Positions 1 to 64,000 of a stretch of DNA of 64,000 bases are shown here, in pieces. The position numbers and the translations under genes are program-made. Every line of letters begins with the position of its first letter. The first letter of the stretch is position 1. The DNA comes from Flavobacteriia bacterium 40-80. Lineage in GTDB: Bacteria > Bacteroidota > Bacteroidia > Flavobacteriales_D > Crocinitomicaceae. The notes beneath the pieces were generated by a model, which was not told the DNA's origin, ran no database searches, and worked only from the letters and a program-made list of their open reading frames with translations. The stretch lies in NCBI GenBank assembly GCA_001899145.1, contig MKVF01000006.1:310001-374000 (forward strand), written 5' to 3'.

Positions 1-776
1 TGACAGAATACAGGAAACATGCCAGGCAAATAGCCATAGACTCCTCTCTCGAAGGCTTTGATATTGTTTGTGCTGTCGGAGGTGACGGCTCCGTTCATGA
101 AGTGGGAACCGGACTCATCGGTACAGTAACACAATTAGCCATTATTCCCACAGGTTCCGGAAACGGTCTGGCGAGACATCTGAAAATCCCTCTGAATATC
201 ATAGAGGCGATTAAATGTATCAACGAAGGACATTCTTCAAAAATGGATACCATTCTTGCCAACGACAAGCCTTTTCTCGGTTTTGGAGGCTACGGCTTTG
301 ACGCGCTCATAGCCAAACGATTTGACGAATATCATAAAAGAGGTTTTTCAAGTTATGTAAAGCTTGTCCTGAAAGAATTTTTCCGGTACAAACCGGTTCA
401 CACAATTATAGAAACAGAGAACCAGCTCATTGAAGATCATTACTTTCTTTGCAGCATTGCTAATTCTTCCGAATTCGGAAACGGCTTCTGTATCTCCCCG
501 AACTCAAAGCTGGACGACGGAATACTGGAACTTTGCCTGCTCCGTCCGATAAAACTGACCGCTCTCCCCGGATTAGTCACTGATTTTTTCCGCCGGAAAG
601 CAGATCAGAATAAAAATATTCAGATCATTTCTTTCAAAAAAGCACGGATCCGGATGAAAGGCAATATTGCACATTATGACGGTGAGCCTTTTAATGTCAG
701 AAATGAGCTGAACATAGAAGTAAAACCAAAAAGTTTAAATATCTTAGTAGGCAAAAATTACAATGCAATTCATTGA
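1..776 (+). CDS. Diacylglycerol kinase family lipid kinase (5' partial)
   Basis: The gene is cut by the left edge; the first complete codon in frame is at base 3 and 257 residues are visible. The catalytic-domain signature GGDGSVHEV lies at bases 78-104, followed by IIPTGSGNGLAR, the nucleotide-binding loop of the DAGK catalytic (DgkB/LCB5/YegS) fold. An internal GTG at 102 would begin after the GGDG motif, so it is not the real start. Family knowledge: these soluble kinases phosphorylate diacylglycerol or related lipids at the inner membrane face. The substrate cannot be read from sequence. The 3' end overlaps the next gene by 14 bases, indicating co-transcription. Confidence 0.9.
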   Translation, partial: TEYRKHARQIAIDSSLEGFDIVCAVGGDGSVHEVGTGLIGTVTQLAIIPTGSGNGLARHLKIPLNIIEAIKCINEGHSSKMDTILANDKPFLGFGGYGFDALIAKRFDEYHKRGFSSYVKLVLKEFFRYKPVHTIIETENQLIEDHYFLCSIANSSEFGNGFCISPNSKLDDGILELCLLRPIKLTALPGLVTDFFRRKADQNKNIQIISFKKARIRMKGNIAHYDGEPFNVRNELNIEVKPKSLNILVGKNYNAIH

Positions 777-1221
777 TTCAAACTTAGAGATCATATTACC
801 TTATCTGGACAAGCTGACACCTGATACAAAGCCGCTTTGGGGGACGATGTCCGCACAGCAGATGGTAGAACATCTCACTCATACCGTTGAAATAGCTGTT
901 GAGCTGCATCAATATCCTGTACAGGTAAATGAAGAAATGTACGAAAAGCTGCAGGCTTTCATTTTATCGGACAAACCGCTGCCCAGAAATTTTAACGCGT
1001 CATTTGTGAAGGAGAATCCACCACTTATTCATGAGGAAATTGAACTTGCAACCGATGCTTATTGCGAAGCGTGGATAGATCTGGAACTTTGGTTCGCAGC
1101 AAATCCGGGACGAAAAACAGTGCATCCGCATTTCGGGCCGCTGGATTTCAGCCTCTGGAAACGACTGCATGAAAAGCACCTGACGCACCACTTCATTCAG
1201 TTTGGTTTAATTAAAGAATAA
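763..1221 (+). CDS. DinB/DUF1569-like protein
   Basis: A soluble protein of 152 residues with no signal peptide. The N-terminal stretch with PLWGTMSAQQMVEHL (about residues 25-39) and later conserved histidines (HPHFGPLDFSLW, HLTHHFIQF) resemble the DinB/DUF1569 four-helix-bundle group, which often carries a metal-binding histidine triad. No biochemical role is assigned. The ATG lies inside the end of the lipid kinase gene (14-base overlap), and the uridine-kinase-like gene follows after 11 bases, so it sits in a co-directional run. The family call rests on pattern recognition only. Confidence 0.7.
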   Translation: MQFIDSNLEIILPYLDKLTPDTKPLWGTMSAQQMVEHLTHTVEIAVELHQYPVQVNEEMYEKLQAFILSDKPLPRNFNASFVKENPPLIHEEIELATDAYCEAWIDLELWFAANPGRKTVHPHFGPLDFSLWKRLHEKHLTHHFIQFGLIKE

Positions 1222-1232
1222 AAAACACAGAA

Positions 1233-1862
1233 ATGGTCATTGGAATTTGCGGAGGAAGCGGGTCAGGAAAAACAACATTATTAAAGCGGTTATCAAAACA
1301 CTTTGAAGATTTTCGCCCGACAATCTTCTCTATGGACAATTATTATAAGCCGCTGCATCTTCAGCATGTGGATCAGAACGGAGAAGTGAATTTCGATCTC
1401 CCTACAGCCCTGAATACAGAATTATTATTCGCTGATTTTCATGACCTTGTCAGTGGTAAACCAGTAGAAGTAATCGAGTATCACTTTAATAACCCGGCGG
1501 AAAAAAATGTTCTGATCACATTGAATCCTTCTCCGATCGTCATCATTGAAGGATTGTTTCTTTTTCATTATGAAGAAATCCGGTCAAAACTGGACTATTC
1601 CATTTTCGTGGACGTAGATCTGAACATACAGCTGGACAGAAGACTCTACCGTGATCAGGAATCCCGTGGGTATTCAAGGGAAGCAATTCTTTATCAATGG
1701 AATAATCATGTTACACCCTGCTTCAATGAATATTTATTCCCGTACAGGAAAAATGCCGACTTTGTTTTCTTCAATGATCACCGGGCCGACGAAGAATTTA
1801 TTAAATTAGTTGGTAATTTGGAACAAAACGTGAAATTTAACGAGCTTGCTAAGATTAATTAA
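1233..1862 (+). CDS. Uridine kinase-like P-loop kinase
   Basis: A protein of 209 residues beginning MVIGICGGSGSGKTT, with the Walker A loop GGSGSGKT at residues 7-14. The SMDNYYKPL segment (about residues 34-42) and RDQESRGYSREAI (about residues 141-153) match the uridine/cytidine kinase (Udk/PRK) family, which phosphorylates uridine and cytidine to UMP and CMP in pyrimidine salvage. The length is close to bacterial Udk (about 210). Because the phosphoribulokinase/uridine kinase superfamily is broad, substrate specificity is inferred and no symbol is given. The stop overlaps the downstream histidine kinase start by 17 bases. Confidence 0.82.
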   Translation: MVIGICGGSGSGKTTLLKRLSKHFEDFRPTIFSMDNYYKPLHLQHVDQNGEVNFDLPTALNTELLFADFHDLVSGKPVEVIEYHFNNPAEKNVLITLNPSPIVIIEGLFLFHYEEIRSKLDYSIFVDVDLNIQLDRRLYRDQESRGYSREAILYQWNNHVTPCFNEYLFPYRKNADFVFFNDHRADEEFIKLVGNLEQNVKFNELAKIN

Positions 1863-4800
1863 ACGATATTATTCCCCGATTTTATTTTTAATCTCACTGT
1901 CAGCATTGGTGATCGTGTCTTATATTGCACTACACCGTGATTATGACAGTGCGATCCGCCAGTTTCAAAAATCATTCAACCGCACTCAGAAAGAATTAAA
2001 CAATTACCTGGACAAATTATCGGCTCACACACGATTTGATTCCTTACAATTTGAAAAGCATCCTTTTTATGTTCATCTCTATGTGAATGATTCTTTAAGC
2101 TACTGGAGCACCAACACCGTTCCTGTATCTCAATTTGCGGATTATCATTTTCCGGCGGACGGAATTATTCATTTGCAGAATGGCTGGTATTATGCGAAAA
2201 CTTATGAAAAGGATTCGATCAAATTAGTCGCTTCCTTTTTGATTCGTTCTCATTATCCTTACGAGAACAAGTACCTGAAGAACGATTTCCCCGCACGTTT
2301 CAATTTTCCGTTCAAAGGATATATTTCGCTGGAAAAAGAGAAAGCATTACCGATCTATGACAACGGGCAGTTTTTGTTTGGCGTGATTCCTTACGAATTC
2401 CAGAATGTGAAGTCATTTTATTCCGACAGCATATTCGGATTGCTGATCCTTACGACTTTTTTTCTCTTAAACAGCATACTTCTCTTCTTGCGGCGCAAAA
2501 GCGCTTTTATCAAAATCTTTGTCGGGTTCACTATTATATGGCTTCGCTACATTTCGCTGCGTAGCGGCTGGCTTTCCGTATTTGATGAAATAACCGCCTT
2601 TCAGCCGACACTTTACGCTTCTTCGGAATGGTTTCCTTCCTTCGCTGATTTCTGGCTGAACATCCTGGTGCTGATCTTTGGAATAAAAATTCTTTTTCAG
2701 CTGCTGCTTCCTGAAGACAAAGAAGAGATGAGCAACAAGCTGCTTCGCGGAATTTTCAGCACATCACTCTTGTTATTATTTCTGCTGTTCAACGATTATA
2801 TATTCAAAGGATTAATTGAAAACTCCTCTATTAAGCTGGAAATAAACAAATTATTCGGGTTAAATTTTTATTCGTTTTTTGCTTTAACTTCCGTCGGTCT
2901 GTTGTTTTTTGAATTTTTAAAAGCATTCCGCAAGCTGATCAATTTTTACCAGGAGAATGAAGTTCCTGCGCTCCTTAAATATGGAAGCGTAGGCTTATTG
3001 ATAATCAGTTATCTATCTTTAAACCTGTTCTTTCACCATCCGTTTAAGAACTGGATCCTGATGTTGCTGATCCTTCCTGTTTTTTACCAGATATGCAGCA
3101 AAAACAAAAAAGAACTGCCCAATTACACCATCATCTTTATACTTTTTCTTTTTTCAATCCACAGCTTCAACGTACTGCAGAACTTTCTGGATAAGAAAGA
3201 GAAACAGGAACGCCAGCTGCTTGCAAACCAGCTCGCTTCCGATCAGGATATTTCAACAGAAATAGAATACAGTGCGATCAAAAACAGCATTGAAACAGAC
3301 GAGTACCTCGTCAGGCTTCTGAAAGAAGATAAAATGGTCAGTCCGAGCGGACTGAAAGAAAACCTGGAAAAACGGTTCTTCAATAACTTCTGGGAACAGT
3401 ACGAAGTGGAATTTTTTCTGTTCAACAGCAAGGGAATTTCTTTACTGAACTTTACCAGCAATCAGACTTCCAACATCCAGAAGCTCGACCGGATCATCAC
3501 TTATAATTCAATTCCTTCTGAAATTGATGAAAATATTTATTACATCAAAAATTTCACGAGCCAGTACGCCTATATCATCAAACAGTTTATCTGTGACGGG
3601 GATAACTTTTACGGATTTCTGTACATCGCGCTAAAAACGAAAAAAATACCTGAAAACATTGGTTATCCGAGATTGCTGATCTCTTCCAAATCAAAAGTAT
3701 TTGACGTTTTGGAAAATTATTCCCTGGCAAAATATTACAATCACAAATTAGTATATGATTACGGAAATTATATTTATCCTTCCGTAGATGAAAATATGCT
3801 CAAGCTTATCAATTCGCGGCATGATGGCTTCGCAAACAGAAGAGATTACAATCATTACATTTACCGTCGTACCAATCTGGATACGATCGTTGTGTCGAAA
3901 CCAAGCAACACAACGTTCCAGTTTTTCACCTCTTTTTCTTATCTATTCTGCTTCTACGGCTTGCTGCTGCTGCTCCCTTTGAGCGAAAAGCTGCTTTTCA
4001 AAAAGAACTGGAGAATTCTGCCAACACTGGCACTCAGAATTCAGATTCTACTTTTCGGAATCGTTCTGATCACTTTATTCGCTTATGGAATTGGATCCGG
4101 AATTTTCATTCAGCGCCAGTACAATGAAATTACCAATCAGCACATCAAAGATAAATTAACTTCTATTTCGGTAGATCTAAACAACCTTAATAACAGCGAT
4201 AGCAGCGCGTTCGAGCAGGCTTCAAGCGATTTGCTGGAAGTCCGGCTTCAGAACCTTTCACGTGTTTTCTCCACAGACATCAATATTTTCAGCCCGAACG
4301 GATACCTGCTTTCCACATCACGTCAGAAATTATACAATTCAGGACTGATCAGCGAACAGATCAATTCCCGTGCTTTCAAACACATGACAGATTATAACAA
4401 CAGCGAATATATACATACGGAGTATATCGGAAATCTGTCTTATACTTCGGGATATGTTCCCATGTACAATAGTGACGGAACAATAAAAGCCATTATCAAC
4501 CTGCAACAGTTCGGGCAACAGGAACAGTATGAGCTTCAGATCGAGAATTTCCTTGTTTCCATTCTCAACATTTTCATTCTGCTGCTGGCTTTTACGACAA
4601 TGTTTACATTGTTCATTTCCAACTGGATCACGTTGCCGCTGAAAAAGCTGCAAGAATCAATTGCGAATATCCGCTTCGGAAAATACAACCAGCCGATCGA
4701 ATACCAGGGAAAAGATGAAATCGGTGAGCTGGTAAAAAAATACAATGAAAAGCTTCAGGAGCTGGAATATACGGCGCAGCAGCTGGCACAAAGCGAACGT

Positions 4801-5490
4801 GAAAACGCCTGGAAAGAAATGGCGAAGCAGGTGGCCCATGAGATCAAAAACCCGTTGACTCCAATGAAGCTGCGTTTACAGCATTTCCAGCGGATTTTTG
4901 ATGAAAATGAAAAAGTGGATAAAGCCCAGATCGACAAAATAGTTGAATCTATGGTAGAACAAATTGATACTTTGGCGAAAATCGCGAATGAGTTCTCTAA
5001 TTTTGCAAAGATGCCAAAATCGACCTTTACTCCGGTGGATCTGGTTAAGATCATTCAGAATGTAAAGGAAATTTTTCAGTCCACTATTGATTCGGAAATC
5101 GAATTTTTCCACGCTAAAAGAGAATGTATCATTCTCGGGGACAAAGACCTGCTGCTTCGTGTTTTCAATAACCTGATCCAGAATGCACGCCAGGCTATTC
5201 CGGAAAACCGGAGCCCGAAGATCGGCATCTTCATCCATAAGCTCAAAGATGAGTGGCATATCGAAGTAAAAGACAACGGTTCCGGTATCCCTGAGGAGAA
5301 TCAATCCAAAATTTTCACACCGTATTTCACTACCAAATCCAAAGGGACAGGACTGGGATTAGCGATGGTAAAACAAATCATCGACATGCACGAAGGGAAA
5401 ATCAATTATGAAACTTCTTCAAAAGGAACAACTTTCAACATCACTTTTAAAGTGTATGAAGAAGGAAGTGAAAAATGGGAAGCACAATAG
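1846..5490 (+). CDS. Multi-pass sensor histidine kinase, NtrY-like
   Basis: A membrane histidine kinase of 1214 residues. The N-terminal 900 residues contain several hydrophobic clusters and extracytoplasmic regions. A HAMP-like linker follows the last membrane segment (about 925-980). The HisKA motif AHEIKNPLTP carries the phospho-acceptor His998, an N box (NNLIQNARQAI) lies near 1110, and G boxes DNGSGIP and GTGLGLAM lie near 1143 and 1168. The HEIKNPLTP form is typical of NtrY-type kinases. The start is TTG at 1846; it is the only plausible start, since the frame is closed just upstream and no in-frame ATG precedes the first membrane helix. No response regulator lies nearby, so the partner and signal are unknown. 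Confidence 0.88.
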   Translation: MLRLIKRYYSPILFLISLSALVIVSYIALHRDYDSAIRQFQKSFNRTQKELNNYLDKLSAHTRFDSLQFEKHPFYVHLYVNDSLSYWSTNTVPVSQFADYHFPADGIIHLQNGWYYAKTYEKDSIKLVASFLIRSHYPYENKYLKNDFPARFNFPFKGYISLEKEKALPIYDNGQFLFGVIPYEFQNVKSFYSDSIFGLLILTTFFLLNSILLFLRRKSAFIKIFVGFTIIWLRYISLRSGWLSVFDEITAFQPTLYASSEWFPSFADFWLNILVLIFGIKILFQLLLPEDKEEMSNKLLRGIFSTSLLLLFLLFNDYIFKGLIENSSIKLEINKLFGLNFYSFFALTSVGLLFFEFLKAFRKLINFYQENEVPALLKYGSVGLLIISYLSLNLFFHHPFKNWILMLLILPVFYQICSKNKKELPNYTIIFILFLFSIHSFNVLQNFLDKKEKQERQLLANQLASDQDISTEIEYSAIKNSIETDEYLVRLLKEDKMVSPSGLKENLEKRFFNNFWEQYEVEFFLFNSKGISLLNFTSNQTSNIQKLDRIITYNSIPSEIDENIYYIKNFTSQYAYIIKQFICDGDNFYGFLYIALKTKKIPENIGYPRLLISSKSKVFDVLENYSLAKYYNHKLVYDYGNYIYPSVDENMLKLINSRHDGFANRRDYNHYIYRRTNLDTIVVSKPSNTTFQFFTSFSYLFCFYGLLLLLPLSEKLLFKKNWRILPTLALRIQILLFGIVLITLFAYGIGSGIFIQRQYNEITNQHIKDKLTSISVDLNNLNNSDSSAFEQASSDLLEVRLQNLSRVFSTDINIFSPNGYLLSTSRQKLYNSGLISEQINSRAFKHMTDYNNSEYIHTEYIGNLSYTSGYVPMYNSDGTIKAIINLQQFGQQEQYELQIENFLVSILNIFILLLAFTTMFTLFISNWITLPLKKLQESIANIRFGKYNQPIEYQGKDEIGELVKKYNEKLQELEYTAQQLAQSERENAWKEMAKQVAHEIKNPLTPMKLRLQHFQRIFDENEKVDKAQIDKIVESMVEQIDTLAKIANEFSNFAKMPKSTFTPVDLVKIIQNVKEIFQSTIDSEIEFFHAKRECIILGDKDLLLRVFNNLIQNARQAIPENRSPKIGIFIHKLKDEWHIEVKDNGSGIPEENQSKIFTPYFTTKSKGTGLGLAMVKQIIDMHEGKINYETSSKGTTFNITFKVYEEGSEKWEAQ

Positions 5491-5499
5491 GAGACTGAA

Positions 5500-5555
5500 A
5501 GACGCAAGACATCAGACGTAAGAAACAAGACGTAAGACATTAGATGTAAGACTAA
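5500..5555. repeat. Four 14-bp tandem repeats, consensus AGACGTAAGACATT
   Basis: Copies begin at 5500, 5514, 5528 and 5542, with an exact 14-base period and cores AGACGCAAGAC, AGACGTAAGAA, AGACGTAAGAC and AGATGTAAGAC. The array lies between the convergent histidine kinase and lhgO genes and fills most of the 111-base spacer. No open frame or hairpin explains it. Confidence 0.85.
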
Positions 5556-5601
5556 AAATACAAGATCTTACGGTTCGCAATCTCATCAGTTTTATCTTCT
5601 G

Positions 5602-6813
5602 CTATTTCAAGCCAAAATGTTTTTCTGCTTCCTCCGCGATATAACCTCCAATCGAAAGAGACGCCGTAGCTGCCGGTGAAGGGGCATTTAAAACGTGAAT
5701 GGAATTTCCGTGGTATTCGATCCGGAAATCATCTCGTGTGTCGCCGTCCTGGCTCAGCAATAAAGCTCTCACTCCTGCTCTTCCCGGTTTAATATCTTCC
5801 ATCTGGAGCGATGGAATTAATCCCTGAAGGGTTTTCAGAAACAAACGCTTGGAAAAAGCTCTCCTGTATTCATTGATCCCAAAGCTCATATTATTAAAGA
5901 ACAGCTTCCATGTTCCTCCGTAAGTCAGGGCATCTACTGTATCTTTCAGCGAGAAATCCGTTTTTCCGTATCCTTCTCTTTTAAAAGTAAATACCGCATT
6001 TGGTCCGCATTCCACATCTCCGTTTGTCATTCTTGTGAAATGCACTCCCAGAAACGGCATTGCCGGATTCGGAACGGGATAAATCAGGTTTCGTACTTTA
6101 TGTCTGGCATCATCTGTCAACTCATAATAATCGCCGCGGAATCCCACTACTTTTTCTTTCAGCTTCACACCGTCCTTTTTTGCTAATCTGTCCGCAAAAA
6201 GGCCTGCACAAAAAACAAGATGCTTTGCTTTTATCGTTCCTTTATTTGTAATAACGGAAGATACTGATTCGCCTTTCACCACATCTGTTACTTCGTGCTG
6301 CAAAAATAATTTGCTCTCCGGCTGAAGTGACAGGCCAATCTCCACCATCTTTTCCGTAGCACCTCTGAAATCAATAATTCCTGTACACGGCACCCACAAG
6401 CCCGCGATACCTTCACAAAATGGCTCTATTTCTTTTATTTGCTGTGCTGTGATTTTTTCAACTCCTTCCGTGTCGTTTGCAACTCCGTTTTTGTAGATCT
6501 TTTCCAGCTCCGGCAGCTCCTGCTCTTTTGTCGCCACCACAATTTTACCACACACATCATGAGCTACTTTATGTTCTTTGGCAAAAGCAACCAGCTCCCG
6601 TCTTCCCTGCACACAATTTTTTGCCTTGTAAGATCCCGGTTTGTAATACAATCCCGAGTGAATTACTCCTGAATTATGACCGGTCTGGTGATTGGCAAGC
6701 AATGCTTCTTTTTCAATCAATGCTAATTTCAACTCCGGAAACCGCGACTGCAGCTTGTAAAAAGTAGCTGCACCAACAATTCCTCCTCCAATTATAGCAA
6801 CATCGTATGTCAT
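5602..6813 (-). CDS. lhgO: L-2-hydroxyglutarate oxidase
   Basis: A protein of 403 residues with an N-terminal FAD-binding GGGIVG motif (residues 9-14) of the DAO fold, then HNSGVIHSGLYY (about residues 46-57), characteristic of L-2-hydroxyglutarate oxidase/dehydrogenase. The length matches LhgO (about 400). Family knowledge: it oxidises L-2-hydroxyglutarate to 2-oxoglutarate, feeding electrons to oxygen or the quinone pool, and so clears a by-product of central metabolism. It is transcribed behind the small membrane-protein gene ending 12 bases upstream, probably from the -7 box at 7493-7500. Confidence 0.9.
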   Translation of the reverse strand: MTYDVAIIGGGIVGAATFYKLQSRFPELKLALIEKEALLANHQTGHNSGVIHSGLYYKPGSYKAKNCVQGRRELVAFAKEHKVAHDVCGKIVVATKEQELPELEKIYKNGVANDTEGVEKITAQQIKEIEPFCEGIAGLWVPCTGIIDFRGATEKMVEIGLSLQPESKLFLQHEVTDVVKGESVSSVITNKGTIKAKHLVFCAGLFADRLAKKDGVKLKEKVVGFRGDYYELTDDARHKVRNLIYPVPNPAMPFLGVHFTRMTNGDVECGPNAVFTFKREGYGKTDFSLKDTVDALTYGGTWKLFFNNMSFGINEYRRAFSKRLFLKTLQGLIPSLQMEDIKPGRAGVRALLLSQDGDTRDDFRIEYHGNSIHVLNAPSPAATASLSIGGYIAEEAEKHFGLK

Positions 6814-6825
6814 TCTAAAAACAAT

Positions 6826-7488
6826 TTATTCAATAATCAATTCTTTTCGCTGCTCCTGTTTCTTCGCTCCATAAAAAAACAGAATTAAGCTCGCCAAAAT
6901 AAAAACATGGCTAAAATCCTCGCGGTTAAAATATCTGGAAACGTCTAATTTCAAAACAAAGCACGACGCTCCGGAAAAGCTCGTTATCACTCCATAAACA
7001 AATAACTTCAGATCTTTTTGTCCCTTTCTGATCAGAAATAGGCTGATTCCCGCACAATATACAATATACGTCAGCACAGAATCTATCAAAACAAATGTAA
7101 AGGTCACCAATCCTAAAGCCAGTGTCAAATTGATCACCAGCTTTGATTTCAACAAAAGGTTCAATCCTTTTTTTATATCAGTATCAGCTAATAGCGAAAG
7201 CATGCCTTTTCCCACAAAATAACCGGACACAATACCTCCGATCCAGTGAGGCATTTTGCCATAAATCCCTGTATATTGATAAAGAGAATGGGCGATGCCC
7301 GCTACAAAGCAGGTAATGGAAAAGGTCAGGAAGAAATAACGCCAGTTCCGAACCAGCTCATTTTCAGGTTTCAGGTTCAGATACCAGAGCAGGCACAGAA
7401 CTGCTACCAGCCAGTTATAAATTAATGAAACCGGTTCCTGAAGGGACAAACCAAACAATTCATATTGAATCACTTCAAAATCTCTCAT
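6826..7488 (-). CDS. Multi-pass membrane protein, possibly DUF6962-like
   Basis: A protein of 220 residues with about seven hydrophobic segments and a histidine-containing helix (CFVAGIAHSLYQ, about residues 60-71) followed by HWIGGIVSGYFVGKG. The spacing of conserved His and Gly recalls the DUF6962 membrane family of Bacteroidota, but I am not certain of that assignment. No enzymatic role is proposed. It is the first gene of an apparent two-gene unit with lhgO; a TACATTTG -7 box ends 4 bases before its ATG. Confidence 0.65.
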   Translation of the reverse strand: MRDFEVIQYELFGLSLQEPVSLIYNWLVAVLCLLWYLNLKPENELVRNWRYFFLTFSITCFVAGIAHSLYQYTGIYGKMPHWIGGIVSGYFVGKGMLSLLADTDIKKGLNLLLKSKLVINLTLALGLVTFTFVLIDSVLTYIVYCAGISLFLIRKGQKDLKLFVYGVITSFSGASCFVLKLDVSRYFNREDFSHVFILASLILFFYGAKKQEQRKELIIE

Positions 7489-7492
7489 TCGG

Positions 7493-7500
7493 CAAATGTA
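7493..7500 (-). promoter_or_regulatory. Candidate -7 box TACATTTG, 4 nt before ATG
   Basis: On the minus strand TACATTTG matches the Bacteroidota consensus TAnnTTTG and is followed by four bases and the ATG at 7488. Transcription would then begin at or next to the start codon. No clear -33 TTG is seen. Confidence 0.5.
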
Positions 7501-7577
7501 GCTTTTTCCTTTATTTTCTCCACATTGATTTGTTGGTTAATTTATTTTTCATACTCTTATTATCGCTGATATTCGTC

Positions 7578-7585
7578 TATTTTTG
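7578..7585 (+). promoter_or_regulatory. Candidate -7 box TATTTTTG for recR
   Basis: A perfect TAnnTTTG match 17 bases before the TTG start of recR. No convincing TTG is found 19-21 bases further upstream, so this is half of a promoter only. Confidence 0.4.
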
Positions 7586-7602
7586 CAGGAAACTTTTCTC
7601 AT

Positions 7603-8214
7603 TTGAAAGTACTGTCCAAACATATTGAAAACGCAGTAGAGCAGTTGTCTTCATTACCAAGCGTGGGAAAAAGAACGGCCTTGCGTCTTGCACTTCATCT
7701 CCTGAAAAAGGATGAGGATGAGATCAGACGTTTTGCACAGTCTTTTATTCAGATGAAAGAAAATATCCTCTTCTGTAAGTGCTGCGGAAACATATCCGAT
7801 CAGGTGATCTGTGAAATATGTTCCAACCCGGCAAGGAATCATGATGAAATCTGTATCGTTGAAGATATCAGAGACATTATGGCGATTGAAGAAACCGGTT
7901 CTTTCAAAGGAATTTACCATGTTCTGGGAGGCGTTATATCGCCCATGGACGGAATAGGGCCGAATGATCTTAATATTCATTCTTTAATAGAAAAATTACA
8001 CCAGGGAAATGTAAAAGAGATTATATTTGCCCTGAACGCGACAATGGAAGGCGATACCACAAGTTTCTATCTGTATAAGAAAATAGCTGTTTTTGATGTA
8101 TTTATCAGCGCGCTCTCACGGGGAGTCAGCGTAGGGACAGAATTACAATACGCAGATGAACTGACGCTGGGCAGCTCCATCATTAATCGTACACCTTTTA
8201 AGTTAACCGTTTAG
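7603..8214 (+). CDS. recR: Recombination mediator protein RecR
   Basis: A protein of 203 residues, the normal RecR length. A helix-hairpin-helix region (LSSLPSVGKRTALRLALHL, residues 15-33) precedes a four-cysteine zinc finger (C58, C61, C70, C73). A Toprim domain follows from about residue 80 (VEDIRDIMAIEETG). RecR works with RecO/RecF to load RecA at gaps and repair sites. The start is TTG at 7603: starting here aligns the N terminus (SKHIENAVEQLSSLP) with other RecR proteins, and no ATG is available before the HhH motif. Confidence 0.95.
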   Translation: MKVLSKHIENAVEQLSSLPSVGKRTALRLALHLLKKDEDEIRRFAQSFIQMKENILFCKCCGNISDQVICEICSNPARNHDEICIVEDIRDIMAIEETGSFKGIYHVLGGVISPMDGIGPNDLNIHSLIEKLHQGNVKEIIFALNATMEGDTTSFYLYKKIAVFDVFISALSRGVSVGTELQYADELTLGSSIINRTPFKLTV

Positions 8215-8252
8215 TTTTACACGACCTTATTTGTAACATTATTAAAATATTT

Positions 8253-8990
8253 ATGCGAATAGTATTAGGTTTTATACTGACTCCGGTTTTCTATCTTCTT
8301 TTTTGTTTCTTCTTAGGGATATTTCATCCGATTCAATGGCTTTCTTTAAAATTAGGAGGATACAATGCTCATAAGAAAAGTGTGGACATACTGAATTTCT
8401 TTCTGAATTATTCTCAATTGATAATGCTCAACTGGGTCTGCCTGAAGCAGCGTTTCAAGCTTCCGAAAAACCGCTCCATTCTTTTTGTATCCAATCATCA
8501 GTCTTCTTTCGATATTCCGGGATTAATCTATTACTTCAGGAAATTTCACGGAAAGTTCGTTTCTAAAATAGAGCTTTCGAAAGCTAAGATCCCAAGCATT
8601 TCCTTCAATCTCCTTCATGGAGGAGCGGCAAATATAGATCGCAATAATCCGGAGCTTTCCAAACGTGAAATAGCAAAGCTGGCAGACAATATGAGAAACA
8701 AAAAATGGTCAGCTTTTATCTTTCCGGAAGGTACGCGTTCTAAAGATGGAATCATGAAGCCTTTTAAAATCGGGGGGATAGAAACATTTGCAAATCTTGT
8801 CCCTGACCTGCTTATTGTTCCGGTTGCCATTTCCGGCTCTTACAATATCGTTCGCAGAGGCCCTTTTCCGCTAATGCCTTTTAATAAGATAAAATGGGAA
8901 GTTCTGGAACCCATTGAATTAAGAGGTAAAAACATTGCAGACATTGTTAAAGCGGCAGAAAACGCAATCCGAAATAAAATTTCTAAATGA
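8253..8990 (+). CDS. 1-acyl-sn-glycerol-3-phosphate acyltransferase (PlsC family)
   Basis: A protein of 245 residues with one or two N-terminal membrane helices, the catalytic HX4D motif NHQSSFD (His82, Asp87) and the acceptor-binding FPEGTRS block (residues 157-163). Family knowledge: PlsC acylates lysophosphatidic acid at the inner membrane to make phosphatidic acid for phospholipid synthesis. The stop overlaps the CPBP protease ATG in ATGA, so the two are translationally coupled. Other PlsC paralogues acting on ornithine or glycine lipids cannot be excluded. Confidence 0.9.
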   Translation: MRIVLGFILTPVFYLLFCFFLGIFHPIQWLSLKLGGYNAHKKSVDILNFFLNYSQLIMLNWVCLKQRFKLPKNRSILFVSNHQSSFDIPGLIYYFRKFHGKFVSKIELSKAKIPSISFNLLHGGAANIDRNNPELSKREIAKLADNMRNKKWSAFIFPEGTRSKDGIMKPFKIGGIETFANLVPDLLIVPVAISGSYNIVRRGPFPLMPFNKIKWEVLEPIELRGKNIADIVKAAENAIRNKISK

Positions 8991-9547
8991 CCTCAAAACG
9001 GAAGATCTATCTCCTCGGACTCCTGACGTTATTCGCTTTTCCGGTTCCTACATTCATTTACAGAATTATATGGCAATCAGAAAGCTTTTATGAGATCATG
9101 GAGCTGGATCTCTTCTGGAACCTGAATACCCTGAACGGTCTGGCATTTGGAATTATATATGCACAGCTTGCCGTTTTTCTGTTAAAAAAGCCTGTATTCA
9201 AAAATGAATTAAATAAGCAGCAGCAAATGATCCGGCAGCTAAATCTGAATAAATTCGATGCTGTTTTTTTGTCTCTCTGTGCCGGTATCGGAGAAGAGCT
9301 GCTATTCAGAGCAGGAATTCAGCTCTGGCTGGGCCCTGTAATTACAACTATAGTTTTTATTGCCGTACACGGATATTACCATCCGAAAAACTGGCGGATG
9401 TCCCTGTACGGGCTTTTGCTTACTCCTTTTATATTGGTCCTGTCTTTTGGATATGATTACTGGAGTTTATGGTTTGCCGCGGCGGCCCATTTTGCTTACG
9501 ACTGGGTATTATTTAACGAAAGTTCCCTCGAAAATAATACGCGCTGA
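8987..9547 (+). CDS. CPBP family intramembrane glutamic endopeptidase
   Basis: A protein of 186 residues with several membrane helices. The CPBP/ABI (Rce1-like) motifs are all visible: EELLFR with Glu103-Glu104 and Arg108, FIAVH with His128, and HFAYD with His168 and Asp172. These form the active site within the membrane. Bacterial members range from prenyl-protein endopeptidase-like enzymes to immunity proteins; the substrate is unknown here. It overlaps the acyltransferase gene by 4 bases. It is slightly short for the family, but the catalytic set is complete. Confidence 0.83.
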   Translation: MTSKRKIYLLGLLTLFAFPVPTFIYRIIWQSESFYEIMELDLFWNLNTLNGLAFGIIYAQLAVFLLKKPVFKNELNKQQQMIRQLNLNKFDAVFLSLCAGIGEELLFRAGIQLWLGPVITTIVFIAVHGYYHPKNWRMSLYGLLLTPFILVLSFGYDYWSLWFAAAAHFAYDWVLFNESSLENNTR

Positions 9548-9645
9548 TTTTTAAGATAATAGATATATATAATTAAAAAAATCTTTTTTTGAAACTATTT
9601 TAACAATTATTCGTTAAACGGATGTGACGTTTATTTCCATAAAGT

Positions 9646-12018
9646 ATGAATCTTATTAGTCAACAATTACTTACAATCTGTTTTTCCCTGGTGATAATGA
9701 TAACAAATTCGTTTTCATCTGGCCAGCAGGATCCGAAACATGCTTCCGGCATAAAAACAGAATCTGAAACCTCTGTTCACAAGCTTGTCAAGATAAACAA
9801 TGATTATCTGATGAATGAATTGTATCTTCAATCATTAAGCTCAGGCAAGCGGTTAACGGAGCTTGAACCCGGAAATGCTAATTTCAATTACCGGTACGGG
9901 GTAGCCTTAAATCAGACTTCCAAATACCTGGAAGAGCCTATCACCTATCTGAAAAAAGCAGCGGAAAAAACTTCTTCAAAAGCCGACATGTTCAATCCAA
10001 ACGAAAAAAGCGCACCCACTGATGCCATTTATCTTTATGCGCTTGCTTTACACAGGTTCGGAGAAATCGATGAAGCAATCGATAATTACAAGAAATTCAT
10101 TGCTGTTGCAGGAAATAAACATCCGCTGTACAATCAAGCAGCATTAAACTTAACACAGGCAGAAAATGCTAAAAACACTATTGATAATAAAGAAATAAAG
10201 GAGCTGGTACCTTTAAACACTTCCATAAATACAAACACTTCCGAGTTTGCTCCTATTGTTTCCTTCGATGGTACTAATCTGTATTTTACTTCCGGAAGGC
10301 CCTGGACAAAAGATAATAAAGAGAACCAGATAGATCCTGTTACCGGCACTTATTATGAAGATATCTATGTCAGCTCATTGGTTGACAATGAATGGACAGC
10401 TCCTGAAATGATCGGTTTCTGTTCTCCTTCTGAAAATGAGGCGAGCATTTCCGTAAGTGTGGATGAGCGCAGAGTGTATATATACAACAGTGAAACCGGA
10501 AACGGAGATATTTATTATTCTAATTTCGAAAACGGAAAGTTCAACCAGATAAAAAAACTGAACAATGATAATGTCAATACAGAGGACTGGCAGACGCACT
10601 ATACTGTTTCTCCAAACGGAAAAATGGCATTATTTACCTCAAACAATCCGAAGGGATTCGGAGGGCTGGATATTTATATGATTACTAAAAACGCGGATAA
10701 TACCTGGTCAGCCCCCGTAAATTTAGGTCCTGAGATCAATACAAAATATGATGAAGATGCTCCGTTTATTTCATTCGACGGAAAAACCCTGTATTACGCT
10801 TCAAATAATGAAAGATCGATCGGAGGGTTTGATATCTTCAAAGCAGAATGGAAAGACGGAAAATTTATTAATTCCGAAAATCTCGGAACTCCCGTTAATT
10901 CAACGTACGACGATTTATTTTTCTCAATTACGGCGGATGGGCTGACTGCCTATATTTCTTCTTTCAGAAAAGGCGGGCACGGCGAACTGGACATCTACCA
11001 GGTAATATTTAACGAAAGTAATTCCACGAATTCTGTCCTTAAAGGACGGATCTATCTGACAGACGGATATGAAACAATTCCCGAAAATATAGCAATGCAG
11101 CTGAAATGTATTGATTGCTCGGATGAAGAAATAATAACGCTGTTGCCACGCATCCGTGACGGTAAATTTTATTCCGTTCTGGAAAAATGTAAAAAGTATG
11201 AACTAAAGTACATCAACTCTGTTTCAGGGAAAGAAATCGCAATTCAGAACTTCAGCACAAATTGCGAGGAAACATTTGAATCAATTGAAAAAGAACTGGG
11301 AATTGAAGTTGATGAAAACCGGGAAATTTCAGTAAGCCAGCTTTACACATTAAGAGGTTCCGTATTTGATAAAGAAACGAATGCAAAGCTGGAAGGAGCT
11401 GAAATTGAAGTTCAGGATAAAAACGGAAAAACACTTTATTCAGTGTACACCAGAAAAGACGGCACGTATGTTTCCAATGACTTCAAAGGATTAAAGCTTA
11501 ACTCTAACACGACCTGCAAGCTTATCATTAATAAGCCAGGATATATTTCCGTTTCCAAAGATGTTGCATTTGTTGCCGGCAGTGATCGTTATATTGATAT
11601 AGAACCGATCGGTATTGAAAAATCCAAAGCAGGAAAAGACTTGGGTAAAGTGATGGTATTAAACACGATTTATTACGATCTGAACAGCTCTTATCTACGA
11701 AAAGACGCGAAAAAAGAGCTGGATAAGATCGTCCAGGCAATGAACCTGAATCCGAATATCGTTATTGAATTAGGTTCCCACACGGACTGCCGTGAAGACG
11801 ATGAATACAATCAATGGCTTTCTGACAGAAGAGCAATGCGCGCAGCTGAATATATCAAAAAGCGTATTAAAAACGGAGACGCACGCATCACAGGTAAAGG
11901 ATATGGTGAAACACAGCTGCTGAATAATTGCGGATGTGAAGAAGCAGATGATTCCAACTGTTCAGAGGAACAGCATCAGATGAACAGAAGAACAGAGTTC
12001 ATCATTGTGAAAGAGTGA
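9646..12018 (+). CDS. TPR / PD40 propeller / OmpA outer-membrane protein, PorE-like
   Basis: An exported protein of 790 residues with an N-terminal signal region (about 1-26). Order of domains: TPR-like helices (about 40-160), PD40/WD40-like propeller repeats (about 195-440, e.g. PIVSFDGTNLYFTSGRP), a carboxypeptidase-regulatory-like beta domain (about 568-640) and a C-terminal OmpA peptidoglycan-binding domain (about 665-790, with GSHTDCREDDEYNQWLSDRR near 708). This order matches PorE of the Porphyromonas type IX secretion machinery, but such proteins are multi-copy in flavobacteria. PorE is a lipoprotein and no lipobox is visible here, so only the architecture is asserted. A strong terminator follows. 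Confidence 0.85.
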   Translation: MNLISQQLLTICFSLVIMITNSFSSGQQDPKHASGIKTESETSVHKLVKINNDYLMNELYLQSLSSGKRLTELEPGNANFNYRYGVALNQTSKYLEEPITYLKKAAEKTSSKADMFNPNEKSAPTDAIYLYALALHRFGEIDEAIDNYKKFIAVAGNKHPLYNQAALNLTQAENAKNTIDNKEIKELVPLNTSINTNTSEFAPIVSFDGTNLYFTSGRPWTKDNKENQIDPVTGTYYEDIYVSSLVDNEWTAPEMIGFCSPSENEASISVSVDERRVYIYNSETGNGDIYYSNFENGKFNQIKKLNNDNVNTEDWQTHYTVSPNGKMALFTSNNPKGFGGLDIYMITKNADNTWSAPVNLGPEINTKYDEDAPFISFDGKTLYYASNNERSIGGFDIFKAEWKDGKFINSENLGTPVNSTYDDLFFSITADGLTAYISSFRKGGHGELDIYQVIFNESNSTNSVLKGRIYLTDGYETIPENIAMQLKCIDCSDEEIITLLPRIRDGKFYSVLEKCKKYELKYINSVSGKEIAIQNFSTNCEETFESIEKELGIEVDENREISVSQLYTLRGSVFDKETNAKLEGAEIEVQDKNGKTLYSVYTRKDGTYVSNDFKGLKLNSNTTCKLIINKPGYISVSKDVAFVAGSDRYIDIEPIGIEKSKAGKDLGKVMVLNTIYYDLNSSYLRKDAKKELDKIVQAMNLNPNIVIELGSHTDCREDDEYNQWLSDRRAMRAAEYIKKRIKNGDARITGKGYGETQLLNNCGCEEADDSNCSEEQHQMNRRTEFIIVKE

Positions 12019-12041
12019 TCTTAATACATTTATCTAATAAT

Positions 12042-12079
12042 AAAAAAGGTGGTCAAAAATAATTTTGACCACCTTTTTT
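12042..12079. terminator. Bidirectional terminator, perfect 17-bp stem
   Basis: Arms 12042-12058 and 12063-12079 are exact reverse complements around a 4-base loop. Each arm ends in six A/T pairs, giving a U tract in both directions. It separates the convergent OmpA gene and the metal-uptake operon. Confidence 0.95.
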
Positions 12080-12088
12080 TTATGTTTT

Positions 12089-12616
12089 TTATTGTACTAC
12101 CGTTGGGAATGTTACATCCACATCTGTATCACCGGCATCACATCCTCCGGGCTTTTCACTTGCATCGTGGAAGTGTTTCAAACGGATTCTCACTGTTCCT
12201 TCACTTGCCGTATTCTGATCAACAATTAAGCTGCCGGTAATTCCTATTTCGTCAGCGGATGAAAAAGTTAACCCGGAAAGTGTTGTTGATTTACAGATCA
12301 GGTGATGGTCCGCTTCTGCTATAATCTCAGCAGTCAGGTCTTCTGTTTCGGAAGACGATTCATATAAAAAAGAAAGGGTCATTGCATACGTTCTTCCTTT
12401 CACCAATTGGATCGTATCGATAGTCGGAGCTACGCCTCCTACTCCATCCAGATCACGGAAATAATACGTGAAAACATTATTTGCCGAATCTTTCAGCTCC
12501 AGCTTCAATGTTGTAACGGCATCATGGTCATGATCATCATGCGGAGCTTCGATTTTTTCTTTTTTACATGCAATTGCTACAATTGCCATACTCATAAATA
12601 AAATTGCTTTTTTCAT
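12089..12616 (-). CDS. Histidine-rich lipoprotein of the TonB-receptor operon
   Basis: A protein of 175 residues from the ATG at 12616. A longer in-frame start (12661) would add 15 charged residues ahead of the signal peptide, so it is rejected. The signal peptide ends in IVAIAC with the lipobox Cys17, followed by charged residues and a cluster HDDHDHD (about 25-31), a probable metal-binding stretch. The rest is beta-rich with YYFRDLDGVGG. Similar lipoproteins often accompany zinc/copper TonB receptors in Bacteroidota. It starts 11 bases after the receptor stop, so it is co-transcribed. A role in surface metal capture or relay is inferred. Confidence 0.8.
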   Translation of the reverse strand: MKKAILFMSMAIVAIACKKEKIEAPHDDHDHDAVTTLKLELKDSANNVFTYYFRDLDGVGGVAPTIDTIQLVKGRTYAMTLSFLYESSSETEDLTAEIIAEADHHLICKSTTLSGLTFSSADEIGITGSLIVDQNTASEGTVRIRLKHFHDASEKPGGCDAGDTDVDVTFPTVVQ

Positions 12617-12627
12617 TTTTCTCTTTT

Positions 12628-14919
12628 TTAAAATGGAACTTGAATTTTTAAATAAACACATCTCCCCATTTCGTCTGCATAGTACCTGAAACGATTCATA
12701 TAATCACGGTATTTCGTATTTAACAGATTTTCCGCATTCACACTGAACACAATATCTCCTTTATCATAATTCAGATAGTACAAAACAGCCAGATCCATTA
12801 ATACATAACCTTTGGGCGGTGCAACATAATCATATTCGACCGGAGCTTTTGTCTGCTTTCGAACCAACGTGGAACCTATTCTTATCTTTAGCTGATCTTC
12901 ATTTATGAACTCCTTTGTAAACAATAAAGAAGGTCTCAGACGATCCGCCGGGATGTTCACCAGATGCTGCTTTGTTTTTTGATTATAAGCTCTGACCAAG
13001 GAACCTTTCAATGAAGCGGAAAGCCAGCCTGTAAACTTGTAATTCACATTCAGATCCATTCCCGAATAGGTGGCCTGTACCTGTTGATACGCGAAAGCCG
13101 GATAAGCTCCGTAGATCGTCAGGATCGGCGTCCCGGTGGATTGCAGGTAGATATAATTGGAAAACCAGTAATGATAAACATCCAGTTGAGCGCTCCAGCG
13201 GACCGAAGAATAATTGATTCCTCCGCCAATATTCCAGGCGCGTTCCTCTTTTAAATTCCGGTCGCCTATCTCGTAAAGAGCTGCTCCGTGGTGAATCCCG
13301 TTGCTGTACAGCTCATTTATGGACGGAGCGCGCCACGAATTACCACCGGAAACTCTCAGGTCCAGATGATGGTTGATCGTGTACAAATACTGAAATGTAC
13401 CGGACAGATGGCCGTAATTATGCAGGTAATTACTTACACTTCCGTTTTCAATCAGATAAGTATCGTAGTTCATCCAATCATATCTGATCCCGGCTTCCAC
13501 CCGGTGCTTCTCGGTAATGTTCCAGCTTTCAATCCAGAATCCTCCTGCCGCGTTTTTATAATAATTAGGTACAAAATAACGTCCTTCGTAATAATTTGTC
13601 TGGTGCCAGTAATTAACACCGATTTTACCTTTCACTTTCGGGTGCCATTGATGGATATATGCAGCAGTCATGCTCTGAGTATTCAGCTGAAGTGACATCA
13701 ATACAGATTCTTTTGTCTGAAAACCATTATGGCTGTCCATTTCTTTGCGGTCATTCGATTGGAAGGAATAGTTCAGCTCAACCGCATGCTTAGTGTTGAA
13801 CTTATACATATTATTCCACACCGCCAGATGATGAGTGGTATGAAGCCTTGGCGCCTGGATACGATAAGTAAAATCACCTTTAACAGCAGGTTCTTCCGCG
13901 TAAAAAGCTTTAAGCAAATCACTCACATTCGAAATATGCGCAGCAGCCAAAATTCCCAGATTCGTCTGGAAAAAAGTATAAGCCACATGCGAATTCCAGC
14001 GCTTCCCTTCGTAATTTAACATTGCAGAAGAATTGACTTCATCCATCGCGGTATTGGCAAGATAATAAGACGGGGCTTTCAAAGTGCCTGATTTTTTATA
14101 GGCTCCCTGCAACAGCCAGCTAAAAGACTTGCTCTTAGGAAAACGTCCGTGCAATTTTAAATTTCCCAACAGCTGATTCCCGTTAGTCGCATAACCCAGA
14201 TCTGCAAGTCCTCCGAATCTCTTATCCGAAGGAATCGGCAGCATTTTAGTCGAAATTACTCCTCCAACAGCATCCGAACCATATTCAACAGCGGCGGCAC
14301 CTTTGATAACAGTAGTAGATTCATAGGCATAAGGATTGACTTCCGGGGCATGTTCATTGCCCCATTGCTGTCCTTCCAGCCTGGCCTGATCCACTAACGT
14401 CAGCACACGATTTCCGTACATCCCGTGAATTACGGGCTTTTGAATCGTTGCTCCTGTAGACAAGCTGGTCACTCCGGGAATTGTTTTCAATAAATCAACC
14501 CATGTTTTGCCGCGTTCAAGCTGCATATCCAAAGAAGCCGATTTTACCTTTTGTAAAAAATCCACCGAGTAAGACTTGCCCATTATTATTACTTTTTCCA
14601 GTTCGTCATCATAATGATATTCAAGGAAAACAGTATCCTTTACCGGAGCCAGCAATACTTTAACAGCTTTTACCGGCTCACAGCCAAAATGATGATAAAA
14701 CAGGAAATTATAAACTCCCGGACACAAGCTGTCTATCATAAAATAACCACCGGAATCAGTTGAATACGTTTTGTTCAACTCCTTCACGGTTACTTTTGCA
14801 CTTAAAACCGGTGTGTAATCGTGCTCATCAAGAATAATCCCCGAATAAGAGATATTACAAAGCTGAGCATAAGAAAACCAGGAATTAAGAAATGCAAAAG
14901 CCAATAATAACTTTTTCAT
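12628..14919 (-). CDS. TonB-dependent receptor, probable metal (Zn/Cu) uptake
   Basis: A protein of 763 residues from the ATG at 14919 (MKKLLLAFAFL signal peptide); a longer start 13 codons upstream would bury the signal peptide. A carboxypeptidase-regulatory-like domain (about 25-105) precedes the plug (about 115-225, with KTIPGVTS, GMYGNRVLTLVD and GAAAVEYGSDAVGGVIS) and a C-terminal barrel. The WGNEHAPEV motif in the plug resembles zinc/copper receptors of the ZnuD type. The substrate is inferred from this motif and the histidine- and cysteine-bearing neighbours on both sides. It would import the ligand across the outer membrane using TonB energy. Confidence 0.9.
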   Translation of the reverse strand: MKKLLLAFAFLNSWFSYAQLCNISYSGIILDEHDYTPVLSAKVTVKELNKTYSTDSGGYFMIDSLCPGVYNFLFYHHFGCEPVKAVKVLLAPVKDTVFLEYHYDDELEKVIIMGKSYSVDFLQKVKSASLDMQLERGKTWVDLLKTIPGVTSLSTGATIQKPVIHGMYGNRVLTLVDQARLEGQQWGNEHAPEVNPYAYESTTVIKGAAAVEYGSDAVGGVISTKMLPIPSDKRFGGLADLGYATNGNQLLGNLKLHGRFPKSKSFSWLLQGAYKKSGTLKAPSYYLANTAMDEVNSSAMLNYEGKRWNSHVAYTFFQTNLGILAAAHISNVSDLLKAFYAEEPAVKGDFTYRIQAPRLHTTHHLAVWNNMYKFNTKHAVELNYSFQSNDRKEMDSHNGFQTKESVLMSLQLNTQSMTAAYIHQWHPKVKGKIGVNYWHQTNYYEGRYFVPNYYKNAAGGFWIESWNITEKHRVEAGIRYDWMNYDTYLIENGSVSNYLHNYGHLSGTFQYLYTINHHLDLRVSGGNSWRAPSINELYSNGIHHGAALYEIGDRNLKEERAWNIGGGINYSSVRWSAQLDVYHYWFSNYIYLQSTGTPILTIYGAYPAFAYQQVQATYSGMDLNVNYKFTGWLSASLKGSLVRAYNQKTKQHLVNIPADRLRPSLLFTKEFINEDQLKIRIGSTLVRKQTKAPVEYDYVAPPKGYVLMDLAVLYYLNYDKGDIVFSVNAENLLNTKYRDYMNRFRYYADEMGRCVYLKIQVPF

Positions 14920-14994
14920 TATAATGCTACCAATACATAACCGAAAAACACCGCTCAAAATGAATAATCAGGCGGCAAATACAGAGAAATGAGA

Positions 14995-15297
14995 TTATGC
15001 GGTAAAAGGCGGGCCACGGGATTTTATATCTTTAAAAATCTCTCCGGCCGTTAAAACAGCTTCAAAAAACGTGTGCTTTTCAAAACTTCTGAAAACATGG
15101 AAAGAGTAATCGAAATCGATCTGGTCAAAAACCTGAAAAAAGAATATATCACAAATGTGACAGGCTTCGGAAAAATTAGACTTCTGCTTCTCAACTACAG
15201 ATTCATGCTCATAGTGGCAATCATGGAAATAACTTTTAGGCAGCACAATAAAAGCCGCCACAAAGAAATGGAGTATGATCACCAACTGTTTCAACAT
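14995..15297 (-). CDS. Small exported Cys/His protein at head of metal operon
   Basis: A protein of 100 residues: an N-terminal hydrophobic segment (about 4-20), then HDCHYEHES and CHICD, giving a compact set of Cys and His ligands, and a C-terminal RGPP motif near the end. Small proteins with this CHIC...RGPP pattern commonly sit upstream of zinc/copper TonB receptors in Bacteroidota. A metal-binding or sensing role is inferred and not shown. It is the first gene of the three-gene operon; the TATATTTG -7 box lies 4 bases before its ATG. Confidence 0.72.
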   Translation of the reverse strand: MLKQLVIILHFFVAAFIVLPKSYFHDCHYEHESVVEKQKSNFSEACHICDIFFFQVFDQIDFDYSFHVFRSFEKHTFFEAVLTAGEIFKDIKSRGPPFTA

Positions 15298-15301
15298 AGC
15301 A

Positions 15302-15309
15302 CAAATATA
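15302..15309 (-). promoter_or_regulatory. Candidate -7 box TATATTTG, 4 nt before ATG
   Basis: A minus-strand TAnnTTTG match with exactly four bases before the ATG at 15297. It would drive the metal-uptake operon. No Fur- or Zur-like palindrome was recognised around it. Confidence 0.5.
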
Positions 15310-15405
15310 AAACTAATAAGTGCTCAGGTAAAGTCTTTCTGTTAAATATTTTTCAGGCTGCTGGTTTTTGGCGGTATTTTTGTATATTGATTCTGAAAGT
15401 TTCTT

Positions 15406-16083
15406 ATGAATAAGCTCCTTATTTTTATCATTACGGCAGTTGTGTTACTGTTGAATAACAATTCAACAGCGCAGGAAGATACTTCTGCTTATCACACTGA
15501 ATTGAATCCGGTAAAGATCGTCCGGAGCAATTCTGCTTATGCTTATGAGCTGAAACGCGTACAGAAATTGTATCCATATGCTTTATACGCAGCGGCAATC
15601 CTGCACGAACTGGACGATGAGCTGGCTTCAATGGATAAAAAACGACAGATAAAAAAGACATCCAAAGAAACACAAAGCAAGCTTTTTGATGAATTCAACT
15701 ACATGATAAAGGACCTGTATCGCTCGGAAGGGAAATTACTCATGAAGCTGATCCACCGGGAAACAGGAATGACAGTAGATGAAATTATCCGGAGGTATCG
15801 CGGAAAGCTTCAGGCAACTGTTTATACAAGTATGGCAAAGATGTTTGAACAGGATTTAACCGTCAGATATGATCCTTCCGGAAAAGATAAACTCACAGAA
15901 AAAGTAATTCAGGACATTAAAAATGAAGCCGTTTACTTTGATCCTACTTATAAAAAAGTAACGAAAGAAGAATACAAGGAAGGCATGAAAGAATACCGTA
16001 CCAGTAAAAAGGAAATGCGGCAGGAAAAAAGAGAACGCAAAAAGGACGAGCGAAAAGAAAAAAGGCAGGCATCAAAAAAATAG
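15406..16083 (+). CDS. DUF4294 family protein
   Basis: A protein of 225 residues with a signal peptide (1-22, ending TAQ). The core has VQKLYPYALYAAAIL (about residues 52-66), KLLMKLIHRETGMTVDEIIR (about 111-130) and a YDPSGKDK segment, all matching DUF4294, a Bacteroidota periplasmic family of unknown function. The last 40 residues are almost entirely Lys/Arg/Glu, a low-complexity basic tail. It is divergent from the metal operon across a 108-base spacer. No enzymatic motif is visible. Confidence 0.85.
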   Translation: MNKLLIFIITAVVLLLNNNSTAQEDTSAYHTELNPVKIVRSNSAYAYELKRVQKLYPYALYAAAILHELDDELASMDKKRQIKKTSKETQSKLFDEFNYMIKDLYRSEGKLLMKLIHRETGMTVDEIIRRYRGKLQATVYTSMAKMFEQDLTVRYDPSGKDKLTEKVIQDIKNEAVYFDPTYKKVTKEEYKEGMKEYRTSKKEMRQEKRERKKDERKEKRQASKK

Positions 16084-16156
16084 CATCATTTTTTATGAAA
16101 ATTAAACATGATATTATTTTATTTTTAACTTAGGGGTTCAGATAAATTAATTGTGT

Positions 16157-17377
16157 ATGAAAAAACTAATACTTTCCCTAAGTGCCTTAACCGTTTCGTT
16201 GTTATCACTTCAGTCATTTGCTCAGGATTGCAGCGGAAACAGATACAGTCAGGCCATCTTTACAGACATTGACTCGGCTGTAAATATAAAGTACGGCTCC
16301 AATTACAAACAGAACGGCGCTACTTTAGAAGACTTATACTTGGATATCTACTATCCGAAAAACGATACGGACACAGATCGTCCTGTAGTATTATTAGCAC
16401 ACGGAGGTTCTTTCATGGCAGGTACCAGAAAGGATTTAGCTGCTATGTGTAAAAATATTTCTGCAATGGGATATGTTACCGTTTCCATATCTTATCGTCT
16501 GTTAACAGCTGACGCGAATGTGCTTTTAAATCCGGGTCCGGAATTCAAAAAAGAAGTTGTCAGAGCTATTCATGACATGAAAGCCGCTGTGCGTTTCATC
16601 AGAAAATCATACGACAATAACAATCCTTACGGAATTAATCCAAACATCATTATTGTCGGAGGTGTTTCCGCGGGTGCAATTCTGGCAAACCATGTCACTT
16701 TCTTAGACAGCGAGAACAAAGTTCCAAGTGATCTGACAGCTTACATGACTGCGCAGGGAGGTTTGGAAGGAAACTCCGGAAATCCTGGAATCAGCAGCTA
16801 CCCTGCAATGGTTTTGAGCATGTGTGGAGCAATTATGGATACTGCCTGGGTAGAACCGGGTGACCAGCCATACTACGGTGTTCATACTATGCCGGATCAG
16901 GTAGTTCCGAATTTGTACGGCCAGCCAAATGTAGGAATGACTGTACCTGTATATGTATATGGAGATTCTCTGATCTATAAAAGAACGTTAAGCATCGGTG
17001 TTAACTCCAAATATAAAAATTATGCTACCGGACAACATTGTGAATTCGGGCCAGAATACTTCGCTGATATGATGGGATTCACTTACCAGAATCTTTGTGT
17101 TCAGGGATTAAGCACTAAAAATAACCCTGAAAAAGTTTATTTTTCCGTGTATCCAAATCCTGCTAACAGCACTGTGACTATTGAAATCCCGGGAAATAAG
17201 TGGGACGCTACCTATGAAGTTATTGATTTAGTTGGAAAAGTGGTATATAAATCAACTATTCCGTCTGACCAGATCTTAACTCAGTTAGATGTTACTTCCT
17301 TCCCTTCAGGAGTTTATCAGATTAAGGTAAATACGAATGATAACAGAGCTTCTATTAAAAAGTTCATCATTGAATAA
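16157..17377 (+). CDS. Secreted alpha/beta-hydrolase (esterase-like) with T9SS sorting domain
   Basis: A protein of 406 residues from the ATG at 16157; a TTG two codons upstream is less likely. A signal peptide (1-22) is followed by an esterase/lipase fold with the oxyanion HGG (His82-Gly84), the nucleophile elbow GVSAG (Ser171) and a candidate catalytic His294 in GQHCEFGP. Residues from about 325 form a type A C-terminal sorting domain: VYPNPANSTVTIEI at its start and FPSGVYQIKV near its end. Family knowledge: the CTD directs export through the type IX system and surface attachment or release. The substrate is unknown; a carboxylesterase acting on polymer side groups is plausible. Confidence 0.85.
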   Translation: MKKLILSLSALTVSLLSLQSFAQDCSGNRYSQAIFTDIDSAVNIKYGSNYKQNGATLEDLYLDIYYPKNDTDTDRPVVLLAHGGSFMAGTRKDLAAMCKNISAMGYVTVSISYRLLTADANVLLNPGPEFKKEVVRAIHDMKAAVRFIRKSYDNNNPYGINPNIIIVGGVSAGAILANHVTFLDSENKVPSDLTAYMTAQGGLEGNSGNPGISSYPAMVLSMCGAIMDTAWVEPGDQPYYGVHTMPDQVVPNLYGQPNVGMTVPVYVYGDSLIYKRTLSIGVNSKYKNYATGQHCEFGPEYFADMMGFTYQNLCVQGLSTKNNPEKVYFSVYPNPANSTVTIEIPGNKWDATYEVIDLVGKVVYKSTIPSDQILTQLDVTSFPSGVYQIKVNTNDNRASIKKFIIE

Positions 17378-17402
17378 TTAATCATTTAGTTTTTATAATT
17401 TT

Positions 17403-17429
17403 AAGTCTGGCAAAAGCCAGACTTTTTTT
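17403..17429 (+). terminator. Rho-independent terminator after the esterase gene
   Basis: A 9-bp perfect stem, AAGTCTGGC (17403-17411) and GCCAGACTT (17416-17424), with an AAAA loop and a T run. It ends only 6 bases before the aroK ATG, so it also forms the aroK leader region. Confidence 0.85.
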
Positions 17430-17435
17430 ATTTGT

Positions 17436-17948
17436 ATGGATACATCCAGAATTATTCTTATCGGGTTTATGGGATCGGGAAAAACCACCCTCGGAAAAAA
17501 GCTGGCAAATAAATTAGCATACGAATTCATTGATACAGACTCACTCATTGAAAGTTTTTATGGGAAAACCATTCCTGAAATTTTTGCTACGGAAGGAGAA
17601 ACAAAATTCAGGGAATGGGAGCAGTTAATAGTATCAGAGCTTGAATCAAGAGAAAATTGTATTATTTCGGTTGGAGGCGGCTTGCCCTGCTATGAAGGTA
17701 ATATGGATAGATTACTTGCGCTCGGAAAAGTAATCTATCTTCAAAGATCTCCAAAAGAATTGTTTCATCGTCTGATTAACAAGAAAAATGAACGGCCACT
17801 CTTAAAAGACAAAACGGAGCACGAATTACTGGACCACATTACCAATCTCCTGGAGAAACGAAAAGAATACTACGAAAGAGCGCACATCATCGCAGACAGA
17901 GAACACCAAACTCCTGCAAAGCTTATTCAGCTTATTGCTGCTCCATAG
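17436..17948 (+). CDS. aroK: Shikimate kinase
   Basis: A protein of 170 residues with a P-loop GFMGSGKTT (residues 10-18), a shikimate-binding DTDS segment (about 33-36), VGGGLP (about 77-82) and a lid arginine in ERPLL (about 118). Length and motifs match AroK, which phosphorylates shikimate at the 3-hydroxyl in aromatic amino-acid synthesis. The 3' end overlaps the convergent membrane gene by 17 bases. Confidence 0.95.
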   Translation: MDTSRIILIGFMGSGKTTLGKKLANKLAYEFIDTDSLIESFYGKTIPEIFATEGETKFREWEQLIVSELESRENCIISVGGGLPCYEGNMDRLLALGKVIYLQRSPKELFHRLINKKNERPLLKDKTEHELLDHITNLLEKRKEYYERAHIIADREHQTPAKLIQLIAAP

Positions 17949-18510
17949 AAGTCTGCTCTGCTTTCATTGCTTTCTTCTTCTGAAGATAATCCGCCAGGTA
18001 AAAAACAGACAGTGTCAGAATAGAAATTCCAAGCATTATTTTATCGGATAATTGAATATCCAAATTAAAGAATTTAAAATTCATATAAAAGAACAGTACG
18101 CAATAATAAGCGATCAGACAAAAACCATGGATCCAGAAAGCAATGCTTTTCCGCCGCCAGAGAACAACCAACCCTGCTACAAAAATGATCCAGATGCAAA
18201 TATTAATCAATTGAAAATTTATCAGATGTTCTTCAAAATATTCTTTTGAAAGCCCCAGATCTTCTGCCCGCTTCTGCAGCAAGGCAGCTATATCAATTTT
18301 TTTCTGCTCGTAGATCAGCGTGCTCATGGACAAAACATAATAGCTCAGCAGATGCCAGATCAAAAAGATAAATGCAATTAAAAGGTTCACATAAAACACT
18401 AACTGTGTCCAGATGCCGGGCTTTTCCTGCCCAAACATCCAAGTACCAAAGGTTTTTACATATTTCTTTGCGACAATAAATTCTTTCGTTTCCAGGCTAT
18501 TATTTTCCAT
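17932..18510 (-). CDS. Hypothetical four-helix membrane protein
   Basis: A protein of 192 residues with a charged N terminus and four hydrophobic segments (about 38-60, 98-118, 126-145 and 158-172), ending in a Lys/Glu/Gln-rich tail. Between helices 1 and 2 is a soluble segment (QKRAEDLGLSKEYFEEH). I do not recognise the family. Its stop lies inside the convergent aroK gene (17-base overlap). The 83-base divergent spacer to the transglutaminase-like gene shows no clear promoter. Confidence 0.7.
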   Translation of the reverse strand: MENNSLETKEFIVAKKYVKTFGTWMFGQEKPGIWTQLVFYVNLLIAFIFLIWHLLSYYVLSMSTLIYEQKKIDIAALLQKRAEDLGLSKEYFEEHLINFQLINICIWIIFVAGLVVLWRRKSIAFWIHGFCLIAYYCVLFFYMNFKFFNLDIQLSDKIMLGISILTLSVFYLADYLQKKKAMKAEQTSMEQQ

Positions 18511-18593
18511 AAATTATTATTTCACAGTTAGAAATCGCTTTCAAATCCTCTAAATTAAAACATTTTTTCTAAGATTATCTTTAGTTTTACCGT

Positions 18594-19238
18594 ATGGAAA
18601 ATTATCTTAAGGCGACTGATTTTTTAGAAATCCATCATTCTTCGACAATTCATTTCTGTAAGGATATAAATCCTTCGCAAGATAAAAAAGAGCTAGCGAT
18701 AGAATTGTATTATAAAGTCAGAGATCATTTTCTTTACGATCCTTTCCATCTACACCTTACTTCTGAAGCGCTCAAATCCTCCTCTATTTTTCAGAAAAAA
18801 AGAGCGTGGTGTGTTGAAAAAGCGATCGTTCTAGCAACATGCGCGCGTTATTTCGGAATTCCAAGCCGGTTGGGATATGCCATTGTCATTAATCATATCG
18901 GAACAGAAAAGCTGACTCGTTATCTCCGGCGAGATGAAATCGTTTTTCACGGGTATATTGAGCTTTTCATCGAAAACAAGTGGGTAAAATGTACACCCGC
19001 ATTTGATAAACGTGTGTGCAAAATTTCCGGTGTTACACCATTGGACTGGGACGGAAAAACAGATTCATTGTTCCAGGCGTTTGAAAAAGATCAACAGTTT
19101 ATGGAATACCTGCACGATTATGAGACTTTTGACGATGTCCCTGTGGGTTTAATGAACAAAGAGATGAAGCATTATTATCCCCATCTCTTTGAAAATATTA
19201 TTGATACAAAAGAATTCTCTTTTATTCCGGAATCATAG
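18594..19238 (+). CDS. Transglutaminase-like domain protein
   Basis: A cytoplasmic protein of 214 residues without a signal peptide. A papain-like transglutaminase core is visible: the catalytic Cys73 in RAWCVEKAIVLA, with ARYFGIPSRLGYA following, His119 in FHGYIELF and Asp138 in PAFDKR. Together they give the Cys-His-Asp triad in the expected order. Bacterial members act as cysteine proteases, amidases or cross-linking enzymes; none can be chosen here. The stop overlaps the convergent M61 peptidase gene by 6 bases. Confidence 0.83.
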   Translation: MENYLKATDFLEIHHSSTIHFCKDINPSQDKKELAIELYYKVRDHFLYDPFHLHLTSEALKSSSIFQKKRAWCVEKAIVLATCARYFGIPSRLGYAIVINHIGTEKLTRYLRRDEIVFHGYIELFIENKWVKCTPAFDKRVCKISGVTPLDWDGKTDSLFQAFEKDQQFMEYLHDYETFDDVPVGLMNKEMKHYYPHLFENIIDTKEFSFIPES

Positions 19239-21005
19239 TCTGAAAAGTGCTCTTGCTTTCGGATCAGACACGGCGTTTTCCGTAAGGGAAAATTTATACG
19301 ATTGTTTTTTATATAATTCATTTTTGGCTTTTAGCTCCAGGATAATATTATCACGGGATACTAGAATCTTAACTTCTTCCCCGACAGCTAACGCTCCTAT
19401 TGTTTCCGACACCTGACTTCCGGCCACGCGGTTCCCGTTGATGGCGATAATTTCGTCATTCACGCTCAACCCGGCTTTTTCAGCCGCTGAACCGGAACGG
19501 ACAATTTTTACTACTCCGTCACCGCCAACAGCTATTCCAAGACTTGGGCTTTCCTTCGAAACATCCTCTACTTTTATTCCCATAGCTCCAAATATTTTCG
19601 CATAATCAGGAGTTTCTGTCCCGTGAACATATTTCGCAAAAAACCAATTCATGTCTTCCTCCATAAATTTAGAGAAGTCACTTTCGAACTCAGCATTTGT
19701 GAAACCGGTATCTTTTGTTTTATAGTATTTCTGATACAGCAGACGCATAAAATCATCCAGTGTTTTTTTACCATTGAACTTATCAATAATCAAAGCATCC
19801 ATCAGCGAAGCAACCAAACCGCCTCTCGTGTAATACGTCATTGTCGTATTGGAGGAGTTCTCATTCGGTTTGTAGGCCTTGATCCAGGCATCAAAGCTTG
19901 CATGTGATAAAGGCTGCACTTTTGATCCTACAGAACCTTCCACGTGATTTACAGCAGCCTGAATTGTCCCGAGGTAGCTGTTTTCATCAATAAAACCCGC
20001 TTTATAGACGATGAGGTCCTCATAATAAGAAGTAAAACCTTCCATAACGTAAAGCAAAGGTGTATAAACTTCTTCATCGTAATTAAACGGCCCCAGTTCT
20101 TTCGCGCGGATCCGCTTAACATTCCACAGGTGGAAATATTCATGCGCCACCAGCGTTAAAAATCTCACGTATTTATCAGGGGAATAGGTAAATCTGTTGA
20201 CACTTAACGTTGTGGAATTTTTATGCTCCAATCCTCCTTGTCCGTCCGTTACATTATGAATTATAAAAACATAATTTTTATTCGGGTTTTCTCCAAAAAT
20301 AGCGGTGGAAGCATCTACAATCTTCGCCATGTCTTTTTTCAGCTGGTCAACATTATAATTTGCCTCACCGTACATTGCTACAGTATGCTTACATCCGCTT
20401 GTCGAAAATTCAAATACTTTCTGATTCCCGATCTCTATCGGGCAATCCGCCAGTTCATCATAATCAGCATACACAAACGTCTGAGCACCGTCACTAGCAA
20501 CACCTTCTCCTTTTTGTTCCAAAGACGTAGTAATTGTAGAAAAAGTAGGATGAGGAACAATTGTCAGCTTTCCGGATTGATTACGGTACTTTTCAGAATA
20601 CATGAAAACTCCCGTGCCGCTTACAAAACCGTGTGTCAAATCCAGAAAGCTGGTTCTTACCGTCAATTCAAAAGCGTAAACTTCATACTGAACCCTGATA
20701 TTTTTAGCTGTACCATTTTTCACTTTCCAGGCATTCTTTTTGGTCTTTTCAACCATCAAAGTGTTTCCTTTCTCATCAAAAGCTTTTACTAAATTGACAT
20801 TTTTAGAGAAATCACGAACCAGGTAAGAACCCGGAGCCCAAACCGGCATTTTGACCTCAATTTCCTTTTCCTTAATATTTTTTATGGTCATTTCCACCTC
20901 AAAATAGTGCGATTGAGGATTCGACATTTTCAATGTATAGTCAATCTGAGCACTCACAAAAGAATAAATACTAAGGAGTAAGAATGTTATTTTTAATTTC
21001 ATCAT
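19233..21005 (-). CDS. M61 family metallopeptidase with PDZ domain
   Basis: A protein of 590 residues with a signal peptide (about 1-20). The zinc motif HEYFH (His288, Glu289, His292) and a downstream Glu322 in VMEGFTSYYEDL match the M61 glycyl-aminopeptidase family. A C-terminal PDZ domain (about 480-565, e.g. AGLSVNDEIIAINGNRV) is typical. Family knowledge: M61 enzymes remove N-terminal Gly or Ala; the periplasmic or surface substrate is unknown. Two adjacent ATGs (21005 and 21002) make the start uncertain by one residue. Confidence 0.9.
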   Translation of the reverse strand: MMKLKITFLLLSIYSFVSAQIDYTLKMSNPQSHYFEVEMTIKNIKEKEIEVKMPVWAPGSYLVRDFSKNVNLVKAFDEKGNTLMVEKTKKNAWKVKNGTAKNIRVQYEVYAFELTVRTSFLDLTHGFVSGTGVFMYSEKYRNQSGKLTIVPHPTFSTITTSLEQKGEGVASDGAQTFVYADYDELADCPIEIGNQKVFEFSTSGCKHTVAMYGEANYNVDQLKKDMAKIVDASTAIFGENPNKNYVFIIHNVTDGQGGLEHKNSTTLSVNRFTYSPDKYVRFLTLVAHEYFHLWNVKRIRAKELGPFNYDEEVYTPLLYVMEGFTSYYEDLIVYKAGFIDENSYLGTIQAAVNHVEGSVGSKVQPLSHASFDAWIKAYKPNENSSNTTMTYYTRGGLVASLMDALIIDKFNGKKTLDDFMRLLYQKYYKTKDTGFTNAEFESDFSKFMEEDMNWFFAKYVHGTETPDYAKIFGAMGIKVEDVSKESPSLGIAVGGDGVVKIVRSGSAAEKAGLSVNDEIIAINGNRVAGSQVSETIGALAVGEEVKILVSRDNIILELKAKNELYKKQSYKFSLTENAVSDPKARALFRL

Positions 21006-21045
21006 GGTTTTTGAAGTTTATCTAAAAATATATTCAATTTTTAAT

Positions 21046-21960
21046 TCAATATAAAACGATTTCATCGCCGTCATTCACTACATACGTATTTTCAAACACG
21101 GCTTTCGCCTCATCCAGGTGCGTATAAACAGCTCCGTAACGAGCGCTCAGATGCCCTAAAAGAAGTTTTGAAACTTTTGCCTTTTTTGCAATCGTTGCTG
21201 CTTGTTCCGCTGTAGAATGATACGTCTGTCTGGCACGATCTTTCATATCATTGGCAAATGTCGCTTCATGATAAAGGAGGCTCGCACCTGCAATATGTTC
21301 TATAATCGACTCATCGTATTTTGTGTCGGAACAATAAGCATATTTGAATGATTTGTCAGGCGCTTGAGTGTATCTTTCATAAGAATATTCCTGCCCGCTA
21401 TTCGAAACATAATTCTGGCTCATTTTGAACAGCTGGGCTGCGGGAATGGGCACTTTATCCAGCTCGAAAAGAAATTTATTGATTTTTAGTTTTTTGGGTG
21501 TTTCCTCAATAACAAATCCATTGGTCGGAATCCGGTGATTTAAAGGAAAGGTCCTGATAATTATCGCGTTATCACGGTAAATTTCTTTTGCGCTGTCACC
21601 GTTTATTGAAACAAAATTAATTTTAAATCCCAAAGGATATCCTTCTATTTCCAGCTGCATCCGGACAATTTTCTCAAGAGGATCAGGTCCGTAAATTGTC
21701 AGGTCACGGTCACGGCCAAGCAGGTGCATCGTACTGATAAGTCCTACTAATCCGAAATAATGATCTCCATGTAAATGTGAGATGAGAATAGTATCTATTT
21801 TCTGGAGACGGACTTTATTTTTTCGTAACTGGATCTGCGTTCCCTCTCCGCAATCGATCAGAATATGGCGGTTATTACAAAAAATGTACTGAGCTGTGGG
21901 ATTTCGATGATTTGTAGGCAGAGCAGACCCCGAACCTAAAATTAAAACCTTAAATCCCAT
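21046..21960 (-). CDS. rnz: Ribonuclease Z
   Basis: A protein of 304 residues with the metallo-beta-lactamase zinc motif HLHGDH (His62, His64, Asp66, His67), the ALPTNHRNPTA segment near the N terminus, and later YCSDTKYD, YHEATF and LLGHLSARY, all RNase Z features. It removes the 3' trailer of tRNA precursors. The length matches bacterial RNase Z. It directly follows the STAS gene (stop and start adjoin), so the two are probably co-transcribed. Confidence 0.94.
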   Translation of the reverse strand: MGFKVLILGSGSALPTNHRNPTAQYIFCNNRHILIDCGEGTQIQLRKNKVRLQKIDTILISHLHGDHYFGLVGLISTMHLLGRDRDLTIYGPDPLEKIVRMQLEIEGYPLGFKINFVSINGDSAKEIYRDNAIIIRTFPLNHRIPTNGFVIEETPKKLKINKFLFELDKVPIPAAQLFKMSQNYVSNSGQEYSYERYTQAPDKSFKYAYCSDTKYDESIIEHIAGASLLYHEATFANDMKDRARQTYHSTAEQAATIAKKAKVSKLLLGHLSARYGAVYTHLDEAKAVFENTYVVNDGDEIVLY

Positions 21961-22299
21961 TTATCCTATTTCTTGTTCTGCTTTTTCTCTTGAACCGGCT
22001 ATCTGCAGCACTTTATCCAACTGTGCTATTTTTATCAGCTTATCCACCATCGGCTGAATTCCGCAGACTACGAATTTACCATTTGTATCGCGACAGTTAC
22101 GGTGTCCTAATAACAGCGCGCTCAAACCGGAGGAATCGCAATATTTTGTATCACTTAGATCTACCACAACTTTATTCCGCGACTTATTTTGAAGTTCTGT
22201 AAATAACCCTCTTAATTCCGTTGCGTTGGAAGCATCAATTTTTTCTACTTTACTGACCAGCAGGTCGTAGCTCGGTTTTTCGATTATTTCAAATTTCAT
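21961..22299 (-). CDS. STAS-domain anti-sigma factor antagonist-like protein
   Basis: A protein of 112 residues starting at the ATG at 22299 (MKFEIIEK). The frame extends 32 codons further to an ATG at 22395, but that extension is a hydrophobic stretch absent from other STAS proteins, and the short form has the usual length. The phosphorylation-site motif is YCDSSGLSALLL (Ser56-Ser57). Family knowledge: such proteins are switched by a serine kinase and phosphatase in partner-switching sigma control or in lipid/adhesin regulation. No kinase, phosphatase or sigma gene is nearby, so the partner is unknown. Confidence 0.85.
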   Translation of the reverse strand: MKFEIIEKPSYDLLVSKVEKIDASNATELRGLFTELQNKSRNKVVVDLSDTKYCDSSGLSALLLGHRNCRDTNGKFVVCGIQPMVDKLIKIAQLDKVLQIAGSREKAEQEIG

Positions 22300-22395
22300 A
22301 TCTACATAAGTTCGCTCTAAAAATAATAAAATTATGATAGTTATTATCACAGATAAATGAAAAATGAGATTTTTGACGTTTCTTTCTGTTTGCAT

Positions 22396-23883
22396 TTACG
22401 TTTTCAACCAGCCTGCCCTTCGCAGCAACTTGTCAACATAAGTATTTATCTCCGCTTCCACTTTAAAGAAGTAAAGCAAAAGAGGATAAGTAGCTGTAAA
22501 TACCACGGAACGTAACACAATATCTATCCACCGGTTATCCAGGTGAGGAATCAGCTCAAAGAGCAATACATTAACGCCAAAAATCAGCATCACCCATCCC
22601 TGGCTGCCCGTAAACGGATGCAGCTTGTAATGCTTCCACACAAAGTAAGCACGCCCGACGTTATAAACCAGCAAGGCGATCATGGTGCTCAATGCAGCTC
22701 CCGACATGCCTATACGGGGAATAAAAAAGATGTTGAGAGCATACACAATAACGATCAGTAAAAATGTGAAGATCAAATCAAAAGCGAACTTTTTGGACAT
22801 TGTAAAAATTGCCCCGTTGAGTCCCAGATACATATCTGTAAGCCTGCCTATCATCAGGAAGAGGAACACCGGAATTCCCTGGACGAACTCAGGTTTCAGA
22901 ATATAGAAAACAGCTTCGCGATTGATCCAGATATACATAAACAGTACCGTTGAAATTATCAATAAGACAGAGCTCACTCGCTGGTACAATTCCTGCATTT
23001 TAACCATATCTCCCGCTTTCCAGTAAACAGCTACCAGCGGATTGGTAATCCGCGTCAGGGACCGGTACGGAACCTGAAGGAATGCGGTAATAAAAACGAT
23101 AGTAGTGTAAATTCCTGTTTCGGCAAGCCCCAGATAAGCAGCAATCATCATTGCGTCTATAGTTGTAACAATCAAGCTGCCGAGCGTATTAAAATAGCTC
23201 AGTGCACTAAAGCGGAACAGGATTTTTCGAAAACGCTTCGGAATACTGACTGACCAAACACGAAAGTTAAGCTCTTTCAGGTAAAACAGATACATTGCCA
23301 GGAAAAAGGTGGGGATAAAATAAATAACGGAAGATATTTTTATCAAAAGATCAAAATCTATCCATCTAACACCATAAGCAACAATCGCAAGCGTAGTAAG
23401 AATTCTGAGGAACACCTCATAAAGGAAAACGGAAATCACATTTTTGTGAAGTGCTCTCAAGTAATTTTCGAACAGAAAAAAATAGATATATGCAATACCA
23501 ATCGGGATGAACCATAAATAATACTTCACAAAATCAGGTGACTTCTCCGCGTAATAAGAGCTGATCTCGTTTCTGAAAACCAATACCAGAAACGTAAACA
23601 GAACAACGCCCACCGTAACTATCAGGAAATTATACTGTAAAAAACCATAATTATTTTTTGCTTTATTTCTGAAAAACGGGAAAAACTTCCCGACGGAATA
23701 AACTGTTCCCAGATTACAGAACTGCGCAAATAAAAGTCCTACGGAAAGAAGGAGGTTTAACAGTCCCATTTCTTCTGTTGTCAGGAAAATGATAAACAAA
23801 AAGGCTTTGTTGAAATATCCTAAGAACATCCCCAAATAGGAAAGTAACATCGTTCTGAAAGCGTCTTTCTGAATATATCCCAT
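22396..23883 (-). CDS. Polysaccharide flippase (Wzx/MATE-like)
   Basis: A protein of 495 residues, almost wholly hydrophobic, with about 12-14 membrane helices and short loops, as in oligosaccharide flippases of the polysaccharide-biosynthesis superfamily. The N-terminal RTMLLSYLGMFLGYFNKAF and FCNLGTVYSVGKFFPFFR segments fit. Family knowledge: such proteins flip undecaprenyl-linked repeat units to the periplasm. Its position beside the glycosyltransferases and the pseudaminic acid operon suggests it exports that glycan, though it points away from the cluster. Confidence 0.87.
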   Translation of the reverse strand: MGYIQKDAFRTMLLSYLGMFLGYFNKAFLFIIFLTTEEMGLLNLLLSVGLLFAQFCNLGTVYSVGKFFPFFRNKAKNNYGFLQYNFLIVTVGVVLFTFLVLVFRNEISSYYAEKSPDFVKYYLWFIPIGIAYIYFFLFENYLRALHKNVISVFLYEVFLRILTTLAIVAYGVRWIDFDLLIKISSVIYFIPTFFLAMYLFYLKELNFRVWSVSIPKRFRKILFRFSALSYFNTLGSLIVTTIDAMMIAAYLGLAETGIYTTIVFITAFLQVPYRSLTRITNPLVAVYWKAGDMVKMQELYQRVSSVLLIISTVLFMYIWINREAVFYILKPEFVQGIPVFLFLMIGRLTDMYLGLNGAIFTMSKKFAFDLIFTFLLIVIVYALNIFFIPRIGMSGAALSTMIALLVYNVGRAYFVWKHYKLHPFTGSQGWVMLIFGVNVLLFELIPHLDNRWIDIVLRSVVFTATYPLLLYFFKVEAEINTYVDKLLRRAGWLKT

Positions 23884-23904
23884 CTAAAAAGTCGTAATAA
23901 ACTC

Positions 23905-23912
23905 CAAAGCTA
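23905..23912 (-). promoter_or_regulatory. Candidate -7 box TAGCTTTG for the flippase
   Basis: A minus-strand TAnnTTTG match 21 bases before the flippase ATG. No TTG is seen at the expected -33 distance. Confidence 0.35.
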
Positions 23913-23945
23913 TCATTTTTTGAGTGAAAATAAATCCATAACAGA

Positions 23946-25316
23946 ATGAAAGTTTTAGTTTTGTATGCTATGGAAACTGCGTCTGATCGGAAAAAAGTAC
24001 TTATAATCAGCTATTATTGGCCACCTTGCGGAGGAATCGGTGTTTTGCGCAATCTCAAATTTGTAAAATATCTCCGGGAGTTTGGCTGGGAGCCCGTTGT
24101 CTATACTGTGAAGAATCCAAGCTATCCTTTTTTAGACTATAATAATGAAAAAGAAATTCCGGAAGGGATTGAAATCATTAAAGGAAAAATATGGGAACCA
24201 TTGCAGCTTTTCAAGAAAATAAGCGGCCGAAAAAAAACGGATCCCTTGCAAAATATCACTGCGACAACCTCTTCAAAAAAATCATGGATAGATAATTTCG
24301 GAATCTGGGTCAGAGGAAATTTTTTCATTCCGGATGCACGAGCAAGCTGGATAAAGCCATCTGTGAAGTTGTTGTCTGAATATCTGAAAACGCACCCTGT
24401 TGATGCTATTTTAACCGATGGGCCTCCTCATACTAACACTGTAATAGGAATGCACCTTTCCCAAAAGTTTAATATTCCGTGGCTGGCAGATTTCCAGGAT
24501 CCGTGGACACAGGTGGATTATTACAAGCTGATGAACATCGGTAAATCAGCTGACAAAAAACATAAAAGCTTAGAGCAGGAAGCTTTTAAAACCGCAAAAA
24601 AAATCACTATTGCAAGCCCCAGCTGGAAACGTGATTTAGAAAGTATCGGGGCAAAAAACGTAGATGTCATTTATTACGGATACGACGAAAGTGATTTTAA
24701 GGATTTCCAAAAGAAAAGGACAAACTATTTCAAAATTTTCCATGCCGGCTTATTGGGAAATGACCGGAATCTTTCCTGTTTTTTTGAAGTGATCCGGGAA
24801 ATTTTAGAAGAGCGCCCGGAATTAAAAGAAATTATCCGTATCGATTTTGCCGGCGAAGTGGACTATACAAACAAAGCAGCTGTCAAAGCAAATCACCTGG
24901 ATGAAATCACTACCTTTCACGGAATGATTCCGCGGAAAGAGGTTATTTCGCACTACGAAACAAGCAGTTTATTACTCTTGCCGGTCAACCAGGCGGAAAA
25001 CGCACAGGGAAGAATTCCCGGAAAATTATTTGAATGCATGCGTACCGACACTCCTATTCTGGTTTTCGGACCTGAAAATGGTGACGTCAAACAGATCATA
25101 GAATCTAAAAAACTGGGGATTTCGGTAGAATATCAGGCAGAAAAAAAACAGCAAAAACACTATATTTTATCGCTGATCGACAAGCATTTGAAAAATATTC
25201 CTCTACTGGAAAGCCGTGATATTAGTGAATTTTCAAATTTTGAGCTGACGAAGAAACTGGCAGGGTATTTAGATGAGCTTACAACTGAACAGGTTGCTAA
25301 CAATATTTTACATTAA
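23946..25316 (+). CDS. Glycosyltransferase, GT4-type
   Basis: A protein of 456 residues with a GT-B fold. The N-terminal block VLIISYYWPPCGGIGVLRN is the usual start of GT4-like transferases, and DFQDPW (about 182-187) plus a C-terminal donor-binding region around GRIPGKLFECM (about 357-367) support the call. Translation may begin at 23946 or at the ATG at 23970, which puts KKVLIISYY near the N terminus as in homologues. The acceptor and donor sugar cannot be read. It lies 27 bases before the Maf/GT42-like gene. Confidence 0.85.
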   Translation: MKVLVLYAMETASDRKKVLIISYYWPPCGGIGVLRNLKFVKYLREFGWEPVVYTVKNPSYPFLDYNNEKEIPEGIEIIKGKIWEPLQLFKKISGRKKTDPLQNITATTSSKKSWIDNFGIWVRGNFFIPDARASWIKPSVKLLSEYLKTHPVDAILTDGPPHTNTVIGMHLSQKFNIPWLADFQDPWTQVDYYKLMNIGKSADKKHKSLEQEAFKTAKKITIASPSWKRDLESIGAKNVDVIYYGYDESDFKDFQKKRTNYFKIFHAGLLGNDRNLSCFFEVIREILEERPELKEIIRIDFAGEVDYTNKAAVKANHLDEITTFHGMIPRKEVISHYETSSLLLLPVNQAENAQGRIPGKLFECMRTDTPILVFGPENGDVKQIIESKKLGISVEYQAEKKQQKHYILSLIDKHLKNIPLLESRDISEFSNFELTKKLAGYLDELTTEQVANNILH

Positions 25317-25343
25317 CTTCTCAACTTCTAAATCTAAACAATA

Positions 25344-26246
25344 ATGAATGATTTATTATTAAAATTCTTTAACTTTATTCAAAATATAGGCATAACTCTC
25401 ACTACCTTGGGAAAAATCTTATTCCTTTCGAAAAGAAATAGATTAAATAGAACTGTAAATAGAAAGGAGAAAACACTGGTGATATTAGGTAACGGACCTT
25501 CGCTCAATACTTCTCTTACTTATTTTAATAATGAAGAAAACCGAGTAGATGTTTTAGGGTTAAATAATTTTGCGACGACCAAATATTTTGAAAAAATCAA
25601 ACCATCGTATTATGTACTATTGGATGAAAAATTTTATCCCCTCGAAAAGCACGAATACGATCAATATTATATAGATTTAATAAACTCAACTTTTGAAGCA
25701 TTGGAAGCAAAACTAACATGGGAGATGATATTGTTTGTTCCTTTTAAAGCAAAAAAATCAGCTTATTTCCAAAACTGTTTAAAACGTAACAAATATATTA
25801 AGGCTTCCTATTATAATGTCACACCAATTGAAGGCTTTCCTTTTATAAAACATTTATTCTTCAATAATAGACTGGGATTACCACGTCCTCATAATGTTTT
25901 AATTCCTTCATTAATGATTGGTATTTGGGAAGGATATTCAGAGATAGCAATTGTCGGTGCAGATCATTCATGGCTGGGTGAAATTCATGTTACGAAAGAA
26001 AACGTAGCTTTAGTCAATCAAAAACATTTTTATGATGAAAAGAAAAGTAAGCCGCAATTAATGAAAAACTATGCAATGCAGCAGAGAAAATTACATGAAA
26101 TATTGTATGGATTTTACCTCTCCTTCAGATCTTATTGGGATATAAAGAAATATGCTGAATCAAAAAAAGTTAAGATATATAACTGTTCTGAAGTATCCTT
26201 TATTGACGCATTTGAACGTAAGGAGTTAATAGAAATACTAAAATAA
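25344..26246 (+). CDS. Maf/DUF115- or GT42-like protein, candidate nonulosonate transferase
   Basis: A protein of 300 residues. A Rossmann-like nucleotide site LVILGNGPSLNTS (Gly49-Leu54 core GNGPSL) resembles both GT42 sialyltransferases (Cst) and DUF115/Maf proteins. The later segment SLMIGIWEGYSEIAIVGADHSW (split here by family pattern; about residues 190-211) matches the C-terminal core of those families. Family knowledge: Maf proteins transfer pseudaminic acid to flagellin in Campylobacter and relatives, and GT42 enzymes use CMP-sialic acid. Sitting directly before pseB, it is the best candidate for using CMP-Pse. Its base composition is low in GC (20/60 in 25681-25740). Confidence 0.7.
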   Translation: MNDLLLKFFNFIQNIGITLTTLGKILFLSKRNRLNRTVNRKEKTLVILGNGPSLNTSLTYFNNEENRVDVLGLNNFATTKYFEKIKPSYYVLLDEKFYPLEKHEYDQYYIDLINSTFEALEAKLTWEMILFVPFKAKKSAYFQNCLKRNKYIKASYYNVTPIEGFPFIKHLFFNNRLGLPRPHNVLIPSLMIGIWEGYSEIAIVGADHSWLGEIHVTKENVALVNQKHFYDEKKSKPQLMKNYAMQQRKLHEILYGFYLSFRSYWDIKKYAESKKVKIYNCSEVSFIDAFERKELIEILK

Positions 26247-26275
26247 AGCACAAAACAAGCAAGACGTATTTTTCT

Positions 26276-26283
26276 TATATTTG
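26276..26283 (+). promoter_or_regulatory. Candidate -7 box TATATTTG for the pse operon
   Basis: A perfect TAnnTTTG match 75 bases before the pseB ATG, in the only sizeable gap (112 bases) inside the cluster. No TTG stands at 19-21 bases upstream. Confidence 0.38.
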
Positions 26284-26358
26284 CCCATATAACATATAAT
26301 GAAAATAACATAATGTTGTGTTTCATATGATCTTTATAAGGCAATTATTTACATACAC

Positions 26359-27369
26359 ATGAAAGGTAAATCGATATTAATAACTGGAGGAACGGGCTCG
26401 TTAGGAAAGGAATTAACTAAAAGAATCTTGAGTGAATATCCTGATTTGAAGCGTTTGGTTATTTTTTCAAGAGATGAGCAAAAGCAGTTTCAAATGGCTC
26501 AGGAATTTCCTCATTCACAATTTCCTCAAATCAGGTATTTTATTGGTGATGTAAGAGATTATGAGCGTTTGATAAGGGCCTTTAATGGTGTGAATTATAT
26601 TATTCATGCAGCAGCAATGAAACATGTTCATATTGCAGAATATAACCCTGATGAATGTGTTAAAACAAATATTGGAGGCGCTCAAAATGTTATAAATGCA
26701 GCACTAGCGACAGAAGTAACTAAAGTTGTTGCGCTTTCTACCGATAAAGCATGTGCTCCAATTAATTTATATGGAGCGACCAAATTGACTTCCGATAAAT
26801 TATTCATCGCGGCAAACAATATTCGTGGTACAAAAGACGTTCGGTTCTCAGTAGTAAGATATGGAAATGTGATGGGATCGAATGGCTCTGTAATCCCATT
26901 TTTTTTACAAAAAAGAAAGGAAGGATTTCTTCCAATTACAGTAAAGGAAATGACACGATTCAATATTTCACTAAAAGGTGGTGTTGATATGGTTCTCCAC
27001 GCCTTAGAAAATGCTTGGGGAGGAGAATTATTTGTACCAAAAATTCCTTCTTATAACATTATGGATGTTGCTAAAGCGATAGCTCCAAATGCTGAATTTA
27101 GATTTGTAGGAATTCGTCCTGGAGAAAAAATTCATGAAGAAATGATAAGCCCTTCCGACTCATTTTTCACTTATGATTTAGGCAAATATTATGCGATTTT
27201 GCCACAAACACCAACTTGGAGCATTAATGATTTTGTCAATAAATTTAACGCTAAGAAAGTACCTGACGGCTTTTCTTATAGTTCAGACGCTAATTCTGAT
27301 TGGGAAACTGTTGAAAGCTTAAGAAGTCTGATCAAAGAACATGTGGACTCTACATTTGAAGTAATATGA
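26359..27369 (+). CDS. pseB: UDP-N-acetylglucosamine 4,6-dehydratase (inverting)
   Basis: A short-chain dehydrogenase of 336 residues. The NAD(P) motif GGTGSLG is at residues 10-16, and the catalytic set STDKACAPINLYGATK puts Asp129-Lys130 and Tyr138 in the same spacing as FlaA1/PseB. HAAAMKHV (about 83-90) is typical of the 4,6-dehydratase group. It converts UDP-GlcNAc to the 4-keto-6-deoxy-L-sugar, the first step to pseudaminic acid. The stop overlaps pseC in ATGA. Base composition is AT-rich compared with carB. Confidence 0.95.
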   Translation: MKGKSILITGGTGSLGKELTKRILSEYPDLKRLVIFSRDEQKQFQMAQEFPHSQFPQIRYFIGDVRDYERLIRAFNGVNYIIHAAAMKHVHIAEYNPDECVKTNIGGAQNVINAALATEVTKVVALSTDKACAPINLYGATKLTSDKLFIAANNIRGTKDVRFSVVRYGNVMGSNGSVIPFFLQKRKEGFLPITVKEMTRFNISLKGGVDMVLHALENAWGGELFVPKIPSYNIMDVAKAIAPNAEFRFVGIRPGEKIHEEMISPSDSFFTYDLGKYYAILPQTPTWSINDFVNKFNAKKVPDGFSYSSDANSDWETVESLRSLIKEHVDSTFEVI

Positions 27370-28547
27370 AATCTATCCCATACGGAAAACAGCATATTAC
27401 ACAGGAAGATATCAATGCAGTGATTCAGACACTACAATCAGATTTCCTGACGCAAGGACCAAAAATAGCCGAATTTGAAACAGAATTTGCAAAATATATC
27501 GGAGTAAAATATGCTGTGGCAGTTGCAAATGGAACCGCTGCATTGCATTTATGTGCAATGGCACTAAATGTAAAAGAAGGACAAAAAGTTATTACAACAC
27601 CAATCACTTTCGCAGCGTCTGCAAATTGTGTAAGATACTGCGGTGCGGAAGTTATTTTTGGAGATATTGACCCTGAAACGTATTTATTGGACATTCATTC
27701 TGTTGAAAAATTAATAGAAAATGCTCCGAAGGGGACGTATCAAGGAATAATCCCTGTCGATTTTGCAGGAAGAGCAGTTAATCTGGAAGAATTTAGAAAA
27801 TTAGCAGGTGCACATGGAATGTGGATCATTGAAGATGCATGTCATGCTCCGGGAGGTTATTTTGTGGATTCAGCGGGCACAAAACAATTCTGCGGAAACG
27901 GAAATTTTGCCGACCTGGCAATTTTTTCTTTTCATCCGGTAAAACACATAGCATCGGGAGAAGGTGGAATGATTACTACAAATGATGAGCAGCTTTATAA
28001 AAAAATCTTGACGTTACGAACTCATGGAATCACACGTGATGAAAAATTATTCTCCAACACTATTGAACTAGCCGGAGGAGAGGATAGTTATCCTTTGTGG
28101 TATATGGAAATGCAGGATTTAGGATACAATTACCGACTAACAGATTTTCAGGCAGCCTTGGGTGCAAGTCAATTAAAACGTGCCAATGAAGGTTTGAAAA
28201 GAAGACGAGAAATAGCAGCTAATTATCAACAAGCATTTGATGGAAAAAGTTATTTAAAGGGACAATCAGGACTTATTGAGGGTCATGCTTATCACTTGTA
28301 TGTTCTGGAAGTGGAAGACCGGTTGAATTTGTATAATTTCTTAAGAAAGAAAAATATTCTTGCTCAAATTCATTACATTCCCTGTCATTTAATGCCCTAC
28401 TACAAGCAATTTGGCTGGAAAGAAGGAGATAAAATAAATGCAGAAAATTATTATAAACACTGCATTAGTTTACCAATGTACCCAACCTTAACAAATAAAG
28501 AACAGGATTTTGTAATTCAGACAATAAACGAATTTTATGGAAAGTAA
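27366..28547 (+). CDS. pseC: UDP-4-amino-4,6-dideoxy-L-AltNAc transaminase
   Basis: A PLP aminotransferase of 393 residues (DegT/DnrJ/EryC1 fold). EDACHAPGG (Asp157) and SFHPVKHIASGEGG with the Schiff-base Lys193 mark the cofactor site. The length and start MKSIPYGKQHITQEDI are typical of PseC. It aminates the PseB product at C4 using glutamate. Translationally coupled to pseB by a 4-base overlap and to the methyltransferase by an 11-base overlap. Confidence 0.95.
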   Translation: MKSIPYGKQHITQEDINAVIQTLQSDFLTQGPKIAEFETEFAKYIGVKYAVAVANGTAALHLCAMALNVKEGQKVITTPITFAASANCVRYCGAEVIFGDIDPETYLLDIHSVEKLIENAPKGTYQGIIPVDFAGRAVNLEEFRKLAGAHGMWIIEDACHAPGGYFVDSAGTKQFCGNGNFADLAIFSFHPVKHIASGEGGMITTNDEQLYKKILTLRTHGITRDEKLFSNTIELAGGEDSYPLWYMEMQDLGYNYRLTDFQAALGASQLKRANEGLKRRREIAANYQQAFDGKSYLKGQSGLIEGHAYHLYVLEVEDRLNLYNFLRKKNILAQIHYIPCHLMPYYKQFGWKEGDKINAENYYKHCISLPMYPTLTNKEQDFVIQTINEFYGK

Positions 28548-29169
28548 ATACCAGACTAAACAAGAAGACTTTTGGGCGGGAAACTTTGGAAACGAATACA
28601 TCCAGAGAAATAAAAGCGCTCAATATTTAGCTGCAAATTTGAATTTTTTCTCAAAAGCTTTGAACAATATTCCTGCACCCAGGTCAGTTATTGAGTTTGG
28701 AGCAAATGTAGGAATGAATCTGGCAGCATTTCAATTGTTGTTTCCTGAAACCATTGTAAAAGGTATCGAAATCAATGAAACTGCGGCAGAAGAGTTAGTA
28801 ACCCGTATTGGGAAGGATAACGTATTTAACCAGTCCATATTTGATTTTAATGTAGATGAACAATTTGATTTGACGCTTATTAAAGGAGTGCTGATTCACA
28901 TTAATCCTGATATGTTGTCCACTGTTTATGAAAAACTGTATATTTCATCAAAAAAATACATTTTGCTCTGTGAATACTACAATCCATCTCCTGTCACTAT
29001 TCCTTACAGAGGACATAGTGACAGATTGTTTAAACGTGATTTTGCAGGAGAAATGATGGACAAATACAATGATTTAAAACTGGTTAATTATGGATTCGCA
29101 TATCATCGGGACAATTCATTTCCACAAGATGATATAACCTGGTTTTTGATGGAAAAAATAAATGGTTAA
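28537..29169 (+). CDS. SAM-dependent methyltransferase of pse clusters
   Basis: A class I methyltransferase of 210 residues with SAM motif I VIEFGANVGMNL (residues 51-62) and acidic motif GIEINE (about 76-81). N-terminal FWAGNFGNEYIQRN and YRGHSDRLFKRDFAGE (about residues 165-180) match the family annotated as pseudaminic-acid-biosynthesis-associated methylase (TIGR03587 as I recall it). Its acceptor is unknown; methylation of a nonulosonate or of its precursor is inferred from position. It overlaps pseC by 11 and pseF by 8 bases. Confidence 0.87.
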   Translation: MESKYQTKQEDFWAGNFGNEYIQRNKSAQYLAANLNFFSKALNNIPAPRSVIEFGANVGMNLAAFQLLFPETIVKGIEINETAAEELVTRIGKDNVFNQSIFDFNVDEQFDLTLIKGVLIHINPDMLSTVYEKLYISSKKYILLCEYYNPSPVTIPYRGHSDRLFKRDFAGEMMDKYNDLKLVNYGFAYHRDNSFPQDDITWFLMEKING

Positions 29170-29845
29170 TCTCTGCATCATACCGGCAAGAGGCGGCAGT
29201 AAAAGAATTCCAAGGAAAAACATCAAGGGTTTTCTCGGCAAGCCCATTATCGCTTATTCCATCGAAGCCGCAATAAACAGCAAATTATTCGATGAAGTAA
29301 TGGTATCTACTGATGATGTAGAAATTGCGGAAACAGCAAAAAAATATGGTGCAAAAGTTCCTTTCCTGAGAAGTAAAACAAATGCGAGTGATGTTGCTAC
29401 TACTGCAGCTGTAATTGATGAGGTTCTGCAAAACTATCAAAATGAAGGAATGAAATTTGATTTCGTTTGCTGCATTTATCCTTGCGCACCATTTGTGAAT
29501 GATACAAAATTAAAAAGCGCTTTTGAACTTCTTAAGGAAAAACAATTTGACACGGTATTTCCGGTTATTGCTTTTAGTTTTCCTATCCAGCGGGCACTGA
29601 AAATTACAAATAATAAGCTAAGCTTCATCCAACCGGAATACGCATTGACAAGATCACAAGATTTAGAGCAATCCTTTCAGGATTCAGGGCAATTTTACTG
29701 GATGAGCGTTCCTGCTTTTCAAAAGAAAGGGAAAATTGTCACAGAAAATTGTGGCGGAATTGTAGTTTCAGAAATGGAAGCCCATGATATTGACAATGAG
29801 ATAGATTGGAAAATGGCTGAATTAAAATATAAGATGCTGAAATGA
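29162..29845 (+). CDS. pseF: Pseudaminic acid cytidylyltransferase
   Basis: A protein of 227 residues with the cytidylyltransferase signature PARGGSKRIPRKN (about residues 8-20), then PIIAYSIEAA, VSTDD and IYPCAPFV (about 102-109). This is the acylneuraminate/KDO cytidylyltransferase fold, and the length and context fit PseF, which makes CMP-pseudaminic acid from CTP. NeuA-like specificity is less likely beside pseB, pseC and pseI. Confidence 0.93.
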   Translation: MVNLCIIPARGGSKRIPRKNIKGFLGKPIIAYSIEAAINSKLFDEVMVSTDDVEIAETAKKYGAKVPFLRSKTNASDVATTAAVIDEVLQNYQNEGMKFDFVCCIYPCAPFVNDTKLKSAFELLKEKQFDTVFPVIAFSFPIQRALKITNNKLSFIQPEYALTRSQDLEQSFQDSGQFYWMSVPAFQKKGKIVTENCGGIVVSEMEAHDIDNEIDWKMAELKYKMLK

Positions 29846-30408
29846 GTGTTTTTCCGAAAAAATACAGAATACTGAAAAATAACGAATTCTCCTCCGGAAA
29901 CTATAAAATAATTCCTATTCGTTATGAAGACCGGCTTGCAATAATGCAATGGCGGAATGAACAAATTTATCACTTACGGCAACCCAGCCCGTTAACAGAA
30001 GAAAACCAGAATAATTATTACAACAGTATAGTATCTAAATTATTTGAGCAGGATCAACCAGACCAGATTTTATTCTCATATCTGGAAAATGATCAATGTA
30101 TCGGATATGGTGGACTGGTTCACATTAACTGGACAGATAAAAACGCTGAGATTTCATTCGTAATAAATACCAGCCTTGAAAGAGAAGAATTTCACAAGCA
30201 TTGGGGTATTTATCTTGATTTGATAGAGCAAGTCGCTTTTCTTGAACTAGGACTTCATAAAATTTACGTATATGCATTTGATCTGCGGCCACATTTGTAT
30301 CAGGCAATAGAAGCAAAAGGATATTTAAAAGAGGCAGAATTGAAAGAACATTGCTATTTTAACGGAGGATTTAAGAATGTAGTGATTCATTCAAAAATTA
30401 TAAAATGA
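29842..30408 (+). CDS. GNAT acetyltransferase in pse operon
   Basis: A protein of 188 residues. AIMQWRNEQIYHLRQPSP (about residues 34-51) and GYGGLVHINW (about 88-97) with a distal LGLHKIYVYAFD resemble RimJ/RimL-type GNAT enzymes. Acetyl-CoA-loop residues are less clear than in the next gene. It overlaps pseF and the following GNAT gene by 4 bases each. It could acetylate the 4-amino sugar (PseH role) or an extra amino group; its neighbour has the more PseH-like sequence. Confidence 0.75.
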   Translation: MSVFPKKYRILKNNEFSSGNYKIIPIRYEDRLAIMQWRNEQIYHLRQPSPLTEENQNNYYNSIVSKLFEQDQPDQILFSYLENDQCIGYGGLVHINWTDKNAEISFVINTSLEREEFHKHWGIYLDLIEQVAFLELGLHKIYVYAFDLRPHLYQAIEAKGYLKEAELKEHCYFNGGFKNVVIHSKIIK

Positions 30409-30869
30409 GCCCATTATTAAACATAAAGTCCGATTTTATATTGCGCCCGGCTACTCTGGATGATTGTGTATTGTTTTTTGAGTGGGTAAATGACGAAGAT
30501 GTACGGAGGCATTCATTTCACACTGAAAAAATCGAATGGCAACATCACAAAAAATGGTTTCATAATAAAATGAATAGCCAGCAAAGTAAGCTCTTTGTTT
30601 TATCAAAAAACAATATTCCAATCGGACAATGCCGTTTAGATAAAGAACAAGAGTTTTGGCTAATTGATTATTCAATTGATAAGAAATATAGAGGAAAAAG
30701 TTATGGAAATATAATTGTACAGATGTTGATTGAAAAAGATTATAGTCCAATAAAAGCGATTGTAAAAAAAAACAATATAGGCTCTGTAAAAGTGTTTAAA
30801 AATAATTTCTTCTCATTACAGGAGGATCAATATTTGAATGAAGATGTGTATGTTTTTTATAAATTTTGA
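30405..30869 (+). CDS. pseH: GNAT acetyltransferase, probable PseH
   Basis: A protein of 154 residues. FILRPATLDDCVLFFEWVND (residues 11-30), VRRHSFHTEKIEWQHHKKWF (about residues 33-52), PIGQCRLD and YRGKSYGN form the GNAT core with the acetyl-CoA loop. This pattern is that of the acetyltransferase paired or fused with PseG in pse loci. PseH acetylates the C4 amine of the PseC product. The symbol rests on sequence pattern plus operon position, and the other GNAT gene could instead fill the role. Confidence 0.75.
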   Translation: MSPLLNIKSDFILRPATLDDCVLFFEWVNDEDVRRHSFHTEKIEWQHHKKWFHNKMNSQQSKLFVLSKNNIPIGQCRLDKEQEFWLIDYSIDKKYRGKSYGNIIVQMLIEKDYSPIKAIVKKNNIGSVKVFKNNFFSLQEDQYLNEDVYVFYKF

Positions 30870-30880
30870 CAATTCTGATT

Positions 30881-31567
30881 ATGAATCTGTATATACTTTT
30901 ATCTGAAAAAAAATGGCACAAAAGTCTTTTTGTGAAGCTGCAAAAAAAATATCAGGATAGAGCGGAATGGCTGCTGATAAATAATCCAGGTGAGTTTACC
31001 TTAGAGAAGTTAGATAAGCTTAATCCTGATAAGATTTTCATACCTCATTGGTCATACATTATTGATAGACAGATTTATGAAAAGTACAAATGTATTGTAT
31101 TTCACATGACTGATTTACCCTATGGAAGGGGTGGCAGCCCTCTTCAAAATTTAATTATCAGAGGATTAAAAAGAACTAAAATAACAGCAATAAAAGTAAA
31201 TCAGGGAATTGATTCAGGAGATATTTATCTAAAAAAAAACCTTTCCTTAGATGGTACCGCAAGAGAGATTTTTGAAAGAGCAGTACCCGTTATCCAAAAG
31301 ATGATCATACAAATCATTGAAGAAAAAATAATACCACAACCTCAAACCGGAGAAGTAGTTCTTTTTAACAGAAGAAAGCCTGAGGAGGGAAATATTAATG
31401 ATCTGAAAGAATTAGAGAAAATATATGACTATATTAGAATGTTGGATTGCGAAGGTTATCCGAAGGCTTTTATAGAAACCGAAAACTTTAAGATTGATTT
31501 TTCAAAAGCTCAATTTAATCAGGAACAAAACTATATTGATGCCCATGTTAGAATATATAAGAAATAA
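30881..31567 (+). CDS. Formyltransferase-like protein in pse operon
   Basis: A protein of 228 residues from the ATG at 30881; a TTG five codons upstream overlaps the previous stop and is less likely. FHMTDLPYGRGGSPLQN (residues 74-90) and GIDSGDIYLKK (about 109-119) match the formyl-transferase fold (methionyl-tRNA formyltransferase N-terminal domain). His75 and Asp111 fit the catalytic His and Asp, but the usual Asn two residues before the His is Val73. The length lacks the C-terminal tRNA-binding domain, which argues for a sugar-nucleotide formyltransferase. A role in N-formylating the nonulosonate is inferred. Confidence 0.78.
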   Translation: MNLYILLSEKKWHKSLFVKLQKKYQDRAEWLLINNPGEFTLEKLDKLNPDKIFIPHWSYIIDRQIYEKYKCIVFHMTDLPYGRGGSPLQNLIIRGLKRTKITAIKVNQGIDSGDIYLKKNLSLDGTAREIFERAVPVIQKMIIQIIEEKIIPQPQTGEVVLFNRRKPEEGNINDLKELEKIYDYIRMLDCEGYPKAFIETENFKIDFSKAQFNQEQNYIDAHVRIYKK

Positions 31568-32255
31568 ACGGGTGATGGTCGTAGTCGCACATCCTGATGA
31601 CGAGCTGCTGGGGCTGGGAGCGACAATGAACAAGCTGATATCCGAATATGGAATTACCGCTCATGTGGTAATACTGGGAGAAGGAATCACATCAAGATCG
31701 GAAGAACGTGATGTGGAAAAATGGAAAGAAGAGCTTGCTATTCACAAACAAAACATACAAAATGCTCAAAAAGCAATAGGATATCAATCCTTAGCTGTTT
31801 ATGATTTCCCGGATAATCGTTTTGATACGGTTGCGTTACTGGACATTATCAAAGTGATCGAAAAGGAAAAACAACTCTTTAAACCGGAAATTATATTTAC
31901 ACATCACGGCGGAGATGTCAATATTGACCATCAGCGGGTATTCGAAGCTGTCATCACGGCAGGCAGGCCAATGGCTCAGGAAAAGGTAAAAAGCATTATT
32001 GCATTTGAAACTCCGTCAGGAACGGAATGGCGAGCATCTTCAGATCCTCGCCATTTCATTCCTAATTTTTTTGTTTCCGTATCTGAGGAAAATATAAATG
32101 CCAAAATAAAAGGAATGGAAAGCTACGAGTTCGAAAAACGCCCCTACCCCCATCCCCGTTCTCCACAAGCATTGAAAATACAGGCTCAGCGGTGGGGAGT
32201 GGCCGTGGGAACAGAGTTTGCTGAAGCATTTCAGGTAATACGAATAATTAGTTAA
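31545..32255 (+). CDS. PIG-L family N-deacetylase
   Basis: A protein of 236 residues with the zinc motif VVAHPDDELLGLG (His16, Asp19 with this start) and a third ligand in HHGGDVNIDHQRV (about residues 118-130). This is the LmbE/PIG-L fold, which removes acetyl groups from amino sugars. The start is ambiguous: ATGs at 31539, 31545 and 31575 are all in frame, and 31545 gives the usual short lead before VVAHPDDE. It overlaps the formyltransferase gene by 23 bases. Removing an acetyl group so that a formyl group can be added is a natural inference. Confidence 0.85.
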   Translation: MLEYIRNKRVMVVVAHPDDELLGLGATMNKLISEYGITAHVVILGEGITSRSEERDVEKWKEELAIHKQNIQNAQKAIGYQSLAVYDFPDNRFDTVALLDIIKVIEKEKQLFKPEIIFTHHGGDVNIDHQRVFEAVITAGRPMAQEKVKSIIAFETPSGTEWRASSDPRHFIPNFFVSVSEENINAKIKGMESYEFEKRPYPHPRSPQALKIQAQRWGVAVGTEFAEAFQVIRIIS

Positions 32256-32274
32256 ATTAATACTTCAGTATATT

Positions 32275-33288
32275 ATGAATAATGAAAAGGTGTTCATTAT
32301 CGCGGAATTATCAGCAAATCATAATGGGAACTTAACAACAGCCATTGAAACGATCCATGCAGCAAAACGCGCGGGTGCAGATGCTATTAAGTTACAAACT
32401 TATACAGCAGATACGATGACTTTAGATTGTGATAAAGATGATTTTATTATAAAAGGAACAATTTGGGAAGGACAAAATTTACATCAGCTCTATCAGGAAG
32501 CATATACGCCATGGGAATGGCATGTACATCTGTTTGAAGTAGCAAAAGAAGAAGGTTTGATTTGCTTCTCCTCACCTTTTGATAAAACAGCAGTCGATTT
32601 TTTGGATACATTAAACTGTCCGATATACAAAATAGCATCTTTTGAAATCACGGACATTGAGCTGATCAAATATGCCGCTTCAAAAGGAAAACCAATGATT
32701 CTTTCTACGGGAATAGCCGAATATGAAGATATAAAATTAGCTGTTGACACTTGTCGTTCTGTTGGCAACAATGATATTACCTTATTGAAATGCACCTCTT
32801 CTTACCCTGCACCGGTTGAAGAAGCAAATTTGATAATGATAAAACGTTTTGCTCAGGATTTCGGGGTAAAAACCGGTCTATCAGATCATACGCTTGGGAT
32901 TACCATACCCATTGTTTCCGTAGCAATGGGAGCGAAAGTGATCGAAAAACACTTTATCACAGACAGGGCTATTGGCGGGCCAGACGCAGCATTTTCGCTG
33001 AACGAGCAGGAATTTACAGAAATGGTTACAGCCGTGAGACAAGCCGAAAAATCAATCGGAGCAGAAAGCTACGAAACGACTCCTAAGCAAAAAGCAGGAA
33101 AACAATTTGCCCGCTCGTTGTATGTGGCCGAAGATATAAAAGCAGGAGAAGTGATTACAACAAATAATGTACGGACGGTAAGACCGGGATACGGCCTGCA
33201 TCCTAAATACTACCATGAAATACTGGGTAAAAAGGTAAACCGGAATCTTGAAAAGGGCGACCGATTTTCTCTTGATGATATTGAATAA
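32275..33288 (+). CDS. pseI: Pseudaminic acid synthase
   Basis: A protein of 337 residues with an N-terminal NeuB-type TIM barrel (FIIAELSANHNGNL, residues 7-20; GLSDHTLG; EKHFITDR) and a C-terminal SAF/antifreeze domain (from about 278, with ARSLYVAEDIKAGE). It condenses the 2,4-diacetamido sugar with phosphoenolpyruvate to form pseudaminic acid. The PseI assignment over NeuB or LegI follows the pseB/pseC/pseF neighbours. The last codons lie within the shared terminator stem. Confidence 0.93.
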   Translation: MNNEKVFIIAELSANHNGNLTTAIETIHAAKRAGADAIKLQTYTADTMTLDCDKDDFIIKGTIWEGQNLHQLYQEAYTPWEWHVHLFEVAKEEGLICFSSPFDKTAVDFLDTLNCPIYKIASFEITDIELIKYAASKGKPMILSTGIAEYEDIKLAVDTCRSVGNNDITLLKCTSSYPAPVEEANLIMIKRFAQDFGVKTGLSDHTLGITIPIVSVAMGAKVIEKHFITDRAIGGPDAAFSLNEQEFTEMVTAVRQAEKSIGAESYETTPKQKAGKQFARSLYVAEDIKAGEVITTNNVRTVRPGYGLHPKYYHEILGKKVNRNLEKGDRFSLDDIE

Positions 33289-33322
33289 AAAAGAGGCAAA
33301 AGGCCTCTTTTTTATTCAATAT
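33278..33322. terminator. Bidirectional terminator overlapping both stop codons
   Basis: Arms 33278-33297 and 33303-33322 form a 20-bp perfect stem around a 5-base loop (AAAAG). The pseI stop (33286-33288) and the YfhO-family stop (33312-33314) both lie in the arms, and both proteins therefore end in Ile-Glu. Confidence 0.95.
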
Positions 33323-36300
33323 TTTTCTTTCTTCTATCCGTCCAGATTCCCATTCCTATCAACAGGAAAAATACCACACATCCAACTGCTGACAGCATAT
33401 TCGCTGTTTTATAAAACGGATAAACATATGCTAATTCAATTTTATGCTTTCCGGCCGGAACTTCTAAACCCCGAAGTAAATAATCAGCTTTTACAATAGG
33501 AGCTTCTTTGCCATCAATGTAAGCTTTCCAGCCGTCTTCGTAATAAATTTCAGAGAAAATTACCAGTTGTTTACTGTCACTTTCAAAATCATATTGCAGT
33601 TTCTCAGGATGATACGAAGTCATTTTTACAGCACCTAAACCGGAATAAGTCTTCGAGCTCAGCTTTTGCGCTTCAGATGCCAGCATTACAGCATCTGTGG
33701 ACGGCTCGAAATTATACGCTACCTTTAAATCCATCAGCTGCAGGAACGAATTGGAAGAATCTCTTTCCAACATTACTTTAGGAATGAAATCCGTTCTCTT
33801 GTTAACATCCATTACAAAAACAGCTTCGACATTATCATTCAATCCCGCACTTAAGCTTTTTTGAAGTTCTTGCGGGATCTGGATATCAAACGTATCGTTC
33901 TGAATCAATACCTGGATTTTCTCCGTTCCAGTAACAGTTGCTCCTTCGGAAGCTTTACCGTTTATGAATAGTTTTGCTATCGCAGTTGGTTTGACTTCGT
34001 AAGAATTTCCTAATGCACGGATTTCTTCGTTAGGCGTTTCAAACGTTTTTACTTCACGAACTAACCATGCATTCCCTAAAACTGTCGGATTCTGAGCTGC
34101 TTTTCCATCTTTCTGGATAATATATTTTGCATTCAGCATCTCCAACACTTTGAAATTGATATTTCTGGTAAAATGAAATTCGATCAAATTCTGGTATCTT
34201 CTCAATTTTGCTCCGTGATATCCTCCGATTGACTTGTGAAAATAAGAAGTTCTGGAAGAAGTAAACGGATTGGAAGTCAGATCTAAAACACGATAGTTTG
34301 TATTTCGGTTCAACGCTCTGAACTTCTCGTATTCAATAGCTTTATTAATAGCAATCTTGTCACTGAAATCCATTTTTTCAGCTGTTTCCTTCCCTTTAGA
34401 AGCTGCTTTTTCAATAGCAGGAAGCAAAAACGGCTGTGCACTCTGCTCCATGTTTAAAATGTCCAGATCTGCCGAAGTTGCCAGCTCCGGATACAAGTAG
34501 TTACTTTTATCCTGCCAGTAAACATACTCTCCTGATTCATCTTCTTTACTGCTCAGGTAGTTAAGATCAACACCCACCAGATCAATCATTATTAAAGCTC
34601 CCAATCCTGCAACAATAATCCGTGTGTCCAGCTCTGTGGCAAATAACAACAATAAAATACCAAAAGCAAGAACAGTAAACAGTAATGAACGGTTCATGGA
34701 AGAATTATAAATGTCCTTTCGAACTTCTTTCAGCGCAGCTGTATCGTACGCTTTAAAGTTTTTTTCAATTTGAGCATCAATGAGCTGATCCAGCTGCGCC
34801 GGATTATTTTTATCTATTCCGTTTTTTGCCAGCTCTTCCGCACTCATGGAGAGTAGCTGGTTCATCATATTCGCTTTTTGTTTTTTTTTCGAACCCAGAA
34901 TGGATTCAAACTGCTTTGCGTCCGTCGCCGAGAAGTAATTATCATTCAAGCCCACAAATTTCAACAGTAGCAGGAATACGACAAATATTCCCGAAGCAAT
35001 ATAAAATTTCCTGCTTTGTGCTTTCAGATGCTCTCTTTCAGTATAAAACTGATTCAGGATCAATACTGCTAAAATCGGAAAAATCATACTTGTAATTGAC
35101 AGAGTGATCGTTACTGCACGGAATTTATTATAACCGGGAACATAATGAGCAAAGAATTCCGTCAGCCCCATAAAGTTTTTACCCCAGGAAAGCGCCAAAG
35201 TAAGCAAAGCGATGGCAAAATAGGCCCATTTAATTCTGGATTTTAAAAATACCAACGCCAGAAAAGCCAGAAAAATAACAATGACTCCAAAGTAAACAGG
35301 ACCGGAAGTGAAGGGCTGATCTCCCCAGTACGAATAATAATTCATAATAAAGTTTCTCGCTTCTGAATCAATCTCCGCATTTTCAACAATTTCTGTAAAC
35401 GGTGAATTAGCAACAGCTTCAGATGCTCCTCCTTTGACATAAGGAGAAAGAATAGTGAACGACTCTCCTACTCCGTAGCTCCAGTTCGTAATATACTCTA
35501 AATCCAGACCATCTTTATTGCTCTTGTCAATTGGTGTACCATCAGCGTTGATAGTGATATCATTTCCTCCACGAATGGTATATTTAGCATAATCTTTAGT
35601 AACTTTAATATTCCCGATATTAATAAGAACGGCGATTAAAGCAGTTGCCAGAATTCCCGCCGTAGCTAAACCAAATTTTTTCAATTCTCCCTTTTTGATC
35701 GCATCGATTAGAAAATAAATTCCTAACGCCAAAAATAAAAACAAGGAATAATAAGTGATTTGCAAGTGATTAGCCGTTAACTGCATAGCAAGAGAAACCC
35801 CGAAAACGATTGAGCCCCACTTGATATTTCTGGTATATGTCATTATAAATCCACCGATCACCGGAAGCATAAACGCTATAGCATTGGCCTTGGTAATGTG
35901 ACCTGCCTGAAGAATAATTATATTATAAGAAGAGAATGCGAAAGCAATCGCTCCCAATAAATTCACCCATTTGTTAAGACGAATACATAAACCGAAGATG
36001 TAGAATCCCAACATGTAGAAAAACAGGTAACCTATCGGAGTATTCAGAAATTTATGCGCTACATTCAGTGTCGTTTTGAAAAAATTACCGGGATAATCAA
36101 CGTGAATCTGCGCTGAGGGCATCCCACTGAACATGGCATTTGTCCAAAGAGGCGTTTTGCCGTCTTGTTCCCTGTAATCCACAATTTCCCTTGACATTCC
36201 GGTAAATTGCTTCACGTCATGCTGTTTCAAAACATAACCATCCAAAGCAGGTTTAAAATAAATCCCTGCGATTACCAGGAAACCGATAATGGCTATAAAG

Positions 36301-36338
36301 TGAAATCCGTACTTAGCAAAAAAATCCTTTAAATTCAT
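33312..36338 (-). CDS. YfhO family membrane protein (GT-C-like)
   Basis: A protein of 1008 residues with about a dozen or more membrane helices, mostly in the first 580 residues (e.g. YGFHFIAIIGFLVIAGIYF near residue 10), and long periplasmic regions (about residues 290-340 and 600-960). The last helix lies near the C terminus. The early HDVKQFTGMSREIVDY and TPLWTNAMFSGMPSAQI blocks match the YfhO family, whose members include lipid-linked sugar transferases. Its closeness to the glycan operon, with a shared terminator, suggests a role in surface glycosylation. This is an inference, because YfhO proteins also occur alone. Confidence 0.85.
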   Translation of the reverse strand: MNLKDFFAKYGFHFIAIIGFLVIAGIYFKPALDGYVLKQHDVKQFTGMSREIVDYREQDGKTPLWTNAMFSGMPSAQIHVDYPGNFFKTTLNVAHKFLNTPIGYLFFYMLGFYIFGLCIRLNKWVNLLGAIAFAFSSYNIIILQAGHITKANAIAFMLPVIGGFIMTYTRNIKWGSIVFGVSLAMQLTANHLQITYYSLFLFLALGIYFLIDAIKKGELKKFGLATAGILATALIAVLINIGNIKVTKDYAKYTIRGGNDITINADGTPIDKSNKDGLDLEYITNWSYGVGESFTILSPYVKGGASEAVANSPFTEIVENAEIDSEARNFIMNYYSYWGDQPFTSGPVYFGVIVIFLAFLALVFLKSRIKWAYFAIALLTLALSWGKNFMGLTEFFAHYVPGYNKFRAVTITLSITSMIFPILAVLILNQFYTEREHLKAQSRKFYIASGIFVVFLLLLKFVGLNDNYFSATDAKQFESILGSKKKQKANMMNQLLSMSAEELAKNGIDKNNPAQLDQLIDAQIEKNFKAYDTAALKEVRKDIYNSSMNRSLLFTVLAFGILLLLFATELDTRIIVAGLGALIMIDLVGVDLNYLSSKEDESGEYVYWQDKSNYLYPELATSADLDILNMEQSAQPFLLPAIEKAASKGKETAEKMDFSDKIAINKAIEYEKFRALNRNTNYRVLDLTSNPFTSSRTSYFHKSIGGYHGAKLRRYQNLIEFHFTRNINFKVLEMLNAKYIIQKDGKAAQNPTVLGNAWLVREVKTFETPNEEIRALGNSYEVKPTAIAKLFINGKASEGATVTGTEKIQVLIQNDTFDIQIPQELQKSLSAGLNDNVEAVFVMDVNKRTDFIPKVMLERDSSNSFLQLMDLKVAYNFEPSTDAVMLASEAQKLSSKTYSGLGAVKMTSYHPEKLQYDFESDSKQLVIFSEIYYEDGWKAYIDGKEAPIVKADYLLRGLEVPAGKHKIELAYVYPFYKTANMLSAVGCVVFFLLIGMGIWTDRRKKNIE

Positions 36339-36408
36339 GTTTTCTGTTTTTAGACTTTGTGAAGATAAACATTCATTCGGGAAAAATAATCCGAAAAATC
36401 ATTAATTC

Positions 36409-36648
36409 TTATATCTCCTTGTGGCTTGTATCTTCCACATCTGATTCATCAATAGCCGTATCTTTCGGAATGACGAATATTTTTCCTTCGTTCTTTTTGA
36501 TAAACTCTTTTCTTTTCTGAACAGCTCTATCCTTTTTTTTCTGCTGTTCCTGCTCGTGAACAGCTCTTCTCGCTTTCATCAGCTGCCCTAAAAAGCGAAG
36601 GAGCACGAATGCTCCTATCACAATTAATATGGTTTTAAACTTTATCAT
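36409..36648 (-). CDS. DUF4834 family small membrane protein
   Basis: A protein of 79 residues with one N-terminal helix (about 5-24) followed by a basic coiled segment and FVIPKDTAID near the C terminus. It matches the short DUF4834 family of Bacteroidota, of unknown function. Its ATG overlaps the carB stop by one base (TAATG), so it is translationally coupled to carB. Confidence 0.8.
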   Translation of the reverse strand: MIKFKTILIVIGAFVLLRFLGQLMKARRAVHEQEQQKKKDRAVQKRKEFIKKNEGKIFVIPKDTAIDESDVEDTSHKEI

Positions 36649-39464
36649 TATCTCGATAAGTGCATGTTTCTTTCTGCATAAATCTTCATAAAGAAAGGAT
36701 CACGCAGATCTTTGATAAAACGAATTCCTTCTCCTGTAGATTTCATTTCCGGGCCAAGCTCTTTCTTCACATCCGGGAATTTCTCGTAAGAGAATACCGG
36801 AATTTTAATCGCATATCCTTCTTTTCTCGGGTTGAAATTAAAGTCTTTCACCTTCTTCTCGCCCAGCATCACCTTTGTCGCGTAATTCACGTACGGTTCA
36901 TCATACGCTTTTGCAATAAACGGAACTGTCCTGGATGCTCTCGGATTGGCTTCAATCACGTAAACTTTATCATCTTTGATCGCGAACTGTATATTGATCA
37001 ATCCTACCGTTTTTAACGCGATCGCCACTTTTTTCGTGATTTCTTCGATCTGCGTCATGACCAGATCTCCGAGATTGTAAGGAGGCAGCAAAGCATAAGA
37101 ATCTCCGGAATGGATTCCAGCCGGCTCAATATGCTGCATGATCCCGATAATATATACATCTTCTCCGTCACAGATCGCATCTGCTTCCGCTTCAATTGCT
37201 CCGCCGATAAAATGATCCAGTAAGATCTGGTTTTCTCCCATTTCTCCGATGATATCTACCACGTGGTGCTCCAGCTCTTCCTCGTTGATAACAATTTTCA
37301 TCTTTTGGCCACCGAGAACGTATGAAGGGCGGACTAATAACGGAAATCCTAAATCTTTTGAAAGCTCTATCGCCTGCTCTGCACTTTGAACGACTCCGTA
37401 TTTAGGGAAAAGAATATTATTCTCTTCCAGTAATTTAGAGAAACGTCCTCTGTCTTCTGCCAAATCAAGCGCTTCGAAGCTTGTTCCTATGATTTTTATT
37501 CCGTAACGGTTCAGCTTTTCTGCCAGTTTTAATGCTGTCTGACCTCCCAGCTGAACAATGACACCTTCAGGTTTTTCATGCTGGATAATATCGTAAATAT
37601 GCTCCCAGAAAACAGGTTCGAAGTATAATTTATCAGCTGTGTCGAAATCTGTTGAAACGGTTTCCGGATTACAGTTGATCATAATTGTTTCGTAACCGCA
37701 CTCTTTTGCAGCAAGCACACCATGCACGCAGGAATAATCAAACTCGATTCCCTGTCCGATCCGGTTAGGCCCGGAGCCTAAAACGACAACTTTTTTACGG
37801 TCTGAAACCACACTTTCGTTTTCGTATTCAAACGTCGAATAGTAATAAGGTGTCTGTGCTTCAAATTCAGCTGCACATGTATCTACTAATTTATAAACGC
37901 GCTTGATCCCGAATTCTTCCCGTTTTTTGTAAACTTCTGATTCCAGGCATCTCAATAAATGAGCGATCTGCCTGTCAGCATATCCTTTTTGTTTTGCTTC
38001 AAATAATAGTTCTTTCGGAATGTTTTCCAGATGATATTTTTCAATCTGGCGTTCTAATTTAATCAGCTCCTCAATCTGTTTCAGAAACCATAAATCAATT
38101 TTGGTTTTCTCCTGAATCGTTTTGAACGGAATTCCCAGCTTAATCGCATCGTACACATGAAACAAACGATTCCACGATGCGTTCTCCAGCGAATGTAAAA
38201 TTGCAGCCTGATCGGTCAGCTCCTTTCCGTCTGCTCCGAGACCGTTACGGCCAATCTCCAGTGATTGACATGCTTTTTGCAATGCTTCCTGGAAAGAACG
38301 TCCGATTCCCATTACCTCACCTACCGATTTCATCTGTAAGCCTAAACGGCGGTCAGTTCCCGGGAATTTATTAAAGTTCCAGCGTGGTATTTTAACAATC
38401 ACATAATCCAGCGTCGGCTCGAACATAGCCGAGGTAGTTTTAGTGATCTGATTTTTCAATTCATCCAGACGATAACCGATCGCCAGCTTAGAAGCAATTT
38501 TCGCAATCGGGTAACCTGTCGCTTTGGAAGCCAGCGCTGAAGAACGAGACACACGCGGATTGATTTCAATAGCGATAATGTCTTCTTTCTCATCCGGGCT
38601 TACGGCAAACTGAACGTTACAACCCCCTGCGAAATTCCCGATAGAGCGCATCATTTTGATTGCCATATCACGCATTCTCTGGAATGTTGTATCGGATAAA
38701 GTCATTGCAGGAGCAACAGTAATAGAATCTCCCGTGTGGATTCCCATCGGGTCAAAATTCTCTATGGAGCAAATAATTACTACGTTATCATTGGAATCAC
38801 GAAGTAATTCCAGCTCGTATTCTTTCCATCCCATCAGGGCCTTGTCGATCATCACTTCGTGAATAGGCGACAGCTGTAAACCTCTTTCAAGTAATGTGTC
38901 AAATTCCTTCGGATCGTGAACAATAGATGCTCCGGCTCCGCCTAAGGTATAAGAAGCACGGATACATAGAGGAAATCCAAATTTCTGAGCGATCTCCTTT
39001 CCTTCAAGGAAGGATTTCGCAGTTTGCTGAGGAGCCATCGGAACACCGATTCTTCCCATCAGCTCACGGAATTGTTCACGGTCTTCCGTAATTTCAATTG
39101 CTTTGGTATCTACACCGATAAGCCGCACATTATACTCTTCCCAGATTCCCATCTCCTCACATTTCATAGCGAGGTTTAATCCTGTCTGTCCTCCCATTGT
39201 CGGGAGAACTGCGTCAATCTGATGCTTATTCAGGATTTCAACAATAGATTCAGGTTCCAGTGGCAATAAGTACACGTTATCCGCAACTACTTTATCCGTC
39301 ATGATGGTCGCCGGATTAGAATTGATCAGGGTTACTTCGATACCTTCTTCTCTTAATGATCTTGCTGCTTGAGAACCGGAATAGTCAAACTCACAGGCCT
39401 GACCGATTACAATAGGACCGCTGCCAATAATAAGAACGGACTTGATAGAATTATCTTTCGGCAT
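36648..39464 (-). CDS. carB: Carbamoyl-phosphate synthase large subunit (short form)
   Basis: A protein of 938 residues with two tandem ATP-grasp halves. The N-terminal MPKDNSIKSVLIIGSGPIVI and the repeated GSGPNRIGQGIEFDYS (second half, about residues 565-580) are diagnostic, as are the NPRVSRSS and NPRASRT motifs. E. coli CarB has about 1070 residues; the missing part corresponds to the C-terminal MGS-like allosteric domain. The short form is, to my knowledge, common in flavobacteria. It makes carbamoyl phosphate for pyrimidines and arginine; carA is not in the window. A good -33/-7 promoter lies upstream. Confidence 0.96.
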   Translation of the reverse strand: MPKDNSIKSVLIIGSGPIVIGQACEFDYSGSQAARSLREEGIEVTLINSNPATIMTDKVVADNVYLLPLEPESIVEILNKHQIDAVLPTMGGQTGLNLAMKCEEMGIWEEYNVRLIGVDTKAIEITEDREQFRELMGRIGVPMAPQQTAKSFLEGKEIAQKFGFPLCIRASYTLGGAGASIVHDPKEFDTLLERGLQLSPIHEVMIDKALMGWKEYELELLRDSNDNVVIICSIENFDPMGIHTGDSITVAPAMTLSDTTFQRMRDMAIKMMRSIGNFAGGCNVQFAVSPDEKEDIIAIEINPRVSRSSALASKATGYPIAKIASKLAIGYRLDELKNQITKTTSAMFEPTLDYVIVKIPRWNFNKFPGTDRRLGLQMKSVGEVMGIGRSFQEALQKACQSLEIGRNGLGADGKELTDQAAILHSLENASWNRLFHVYDAIKLGIPFKTIQEKTKIDLWFLKQIEELIKLERQIEKYHLENIPKELLFEAKQKGYADRQIAHLLRCLESEVYKKREEFGIKRVYKLVDTCAAEFEAQTPYYYSTFEYENESVVSDRKKVVVLGSGPNRIGQGIEFDYSCVHGVLAAKECGYETIMINCNPETVSTDFDTADKLYFEPVFWEHIYDIIQHEKPEGVIVQLGGQTALKLAEKLNRYGIKIIGTSFEALDLAEDRGRFSKLLEENNILFPKYGVVQSAEQAIELSKDLGFPLLVRPSYVLGGQKMKIVINEEELEHHVVDIIGEMGENQILLDHFIGGAIEAEADAICDGEDVYIIGIMQHIEPAGIHSGDSYALLPPYNLGDLVMTQIEEITKKVAIALKTVGLINIQFAIKDDKVYVIEANPRASRTVPFIAKAYDEPYVNYATKVMLGEKKVKDFNFNPRKEGYAIKIPVFSYEKFPDVKKELGPEMKSTGEGIRFIKDLRDPFFMKIYAERNMHLSR

Positions 39465-39508
39465 TTATTTTTTTTTCAATTTGACAATAGAAACTTACAA
39501 ATTGAGCG

Positions 39509-39538
39509 CAAATTTACTTTAAAAAATGGTTACTTCAA
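39509..39538 (-). promoter_or_regulatory. Bacteroidota-type promoter for carB
   Basis: On the minus strand a TTG (39538-39536), 19 bases, and the -7 box TAAATTTG (39516-39509) match the TTG-N19-21-TAnnTTTG arrangement. The 5' leader to the ATG at 39464 would be about 40 bases. It is the best complete promoter in the window. Confidence 0.65.
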
Positions 39539-39698
39539 TGAGAACAGCCGATGTTTTTACGGAAAATTTACAACACTTATTAACAATGAGCAGGAAATAG
39601 AAAAAATTGAGAAGAGGAGAAGATTTTGAAATAAAACGGAATTCAGAACAGGAGGACAAAATACACAAGAATACGCTTTATATTCTTATTTTAGCCGT

Positions 39699-40310
39699 TC
39701 ATCTCATTTGCCGGAAAGTCAGGTTTATTCTCGGCTGAGCAATCTTTTTCGAAACAGGAAGACCGTGTTGCCAGCAGCTTTGTGTCATTCCTTTCATTTC
39801 CAGTAAGGAACCGTCTTCCAGTAAAAGCTCCACTTTTTCCTTTGTTTCCAGGTGTTTAAAAACAAATTTCCGCTCCGCTCCGAAGCTCAGTGAAGCGATC
39901 GAACCGCCCGGCATCAGCTCTTTTTCTGAATCCTGGTGCATTCCCATTCCTTCTTCCCCTGAATGATAGAGATTCAACAGACAGGCATCGTAGCTTTGTT
40001 TTGTATGGTTTTCTACTTTTTGTTTTATTTCCAGCAAAAAAGGATTCCAGATTTCCGCATGATGTGTTTTTCCCGAATAAGTATAACTTGCATTTTGCCG
40101 GGCAAACCATGCCACTTTCCGTTTGGTTACATAATGTTTTCCATATAAGAAGCTCTCATCATTTTGCCAGTGAATTGTTGTCATCAGCTGCCGGAACAAT
40201 TCAAATGATTCCGTCTGCGGAAAGATTTTCCCATAGTAATATACCTCACCGTCAAAAGGAAGTAAATTCACATTCGGGTCAGAAGGTTCATCAAAAAGTT
40301 TCATTGTCAT
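39699..40310 (-). CDS. Alpha-ketoglutarate-dependent dioxygenase AlkB-like
   Basis: A protein of 203 residues with the Fe(II) ligands His125 and Asp127 (MHQDSE) and His182 (WQHGLP), and the 2-oxoglutarate-binding Arg194 and Arg200 in PRINLTFR. The NLYHSGEEGMGMHQD block is typical of bacterial AlkB-like proteins, which repair alkylated bases by oxidative demethylation. It overlaps the YchJ-like gene by 4 bases, forming a three-gene minus-strand unit with the HI0933 gene. The 234 bases downstream of it, before carB, hold the carB promoter and no gene. Confidence 0.92.
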   Translation of the reverse strand: MTMKLFDEPSDPNVNLLPFDGEVYYYGKIFPQTESFELFRQLMTTIHWQNDESFLYGKHYVTKRKVAWFARQNASYTYSGKTHHAEIWNPFLLEIKQKVENHTKQSYDACLLNLYHSGEEGMGMHQDSEKELMPGGSIASLSFGAERKFVFKHLETKEKVELLLEDGSLLEMKGMTQSCWQHGLPVSKKIAQPRINLTFRQMR

Positions 40311-40690
40311 TCGATAATTGTTCCGTCAGCATAATACCATTTTCCTTCCTGCTGCTCGAAAACAGAACGTTCGTAATGCACAAACGGGCGGAGCTTCTTA
40401 TCCCGGTAATATGCTTTAAACATTACGATATTCTCTTCTGTTTCTATAATTTCCAGCTTCTGCCAGTGTGAATTTTTCGCCCAGCGTTCTATCTCTCTCC
40501 GTGAATACAGCTCCCGCTTGGAAGGAAGTGTCGTTTCCAGTAAATAATCTACGTTCGCCAGAACGTAAGCCGTATAACGGGAACGCATCAATTCCTCCGG
40601 AATCAAAGGTGTCCTGTTTCCTCTCAGAAAAGGCTGGCAGCATATTTCAAATGCCTTTCCGGAACAACAATAACAACTATTTTCCAACAT
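40307..40690 (-). CDS. YchJ/UPF0225-like SEC-C protein
   Basis: A protein of 127 residues from the ATG at 40690 (MLENSCYCCSGKAFEICC). A longer frame to 40777 starts within the upstream gene and lacks similarity to the family, so it is rejected. The N-terminal CYCCSGKAFEICC cluster is a SEC-C-like zinc motif, followed by MRSRYTAYVLANVDYL, a YchJ hallmark. The function of the YchJ family is unknown. It overlaps the HI0933 gene by 14 bases and alkB by 4. Confidence 0.87.
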   Translation of the reverse strand: MLENSCYCCSGKAFEICCQPFLRGNRTPLIPEELMRSRYTAYVLANVDYLLETTLPSKRELYSRREIERWAKNSHWQKLEIIETEENIVMFKAYYRDKKLRPFVHYERSVFEQQEGKWYYADGTIIE

Positions 40691-41903
40691 GTTTTCCTGC
40701 AATAAAACCGGTTGTCCAGGCCGCCTGAAAATTAAAACCTCCGGTAATTCCGTCAATATCCAATACCTCTCCTGCAAAAAACAATCCTTCCATCTGTTTA
40801 TGCTGCATGGTATTTACATCTACCTGCTTCAGAGCAACTCCACCGGCCGTTACAAATTCTTCTTTAAAAGTTGTTTTTCCGCTTACCGGATAGGTATCAT
40901 TGATCAGCTGATTAACCAGCTTATTCAGATTTTTCTTTCCTAATTCATTCCAGCGGAGCTCTTCTGAAAAACCCAGTCTATCACAAATAAACTGCCACAT
41001 CCGCCTGGAAATACCGAAAGGGTTAAGATTCCCGACTTTCTTCGCGCCATGTTCTCCCTGAGCAAGCGACTGAAGCATTGCTCGTATCTCTTCTTCTTTT
41101 TTACCGTTCACCCAATTCACCAATAAGTTAAACTCATAGTTTCTCTCCGCCAGCAAGCGCGCTCCCCATGCTGAAAGTTTCAGCACGGAAGGGCCGCTCA
41201 TTCCCCAGTGAGTAACCAATAAAGGGCCATTTGCCACTAACTTTTCCCGCTCTATTTTACTTTCCGTCTGCTCCACAACAACTCCCATCAGCTCCGTCAC
41301 CGGGTGATTTGGCATATTGAATGTAAACAAAGACGGAACCGGATTAATCATTTCACATCCCGCCTTTAAGATCCACTCCATACCCGAACGTTTCGGTATT
41401 CCTCCAACAGTCAGAATTACACGGTCAGCTGTTATCTTTTCTGTTGCTGTTGTCAATTCAAAATAATCAGCTTTTTTCTCCATTCCCAGAATTGGCATCT
41501 GAATCTTTATTTCAACATTCAGCTGAATTGCTTCCTCCATCAGACAATCGATGATTGTTTGCGAGCTGTCGGAGCGGGGAAACATACAGTTATCCGGAAG
41601 TGTTACCAGCTTAACTCCACGGGATTCATACCAGTCAATAGTATCCTGTACAGAAAATTGCTTAAATGCTTTCCTGAGAAATTGTTCTCCTCTCGGATAA
41701 TTTTTCGCCAGCTCATCTGTATCAAAACAATGATTTGTTACATTACAGCGCCCGCCACCGGAAATTTTAACTTTCGAAAGCACTTTCTGCGATTTTTCGT
41801 AAATCGTCACTTCTGCTTCCGGGAAATTCCGTTTCGCTGTTACAGCACTAAAAAACCCGGCTGCGCCGCCGCCGATAACCGCGATTTTTAATGGATGATT
41901 CAT
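40677..41903 (-). CDS. HI0933-like FAD-dependent oxidoreductase
   Basis: A protein of 408 residues with an N-terminal FAD motif VIGGGAAG (about residues 9-16) and SGGGRCNVTN (about 49-58), the signature of the HI0933/BaiN-type flavoproteins. A C-terminal GGVALKQVD and DIDGITGGFNFQAAW complete the pattern. The reaction is not established for most members. It leads a minus-strand unit with ychJ-like and alkB-like genes; a TAATTTTG box ends four bases before its ATG. Confidence 0.9.
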   Translation of the reverse strand: MNHPLKIAVIGGGAAGFFSAVTAKRNFPEAEVTIYEKSQKVLSKVKISGGGRCNVTNHCFDTDELAKNYPRGEQFLRKAFKQFSVQDTIDWYESRGVKLVTLPDNCMFPRSDSSQTIIDCLMEEAIQLNVEIKIQMPILGMEKKADYFELTTATEKITADRVILTVGGIPKRSGMEWILKAGCEMINPVPSLFTFNMPNHPVTELMGVVVEQTESKIEREKLVANGPLLVTHWGMSGPSVLKLSAWGARLLAERNYEFNLLVNWVNGKKEEEIRAMLQSLAQGEHGAKKVGNLNPFGISRRMWQFICDRLGFSEELRWNELGKKNLNKLVNQLINDTYPVSGKTTFKEEFVTAGGVALKQVDVNTMQHKQMEGLFFAGEVLDIDGITGGFNFQAAWTTGFIAGKHVGK

Positions 41904-41907
41904 GCTG

Positions 41908-41915
41908 CAAAATTA
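41908..41915 (-). promoter_or_regulatory. Candidate -7 box TAATTTTG, 4 nt before ATG (HI0933 gene)
   Basis: Part of the 15-base sequence TAATTTTGCAGCATG on the minus strand (41915-41901), whose ATG is the gene start. The same 15 bases occur in the opposite orientation at 41999-42013. Confidence 0.55.
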
Positions 41916-41998
41916 GAGAAAATCACTGTTAAAATGGCATAATCAAAACAATCATATTAATATAATCTATATTCACTTCAAGCATTTCACATATCCAT

Positions 41999-42006
41999 TA
42001 ATTTTG
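41999..42006 (+). promoter_or_regulatory. Candidate -7 box TAATTTTG, 4 nt before ATG (AEC gene)
   Basis: TAATTTTGCAGCATG (41999-42013) ends in the ATG of the AEC transporter gene and is an inverted copy of the sequence before the divergent HI0933 gene. The spacing implies a leaderless or near-leaderless transcript. Confidence 0.55.
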
Positions 42007-42010
42007 CAGC

Positions 42011-42919
42011 ATGGTAAATTTTATTCTAATAGCTGTATGTATTCTTACCGGGATGCTTTTCAAGTATGCCAAATGGATTCACCCAGATGCACATAAAGGA
42101 ATTAATACGTGGATACTCTATATTGCTCTTCCTGCCGTTTCGTTCAAATATCTACCCAAAATCCATTGGACAAATGAATTAATTGTTCCTGTATTAAGTG
42201 CTGCTTTAGTCACTTTCGGCAGCTGGCTATTCATGACGATTTACAGTAAATCCAAAAACTATTCTGCCAGAACCAAAAGTACACTGGAACTTTCCAGCGG
42301 CTATAGTAATACTTCTTTTATCGGTTTTCCTCTTATTACTGCTTTTTATGGCGAGAAAATGTTGAGCATTGCTATTATCTGTGATCAGACAATGTTTTTT
42401 ATTTTATCAACTTTAGGGATTATTACGGCACTTAAAGGTGGTAATAAATCTCAAGCTGTTAATGCACGATTTATCCTAAAAAGGCTTATTACATTTCCTC
42501 CTTTTATTGGATGTATTGCAGCATTATCACTTGCTCCGATCGTAAATTTAGAAGTTGCTGAACCACTCTTCGATAAACTGGCTGCAACAGTTGCTCCGCT
42601 TGCTTTATTTTCAATTGGTCTTCAGTTAAAATTCAACGGATGGAAAAAACTGAGCTCTCAGATATTTACAAGTGTTTTCTACAAATTATTAATTGCTCCT
42701 GCCCTTGTATTGGTTCTTATTCTTTTTACAAATGTTTCAGGAGATATTGCAAAAGTGAGCATCATGGAAGCTGCTATGCCTACCGTTGTAACTTCAGGCA
42801 TTATAGCCGAACAATTTCATTTGAATACCAAGCTCATTAATTTAATTATAGGAATCAGTATTGTTCTGGGATTCTTTTCAACAACGATGTGGTTTGAAAT
42901 TCTTGAATCTGTTTTCTGA
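42011..42919 (+). CDS. AEC family transporter
   Basis: A membrane protein of 302 residues with about 9-10 helices. GYSNTSFIGFPLI (about residues 97-109) and EAAMPTVVTSGIIAEQF (about 257-273) are typical of the auxin efflux carrier/malonate-type permease family, which exports or imports organic acids. The substrate is unknown. Divergent from the HI0933 gene across 107 bases. The next gene starts 86 bases after its stop. Confidence 0.9.
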   Translation: MVNFILIAVCILTGMLFKYAKWIHPDAHKGINTWILYIALPAVSFKYLPKIHWTNELIVPVLSAALVTFGSWLFMTIYSKSKNYSARTKSTLELSSGYSNTSFIGFPLITAFYGEKMLSIAIICDQTMFFILSTLGIITALKGGNKSQAVNARFILKRLITFPPFIGCIAALSLAPIVNLEVAEPLFDKLAATVAPLALFSIGLQLKFNGWKKLSSQIFTSVFYKLLIAPALVLVLILFTNVSGDIAKVSIMEAAMPTVVTSGIIAEQFHLNTKLINLIIGISIVLGFFSTTMWFEILESVF

Positions 42920-42978
42920 TTCACTTCTTTTGAAAAATAAATTTTTCTCTTTTTACAGTTGTATTTTATTTTTTATTT

Positions 42979-42995
42979 ACTTTGTACTTCAAAGT
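42979..42995. promoter_or_regulatory. Palindromic operator-like site upstream of the winged-helix operon
   Basis: ACTTTGTACTTCAAAGT is an imperfect palindrome (one mismatched pair; arms ACTTTG/CAAAGT), followed by AAAGTGCTTT. It lies 10 bases before the ATG at 43005 and overlaps the -7-like TTACTTTG (42977-42984). A near-identical site occurs at 43956-43972, so the operon-encoded winged-helix regulator is the likely ligand. Confidence 0.7.
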
Positions 42996-43004
42996 GCTTT
43001 AAAA

Positions 43005-43646
43005 ATGAATGATAAAAAAGACTATTTACAAGATCTTGCGGAGATTCGCTCTATTATGGAAAAATCAACCCGGTTTATTTCCCTCAGCGGACTTTCAGGT
43101 GTCTTTGCAGGAATTTTTGCGCTAATCGGAGCAGGGATCGCTTACTGGCTGATCAGTGATTTTTTTAATCAGCTTCCTACTGAAAACAGCACCGGAACCT
43201 TCGGTGAACTACTCTTATCTCTTGAGCTGAAGCTTTTAGCAACAGCTTTGGGTGTTCTCTTTCTGGCTCTGCTTTCCGCCTACTTTTTCTCTTCAAGAAA
43301 AGCAAAAAAGCTCCAGCAGAAAATCTGGACGAAATCATCTAAGCTGGCTATTATCAATCTGTTTGTCCCATTATGCACCGGCGGGCTTTTCTGTATTGTT
43401 CTGTTTCATTATAATTTTATCGGTTTAATTGCTCCTTCCATGCTCATCTTCTATGGTTTGGCACTCATCAACAGCAGTAAGTTCACGCTGGATGAGATCC
43501 GGTTTTTAGGATGCCTGGAAATTATTCTCGGGTTCATTGCCTGTTTTTTCATCGGGCACGGAATTTTATTCTGGGCTATCGGATTCGGCGCTTTGCATAT
43601 CATTTACGGGATTTCCATGTATTATAAATATGATTATAAGAAATGA
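43005..43646 (+). CDS. Hypothetical membrane protein of winged-helix operon
   Basis: A protein of 213 residues from the ATG at 43005. A longer frame reaching to 42861 overlaps the AEC gene and its operator, so it is rejected. A charged N-terminal region (MNDKKDYLQDLAEIRSIMEKS) is followed by six or so hydrophobic segments and an SARKAKKLQQ-type charged loop. I do not recognise a named family. It overlaps the following regulator gene in ATGA. Genes of this kind often accompany small winged-helix regulators and DUF4153/DUF4173 proteins; any membrane-stress role would be speculation. Confidence 0.78.
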   Translation: MNDKKDYLQDLAEIRSIMEKSTRFISLSGLSGVFAGIFALIGAGIAYWLISDFFNQLPTENSTGTFGELLLSLELKLLATALGVLFLALLSAYFFSSRKAKKLQQKIWTKSSKLAIINLFVPLCTGGLFCIVLFHYNFIGLIAPSMLIFYGLALINSSKFTLDEIRFLGCLEIILGFIACFFIGHGILFWAIGFGALHIIYGISMYYKYDYKK

Positions 43647-43936
43647 AAGACTTTATTTCCAAGCTGAATAAATCCTTTGAAAGCCGGATCCGACTGGGTA
43701 TAATGTCACTGCTTATCGTGCATGAATCCATTGACTTTCTGACTTTAAAAGAAATGCTGGATGCCAGCGACGGTAACATTGCCAGCCACGTGTCCGCACT
43801 GGAAAAAGCCGGTTACCTGGCTATTGAAAAAAAATTCATCGGAAAAAAAACAAATACGGCCTATACAATAACAGATGCAGGGAAAACGGCTTTTAACGAG
43901 CATCTGGATGCTTTGGAAAAGCTTCTGAATCGCTGA
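43643..43936 (+). CDS. Winged-helix transcriptional regulator
   Basis: A DNA-binding protein of 97 residues. FESRIRLGIMSLLI, then LTLKEMLDASDGNIASHVSAL (helix-turn-helix, split by family pattern; about residues 32-52) and a wing with FIGKKTNTAYTIT match the small MarR/ArsR-like group used as local repressors. It is coupled to the upstream membrane gene by a 4-base overlap. Palindromes 42979-42995 and 43956-43972 frame it, which suggests autoregulation of the operon and of the DUF4173 gene. The effector is unknown. Confidence 0.87.
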   Translation: MKDFISKLNKSFESRIRLGIMSLLIVHESIDFLTLKEMLDASDGNIASHVSALEKAGYLAIEKKFIGKKTNTAYTITDAGKTAFNEHLDALEKLLNR

Positions 43937-43955
43937 ACTATTTTTTTAAACTATT

Positions 43956-43972
43956 ACTTTGAAATTCAAAGT
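43956..43972. promoter_or_regulatory. Perfect palindromic operator-like site before the DUF4173 gene
   Basis: ACTTTGAAATTCAAAGT is a perfect 8-bp inverted repeat with one central base, continued by AAAGTACTTT, itself a 10-base palindrome. It overlaps a -7-like TTACTTTG (43954-43961), 26 bases before the ATG at 43999. The matching site at 42979 makes both gene units co-regulation candidates. Confidence 0.75.
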
Positions 43973-43998
43973 ACTTTATATAATTAAAAACTAAAATT

Positions 43999-45444
43999 AT
44001 GAACAAAAAAAACATCTTGGTTATCAGCAGTCTGATTATGTACTGCTTTCTGTTTTACAAACAGACAATAGGAATTAATATTCTTCTATTCAATTTATTA
44101 TTAATAATAAGCTTGCTTGCAGCTGATCTCTCGCTTTTAAAAAATAAAAAATGGCTGATAGTCGCCTGCTGCTCTGTTATTACCGCGACGGGATCTTTAT
44201 TATACGGCAGCTTTTTATCTGCTTTTACCAACGTGATCAGCCTGCTCTTACTGGCAAATCTCAGTCTGGAAAAAGAAGCTTCTTTGTTTTTCTCGCTGAT
44301 CCAGTCCATTGCAAGCTATATTGTAACTCCGGTTCTTCGTCTCTTTAAATCCACTGAAGTTTTTGACAGAAAAACGGAAGAGGAAAGTAACAAAAAGGAA
44401 TCCATTTTCTCTTTGGGAAACATCTTGAAAATAACGATTCCTGCTATTGTTTTACTGTTCTTTTTCCAGATTTATAAGAACTCAAATCCTGTTTTCCATG
44501 CTTTCATAGACCGTCTTCATCTGGATATCTCCTGGGACTTCATTCAATTCTCAATTTTCGGGTTGTTTCTTATGTATGGATTTTTCAAGCAGTCAAAAAT
44601 CAATGGTTTGGCTCAGGCAGATCAGTCTTTCAGCAATAATATAAAAGGTTTCTCACCTTCGGAAACTTCTGTTTTTACCTCCGGGAAAAAGGAATACGAC
44701 GCAGCTCAGATCACTTTTATTTCACTTAATTTGCTTTTATTAGTTGTCAACTTCCTTGATATTCAGTTTCTTTTTAACTCACAAATCTATTCTGCTTATA
44801 TGTATTCACAGTACGTGCATCAGGGAATTAACAGCTCTGTTTTTTCTGTCCTGATAGCCATACTGGTAACACTCTATTTTTTCCGGGGAAATATAAATTT
44901 TACAGCAGGAAATAAGCGAATCAGGAGACTGGCAGCAATATGGATTATCCTAAATATCGCATTACTATTTTTCTGTTTTGAAAAAAATACTGCTTATATC
45001 AGGGAATGCGGATTAACTCACAAAAGAATCGGAGTTTATTTCTATATATTCATCACTTTCATCGGTTTGCTCACCACACTTTTCAAAATTTATAAAACCA
45101 AGAGTAATATGTACCTGGTAAGAATAAACACCTGGTTTCTGTTTCTGACACTTACGGTTAGCTGCTTATTCAACTGGAACAGGATCATACTGGAATATAA
45201 TGTCCGGAATAAACCGGAAATAAGTCATTATTACTATTTGTACAACCTTCCTGAAACCAGCCTTCCTTTTCTTTTAAAAAATCAATATTTATTATTTGAC
45301 AGTGCTTCGCAAACACATTATGAAAAGTTGCTGAAGAGAAAGGAGAAAAAATTCATGAAAAGATTTCACGCTAAACAATGGCAATCCTGGAATTTTGAAG
45401 AGGAAAGAATCTTCAGAGAGCTAAAAAAGATTCCGAAACAATAA
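43999..45444 (+). CDS. DUF4173/DUF4153-like membrane protein
   Basis: A protein of 481 residues with about 10-12 hydrophobic segments and a Lys-rich C-terminal tail. KPEISHYYYLYNLPETSLPF (about residues 409-428), NRIILEYNVRNKP and RKEKKFMKRF near the C terminus follow the pattern of the DUF4173/DUF4153 group in Bacteroidota. The function is unknown. The gene has its own operator-like palindrome and no overlap with the regulator gene (62-base gap), so it may be a separate transcript under the same repressor. Confidence 0.8.
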   Translation: MNKKNILVISSLIMYCFLFYKQTIGINILLFNLLLIISLLAADLSLLKNKKWLIVACCSVITATGSLLYGSFLSAFTNVISLLLLANLSLEKEASLFFSLIQSIASYIVTPVLRLFKSTEVFDRKTEEESNKKESIFSLGNILKITIPAIVLLFFFQIYKNSNPVFHAFIDRLHLDISWDFIQFSIFGLFLMYGFFKQSKINGLAQADQSFSNNIKGFSPSETSVFTSGKKEYDAAQITFISLNLLLLVVNFLDIQFLFNSQIYSAYMYSQYVHQGINSSVFSVLIAILVTLYFFRGNINFTAGNKRIRRLAAIWIILNIALLFFCFEKNTAYIRECGLTHKRIGVYFYIFITFIGLLTTLFKIYKTKSNMYLVRINTWFLFLTLTVSCLFNWNRIILEYNVRNKPEISHYYYLYNLPETSLPFLLKNQYLLFDSASQTHYEKLLKRKEKKFMKRFHAKQWQSWNFEEERIFRELKKIPKQ

Positions 45445-45489
45445 AGCCTGCGTTATGCAGACAGGACGCTTTTCTGTCAAAACCCCAAA

Positions 45490-45532
45490 ATCCGCAGCCC
45501 ACTGACTTACAGGAAGCTGCGGATCTATTTTT
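45490..45532 (+). terminator. Probable rho-independent terminator after the DUF4173 gene
   Basis: Arms ATCCGCAGC (45490-45498) and GCTGCGGAT (45516-45524) form a 9-bp stem with a 17-base loop, followed by a T-rich run. The long loop lowers confidence. Confidence 0.55.
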
Positions 45533-45624
45533 TTAATATTCAGACACTTTTTTTCATCAAAATACGACATCTATCGTATTCCATACGTATTAACATGTTT
45601 TCATCTTTGTGAAAAATTTAACGT

Positions 45625-46500
45625 ATGAAATATTTATTTACTTTGTTGTTACTTGCCACTTTCGGAATGTCTTACGGGCAGTCTGTCAGTTATCGGGTAT
45701 TAAAAGATGCTCCGGAAGATTGTGCAAATCTTTGGGTCAACCTGGAGCTGCTGCAATTTGAGATGAACATGAAAAACATCTCCGCAGCAAACCTGGGGCT
45801 GGGAATTAATTCCATTTTCCAGATGAAAAACCGTTTCGGAGCGGAAACAGCTTTCCGTCATTCTTACTTTACTTTAGGAAGGCAGGAACACCGTGTTCAG
45901 TTTGAGGTAGGCGGATTTTTCAATTTTGTACAATACAAAAGAATCCGTAATCAGAAAGTTGTTTTAAAATCTTCCAAAAGCGGAAATTACACGACAACCA
46001 CCTACATCACTCCACCGGCAACCAAGCTGAAATCCATCGGAGTTCGGGCTGGTTATGCATATAATTCGGAATCGTATGAAGATACCAAAAAAGACTTCAG
46101 CGGAGGTTATTACAAATATCGTTTCGGCGGGCTTTATGCCGGATTATTATTTACCACTCAGGTCAACTATAAGCTAAATGCTGAAAAATACGGCACCCGA
46201 GCGCTGAACTTTGTAAAGCGTTATTACCTTGATGTATTGATTTATCCGATGCAACAAATCAGCGAAAGAACGACAGGTATTCCCGTGATGAATTTTGCTC
46301 CGGGTGTTTTCGGAGGACGTGCGGGAATCGAGCTGTTATCTCCTGAGAAAAAGAAAAATTACGGAGGTGCATCGTATGCCAAATTTGAATTAGGTTACCG
46401 CCCGGCTGACGGATTGTATTTTATGCTGACCTACGGAATTTCATGGAAGACAAAATTAGGAGGTTTGAACGCATATCAGGTTGTAAGAGAAAAAGAATAA
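45625..46500 (+). CDS. Hypothetical exported barrel-like protein
   Basis: A protein of 291 residues with a signal peptide (1-19, ending SYG-QS). The mature part is beta-rich with aromatic-rich alternating strands (e.g. YYKYRFGGLYAGLLFTTQVN, about 169-188; FELGYRPADGLYFMLTYGIS, about 251-270), consistent with a small outer-membrane barrel. I do not recognise the family. It starts 180 bases after the previous stop and ends 4 bases before the OmpA gene, forming a two-gene outer-membrane unit. Confidence 0.72.
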   Translation: MKYLFTLLLLATFGMSYGQSVSYRVLKDAPEDCANLWVNLELLQFEMNMKNISAANLGLGINSIFQMKNRFGAETAFRHSYFTLGRQEHRVQFEVGGFFNFVQYKRIRNQKVVLKSSKSGNYTTTTYITPPATKLKSIGVRAGYAYNSESYEDTKKDFSGGYYKYRFGGLYAGLLFTTQVNYKLNAEKYGTRALNFVKRYYLDVLIYPMQQISERTTGIPVMNFAPGVFGGRAGIELLSPEKKKNYGGASYAKFELGYRPADGLYFMLTYGISWKTKLGGLNAYQVVREKE

Positions 46501-46504
46501 AGCT

Positions 46505-48052
46505 ATGAAAAAGATAATATATTTATTTTTTGCACTTGGATGTGTATTAAGTGCAAAAGGACAAAAAGAAAATCTGGGAACGTTGATCAATTCTACTTAC
46601 GAAGAGATCTCTCCTTATATTTCTCCGGACGGCTCTAAAATGTTTATTGTCCGGGAAACAAATCCTCAGAATACAATGGCAGGTGAAACGCAGGATATCT
46701 GGATGTGTCAGATCCAGAATGACAGCGTCATTTCTCAGGCAAAACATTTAGGATATCCGTTCAACACCACTTATAAAAACTCCCTGGAATACCAGAGCCC
46801 GGACGGTCAGCTGAGAATCATCAAAGGTGTTTTCAACAAGTACCTGGATTTCAAAAAACGGGGATATTCGTACTCTGTGCTTAAGAAAAACGGATGGTCA
46901 GATCCTATTCCCCTGAAAATAAAGGATTACGAGAACATGCAGCAGGGAAAATACGTTACCATGTGTATGGCTCCAAGCGGTAATTATATGATCCTTTCTT
47001 TTTCCGAAACAGCGGGAGATGAAAAAAGTTACCTGTACATTTCGAAAAGAATTACGGACGAAAAATGGACCCGTCCCGAAAAGCTGCCTTTTACTGTCCA
47101 TGGCGACTTCGGTCCTTACATCGCTTCGGATGATAAAACAATGTATTTTTCATCGTACAGCCGTGACGGTTACGGAAGTGCTGATATTTTTGTAACAAAA
47201 AGGCTGGATGATACCTGGAAATCATGGAGCACTCCAACCAACCTCGGGCCTTCTGTCAACTCTGAAAACTGGGATGCTTATTTTATTGTTTCTCCGAGCG
47301 GACGATACGCGTTTATGTCCAGTGGTGACGGCATCGGAGGAAGCACGGATATTTACAGAATTCCGCTGTTTTCAAAAAATAAAGAGAAAAAAGAAGAAGT
47401 GCTTGTTAAAGAAGCCAAACCGGATCCGGTGATCATTATCGAAGGGATTGTGAAAAACGCAGAAACAAACGAGCCTATGCAGGCATCCCTGGAATATTTT
47501 AACTTATCAACAAATGTTTCGCTGGGAAATGCCCGCTCTTCTGAAGTGGATGGGAGATTCAAAATCATTCTGCCTTATGGTGCCAATTACGGTATCGAAG
47601 CAAGCAGACAGGGATTCTATGCGGAGAATCTGAATCTTGACCTTTCACAATACGGAGAATTCGCTACGGTAAAACGGGATATTCTTATGAAGCCATTCAA
47701 AGTTGCTGCTGTCATTCGTCTGAACAATATCTTCTTTGAAACGGCTAAAGCAACATTGCTTCCGGAATCGCAGATGGAATTGGATAATCTTGTGAAAATC
47801 CTGAATGAAAATCAGGGAATGAAAATCGAAATTCGCGGACACACGGATAACGTAGGTTCGGACGCTTCCAATCAGACACTTTCAGAAAACAGAGCAAAAG
47901 CTGTTGTTACTTATCTTGTGGAAAAGGGTATAGCGGCGAACAGATTAACTTCCATCGGATTTGGCGAATCTGCTCCTGAAACAACTAATGACACAGAGGA
48001 AGGACGAGCTCAAAACCGACGTGTTGAATTTAAAATTATTTCTATCAAATAA
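46505..48052 (+). CDS. PD40 propeller / OmpA outer-membrane protein
   Basis: A protein of 515 residues with a signal peptide (1-20). PD40-like propeller repeats (ISPYISPDGSKMFIVRE, about residues 34-50; and others to about 290) precede a carboxypeptidase-regulatory-like domain (about 300-390) and a C-terminal OmpA domain with RGHTDNVGSDASNQTLSENR (about 445-464) and QNRRVEF (about 504-510). OmpA-like domains anchor the outer membrane to peptidoglycan. It resembles the protein at 9646 but lacks the N-terminal TPR block. Confidence 0.88.
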   Translation: MKKIIYLFFALGCVLSAKGQKENLGTLINSTYEEISPYISPDGSKMFIVRETNPQNTMAGETQDIWMCQIQNDSVISQAKHLGYPFNTTYKNSLEYQSPDGQLRIIKGVFNKYLDFKKRGYSYSVLKKNGWSDPIPLKIKDYENMQQGKYVTMCMAPSGNYMILSFSETAGDEKSYLYISKRITDEKWTRPEKLPFTVHGDFGPYIASDDKTMYFSSYSRDGYGSADIFVTKRLDDTWKSWSTPTNLGPSVNSENWDAYFIVSPSGRYAFMSSGDGIGGSTDIYRIPLFSKNKEKKEEVLVKEAKPDPVIIIEGIVKNAETNEPMQASLEYFNLSTNVSLGNARSSEVDGRFKIILPYGANYGIEASRQGFYAENLNLDLSQYGEFATVKRDILMKPFKVAAVIRLNNIFFETAKATLLPESQMELDNLVKILNENQGMKIEIRGHTDNVGSDASNQTLSENRAKAVVTYLVEKGIAANRLTSIGFGESAPETTNDTEEGRAQNRRVEFKIISIK

Positions 48053-48083
48053 CTACTCTACAGCTTTAGTAAGCTTGATATTC

Positions 48084-48120
48084 AAAAAAAGCGGATGTTG
48101 AAAAACTATCCGCTTTTTTT
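48084..48120. terminator. Bidirectional terminator between the OmpA gene and recQ
   Basis: Arms 48084-48096 (AAAAAAAGCGGAT) and 48108-48120 are perfect 13-bp complements with an 11-base loop and A/T tracts on both outer sides. The flanking genes converge. Confidence 0.92.
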
Positions 48121-48162
48121 ATGATAAATGTTAAATGAATTTTCCTGTCTGCGAAAACAGTT

Positions 48163-50346
48163 TTAATTTGCCATTTCGCTCATGAATTTAATCCGCATCA
48201 GGCGCAGCTCTTCCTCGGAATAATCACCGTCAAATTCCCGGTATGCCTCGATCAGATCATCTGTTTCCGCTTCTTTGAAGTAATCATAAATTTCTTCCTG
48301 GTTGTCCTGATCCAGAATTTCATCAATATAATAATTGATATTCACACGTGTTCCGGAAGCAACAATTCCTTCGATTTCTTCAATAATATCGTCCATTGAT
48401 TTTCCCTGTGCCCGGCCGATATCTTCCAAAGGTAATTTTCGGTCGATATTCTGAATCAGCTGAACTTTTAAAGCCGATTTATTGGCAATCGATTTAATGA
48501 CCAGGTCCTGAGGACGATCAATATTATTTTCTTCCACATATCTTTTGATCAGCTCCGTAAACGGAATTCCGTAACGCGCCGCCTTTCCTGTTCCGACTCC
48601 CTGAATATGTGTCAGCTCATCCACAGTAACCGGATACTGAAAGCACATGTCTTTTAAGGAAGGTTCCTGGAAAATAACAAACGGAGGGATATTCTGCTGC
48701 TTTGAAATCGACTTTCTTAAATCTAAAAGCATCTGATACAATGTATCGTCAAAAGCGCTTCCTTTTGCGTCCACCACCACATCATCTTCTGCATCCGTAT
48801 CATCAAATTTACGCTCTTTTACAATCATAAACGAAACAGGATTTTCCAGGTATTCCTTTCCCTTCTCTGTTAGTTTTATTGTCCCGTAAGAATCAATCTC
48901 TTTGTAAATAAAGTTATTGACATCTGCCTGGCGGATCACCGCGCTCCAGAAATACTCATCTTTATCCTTGCCACTGGCAAAAGACGGCAGCTTATCGTGA
49001 TTATACGATTTGATATCCGAAGTAATATTTCCTGTCAAAAAGCTGCAGACATGTTTCGCTTTCTGCATTTCATTCAGATCCGTAACGGCCTGTAATAGCT
49101 TGATAATGTATTCTTTTCCTTCGATTTTTTCACGAGGATAACGGCAGTTATCGCACATCGAACTACATTGATGCTCATCAAAGTCTTCACCGAAATAATG
49201 AAGAATATACTTTCTTCTGCAAACAGAAGTTTCTGTAAAGGAAACAATTTCATGCAAGAGCTGACGCCCGATTTCCAACTCGGTTACCGGTTTGCCCTGC
49301 AAGAACTTTTCCAGCTTTTCAATGTCTTTGTAACTATAAAAAACGAGGCATTCCCCTTCTCCTCCGTCACGTCCTGCACGCCCGGTTTCCTGGTAATAGC
49401 TTTCAAGCGATTTCGGGATATCATGGTGGATTACATAACGGACATCCGGCTTGTCAATTCCCATTCCGAAAGCTATTGTCGCCACGATCACATCTATTTC
49501 TTCCATCAGGAACATATCCTGGTGTCTCGCCCGTAAATGAGCATCTAACCCGGCATGGTACGGTAACGCATTAATTCCGTTCACCTGAAGGATCTCTGCC
49601 ATTTCTTCCACCTTTTTACGGCTCAGGCAATAGACAATACCCGATTTACCTTCACGTGCTTTAATAAAACGGATTATCTCCTTTTCAACATTCTTTTTCG
49701 GACGAATCTCATAGTACAGATTATCTCTGTTAAAGGAGGATTTGAATACTTTCGCATCCAGCATATTCAGGTTTTTCTGAATATCATACTGAACTTTAGG
49801 TGTCGCTGTAGCGGTCAGCGCAATAGTCGGCACTTTCGAGATCCGTTCAAAAATCTCGCGCAAACGGCGGTATTCAGGACGAAAATCATGTCCCCATTCG
49901 GAAATACAGTGCGCTTCGTCAATTGCAAAAAATGAAATGTCCACACTGGTGAGAAAATCAATATTTTCCTGTTTCACCAGCGATTCCGGAGCAACGTACA
50001 ATAACTTCGTATTTCCGTTCTGGATATCATTTTTCACTTTTGTTATTTCTGCTTTCGTTAGTGAAGAATTCAAAAAATGAGCTATCGCTTCATTATCGCT
50101 AACATTTCTAATGGCATCCACTTGATTTTTCATCAATGCAATTAGTGGAGAAACGACGATTGCAGTTCCTTCACTAATCAATGCGGGTAGTTGATAGCAT
50201 AATGATTTTCCTCCTCCAGTAGGCATGATAACAAAGGTGTTATTCCCCTCAAGCACGCTATTGATAATATCCTCCTGTTTTCCTTTGAAATTGTCAAATC
50301 CGAAATAAGTGCGTAAGGCACTTTTTAGATCTACTGTCAAATTCAT
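48163..50346 (-). CDS. recQ: ATP-dependent DNA helicase RecQ
   Basis: A protein of 727 residues from the ATG at 50346 (MNLTVDLKSALRTYFGF); a longer frame adds 12 residues unlike RecQ. Motifs: Walker A MPTGGGKSLCYQLPA (about residues 41-55), DEAH box AIDEAHCISEWGHDFRPEYR (about 140-159), QETGRAGRDG (motif VI), a zinc-binding Cys cluster CRRKY...CSSMCDNC and a C-terminal HRDC region. It unwinds DNA in recombination and replication-fork repair. The long form with HRDC and an acidic tail matches Bacteroidota RecQ. Confidence 0.94.
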   Translation of the reverse strand: MNLTVDLKSALRTYFGFDNFKGKQEDIINSVLEGNNTFVIMPTGGGKSLCYQLPALISEGTAIVVSPLIALMKNQVDAIRNVSDNEAIAHFLNSSLTKAEITKVKNDIQNGNTKLLYVAPESLVKQENIDFLTSVDISFFAIDEAHCISEWGHDFRPEYRRLREIFERISKVPTIALTATATPKVQYDIQKNLNMLDAKVFKSSFNRDNLYYEIRPKKNVEKEIIRFIKAREGKSGIVYCLSRKKVEEMAEILQVNGINALPYHAGLDAHLRARHQDMFLMEEIDVIVATIAFGMGIDKPDVRYVIHHDIPKSLESYYQETGRAGRDGGEGECLVFYSYKDIEKLEKFLQGKPVTELEIGRQLLHEIVSFTETSVCRRKYILHYFGEDFDEHQCSSMCDNCRYPREKIEGKEYIIKLLQAVTDLNEMQKAKHVCSFLTGNITSDIKSYNHDKLPSFASGKDKDEYFWSAVIRQADVNNFIYKEIDSYGTIKLTEKGKEYLENPVSFMIVKERKFDDTDAEDDVVVDAKGSAFDDTLYQMLLDLRKSISKQQNIPPFVIFQEPSLKDMCFQYPVTVDELTHIQGVGTGKAARYGIPFTELIKRYVEENNIDRPQDLVIKSIANKSALKVQLIQNIDRKLPLEDIGRAQGKSMDDIIEEIEGIVASGTRVNINYYIDEILDQDNQEEIYDYFKEAETDDLIEAYREFDGDYSEEELRLMRIKFMSEMAN

Positions 50347-50464
50347 GTATCTTAAATTTTCCTGTCTGATATATAAAAACATTCTAATTTAAGCAAAAAA
50401 TCCAAATCGGCTGCAACTTTTTAAAATTTATTCGATACAAGACCGTTCGAGCTAAATCAATTCT

Positions 50465-50472
50465 TATTTTTG
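50465..50472 (+). promoter_or_regulatory. Candidate -7 box TATTTTTG for tatC operon
   Basis: A perfect TAnnTTTG match 10 bases before the tatC ATG (50483). A short 5' leader follows. No -33 TTG at the expected spacing. Confidence 0.45.
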
Positions 50473-50482
50473 CATACATATT

Positions 50483-51268
50483 ATGAGTAAAGAAAAGCAG
50501 GAAATGAATTTTTTCGACCATCTTGAGGAATTAAGATGGCGGCTGGTAAGAAGTGCTATCGCGGTTGTTGTTATTGCTGTAATCATCTGGATCTACCAGG
50601 AATGGATCATGAACAATATTTTTATGAACATGGCAAAGCCGGACTTCATATCCTTCCAGCTACTTTGTAAATACCTGCATGTGTGCATTGAGGAAATTCC
50701 CGTGCAAATGCACAGCAACACCATGGGCGGGCAATTCGCCTATTCCATGTGGATGAGCTTTCTTGGCGGTGTGGTGGTTGCATTTCCCTATATCTTTTAT
50801 CAGCTCTGGTCTTTTGTCAAGCCCGGACTCAAGCAGACGGAAATCAAAGCGGTAAGAGGAATTGTTTTTTACGTCAGTCTTTTGTTTTTCCTGGGCATCT
50901 TATTCGGGTATTTTATTGTTGCTCCTCTGAGCGTTCAGTTTTTCGGTTCTTACCAAATCTCCAAGCAGATCTCCAACTTCTTTACGATCAGCTCTTACAT
51001 GAGCACCATTCTATCTACTGTTTTTTATTCGGGATTATTTTTTCTTCTTCCGATTTTAATGTATATTTTGGCAAAAATCGGGATCATTACAGCTGCTTTT
51101 TTAAGAAAGTACAGGAAACATGCGATTGTTGGTGTATTAATCTTAGCTGCTGTAATTACTCCGCCGGATCTTATCAGTCAGGTAATTGTTTCAATTCCCA
51201 TTTTGTTATTGTACGAAATCGGGATTTGGGTAGCTGCCAGAGGTGAACGCGAAAGTTTGAAGGAATGA
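50483..51268 (+). CDS. tatC: Sec-independent protein translocase subunit TatC
   Basis: A protein of 261 residues with six membrane helices and the N-terminal MNFFDHLEELRWRL block (residues 8-21), the signal-binding hallmark of TatC. ITPPDLISQVIVSIPIL near the C terminus also fits. TatC is the twin-arginine signal receptor in the inner membrane; tatA/B are not in the window. The DUF5686 gene follows after 8 bases, so it heads a probable three-gene operon with lptB. Confidence 0.95.
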   Translation: MSKEKQEMNFFDHLEELRWRLVRSAIAVVVIAVIIWIYQEWIMNNIFMNMAKPDFISFQLLCKYLHVCIEEIPVQMHSNTMGGQFAYSMWMSFLGGVVVAFPYIFYQLWSFVKPGLKQTEIKAVRGIVFYVSLLFFLGILFGYFIVAPLSVQFFGSYQISKQISNFFTISSYMSTILSTVFYSGLFFLLPILMYILAKIGIITAAFLRKYRKHAIVGVLILAAVITPPDLISQVIVSIPILLLYEIGIWVAARGERESLKE

Positions 51269-51276
51269 ACAACTAA

Positions 51277-53730
51277 ATGAAATTTTTTTTATTACTAACC
51301 TTACTTTTTTCACTCTTTACCCTGACCTGCTTCGGCCAGCAGACCAAAGTATATGGTAAAGTCTATGACGCAAAAACCAAAACACCTCTTGACTTTGCAA
51401 AGATCAGCTTCAAAGACAGTGATATCAGCGTATTTACGGATGAAGATGGAAGTTATGTGATTGAAACTTATTACGCTACAGACACATTGATCGTTTCCAA
51501 TTTCGGCTACAAAACATTCAGGCAGAAAATTCAATTGGATAAAGCTCAGGAAGTCAATATCTACCTGGAAATAAGTTCCGAAGAACTGGATGAAGTCGTC
51601 ATAAAAATGACAGGAGATTCTCCCGCCATGCGAATCTTAAAACGTGTCATCCGGAACAAGCACATCAACAACAAGGAAAAATTAGAAACTTATGAATATG
51701 AGCTTTACAATAAAATCCAGGTGGATCTGAACAATATCGGAGAAAAATTTGAAGGGCGGAATTTCGTCAAAAAAATAGATTTCATTCTGAATTACCTGGA
51801 TTCAACGGACAGAGAAGGCAAAACACTTCCGGTTCTCCTTTCCGAATCCGTTTCAGATTTTTATTTCAAAAATAATCCTCCCAAAAAGAAAGAGGTCATG
51901 AAGGCAAGCCGGATTTCAGGTATTGACAACCTTCAGATCAATCAGGTGCTGGGAGATGTTTATATGGACATCAATGTATATGATAATTATATTGACCTGT
52001 TCCAGCGGGCATTTGTTTCTCCGATCTCTGACTACGGAAAAAGTTTCTACAATTATTCTCTTGCGGATTCCGCATATATTGACGATCATTTTTATTTTAA
52101 AATTGATTTCAAACCAAAACGCAGCGGTGAAACAACATTTGAAGGCTCTATGTGGATTCACGATACAACGTATGCTGTAAAAGAAATAAAAGCTTCACTT
52201 TCAAGTATCGCCAACATCAATTATATCAACGGTTTTTATATTGAGCAATACTTTGACCAGGTACAAAAAGAAGTATGGATGATGATGGACGAAAAAATAG
52301 TCATTGACCTTAAAATTACCCGGAATACCAAGCTGTACGGTCTCTATCTCCGAAAAACATCTTCCAGAAATAAGTTCAATATCAATGAGCAGCGACCGGA
52401 TGAATTCTACAAATCCAATCATACCGTTGAAACATTAGAAGGCGCCAATGAACGGAGCGATCATTATTGGGACAGCATACGCCACACACCGCTTTCGATA
52501 AAAGAAGAAGGAATCAACACGATGGTGGATTCCCTGAACAGAACGCCTTTCTTTAATACGATGAAGAATATTGTCATTCTGGCAAGCACAGGCTACTATC
52601 CGTTCAAAAAGGTGGAATTCGGAAATTTATACAGCATCATAAGCATTAATCCTGTCGAACGCTTCAGAACGAGTTTATCCCTGCGTACATCCAATAATTT
52701 CTCAAAACGAATTGAGCTTGGCGGTATGATCGGTTATGGTTTTTACGACCGGAAAATAAAGGGAGGCGCACAAATCCGTATCAATGTTACCCCGAAAAAA
52801 AGAGGAATGCTGACCTTATTTGCAAATTCCGATCTGGAACAGTACGGCAGCGGCTCATCAGTGGGGAATACTTTTGCGACTTTTTTACGTTCTTCTCCTT
52901 TGGATAAGCTGTTTTATGTCAACAAAGCAGGATTCACCTTCGAAAAAGATATCAGCAAGGATTTTATTTTTACCGCAGGAATCGAAACCAAACAGCTGTA
53001 TTCCATGGGCAATGCCCGTTTCGAACGGCTTTCATCCATCAATCAGATAGAAAATGTCCACCAGATAAAAACAACTGAGATAAAATTCAATATCAGCTGG
53101 GGAAAAGAACGCCAGTTTATCTCCGGCGTTTTTGACAGAGCGCTGCTCGGATCGCGTTTTCCGATTCTGACAATTGAATCTACATTCGGGATAAAAGGGA
53201 TCCTGGGAAGCCAGTTTAATTACAATCGTATTGAATTCCGCCTGGACCATACCAGAAATACAGGCGTTTTAGGACGGATTCGCTATGGTTTTACTGTCGG
53301 ACAGTATTTCGGGCAAACTGCCTACCCTTTTCTGAACATTCACACAGGAAGCCAGACATATTGGTTCTTGACCAATGCCTTTAACAAAATGCACTACTTC
53401 GAATTTATCTCGGACAGGTATGTTTCAGCCTACGTCGAACATCATTTTCAAGGGCTTATTTTCGACCGGATTCCGGGGATAAAAAAGCTCAAATGGAGAT
53501 TAGTGGTACATGGAAGAGCAACCTGGGGAGCTTTAAGTGATAAGCACAACAGCATCCTTATCATCCCTTCTTATACAAAGGATTTCGGAAAAATTCCGTA
53601 TGCCGAATTTGGTGTGGGAATAGAAAATATCTTCAAGTTTTTCCGCGTAGATCTGGTTTACAGAGCCACACACCATATTCCCGGAACAAATCCTTTTGGA
53701 GTAAGAGTACGCTGGGATATTATCATTTAA
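51277..53730 (+). CDS. DUF5686 / carboxypeptidase-regulatory-like outer membrane protein
   Basis: A protein of 817 residues with a signal peptide (about 1-21). A carboxypeptidase-regulatory-like domain (about 22-110, e.g. [20 protein letters not shown]) precedes the DUF5686 region, which has charged periplasmic segments and a barrel-like C terminus (e.g. GHT-free strands ending [20 protein letters not shown], about 790-809). The family is widespread in Bacteroidota outer membranes and of unknown function. Translational neighbours tatC (8 bases) and lptB (25 bases) suggest a link to envelope biogenesis. Confidence 0.88.
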
Positions 53731-53755
53731 TGTTATTTTTGAAAAAAATTATCGC

Positions 53756-54490
53756 GTGAAGCTGCACACTAAAGAAATAAACAAGACTTACAAAGGAAGA
53801 GCGGTTGTAAAAGGTGTTACTGTTGAAGTCAGCCAGGGAGAGATCGTCGGATTGCTCGGACCGAACGGAGCCGGAAAGACAACTTCCTTTTACATGACAG
53901 TCGGTCTTGTTCAACCGGATTCGGGACATGTTTTTTTAGATGATCTGGACATCACGGAATATCCGATGTATAAACGAGCGCAGCTCGGAATCGGCTATCT
54001 TCCGCAGGAAGTTTCCGTTTTCAGAAAGTTATCTGTTGAAGATAATATCATGGCAATCCTGGAAATGACCGATCTGGGGAAAGAGCAGCGAAAAGAACGC
54101 GTGGAACAGCTGCTAGAAGAATTCAAGCTGACGCATGTGCGAAAAAATCTTGGTAACCGCTTATCCGGAGGAGAAAAAAGACGGACGGAAATTGCGCGTG
54201 CGCTGGCTACCAATCCCAAATTTGTCCTGCTGGATGAACCTTTTGCAGGCGTTGACCCTATCGCGGTGGAAGATATTCAAAGCATTATCGCCGATCTAAA
54301 GCGCAAGGATATCGGGATCCTGATCACCGACCATAATGTTAATGAAACACTTTCCATTACAGACAGGGCATATCTGCTGATCGACGGACAGATTTACAAG
54401 CACGGAACAGCGGAAGAGCTTGCTTCTAATGAGGACGTACGCCGTTTGTATTTAGGGCAACATTTTGAATTGAGAAGAAAAACGTATTAA
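53756..54490 (+). CDS. lptB: LPS export ABC transporter ATP-binding protein
   Basis: A protein of 244 residues. Walker [12 protein letters not shown] (about residues 35-45), signature [15 protein letters not shown] (about 138-152) and Walker [14 protein letters not shown] (about 158-170) match LptB, the ATPase that powers lipopolysaccharide extraction with LptFG. The start is GTG at 53756, 25 bases after the DUF5686 stop; it aligns the N terminus [15 protein letters not shown] with LptB proteins. LptF/G and LptA/C are not in the window. Confidence 0.93.
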
Positions 54491-54527
54491 AAAAATACCT
54501 GAATCCGGAAATACTGAATCAACCTCT

Positions 54528-55127
54528 TTATTTATTCTTCACCTGCTCCCAGGTCGCATACATTTTTTCCTGTGCCGGACGGTTAGGCTCTTCTTCCCGT
54601 AACGGCTCCGCCAACTTCAGTGTCGCATGCAGCTCGCCGGGAAGCGCCTGATACAGTTGCGTTCCCTTGGTTTTCCAGGCAATCATTTCATCGCTTACTT
54701 CCTTAATGATCTTTGCAGGATTTCCAACCACCAGGCTTCTTCGCGGAATGTTCATCTTTGCAGGAACAAATGTCAAAGCTCCGATAATACATTCTTCTCC
54801 TATCTCCACCTCATCCATCACCACTGCATTCATTCCGATAAGACAGTTTTCACCGATGATCCCACCGTGAATAATTGCTCCGTGGCCAATATGTGCACCT
54901 TTTTTCAGAATTGTTGTAGTTCCGGGAAACATGTGAATGGTACAATTTTCCTGTACATTACATCCGTCTTCAATAATGATTTTTCCCCAATCTCCGCGAA
55001 TAGCCGCACCGGGGCCAACATACACATTTTCACCGATAATCACATTTCCCGTAACTGCCGCCTGCGGATGAATAAAGCTCGATGCTTTGACAACCGGAAT
55101 AAATCCATTAAATTCGTAAACTGCCAT
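54528..55127 (-). CDS. Gamma-carbonic-anhydrase-like hexapeptide protein (PaaY-like)
   Basis: A left-handed beta-helix protein of 199 residues. Hexapeptide repeats run from about 20 to 150, and three histidines at residues 65, 82 and 87 are placed as zinc ligands in gamma-class carbonic anhydrases. The C-terminal MIAWKTKGTQLYQALP (about 154-169) is typical of PaaY, a thioesterase-like paralogue. Both PaaY and a general CaiE/YrdA-type role are possible, and no phenylacetate genes lie nearby. It is divergent from tag with only 13 bases between the start codons. Confidence 0.85.
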   Translation of the reverse strand: MAVYEFNGFIPVVKASSFIHPQAAVTGNVIIGENVYVGPGAAIRGDWGKIIIEDGCNVQENCTIHMFPGTTTILKKGAHIGHGAIIHGGIIGENCLIGMNAVVMDEVEIGEECIIGALTFVPAKMNIPRRSLVVGNPAKIIKEVSDEMIAWKTKGTQLYQALPGELHATLKLAEPLREEEPNRPAQEKMYATWEQVKNK

Positions 55128-55140
55128 TTTAAATTGCGCT

Positions 55141-55686
55141 ATGAGTTATTGTAATTTTTGTAAGAATCTGCCTGACGAAGATAGACATAAAATTTATCAT
55201 GATCATCACTATGGATTTCCTATTCCGGAAGATGATGAGCTTTTCGGAAGGCTGATTCTGGAGATTATGCAGGCAGGGTTGTCCTGGAATATCATCCTGA
55301 AAAAAGAACCGCATTTCCGGGAAGCTTTTGATGAATTTTCTATCGACAGAATAGCGGAATATGACGAGGAAAAAATTAATAGTTTGTTAGCAAACCAAAA
55401 CATTATAAGAAACGTCTTGAAAATACGTTCTGTAATTCATAATGCACAACAAGTTAAGATGCTCCAGGATGAATACGGAACTTTTAACGAGTGGATATAC
55501 TTACAAGACGCAAAAGATAAAATTGAATGGGTAAAAATCTTCAAAAAAAAGTTTAAATTCGTTGGAGGAGAAATCGTCAATGAGTTTTTAATGAGCATCG
55601 GAGTTTTAAAAGGGGCACATCAGGAAGATTGCCCGGTTTTTGAAAAACAGCTGAAGACTTACCAAAAATGGAAAGAACATGAGTAA
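55141..55686 (+). CDS. tag: DNA-3-methyladenine glycosylase I
   Basis: A protein of 181 residues. The N-terminal Cys4 and His20 (IYHDHHYG) with a C-terminal His and Cys in GAHQEDCPV give the zinc site of the Tag family. LEIMQAGLSWNIILKK (about residues 41-56) holds the family catalytic region, and KFVGGEIVNEFLMSIG is conserved. It removes 3-methyladenine from DNA. The stop overlaps the following outer-membrane gene by 8 bases. Confidence 0.94.
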   Translation: MSYCNFCKNLPDEDRHKIYHDHHYGFPIPEDDELFGRLILEIMQAGLSWNIILKKEPHFREAFDEFSIDRIAEYDEEKINSLLANQNIIRNVLKIRSVIHNAQQVKMLQDEYGTFNEWIYLQDAKDKIEWVKIFKKKFKFVGGEIVNEFLMSIGVLKGAHQEDCPVFEKQLKTYQKWKEHE

Positions 55687-56356
55687 AAAAATTATAATTC
55701 TGATTGTGGCCCTGTTTGCTTTGAAAGCAAATGCACAAGTTATTATAGGCGGAAATGTCGCTTACCAGATTCCTTTTGGTGCAGACAAAAATTTTTACGG
55801 ATTACAGGTTTTGATCGAAAAGCCGACAAACGAAAGAAACGCTTTTTTCGGAAAAGTCTCTTTTTTCTTTCCTCAGAAACTGACAGTGAGAGATCAGTAT
55901 GTTGCAGACGCAATTGATATGAATGTTTCTCCTCCTTCGATAAATCTCTCCAGCTTTACCAATTACAGTACGTTTGGAATTGAATTCGGCCGTAAAATTT
56001 ACATTATCAATCCTATTGACTATGGTTTTTCACTTTACGGAGGATCAACGGTAATGCTTAGCTTCAATAACATAAAAAGCCGTATTGAAAGCTTCGATAA
56101 AACAAAATACCAGATCTACGGAGGAAATGATATTCAGACAGACGGAAAAGGAAGCATTTTCAATCTGGGGATCGGTTTAGGCGGCGGAATGAAATATGAT
56201 TTTCGTTTTGGATCGGTTTACATGGATCTGGGAATCGGATATAACATCCTGCAACTGGCAACAAATACTATTGCACAACAGGGGTATTCATCTTTCGGCA
56301 GTCCTTTAAATTTTGTTGTCGGAGTGGGTTACAGAAAGATTCTTTTCATGAAATAA
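55679..56356 (+). CDS. Hypothetical outer-membrane barrel-like protein
   Basis: A protein of 225 residues with a signal peptide (about 1-19, ending NAQ). The mature part shows alternating aromatic beta strands (NFYGLQVLIEKP; FGSVYMDLGIGYNILQL) and ends VVGVGYRKILFMK, with an aromatic/charged C terminus typical of small outer-membrane barrels. I recognise no specific family. It overlaps tag by 8 bases. A 330-base noncoding stretch follows. Confidence 0.75.
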   Translation: MSKKIIILIVALFALKANAQVIIGGNVAYQIPFGADKNFYGLQVLIEKPTNERNAFFGKVSFFFPQKLTVRDQYVADAIDMNVSPPSINLSSFTNYSTFGIEFGRKIYIINPIDYGFSLYGGSTVMLSFNNIKSRIESFDKTKYQIYGGNDIQTDGKGSIFNLGIGLGGGMKYDFRFGSVYMDLGIGYNILQLATNTIAQQGYSSFGSPLNFVVGVGYRKILFMK

Positions 56357-56686
56357 TAACCTGAGTTGGTTTACTAGCTTAGAGTGTAATTTTTTGACAG
56401 GCTATAAAAAATTTCTTCTCTTATACTTTTTGTTCGTCAAAAAGTATGCAAAAACCTCGTCGCCGTGATCTTTTTTGCCACCCAAATGTGCTCATTCCCT
56501 ACAAAAATAAAACTCGCTCTGCTCAAACAATTATTTTTGTTTCGGTAATTTCGCTGTTTGTGCCCCGTCAAAAAAATCAATGCGACTTTCCCGGCTTCGC
56601 TCTTGGTTTTTTAATTAAAAGCAGAAACAATTTCCCTGCCCGAAACAGTTTAATACTAAATTGGTAATCCCGAATTGATCAAAAAT
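56357..56686. other. Noncoding 330-base stretch, probable interspersed element
   Basis: The region lies between the barrel-like gene and the kinase, and holds the hairpin above and the phrase AACTCGCTCTGCTCAAACAA (56509-56528), which resembles elements I recall from intergenic regions of flavobacterial genomes. A 73-codon frame at 56446-56667 has no signal peptide, no domain and unusual composition, so it is not called as a gene. A second copy was not found in this window. Confidence 0.5.
56423..56447. repeat. Hairpin at the head of a dispersed-repeat-like region
   Basis: Arms 56423-56432 (ATACTTTTTG) and 56438-56447 (CAAAAAGTAT) are exact complements around TTCGT. The hairpin opens a stretch resembling interspersed elements of flavobacterial genomes. 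Confidence 0.7.
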
Positions 56687-57580
56687 TCAGACATATCTGA
56701 ACCATTTCTTTCTTATTTCGATGGAATTCCAGGCTTCTGAAAGTTCTTCATACGACAATCGCTGTTGTTTTCCTTCCTGAAGCAGCTTTATTTTTTCAAT
56801 ATCTGAAAGCTGATTCGGAGGCAGTGGAAACACCGGTTTAGCGGTCATCTTTTCTATAATCGAAAAAACTGATCGCGGAATTTTTGAGTGTTTCGGTAGC
56901 GGATGTGTCAGCTGTAAATTGATGAATGCTTCCGGATTCGGATGCGCCAAAGGTATTGTTCCTGTAAAAATATTAAAAAGCGTAATTCCCAAAGCGTAAA
57001 AATCTGTTGTTTCATCTGCCAGTTCCGTATAGCCCAGCATCAGCTCCGGTGCGGAAAAACCAATTGAAAACGGTAGCTTAAACATTGTTTTATGCCCGGT
57101 TTGAAAACTCAAGCCAAAATCAAGCAAGTGCAGCTGAAAATCATCAGGTGAAACGGCATCAATCAAGATATTGGATGGTTTCAGATCTCCGTGGATATAT
57201 CCTTTTTCATGAACAGAATGTAACAATCCGATAAGTTGAGATACAGCTTTAGGAACGTGGCGGTAAAAATCCGCATCTGAAAGCTGATCCAGATAATCAT
57301 TCCATAAAAGGCCTTCCCGGTATTTTTTTACGAAGGAAGAATAATGCTCATTTTCAAAAACACATAAGATTTCAGGAAGTCCCGGTACTGAAAAGGATAA
57401 TTGAGATTCAATCCGCAGCTGTTCTGACAATTCAGGAGAAACAGCTGTTTTATCGACAATTTTCAAAACACCCTTTTCCCCTGTTTCCTTATGACGGACA
57501 AGGTAGGTTTCCCCGAACTTTCTTCTTCGGGAATTCAACGATTCTATCTTTTCAAAATCAGTAATCTGAAGCATATTCAT
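56687..57580 (-). CDS. Hanks-type serine/threonine protein kinase
   Basis: A soluble kinase of 297 residues. Key residues: Lys40 in GVLKIV, Glu58 as the likely alphaC glutamate, the catalytic loop HGDLKPSNIL (His130, Asp132, Asn137), LLDFGLS (Asp154) and SAPEL. The HGD in place of HRD marks a bacterial or divergent group, and the glycine-rich loop is weak (FGETYLV). No membrane segment is seen, unlike PASTA kinases. The ATG at 57580 overlaps the trmH stop by 23 bases; 57574 is an alternative start. The substrate is unknown. Confidence 0.87.
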   Translation of the reverse strand: MNMLQITDFEKIESLNSRRRKFGETYLVRHKETGEKGVLKIVDKTAVSPELSEQLRIESQLSFSVPGLPEILCVFENEHYSSFVKKYREGLLWNDYLDQLSDADFYRHVPKAVSQLIGLLHSVHEKGYIHGDLKPSNILIDAVSPDDFQLHLLDFGLSFQTGHKTMFKLPFSIGFSAPELMLGYTELADETTDFYALGITLFNIFTGTIPLAHPNPEAFINLQLTHPLPKHSKIPRSVFSIIEKMTAKPVFPLPPNQLSDIEKIKLLQEGKQQRLSYEELSEAWNSIEIRKKWFRYV

Positions 57581-58268
57581 TTACAATTTCTTCTATGAAC
57601 CGTTCACAAATAAAATCGCCTCCGTTCAAAATACGCCTGCACCACTCTATTTTTAAGGCAATTTGCTCTTCTTCGCTCAATTTCCAGTTCAGGTCACTCT
57701 CTTCCAGACGCTGCCGGATCGTATTTAAAATAATCGCCACTGAAACAGAAATATTAAAGCTTTCTGTAAATCCATACATAGGAATCCTCACCAATTCATC
57801 TGCTTCGAGAATAACCTCATCACTGATCCCTCTTCTTTCCGTCCCGAAAACAAATGCCAGCGGTTGTGACACATCGAGATCATAAATCGTCTGGTCTTCC
57901 GTGTGCGGTGTCGTTGCAACAATTTTATAGCCTTTCTTTTTCAATTCGCGGATACATTCCACCGTTGCAGTTTCAGTGTCTTTGTAATTGTGAATATCCA
58001 CCCAACGACCTGCTCCGAGTGCGATGTCCCGCTGGATCTTATATTTGTTGTCTTTTTCAATTACATGTAAATCCTGCAGGCCGAAACAGTCACAGGAACG
58101 CACCACGGCGCTTGCATTGTGCTCCTGAAACACATTTTCAATGACTACGGTCAGATGTCTTGTCCGTTCTTTCGCGATACGGTCAAACATTTCCTGCTTG
58201 TTCGGTGTAATGATCCCGTAAAGCTTCTCATATAATTTCCTGTTTATTTCCGATGGTGTCAACTGCAT
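57558..58268 (-). CDS. trmH: tRNA (guanosine-2'-O-)-methyltransferase TrmH family
   Basis: A SpoU/TrmH methyltransferase of 236 residues. Knotted-domain motifs are visible: NVFQEHNASAVVRSCDCFG (about residues 44-62), LAFVFGTERRGIS (about 136-148) and IPMYGFTESFNISVSVAII (about 161-179). The length is close to TrmH (229 in E. coli), which methylates G18 in the D loop. A TATATTTG box lies 4 bases before its ATG; the kinase gene follows by overlap. Confidence 0.9.
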   Translation of the reverse strand: MQLTPSEINRKLYEKLYGIITPNKQEMFDRIAKERTRHLTVVIENVFQEHNASAVVRSCDCFGLQDLHVIEKDNKYKIQRDIALGAGRWVDIHNYKDTETATVECIRELKKKGYKIVATTPHTEDQTIYDLDVSQPLAFVFGTERRGISDEVILEADELVRIPMYGFTESFNISVSVAIILNTIRQRLEESDLNWKLSEEEQIALKIEWCRRILNGGDFICERFIEEIVNEYASDY

Positions 58269-58272
58269 AGTG

Positions 58273-58280
58273 CAAATATA
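58273..58280 (-). promoter_or_regulatory. Candidate -7 box TATATTTG, 4 nt before ATG (trmH)
   Basis: A minus-strand TAnnTTTG match with exactly four bases before the ATG at 58268. The spacing implies a leaderless transcript. Nearby, 58302-58326 holds an imperfect AAAGATG repeat. Confidence 0.55.
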
Positions 58281-58350
58281 TAATATTAAGACCTTTAGAG
58301 AAAAGATGAAAGATGAAAGACGATGAAGTTACTTTTTGAGCTGATCCGCT

Positions 58351-58358
58351 TATATTTG
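58351..58358 (+). promoter_or_regulatory. Candidate -7 box TATATTTG for L,D-transpeptidase
   Basis: A perfect TAnnTTTG match 16 bases before the ATG at 58375. A TTTG upstream (58335-58338) is only 12 bases away, too close for a -33 element. Confidence 0.38.
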
Positions 58359-58374
58359 AGAAACAAGAAATAGT

Positions 58375-59124
58375 ATGTATAAGAAATTGGTATTACTTAT
58401 TACAGGAGTTGTTTTCCTGTCTTTTTCTCTTCAGTCGGATTTCCTGACGGAGCAGAAAAGATTCCAGCGGGTCAGAACAGCAATTGAACAAAAACAAAGC
58501 ATACTGGAAAAAACGCTCAAAGAGTACAAGCTTTCACTGCAGGACCTGAACATCCTGCTGGTCGCATACAAAGAAAATGACCTTCTTGACATTTATGCTA
58601 AATCTGTTTCCTCTAAAACATACAGCAAATTATTTTCTTATAAAATCTGCGCACGTTCAGGACAACCGGGGCCAAAGAGAAAGCAGGGAGACGGCCAGGT
58701 TCCCGAAGGTTTTTATCATATTGACCGGTTCAATCCAACCAGTAATTTTTATTTATCACTGGGACTTAACTATCCCAATACTTCAGACAGAATTAAAAGC
58801 GAAAAAGGAAATACAGGCGGAGATATTTTTATTCATGGATCGTGTGTCACAATAGGCTGTCTTCCGATGACAGACGACATTATCAAAGAAATTTATCTCT
58901 TAGCTGTTCATGCCAAAAATAACGGGCAGCAGAAAATTCCCGTTTACATTTTTCCATTTAAAATGACAGATAGCAACATGAGCACCTACAAAGAAAAATA
59001 CAGCAATGATCCGGCACTCATTTCTTTCTGGAAAAACTTAAAAACCGGATATGATCAGTTTATGGAAACCTCCCAGGAAATCCGTTTTTCTGTTTCAGAA
59101 AAGGGAGATTATGTGTTTCGTTAA
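58375..59124 (+). CDS. L,D-transpeptidase family protein (YafK-like)
   Basis: A protein of 249 residues with a signal peptide (about 1-19). The YkuD catalytic motif IHGSCVTIGCLPMTD places His154 and nucleophile Cys162; Cys157 lies between them. The segment GPKRKQGDGQVPEGFYHI (about 100-117) also matches YafK-like enzymes. Family knowledge: L,D-transpeptidases form 3-3 cross-links or attach proteins to peptidoglycan. The gene ends in TTAA shared with the convergent DUF3781 stop (4-base overlap). Confidence 0.87.
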   Translation: MYKKLVLLITGVVFLSFSLQSDFLTEQKRFQRVRTAIEQKQSILEKTLKEYKLSLQDLNILLVAYKENDLLDIYAKSVSSKTYSKLFSYKICARSGQPGPKRKQGDGQVPEGFYHIDRFNPTSNFYLSLGLNYPNTSDRIKSEKGNTGGDIFIHGSCVTIGCLPMTDDIIKEIYLLAVHAKNNGQQKIPVYIFPFKMTDSNMSTYKEKYSNDPALISFWKNLKTGYDQFMETSQEIRFSVSEKGDYVFR

Positions 59125-59381
59125 GTGCTGATTCTATCCACCGTAATAATCCGGAAAGTGTTTGAATTAATAGTTATTCTGATATTATTTTCAGGACTGC
59201 TCACATAAATATTCTTACCGATTCTCAGGAATGAAGCTTCTTTTTCCTGTTCTATAATTTTAAAAAGCAGCTGTTCTATTTGTGGTTTCGAAAATCTACT
59301 GTTCAGCTTTTTGTTAATCCGCTCATAAACAAGCTCTGTGTAACAGATATTATCCAGTATTTCTTTTTTATTGATATGCAC
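59121..59381 (-). CDS. DUF3781 family protein
   Basis: A protein of 86 residues. EILDNICYTELVYERINKKL (residues 7-26) and IGKNIYVSS with ITINSNTFRIITVDR match DUF3781, a small soluble family of unknown function. The start is GTG at 59381; no ATG precedes the conserved core. It follows the GNAT gene by 10 bases, and its stop shares TTAA with the L,D-transpeptidase stop. Confidence 0.85.
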   Translation of the reverse strand: MHINKKEILDNICYTELVYERINKKLNSRFSKPQIEQLLFKIIEQEKEASFLRIGKNIYVSSPENNIRITINSNTFRIITVDRIST

Positions 59382-59391
59382 ACCTTATTCT

Positions 59392-59853
59392 TTAATTAAC
59401 TGACATTTTGATTTTCACCGCTTTCAGCATATCATTATCAATACGTGTATCATTCATAATTTCAAAACCTTGTCCGATATAAAATGGCAACGGTGAACGA
59501 TAATTCTCCCCGTTTTCTTTTTTATCATTGTCATGGTCTATTACCCATCCGTAAAACTCCTCCAAATCTTCCTTAAGGCGTTTGATCAGCTGGCTTCCAA
59601 GTCCTTTTCCCTGTTGTTTTGCATTGACAATAATAGAAAAACGCGTTTCATTATCCTTTTCAAATTCAACTGCCCACGCCAGAATATTTTTATCTTCATC
59701 CTCGATTAAATAATGATGATAGTGTTCCACTCCTTCTAATAAGATTCCAAATCTGTCCTTTAGTTTTAAAGGATATTCATCATTCCAGAGTTGGTTTATC
59801 TGATGAAACTGATGATCTGTTAAATGGTGTATTTTTATGATCGCTACTGACAT
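59392..59853 (-). CDS. GNAT family N-acetyltransferase
   Basis: A protein of 153 residues. RFSIIVNAKQQGKGLGSQLI (about residues 73-92) holds the acetyl-CoA loop QGKGLGS, and YRSPLPFYIGQGFE near the C terminus is typical of the distal GNAT helix. The substrate is unknown. It lies between the SpoU-family gene (31-base gap) and DUF3781, in a minus-strand run of three. Confidence 0.85.
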   Translation of the reverse strand: MSVAIIKIHHLTDHQFHQINQLWNDEYPLKLKDRFGILLEGVEHYHHYLIEDEDKNILAWAVEFEKDNETRFSIIVNAKQQGKGLGSQLIKRLKEDLEEFYGWVIDHDNDKKENGENYRSPLPFYIGQGFEIMNDTRIDNDMLKAVKIKMSVN

Positions 59854-59884
59854 TTTTCTAAATTTAAATGGTCTACTTCTTCTC

Positions 59885-60415
59885 TCACATAAACCGCTTT
59901 GCGAATTCCCACATCACTACTCCGGCACATACGGAGACGTTCAGGCTGTGCTTTGTACCGAACTGGGGAATCTCAATGATATAATCACTGTGGTCAATCA
60001 CCGACTGGCGTACTCCATCCACTTCATTTCCGAAGACAAGCGCAAATTTTTCTCCTTCCAGCTGATCGATGTGCTGTAAAAATGTTGTCTGTTCCGCCTG
60101 CTCTACGGTACATACTTTTATTCCCTGTGCTTTCAATTCCGTCAGCAGCTCGTCAATAGAGGCTCTACCTTCCCATTCAATCGTTTCTGTTGCTCCCAAC
60201 GCTGTTTTATGGATTTCACGGTGCGGCGGACGTGCAGTAATCCCGCACAGATAGATTTTTTCCACATTAAAAGCATCCGCTGTCCTGAAAAATGAACCGA
60301 TATTATTCAGACTCCGGATATCATCCAGTACAATAATGACCGGAAATTTCCGCTGCTGCTTAAATTCCTCATCGCTCACACGATTCAGCTCCCACAATTT
60401 CAATTTTCTGTTCAC
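59885..60415 (-). CDS. SpoU/TrmH-type RNA methyltransferase
   Basis: A protein of 176 residues consisting of the knotted SPOUT domain only. VLDDIRSLNNIGSFFRTADA (about 29-48), LVFGNEVDGV (about 128-137) and IPQFGTKHSLNVSVCAGVV (about 150-168) match the TrmL-like/SpoU group. The target nucleoside cannot be set from sequence. The start is GTG at 60415; a -7 box at 60433-60440 lies just upstream. Divergent from mutS across 86 bases. Confidence 0.9.
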   Translation of the reverse strand: MNRKLKLWELNRVSDEEFKQQRKFPVIIVLDDIRSLNNIGSFFRTADAFNVEKIYLCGITARPPHREIHKTALGATETIEWEGRASIDELLTELKAQGIKVCTVEQAEQTTFLQHIDQLEGEKFALVFGNEVDGVRQSVIDHSDYIIEIPQFGTKHSLNVSVCAGVVMWEFAKRFM

Positions 60416-60432
60416 AACTTGTCGATTTTGTA

Positions 60433-60440
60433 CAAAACTA
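60433..60440 (-). promoter_or_regulatory. Candidate -7 box TAGTTTTG for the SpoU gene
   Basis: A minus-strand TAnnTTTG match 17 bases before the GTG start. A TTTG lies 23 bases further upstream (60467-60464), slightly beyond the usual spacing. Confidence 0.42.
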
Positions 60441-60476
60441 TCGTTTTTAGGCTATATTTTTTTCAAATCAAGCTGT

Positions 60477-60484
60477 TATCTTTG
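60477..60484 (+). promoter_or_regulatory. Candidate -7 box TATCTTTG for mutS
   Basis: A perfect TAnnTTTG match 17 bases before the mutS ATG. It faces away from the SpoU box, 36 bases apart. No -33 TTG at the expected distance. Confidence 0.45.
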
Positions 60485-60501
60485 CCTAAACTCAGATTTC
60501 G

Positions 60502-63108
60502 ATGGCAAAAACAACTTCTACCGAAGAAACTCCTTTAATGCGTCAGTACAACCAGATCAAAGCGAAACATCCTTCCGCTTTGCTTTTGTTCCGTGTGGGC
60601 GATTTTTATGAAACGTTTGGTGAAGATGCGATCAAAGCTTCTAAAATTCTTGGAATTGTCCTGACCAGCCGCAGAAACGGAAGCGGTCATATCGAGCTGG
60701 CGGGTTTTCCGCACCATTCCATGGACACTTATCTTCCGAAGCTGGTTCGTGCCGGAGAGCGTGTGGCTATTTGTGATCAGCTGGAAGACCCAAAGTTGGT
60801 AAAAGGAATCGTAAAGCGCGGTGTGACGGAACTGGTTACTCCCGGAATTTCCTTTAATGATCAGGTGCTGGAGCAAAAGAAAAACAATTTCCTTTGTGCC
60901 ATTCATTTTGACAAAAACGAGCATGGAATTTCTTTTCTGGATGTGTCAACCGGTGAATATATGGTCGCTCAGGGAGATCTGGCGTACATTGATAAACTGA
61001 TTCAGGGGTTTGAACCAAACGAAATCATTTATCAGAAAAAATACCATTCGACTTTCACGGAGAAATTCGGGGAAAATTATCATACTTATCGTCTGGAAGA
61101 CTGGGTATTTCAGCCCGATTTCGCGAATGAAAGCCTTACCAAACAATTTGAAACCAAAGATTTAAAAGGTTTCGGAATTGAGAATATTCCGCTGGGAATT
61201 ATTGCTGCCGGAGCTATTTTGCATTACCTTTCTGAAACACAGCATCATCAGATCGGGCATATTACCTCCATCGCACGGATTGAAGAAGAAAAATATGTCT
61301 GGCTGGACCGTTTTACTGTCCGGAATCTGGAACTGATATTTTCACAAAATGAACGTGCCACTACCCTGCTGGACATCATCGACAAAACGCTTACTCCCAT
61401 GGGCGGTCGAATGCTAAAACGGTGGATAGTGCTTCCTTTGAAGGACATTACTCCGATTAAGGAACGTTTAAATTCTGTCAAAACATTCGTCGAAAAAGAA
61501 ACATTACGAGAAGAACTGCGCCAGATGCTGGGGAATATCGGTGATATTGAACGAATTGTTTCCAAAGTTGCTGTAGGAAAAGTTACTCCGAAAGAGATCA
61601 AGCAATTACAACGAAATCTCGCACTGATCACTCCGATAAAAAATCTGCTTTTTGCGGACAAATCCAAGGCATTGAACCGTATTTCGGAACAGTTAAATCC
61701 ATGTACGTCACTCATCGGGCTTATTGACAAAATGCTTGATGAAGATCCTTCCAATCAGATCGGAAAAGGAGCTGTCATCAACAGCAATGTGAACGAAGAG
61801 CTGGATGAATTACGCAGCATTGCTTTCTCAGGTAAAGAATACCTGGAACAATTGCAACAACGGGAAATCGAACGTACCGGAATTCCGAGCCTGAAAGTTA
61901 ATTTCAATAACGTTTTCGGTTATTATCTCGAAGTAACCAACGCTCATAAAGAAAAAGTTCCGGCAGACTGGGTCCGTAAGCAGACGCTGGTAAATGCCGA
62001 GCGTTATATTACGCAGGAGCTGAAAGAATTTGAAACTAAAATCCTTGGAGCAGAGGAAAAAATATATGCAATCGAAGCACGCCTGTTACAGGAGCTCATC
62101 ACCCAAATGGCGGAATATATTCAACCGATACAGCTGAATGCACAGCTGCTGGCAACCTTAGACTGCCTGCTCGGTTTCGCGGAAGTTTCCGTTGCCAACA
62201 ATTACATCATGCCGGAAGTGAACGAGTCGTTTGTCATTGACATAAAAGACGGAAGGCATCCGGTAATTGAAAAACAGCTCAAAAACGGCGAAGTATATGT
62301 TGCCAATGATGTTTATCTGGACAGCGAAACACAACAGATCATCATGCTCACCGGGCCGAACATGTCGGGTAAAAGTGCTATTCTGCGCCAAACCGCTCTG
62401 ATCTGCCTGATGGCGCAGATGGGATGTTTTGTTCCTGCGGCAAAAGCCAACATCGGAGTTTTGGACAAGGTGTTTACACGTGTTGGCGCTTCTGATAATA
62501 TTTCCTCCGGAGAATCAACCTTTATGGTGGAAATGAACGAAACATCCAGCATTTTGAACAACCTTTCCGAACGTAGCCTGATCCTTTTGGATGAAATCGG
62601 ACGGGGAACAAGCACGTATGACGGAATTTCCATAGCTTGGGCAATAGCTGAATACCTGCATGAGCACTCTAAATTCAAGGGAAAAACGTTGTTCGCAACG
62701 CATTATCATGAGCTGAATGATATGAGCCTGAAATTTCCAAGGATCAAAAATTTCAATGTCGCTGTAAAAGAAGTAGGGAACAAAATTCTTTTCCTGCGGA
62801 AATTGGTCGAAGGAGGCTCCGAGCACTCATTCGGGATTCATGTTGCCAAGCTTGCCGGAATGCCGACACAGGTTATCGCAACTGCCAATAAAATGCTTAC
62901 AAGGCTGGAATCTTCACACGGTTCTACCGAAAAAGAAAAAATCAAGGAAGCGATTAACAGCAACGATATGCAGCTAAGCTTTTTCCAGCTCAATGATCCT
63001 GTTCTGGAGCAAATCCGTGAAGAGCTGGTAACGATTGATATCAATACGCTGACTCCTGTGGAAGCATTGATGAAGCTGAACGAGATCAAGAAGCTGACGG
63101 GAGGATAA
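60502..63108 (+). CDS. mutS: DNA mismatch repair protein MutS
   Basis: A protein of 868 residues, normal for MutS. The N-terminal mismatch-binding motif [12 protein letters not shown] (about residues 32-43) carries the Phe-x-Glu element, Walker [12 protein letters not shown] is at about 618-628, and Walker [15 protein letters not shown] is at about 695-708. It recognises mispairs and recruits MutL. The downstream 223 bases hold no gene. Confidence 0.97.
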
Positions 63109-63331
63109 ATTTTGTAGTTATTATGAAATTCGTTGTCAAAGATTTGTAGTGTAATTCTATATCTTGGGTGATTTAAAAACAGGTTTTGAAATTTTCTCTG
63201 ATCTGCTACACTCGTGCTGTCAATAAAAAATCTACAAATTCCATTATCGCTTTTTTTGTAAATTTACTATTAAATATAACCATGGATATTACACTATTTT
63301 TTAATATAGTCTATATAATAATGTTTTAATT

Positions 63332-63862
63332 ATGAAAAACATAAGCATAATCCTAACAACTGTAATATTGGTATTTTTCAGCTGTAAGAAAAACATTCTT
63401 GACATACGGTTCAAAATGAACTACGACACAGAATTCACTATTAGCAGCGGGATGGGAATTAACCTGCCTTTTAATATTTATACACCCGATATTACCACAA
63501 ATTCCGAAGAACAGTTTGCAGCTAATGACACCCGGAAGGATAAAGTGAAAGAGGTAAAATTAGAGTCTATGCAGCTAAGCATAACATCTCCTTCCGGCAG
63601 TAATTTCGATTTTTTAAAAAGTATAGAGTTCTATATAAAAGCCGATGGGCTTGATGAAGTAAAATATGCTTACATAGATGAAGTACCCGACGGGAAAACC
63701 ATACTAAATCTAAACACTGTTGACGTAAATCTGGCAGATTACCTTAAAAAGGATAAATTCAGCCTTAGGGTTAAAACAGTGCAGGATGAAATGCTGGGAC
63801 AGGATACCGATATAAAATCCGCCAGTGTATTTGCGGTAACAGCAAATCCTTTAAAAAGGTAA
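63332..63862 (+). CDS. Hypothetical lipoprotein
   Basis: A protein of 176 residues with a lipobox near the N terminus (LVFFSC, Cys18) followed by KKN. The rest is charged and hydrophilic with alternating strand-like stretches (DGKTILNLNTVDVNLADYL, about residues 121-139), and no family is recognised. A second exported protein begins 58 bases after its stop, so the two are probably co-transcribed. Confidence 0.7.
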   Translation: MKNISIILTTVILVFFSCKKNILDIRFKMNYDTEFTISSGMGINLPFNIYTPDITTNSEEQFAANDTRKDKVKEVKLESMQLSITSPSGSNFDFLKSIEFYIKADGLDEVKYAYIDEVPDGKTILNLNTVDVNLADYLKKDKFSLRVKTVQDEMLGQDTDIKSASVFAVTANPLKR

Positions 63863-63920
63863 AATGTTAAAGTATAAGCACACCTTTTTCTCAAAAAATA
63901 CCAACATATCAGCATTTCGC

Positions 63921-64000
63921 ATGAAAAACTATTTTTTACCGATATTTCTATTTTCCGTTATACCATTTTCATTTAGCCAGAACTGCAATTGTGACAGTAC
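63921..64000 (+). CDS. Exported protein, 3' partial
   Basis: The frame runs past the right edge; 26 complete codons are visible. It begins with a signal peptide (MKNYFLPIFLFSVIPFSFSQ) followed by NCNCDS. An in-frame ATG at 63864 exists, but it would put 19 charged residues before the signal peptide and is not preferred. Nothing can be said about the mature protein. Confidence 0.6.
   Translation, partial: MKNYFLPIFLFSVIPFSFSQNCNCDS

Follow-up and report, generated by a model that had tools for sequence, protein, structure and literature searches.

Gene content of the operon

The window (the whole 64,000-nucleotide stretch of DNA that was analysed) contains, at positions 26359-33288 of the plus strand, a single operon in which PseB, PseC, PseF and PseI of the CMP-pseudaminic acid pathway all score above their curated NCBIfam cut-offs. 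The first-pass annotation had placed these pse genes here, together with two GNATs, a formyltransferase and a PIG-L deacetylase, and curated profiles and Pfam bear out these identities. The operon opens with pseB, an inverting UDP-GlcNAc 4,6-dehydratase (26359..27369; TIGR03589, 492.9 bits), which overlaps by 4 bases the aminotransferase gene pseC (27366..28547; TIGR03588, 458.2 bits). There follow a Pse-associated methylase (28537..29169; TIGR03587, 303.6 bits, also above its cut-off) and the cytidylyltransferase gene pseF (29162..29845; TIGR03584, 304.5 bits); pseI, for pseudaminic acid synthase, closes the operon (32275..33288; TIGR03586, 523.8 bits).

The interval between pseF and pseI encodes two proteins with Pfam GNAT domains, GNAT1 (29842..30408) and GNAT2 (30405..30869), a formyltransferase-like protein, FmT (30866..31567; PF00551, 30.2 bits; PF21553, 83.9 bits), and a PIG-L type deacetylase (31545..32255; PF02585, 74.4 bits), the start of which, judged from the sequence, is probably ATG 31545 and not the alternative TTG 31494. 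GNAT1 matches Pfam Acetyltransf_4 (54.4 bits) and no NCBIfam family at E≤0.01. We tentatively assign GNAT2 to the acyl module as a PseH-like N-acetyltransferase: it reaches only 37.2 bits against TIGR03585, below the cut-off of 93.1, though a relative of this domain occurs fused to PseG. Directly upstream of the operon, on the same strand, is a gene for an MptE-like protein (25344..26246; PF01973, 29.3 bits, below the cut-off of 34.6); it resembles Maf-like proteins and is a possible nonulosonate transferase.

With the Campylobacter/Helicobacter CMP-Pse pathway (PseB, C, H, G, I, F) the operon shares PseB, PseC, PseF, PseI and a PseH-like GNAT; it differs in that GNAT1, the methylase, the formyltransferase and PIG-L are extra, and in that PseG is missing from both operon and genome. 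Its absence from the operon, remarked in the first-pass annotation, was confirmed by profile search. The further suggestion that pseG lies elsewhere is contradicted by a whole-genome search with TIGR03590, which found no PseG in 3.52 Mb of sequence (32 contigs; 99.71% complete). The top match, a partial one of 34.8 bits where the cut-off is 153.55, falls in a 318-aa MurG-like protein. This protein adjoins a histidine kinase (both names were assigned by eye). Comparably weak, partial matches occur in G011, G146, G161 and G169, all of which lie outside the 98 genomes that match PseI at E≤1e-60. A NeuC-type hydrolysing epimerase was also considered as the remover of UDP and rejected: the lone TIGR03568 match in the genome scores 45.8 bits against a cut-off of 235.9, and lies on another contig.

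Distribution of GNAT1 and PseG

The alternative raised in the first-pass annotation, that another protein releases UDP, is supported by comparative genomics, which points to GNAT1 as a specific candidate. In a phylum sample of 395 genomes, with PseG counted at ≥100 bits and strong GNAT1 at ≥216 bits, PseG was found in 48 of the 57 PseI genomes searched, and strong GNAT1 in exactly the remaining nine; there was no strong GNAT1 in the rest of the 395. Genomes with sub-cut-off PseI-like matches (G362, G444, G462, G486 and G585) were left out of the PseG search; G362 has a GNAT1-like match of 79.5 bits. The same exclusion is seen locus by locus: 111 PseI loci comprise 40 with GNAT1, 66 with PseG, none with both and five with neither. 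In the window's family, where above-cut-off PseI-like genes alone were counted, 55 loci divide into 32 with GNAT1, 21 with PseG, none with both and two with neither, the last two being on contigs that start approximately 250 bases ahead of PseI; for the 56 loci of the phylum sample the corresponding numbers are 8, 45, 0 and 3, and the genomes of these three ‘neither’ loci have PseG on another contig. When 80 named loci were selected by their GNAT1, from among 362 GNAT1 relatives, PseI was present in 78 and PseG in none. Across all 191 loci read (the 111 PseI loci plus these 80; some genomes were read twice), GNAT1 and PseG were never found in one locus; one genome, G110, has both, in two separate clusters. 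The exact probability of the exclusion is 1.1e-10, a value that is too small because the genomes are related. Among plasmids, GNAT1 has a single match, 26.9% identical, in a Paenibacillus record.

GNAT1 resembles PseG in more than its complementary distribution: it occupies the same slot near PseI and has the same fusion partner, since the same GNAT2 domain is fused to GNAT1 in 60 proteins and to PseG in 39 (among the 191 loci, with some genomes read twice), GNAT1 or PseG being N-terminal. When all protein families encoded within 7 kb were scanned, the family containing GNAT1 was alone in being present at 40/40 GNAT1 loci and depleted from PseG loci; its component, formed by single linkage, had absorbed other GNATs and hence appears at 11/66 PseG loci. 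The next most enriched family reaches 13/40 GNAT1 loci, and with no other enriched family above that level we reject another neighbouring gene as the PseG substitute. PseC (≥250 bits) is present at 26/40 GNAT1 loci versus 56/66 PseG loci (p=0.004 for the PseC family in the scan). As PseC is the rarer at GNAT1 loci, some of these clusters may make a different product, and our confidence that GNAT1 replaces PseG is slightly lowered by this result.

A PseI tree was prepared from 106 of the 111 unbiased loci, the five ‘neither’ loci being left out of both the tree and the pair tests. PseI sequences from GNAT1 and PseG loci are interleaved on this tree: 16 changes between PseG and GNAT1 are required, of which at least seven are forced by starred branches. 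One sister pair from a single genus, L017 and L081, has similar surroundings in which GNAT1 (L017) and PseG (L081) are exchanged; L017 additionally carries FmT and PIG-L. In the pair tests PseG was opposite in 7/7 pairs, which follows in part from the omission of the ‘neither’ loci, and PseB, PseC, PseF, the methylase, PIG-L and FmT had no significant association with the swap, in tests with few differing pairs and little power.

Predicted structure of GNAT1

The model of GNAT1 (pLDDT 93.7) has a GNAT fold. Because of this predicted fold, and since GNAT1 does not match TIGR03590, we do not regard it as a homologous PseG. Foldseek returned 588 PDB matches at E≤0.001, and the 50 listed are named as, or resemble, acetyltransferases. 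The top match is Helicobacter pylori PseH (4ri1; E 1.5e-13, TM 0.73/0.76), on which GNAT1 superimposes at 2.0 Å over 164 residues (VIA Z 20.3); SpeG acetyltransferases reach VIA Z values a little above that of PseH, up to 21.6. GNAT1 differs from PseH in several respects: the two are 18-20% identical, GNAT1 stands beside a separate acyl module, and it has no P-loop motif. In GNATs, the P-loop for acetyl-CoA (Q/R-x-x-G-x-G/A) follows strand 4. A relaxed form of this motif, [QRK]xx[GS]x[GAS], is found at residues 106-123 in none of 116 distinct GNAT1 sequences, and in the model a helix (110-135) begins where the P-loop is expected. The strict motif occurs elsewhere in 10/116 GNAT1 sequences, mostly as QCIGYG in strand 3, and is found anywhere in only 47/114 GNAT2 sequences; for these reasons its absence is no proof that CoA binding has been lost. 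The consensus of 37 GNAT2 relatives has an RGKG P-loop, with N124 and S127 invariant. Comparing the GNAT1 and GNAT2 profiles was uninformative: the GNAT2 segments taken out of fusions still included the GNAT1 end, and the alignment was therefore limited to a 14-column tail. Twenty-five GNAT1 residues are kept in at least 98% of the 116 sequences, and the invariant polar residues are R27, D30, R38, N39, Q41, R46, Q47, Q56, Y59, E103 and R149.

We consider it likely, from these sequence comparisons, that the operon makes CMP-pseudaminic acid with GNAT1 in place of PseG, that is, with a non-homologous UDP-sugar hydrolase built on a GNAT fold. The Pfam assignment, the predicted fold and the proximity of SpeG and PseH structures are what one would see if GNAT1 were a genuine second N-acyltransferase, with UDP being removed spontaneously or by an unlinked, unspecific hydrolase; this we think unlikely, as it leaves unexplained why GNAT1 is present where PseG is missing, and against it stand the P-loop motif, seen at its site in 0/116 sequences, and the persistence of GNAT1 where a formyltransferase or ATP-grasp module takes the place of GNAT2. 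The exclusion of PseG could, alternatively, reflect a helper role, in which GNAT1, itself not catalytic, would enable PseI or GNAT2 to accept the UDP-sugar or to hydrolyse it. The likeness of GNAT1 to a degenerate GNAT, its frequent fusion to GNAT2 and its location near PseI would fit such a role, which we nevertheless hold to be improbable: GNAT1 is also found without a nearby GNAT2, its many invariant polar residues suggest an active site and not a scaffold, and the interleaving of PseI from the two kinds of locus also speaks against it. That PseG activity comes from a distant or unlinked hydrolase (the MurG-like protein, a NeuC-like epimerase or some other phosphoesterase), GNAT1 having an unrelated function, is very unlikely, for although the genome has the two weak matches described above, both are far below cut-off on other contigs, those to PseG have counterparts in genomes without PseI, and six further GNAT1 genomes (G310, G322, G392, G408, G517 and G527) have no PseG match at E≤0.001.

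The formyltransferase/PIG-L module and a proposed pathway

FmT and PIG-L had been read as standing in the operon instead of PseG. This is not supported: the pair is found with GNAT1 (L017, L019, L162, L163, L165 and L205) and also with PseG (L018, L269 and L270). Because of this co-occurrence, and since PIG-L is present at only 2/40 unbiased GNAT1 loci, we reject the pair as the PseG substitute. Among the 106 unbiased loci, GNAT2 only is found at 29 GNAT1 and 41 PseG loci; a formyltransferase only at three and nine (one of the nine, L110, rests on a 20-bit opposite-strand match); PIG-L, GNAT2 and FmT together at two and two; other PIG-L combinations at none and six; and no acyl module of these kinds at six and eight. 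The acyl module varies independently of the choice between GNAT1 and PseG.

Formyl_trans_N domains have an N-H-D triad. In an alignment to 4iqf, FmT retains His and Asp of the triad and has Val at the Asn position, as does 1zgh, the closest solved chain to FmT by sequence (235 bits). PseJ (6ci2/6ci4) is, by name, likewise a formyltransferase of the pseudaminic acid pathway; FmT differs from it in matching at 27 bits only, in being paired with PIG-L and in the retention of GNAT2. PIG-L deacetylases carry AHPDDE and HxxDH-type motifs, and the operon's protein has both AHPDDE and HHGGDVNIDH. The pair may exchange the 5-N-acetyl group for formyl, making an N-formylated nonulosonate a plausible product. 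Formylated pseudaminic acid as such is not new: the PDB includes PseJ, named as a formyltransferase, and PMC6388019 lists N-formyl derivatives of Pse/Leg.

We propose that PseB and PseC generate UDP-4-amino-4,6-dideoxy-AltNAc, the 4-amine of which would be acetylated by GNAT2. GNAT1, with a PseH/SpeG-like fold kept and the acetyl-CoA P-loop lost, would then bind the UDP-sugar and hydrolyse off UDP; PseI would condense PEP with the released sugar, after which PseF would make the CMP sugar. PIG-L and FmT would be a separate decoration module, most likely taking off the GlcNAc-derived N-acetyl group and placing formyl onto that nitrogen, which would give a 5-N-formyl-7-N-acetyl product, possibly with a methyl group.

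We know of no GNAT-fold nucleotide-sugar hydrolase. We are inclined to believe that GNAT1 founds a family of such enzymes, widespread in Bacteroidota, whose GNAT fold lost the acetyl-CoA site, which probably arose from a PseH-like UDP-sugar binder and which has been exchanged with PseG many times in pseudaminic acid clusters. The Tannerella forsythia pathway was reportedly characterised by Friedrich in 2017. In PMC6120980, a gene named pseG is listed immediately before pseI of this species; if that gene is GNAT1-like and not of the PseG family, GNAT1 activity may already be in print. The open-licence literature, as represented by excerpts, yielded no description of a GNAT replacing PseG.

The clusters follow a modular plan: the choice of hydrolase module (PseG or, as proposed, GNAT1) is independent of that of the acyl module. 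If our proposal is correct, it would explain the 40/111 PseI loci that have GNAT1 and no PseG, and would require a new functional name for GNAT1 genes (the window's GNAT1 matches acetyltransferase families only). It would also provide a second hydrolase for the enzymatic synthesis of pseudaminic acid, and would mean that many Bacteroidota rely, for one essential step of a thoroughly studied sugar pathway, on an enzyme of a fold not linked to such chemistry.

The operon and the search for PseG

The operon under study (26359-33288, forward strand) codes for PseB, PseC, a Pse-associated methylase, PseF, two GNATs (GNAT1, 29842-30408, and the PseH-like GNAT2, 30405-30869), a formyltransferase-like protein (30866-31567), a PIG-L deacetylase (31545-32255) and PseI; adjacent genes share 4 to 23 bases, the exception being a short gap 5' of pseI. 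NCBIfam scores are above cut-off for four of the pathway enzymes and for the methylase, GNAT2 falls below its own (37.2 bits, cut-off 93.1), GNAT1 has no NCBIfam family match, and the remaining domains were confirmed by Pfam. The UDP-sugar hydrolase PseG is absent from the genome, which is 99.71% complete. The gene calls, NCBIfam, Pfam and this genome search bear out the first-pass annotation, which had described a pse operon without pseG that carries a second GNAT, a formyltransferase-like protein and a PIG-L deacetylase. The same annotation had allowed for a pseG elsewhere in the genome; against this, the genome-wide search gave as its top match only a partial one of 34.8 bits, to a 318-aa MurG-like protein adjoining a histidine kinase. 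In T. forsythia, a gene goes by the name pseG (PMC6120980), which may be of either the PseG or the GNAT1 family; according to PMC6388019, the enzymes of that pathway have been characterised in vitro.

Distribution of GNAT1 and PseG

Of 240 genomes from the family, two apart from that of the window, G049 and G063, have a close homologue of the window's formyltransferase. The gene order in G063 is PseF, PseG (135 bits, under the curated cut-off), a PseH-like/formyltransferase fusion, PIG-L and PseI; in G049, which has no PseG match, GNAT1 is fused to a PseH-like domain and stands directly before the formyltransferase, PIG-L and PseI. GNAT1 thus occupies the position of PseG. All 55 PseI places above cut-off, from 54 of the 240 family genomes, were read with their surroundings, with profile HMM thresholds of at least 100 bits for GNAT1 and at least 60 bits for PseG: GNAT1 was found in 32 loci and PseG in 21, with no overlap, and two loci have neither, their contigs starting about 250 bases before PseI. 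Genome G110 carries both proteins, each in a cluster of its own.

Across the phylum, 395 genomes were drawn evenly, with PseI above cut-off in 56; PseG was searched in these and in G574, whose PseI (339 bits) is slightly under cut-off, five genomes with weaker PseI-like matches being left out. PseG reaches at least 100 bits in 48 of the 57 and is missing from G000, G310, G322, G392, G408, G412, G464, G517 and G527. Strong GNAT1 profile matches (216-291 bits) occur in nine of the 395 genomes, precisely these nine; six weaker matches (43-80 bits) resemble other GNATs. So exact a split has a chance probability of 1.1e-10 if the genomes are unrelated, a figure that is too small, the genomes being related. 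At the level of loci, the 56 read apart from the window comprise eight with GNAT1, 45 with PseG, none with both and three with neither; the genomes of the last three have PseG on another contig. A scan of GTDB contigs yielded 362 stretches coding for a GNAT1 relative, of which the best 80 were analysed. All 80 are Bacteroidota by title, among them Mesonia, Tenacibaculum, Flavobacterium, Pedobacter, Sphingobacterium, Algoriphagus and uncultured Prevotellaceae, and they overlap in part with loci read by handle (e.g., L146, L151). Within these best 80, PseG is found in none and PseI in 78; in the other two, the contig stops beside GNAT1 (L147) or the stretch contains no PseI (L170).

A tree of 106 PseI sequences, from loci chosen by PseI (40 with GNAT1, 66 with PseG), requires no fewer than 16 switches between the two proteins, and starred branches force at least seven of these; with the labels shuffled, the mean is 32.4. 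The trait is therefore clustered, yet not of single origin. Two loci of one genus, L017 (GNAT1) and L081 (PseG), are sisters on this tree with surrounding genes alike, and L017 differs also by a formyltransferase and PIG-L. Among seven independent pairs defined by the starred branches, a comparison of little power, PseB, PseC, PseF, methylase, PIG-L and formyltransferase have no significant link to the swap; PseG is opposite to GNAT1 in all seven, partly by construction, five loci with neither gene having been left out. When the proteins encoded up to 7 kb from PseI at the 106 loci were all clustered, only the family containing GNAT1 was both present at 40/40 GNAT1 loci and underrepresented at those with PseG; by single linkage, this component takes in other GNATs from 11 of the 66 PseG loci. 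No other GNAT1-enriched family within this distance exceeds 13/40. The frequency of PseC runs counter to the simplest reading: its gene was seen in 26/40 GNAT1 loci but in 56/66 PseG loci. Several GNAT1 clusters of one lineage are without a local PseC; these may make a different product, or PseC may lie elsewhere.

Directly 5' of pseB in the window, an MptE-like protein (25344-26246; PF01973 at 29.3 bits, under cut-off) is possibly a nonulosonate transferase of the Maf-like type; members of its family were seen in 8/40 GNAT1 and 5/66 PseG loci.

Acyl modules and other cluster variants

At the same 106 loci the acyl module varies independently of the choice between GNAT1 and PseG: GNAT2 alone is found in 29 GNAT1 versus 41 PseG loci, formyltransferase without GNAT2 in 3 versus 9, other PIG-L combinations in 0 versus 6, and none of the three in 6 versus 8. 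GNAT1 is therefore not bound to the acetylation module. PIG-L, GNAT2 and formyltransferase occur together in two GNAT1 and two PseG loci, which does not support linking the loss of PseG to the formyl module. Over all 191 loci, including the 80 chosen by GNAT1 and with some genomes counted twice, GNAT1 forms the N-terminal part of a fusion with the GNAT2 domain in 60 proteins, as PseG does in 39.

PIG-L accompanies every close formyltransferase homologue (>150 bits; nine loci: L017, L018, L019, L162, L163, L165, L205, L269 and L270). Five further loci have PIG-L without one (L115, L258, L265, L279 and L280): candidate N-acylating partners are a 559-aa protein in L265, of the same size as the carbamoyltransferase of L255, and a 315-aa protein in L279, hexapeptide-like by eye; L258 codes for a protein of 323 aa with no Pfam match. 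A GNAT2-type domain is retained in 13 of these 14 PIG-L loci. Where formyltransferase occurs without PIG-L, 28 of 31 loci have no nearby GNAT2 (12 chosen by PseI and 16 by GNAT1; the other three, chosen by GNAT1, have it). PseJ, named as a formyltransferase in a PDB entry, formylates the 4-amine, and absence of GNAT2 is expected if the PIG-L-less enzyme acts likewise. The window's PIG-L would instead deprotect the second nitrogen, which becomes the C5 amine, either on the UDP-sugar, on the free sugar or at a later stage, and a 5-N-formyl-7-N-acetyl derivative would result.

Several clusters carry other modules. In place of a missing PseF, L104 codes for a 607-aa protein with NeuB-like and CTP_transf_3 domains (L104:5592-7412), beside a GDSL-like 238-aa protein; L095, L099 and L103 have similar-sized proteins at that position. 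A recurring module within Pse clusters (L145:6051-8985; L017:8636-10732) combines an aldo/keto reductase-like protein, a CTP_transf_3 protein and a protein that is aminotransferase-like by eye, the CTP_transf_3 having a Pfam match for L145:6920-7678 only; the latter two proteins are apparently fused in L017. In the place of a missing PseH, an epimerase/SDR and an ATP-grasp protein with a HAD or metallophosphoesterase protein occur in GNAT1 clusters L089 (6970-9539) and L145 (9568-11882) and, by size and sequence start only, in PseG cluster L271 (6639-8961); this set perhaps adds an amino-acid-like acyl group. L255, with a carbamoyltransferase between PseG and PseI (10249-11928) and no nearby GNAT2, is a possible N-carbamoyl variant. 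In PseG cluster L270, the stretch 8413-9785 and the next gene comprise a PIG-L gene with a formyltransferase-like gene on either side, and the product is possibly doubly formylated.

Fold and conserved residues of GNAT1

The AlphaFold2 model of GNAT1, a confident one (mean pLDDT 93.7, pTM 0.90), has as its top solved structure in Foldseek H. pylori PseH with acetyl-CoA (4ri1, E 1.5e-13), with SpeG polyamine acetyltransferases close behind; VIA-align places SpeG (Z 21.6) slightly over PseH (Z 20.3). The P-loop motif is absent from its site (residues 106-123), where helix 110-135 of the model starts, in all 116 distinct GNAT1 sequences, even with a relaxed pattern; ten match the strict pattern elsewhere in the protein, mostly as QCIGYG. 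The GNAT2 consensus (37 sequences) retains RGKG and the later N and S, the strict motif being met by only 47 of 114 GNAT2 sequences. At least 98% of the 116 GNAT1 sequences share 25 residues, among them R27, D30, R38, N39, Q41, R46, Q47, Q56, Y59, S79, E103, S105 and R149. We infer that GNAT1 descends from a PseH-like protein, kept a UDP-sugar pocket, lost CoA binding and turned into a putative hydrolase, a function predicted from comparative genomics. The results support the suggestion of the first-pass annotation that another protein releases UDP, for which GNAT1 is the candidate.
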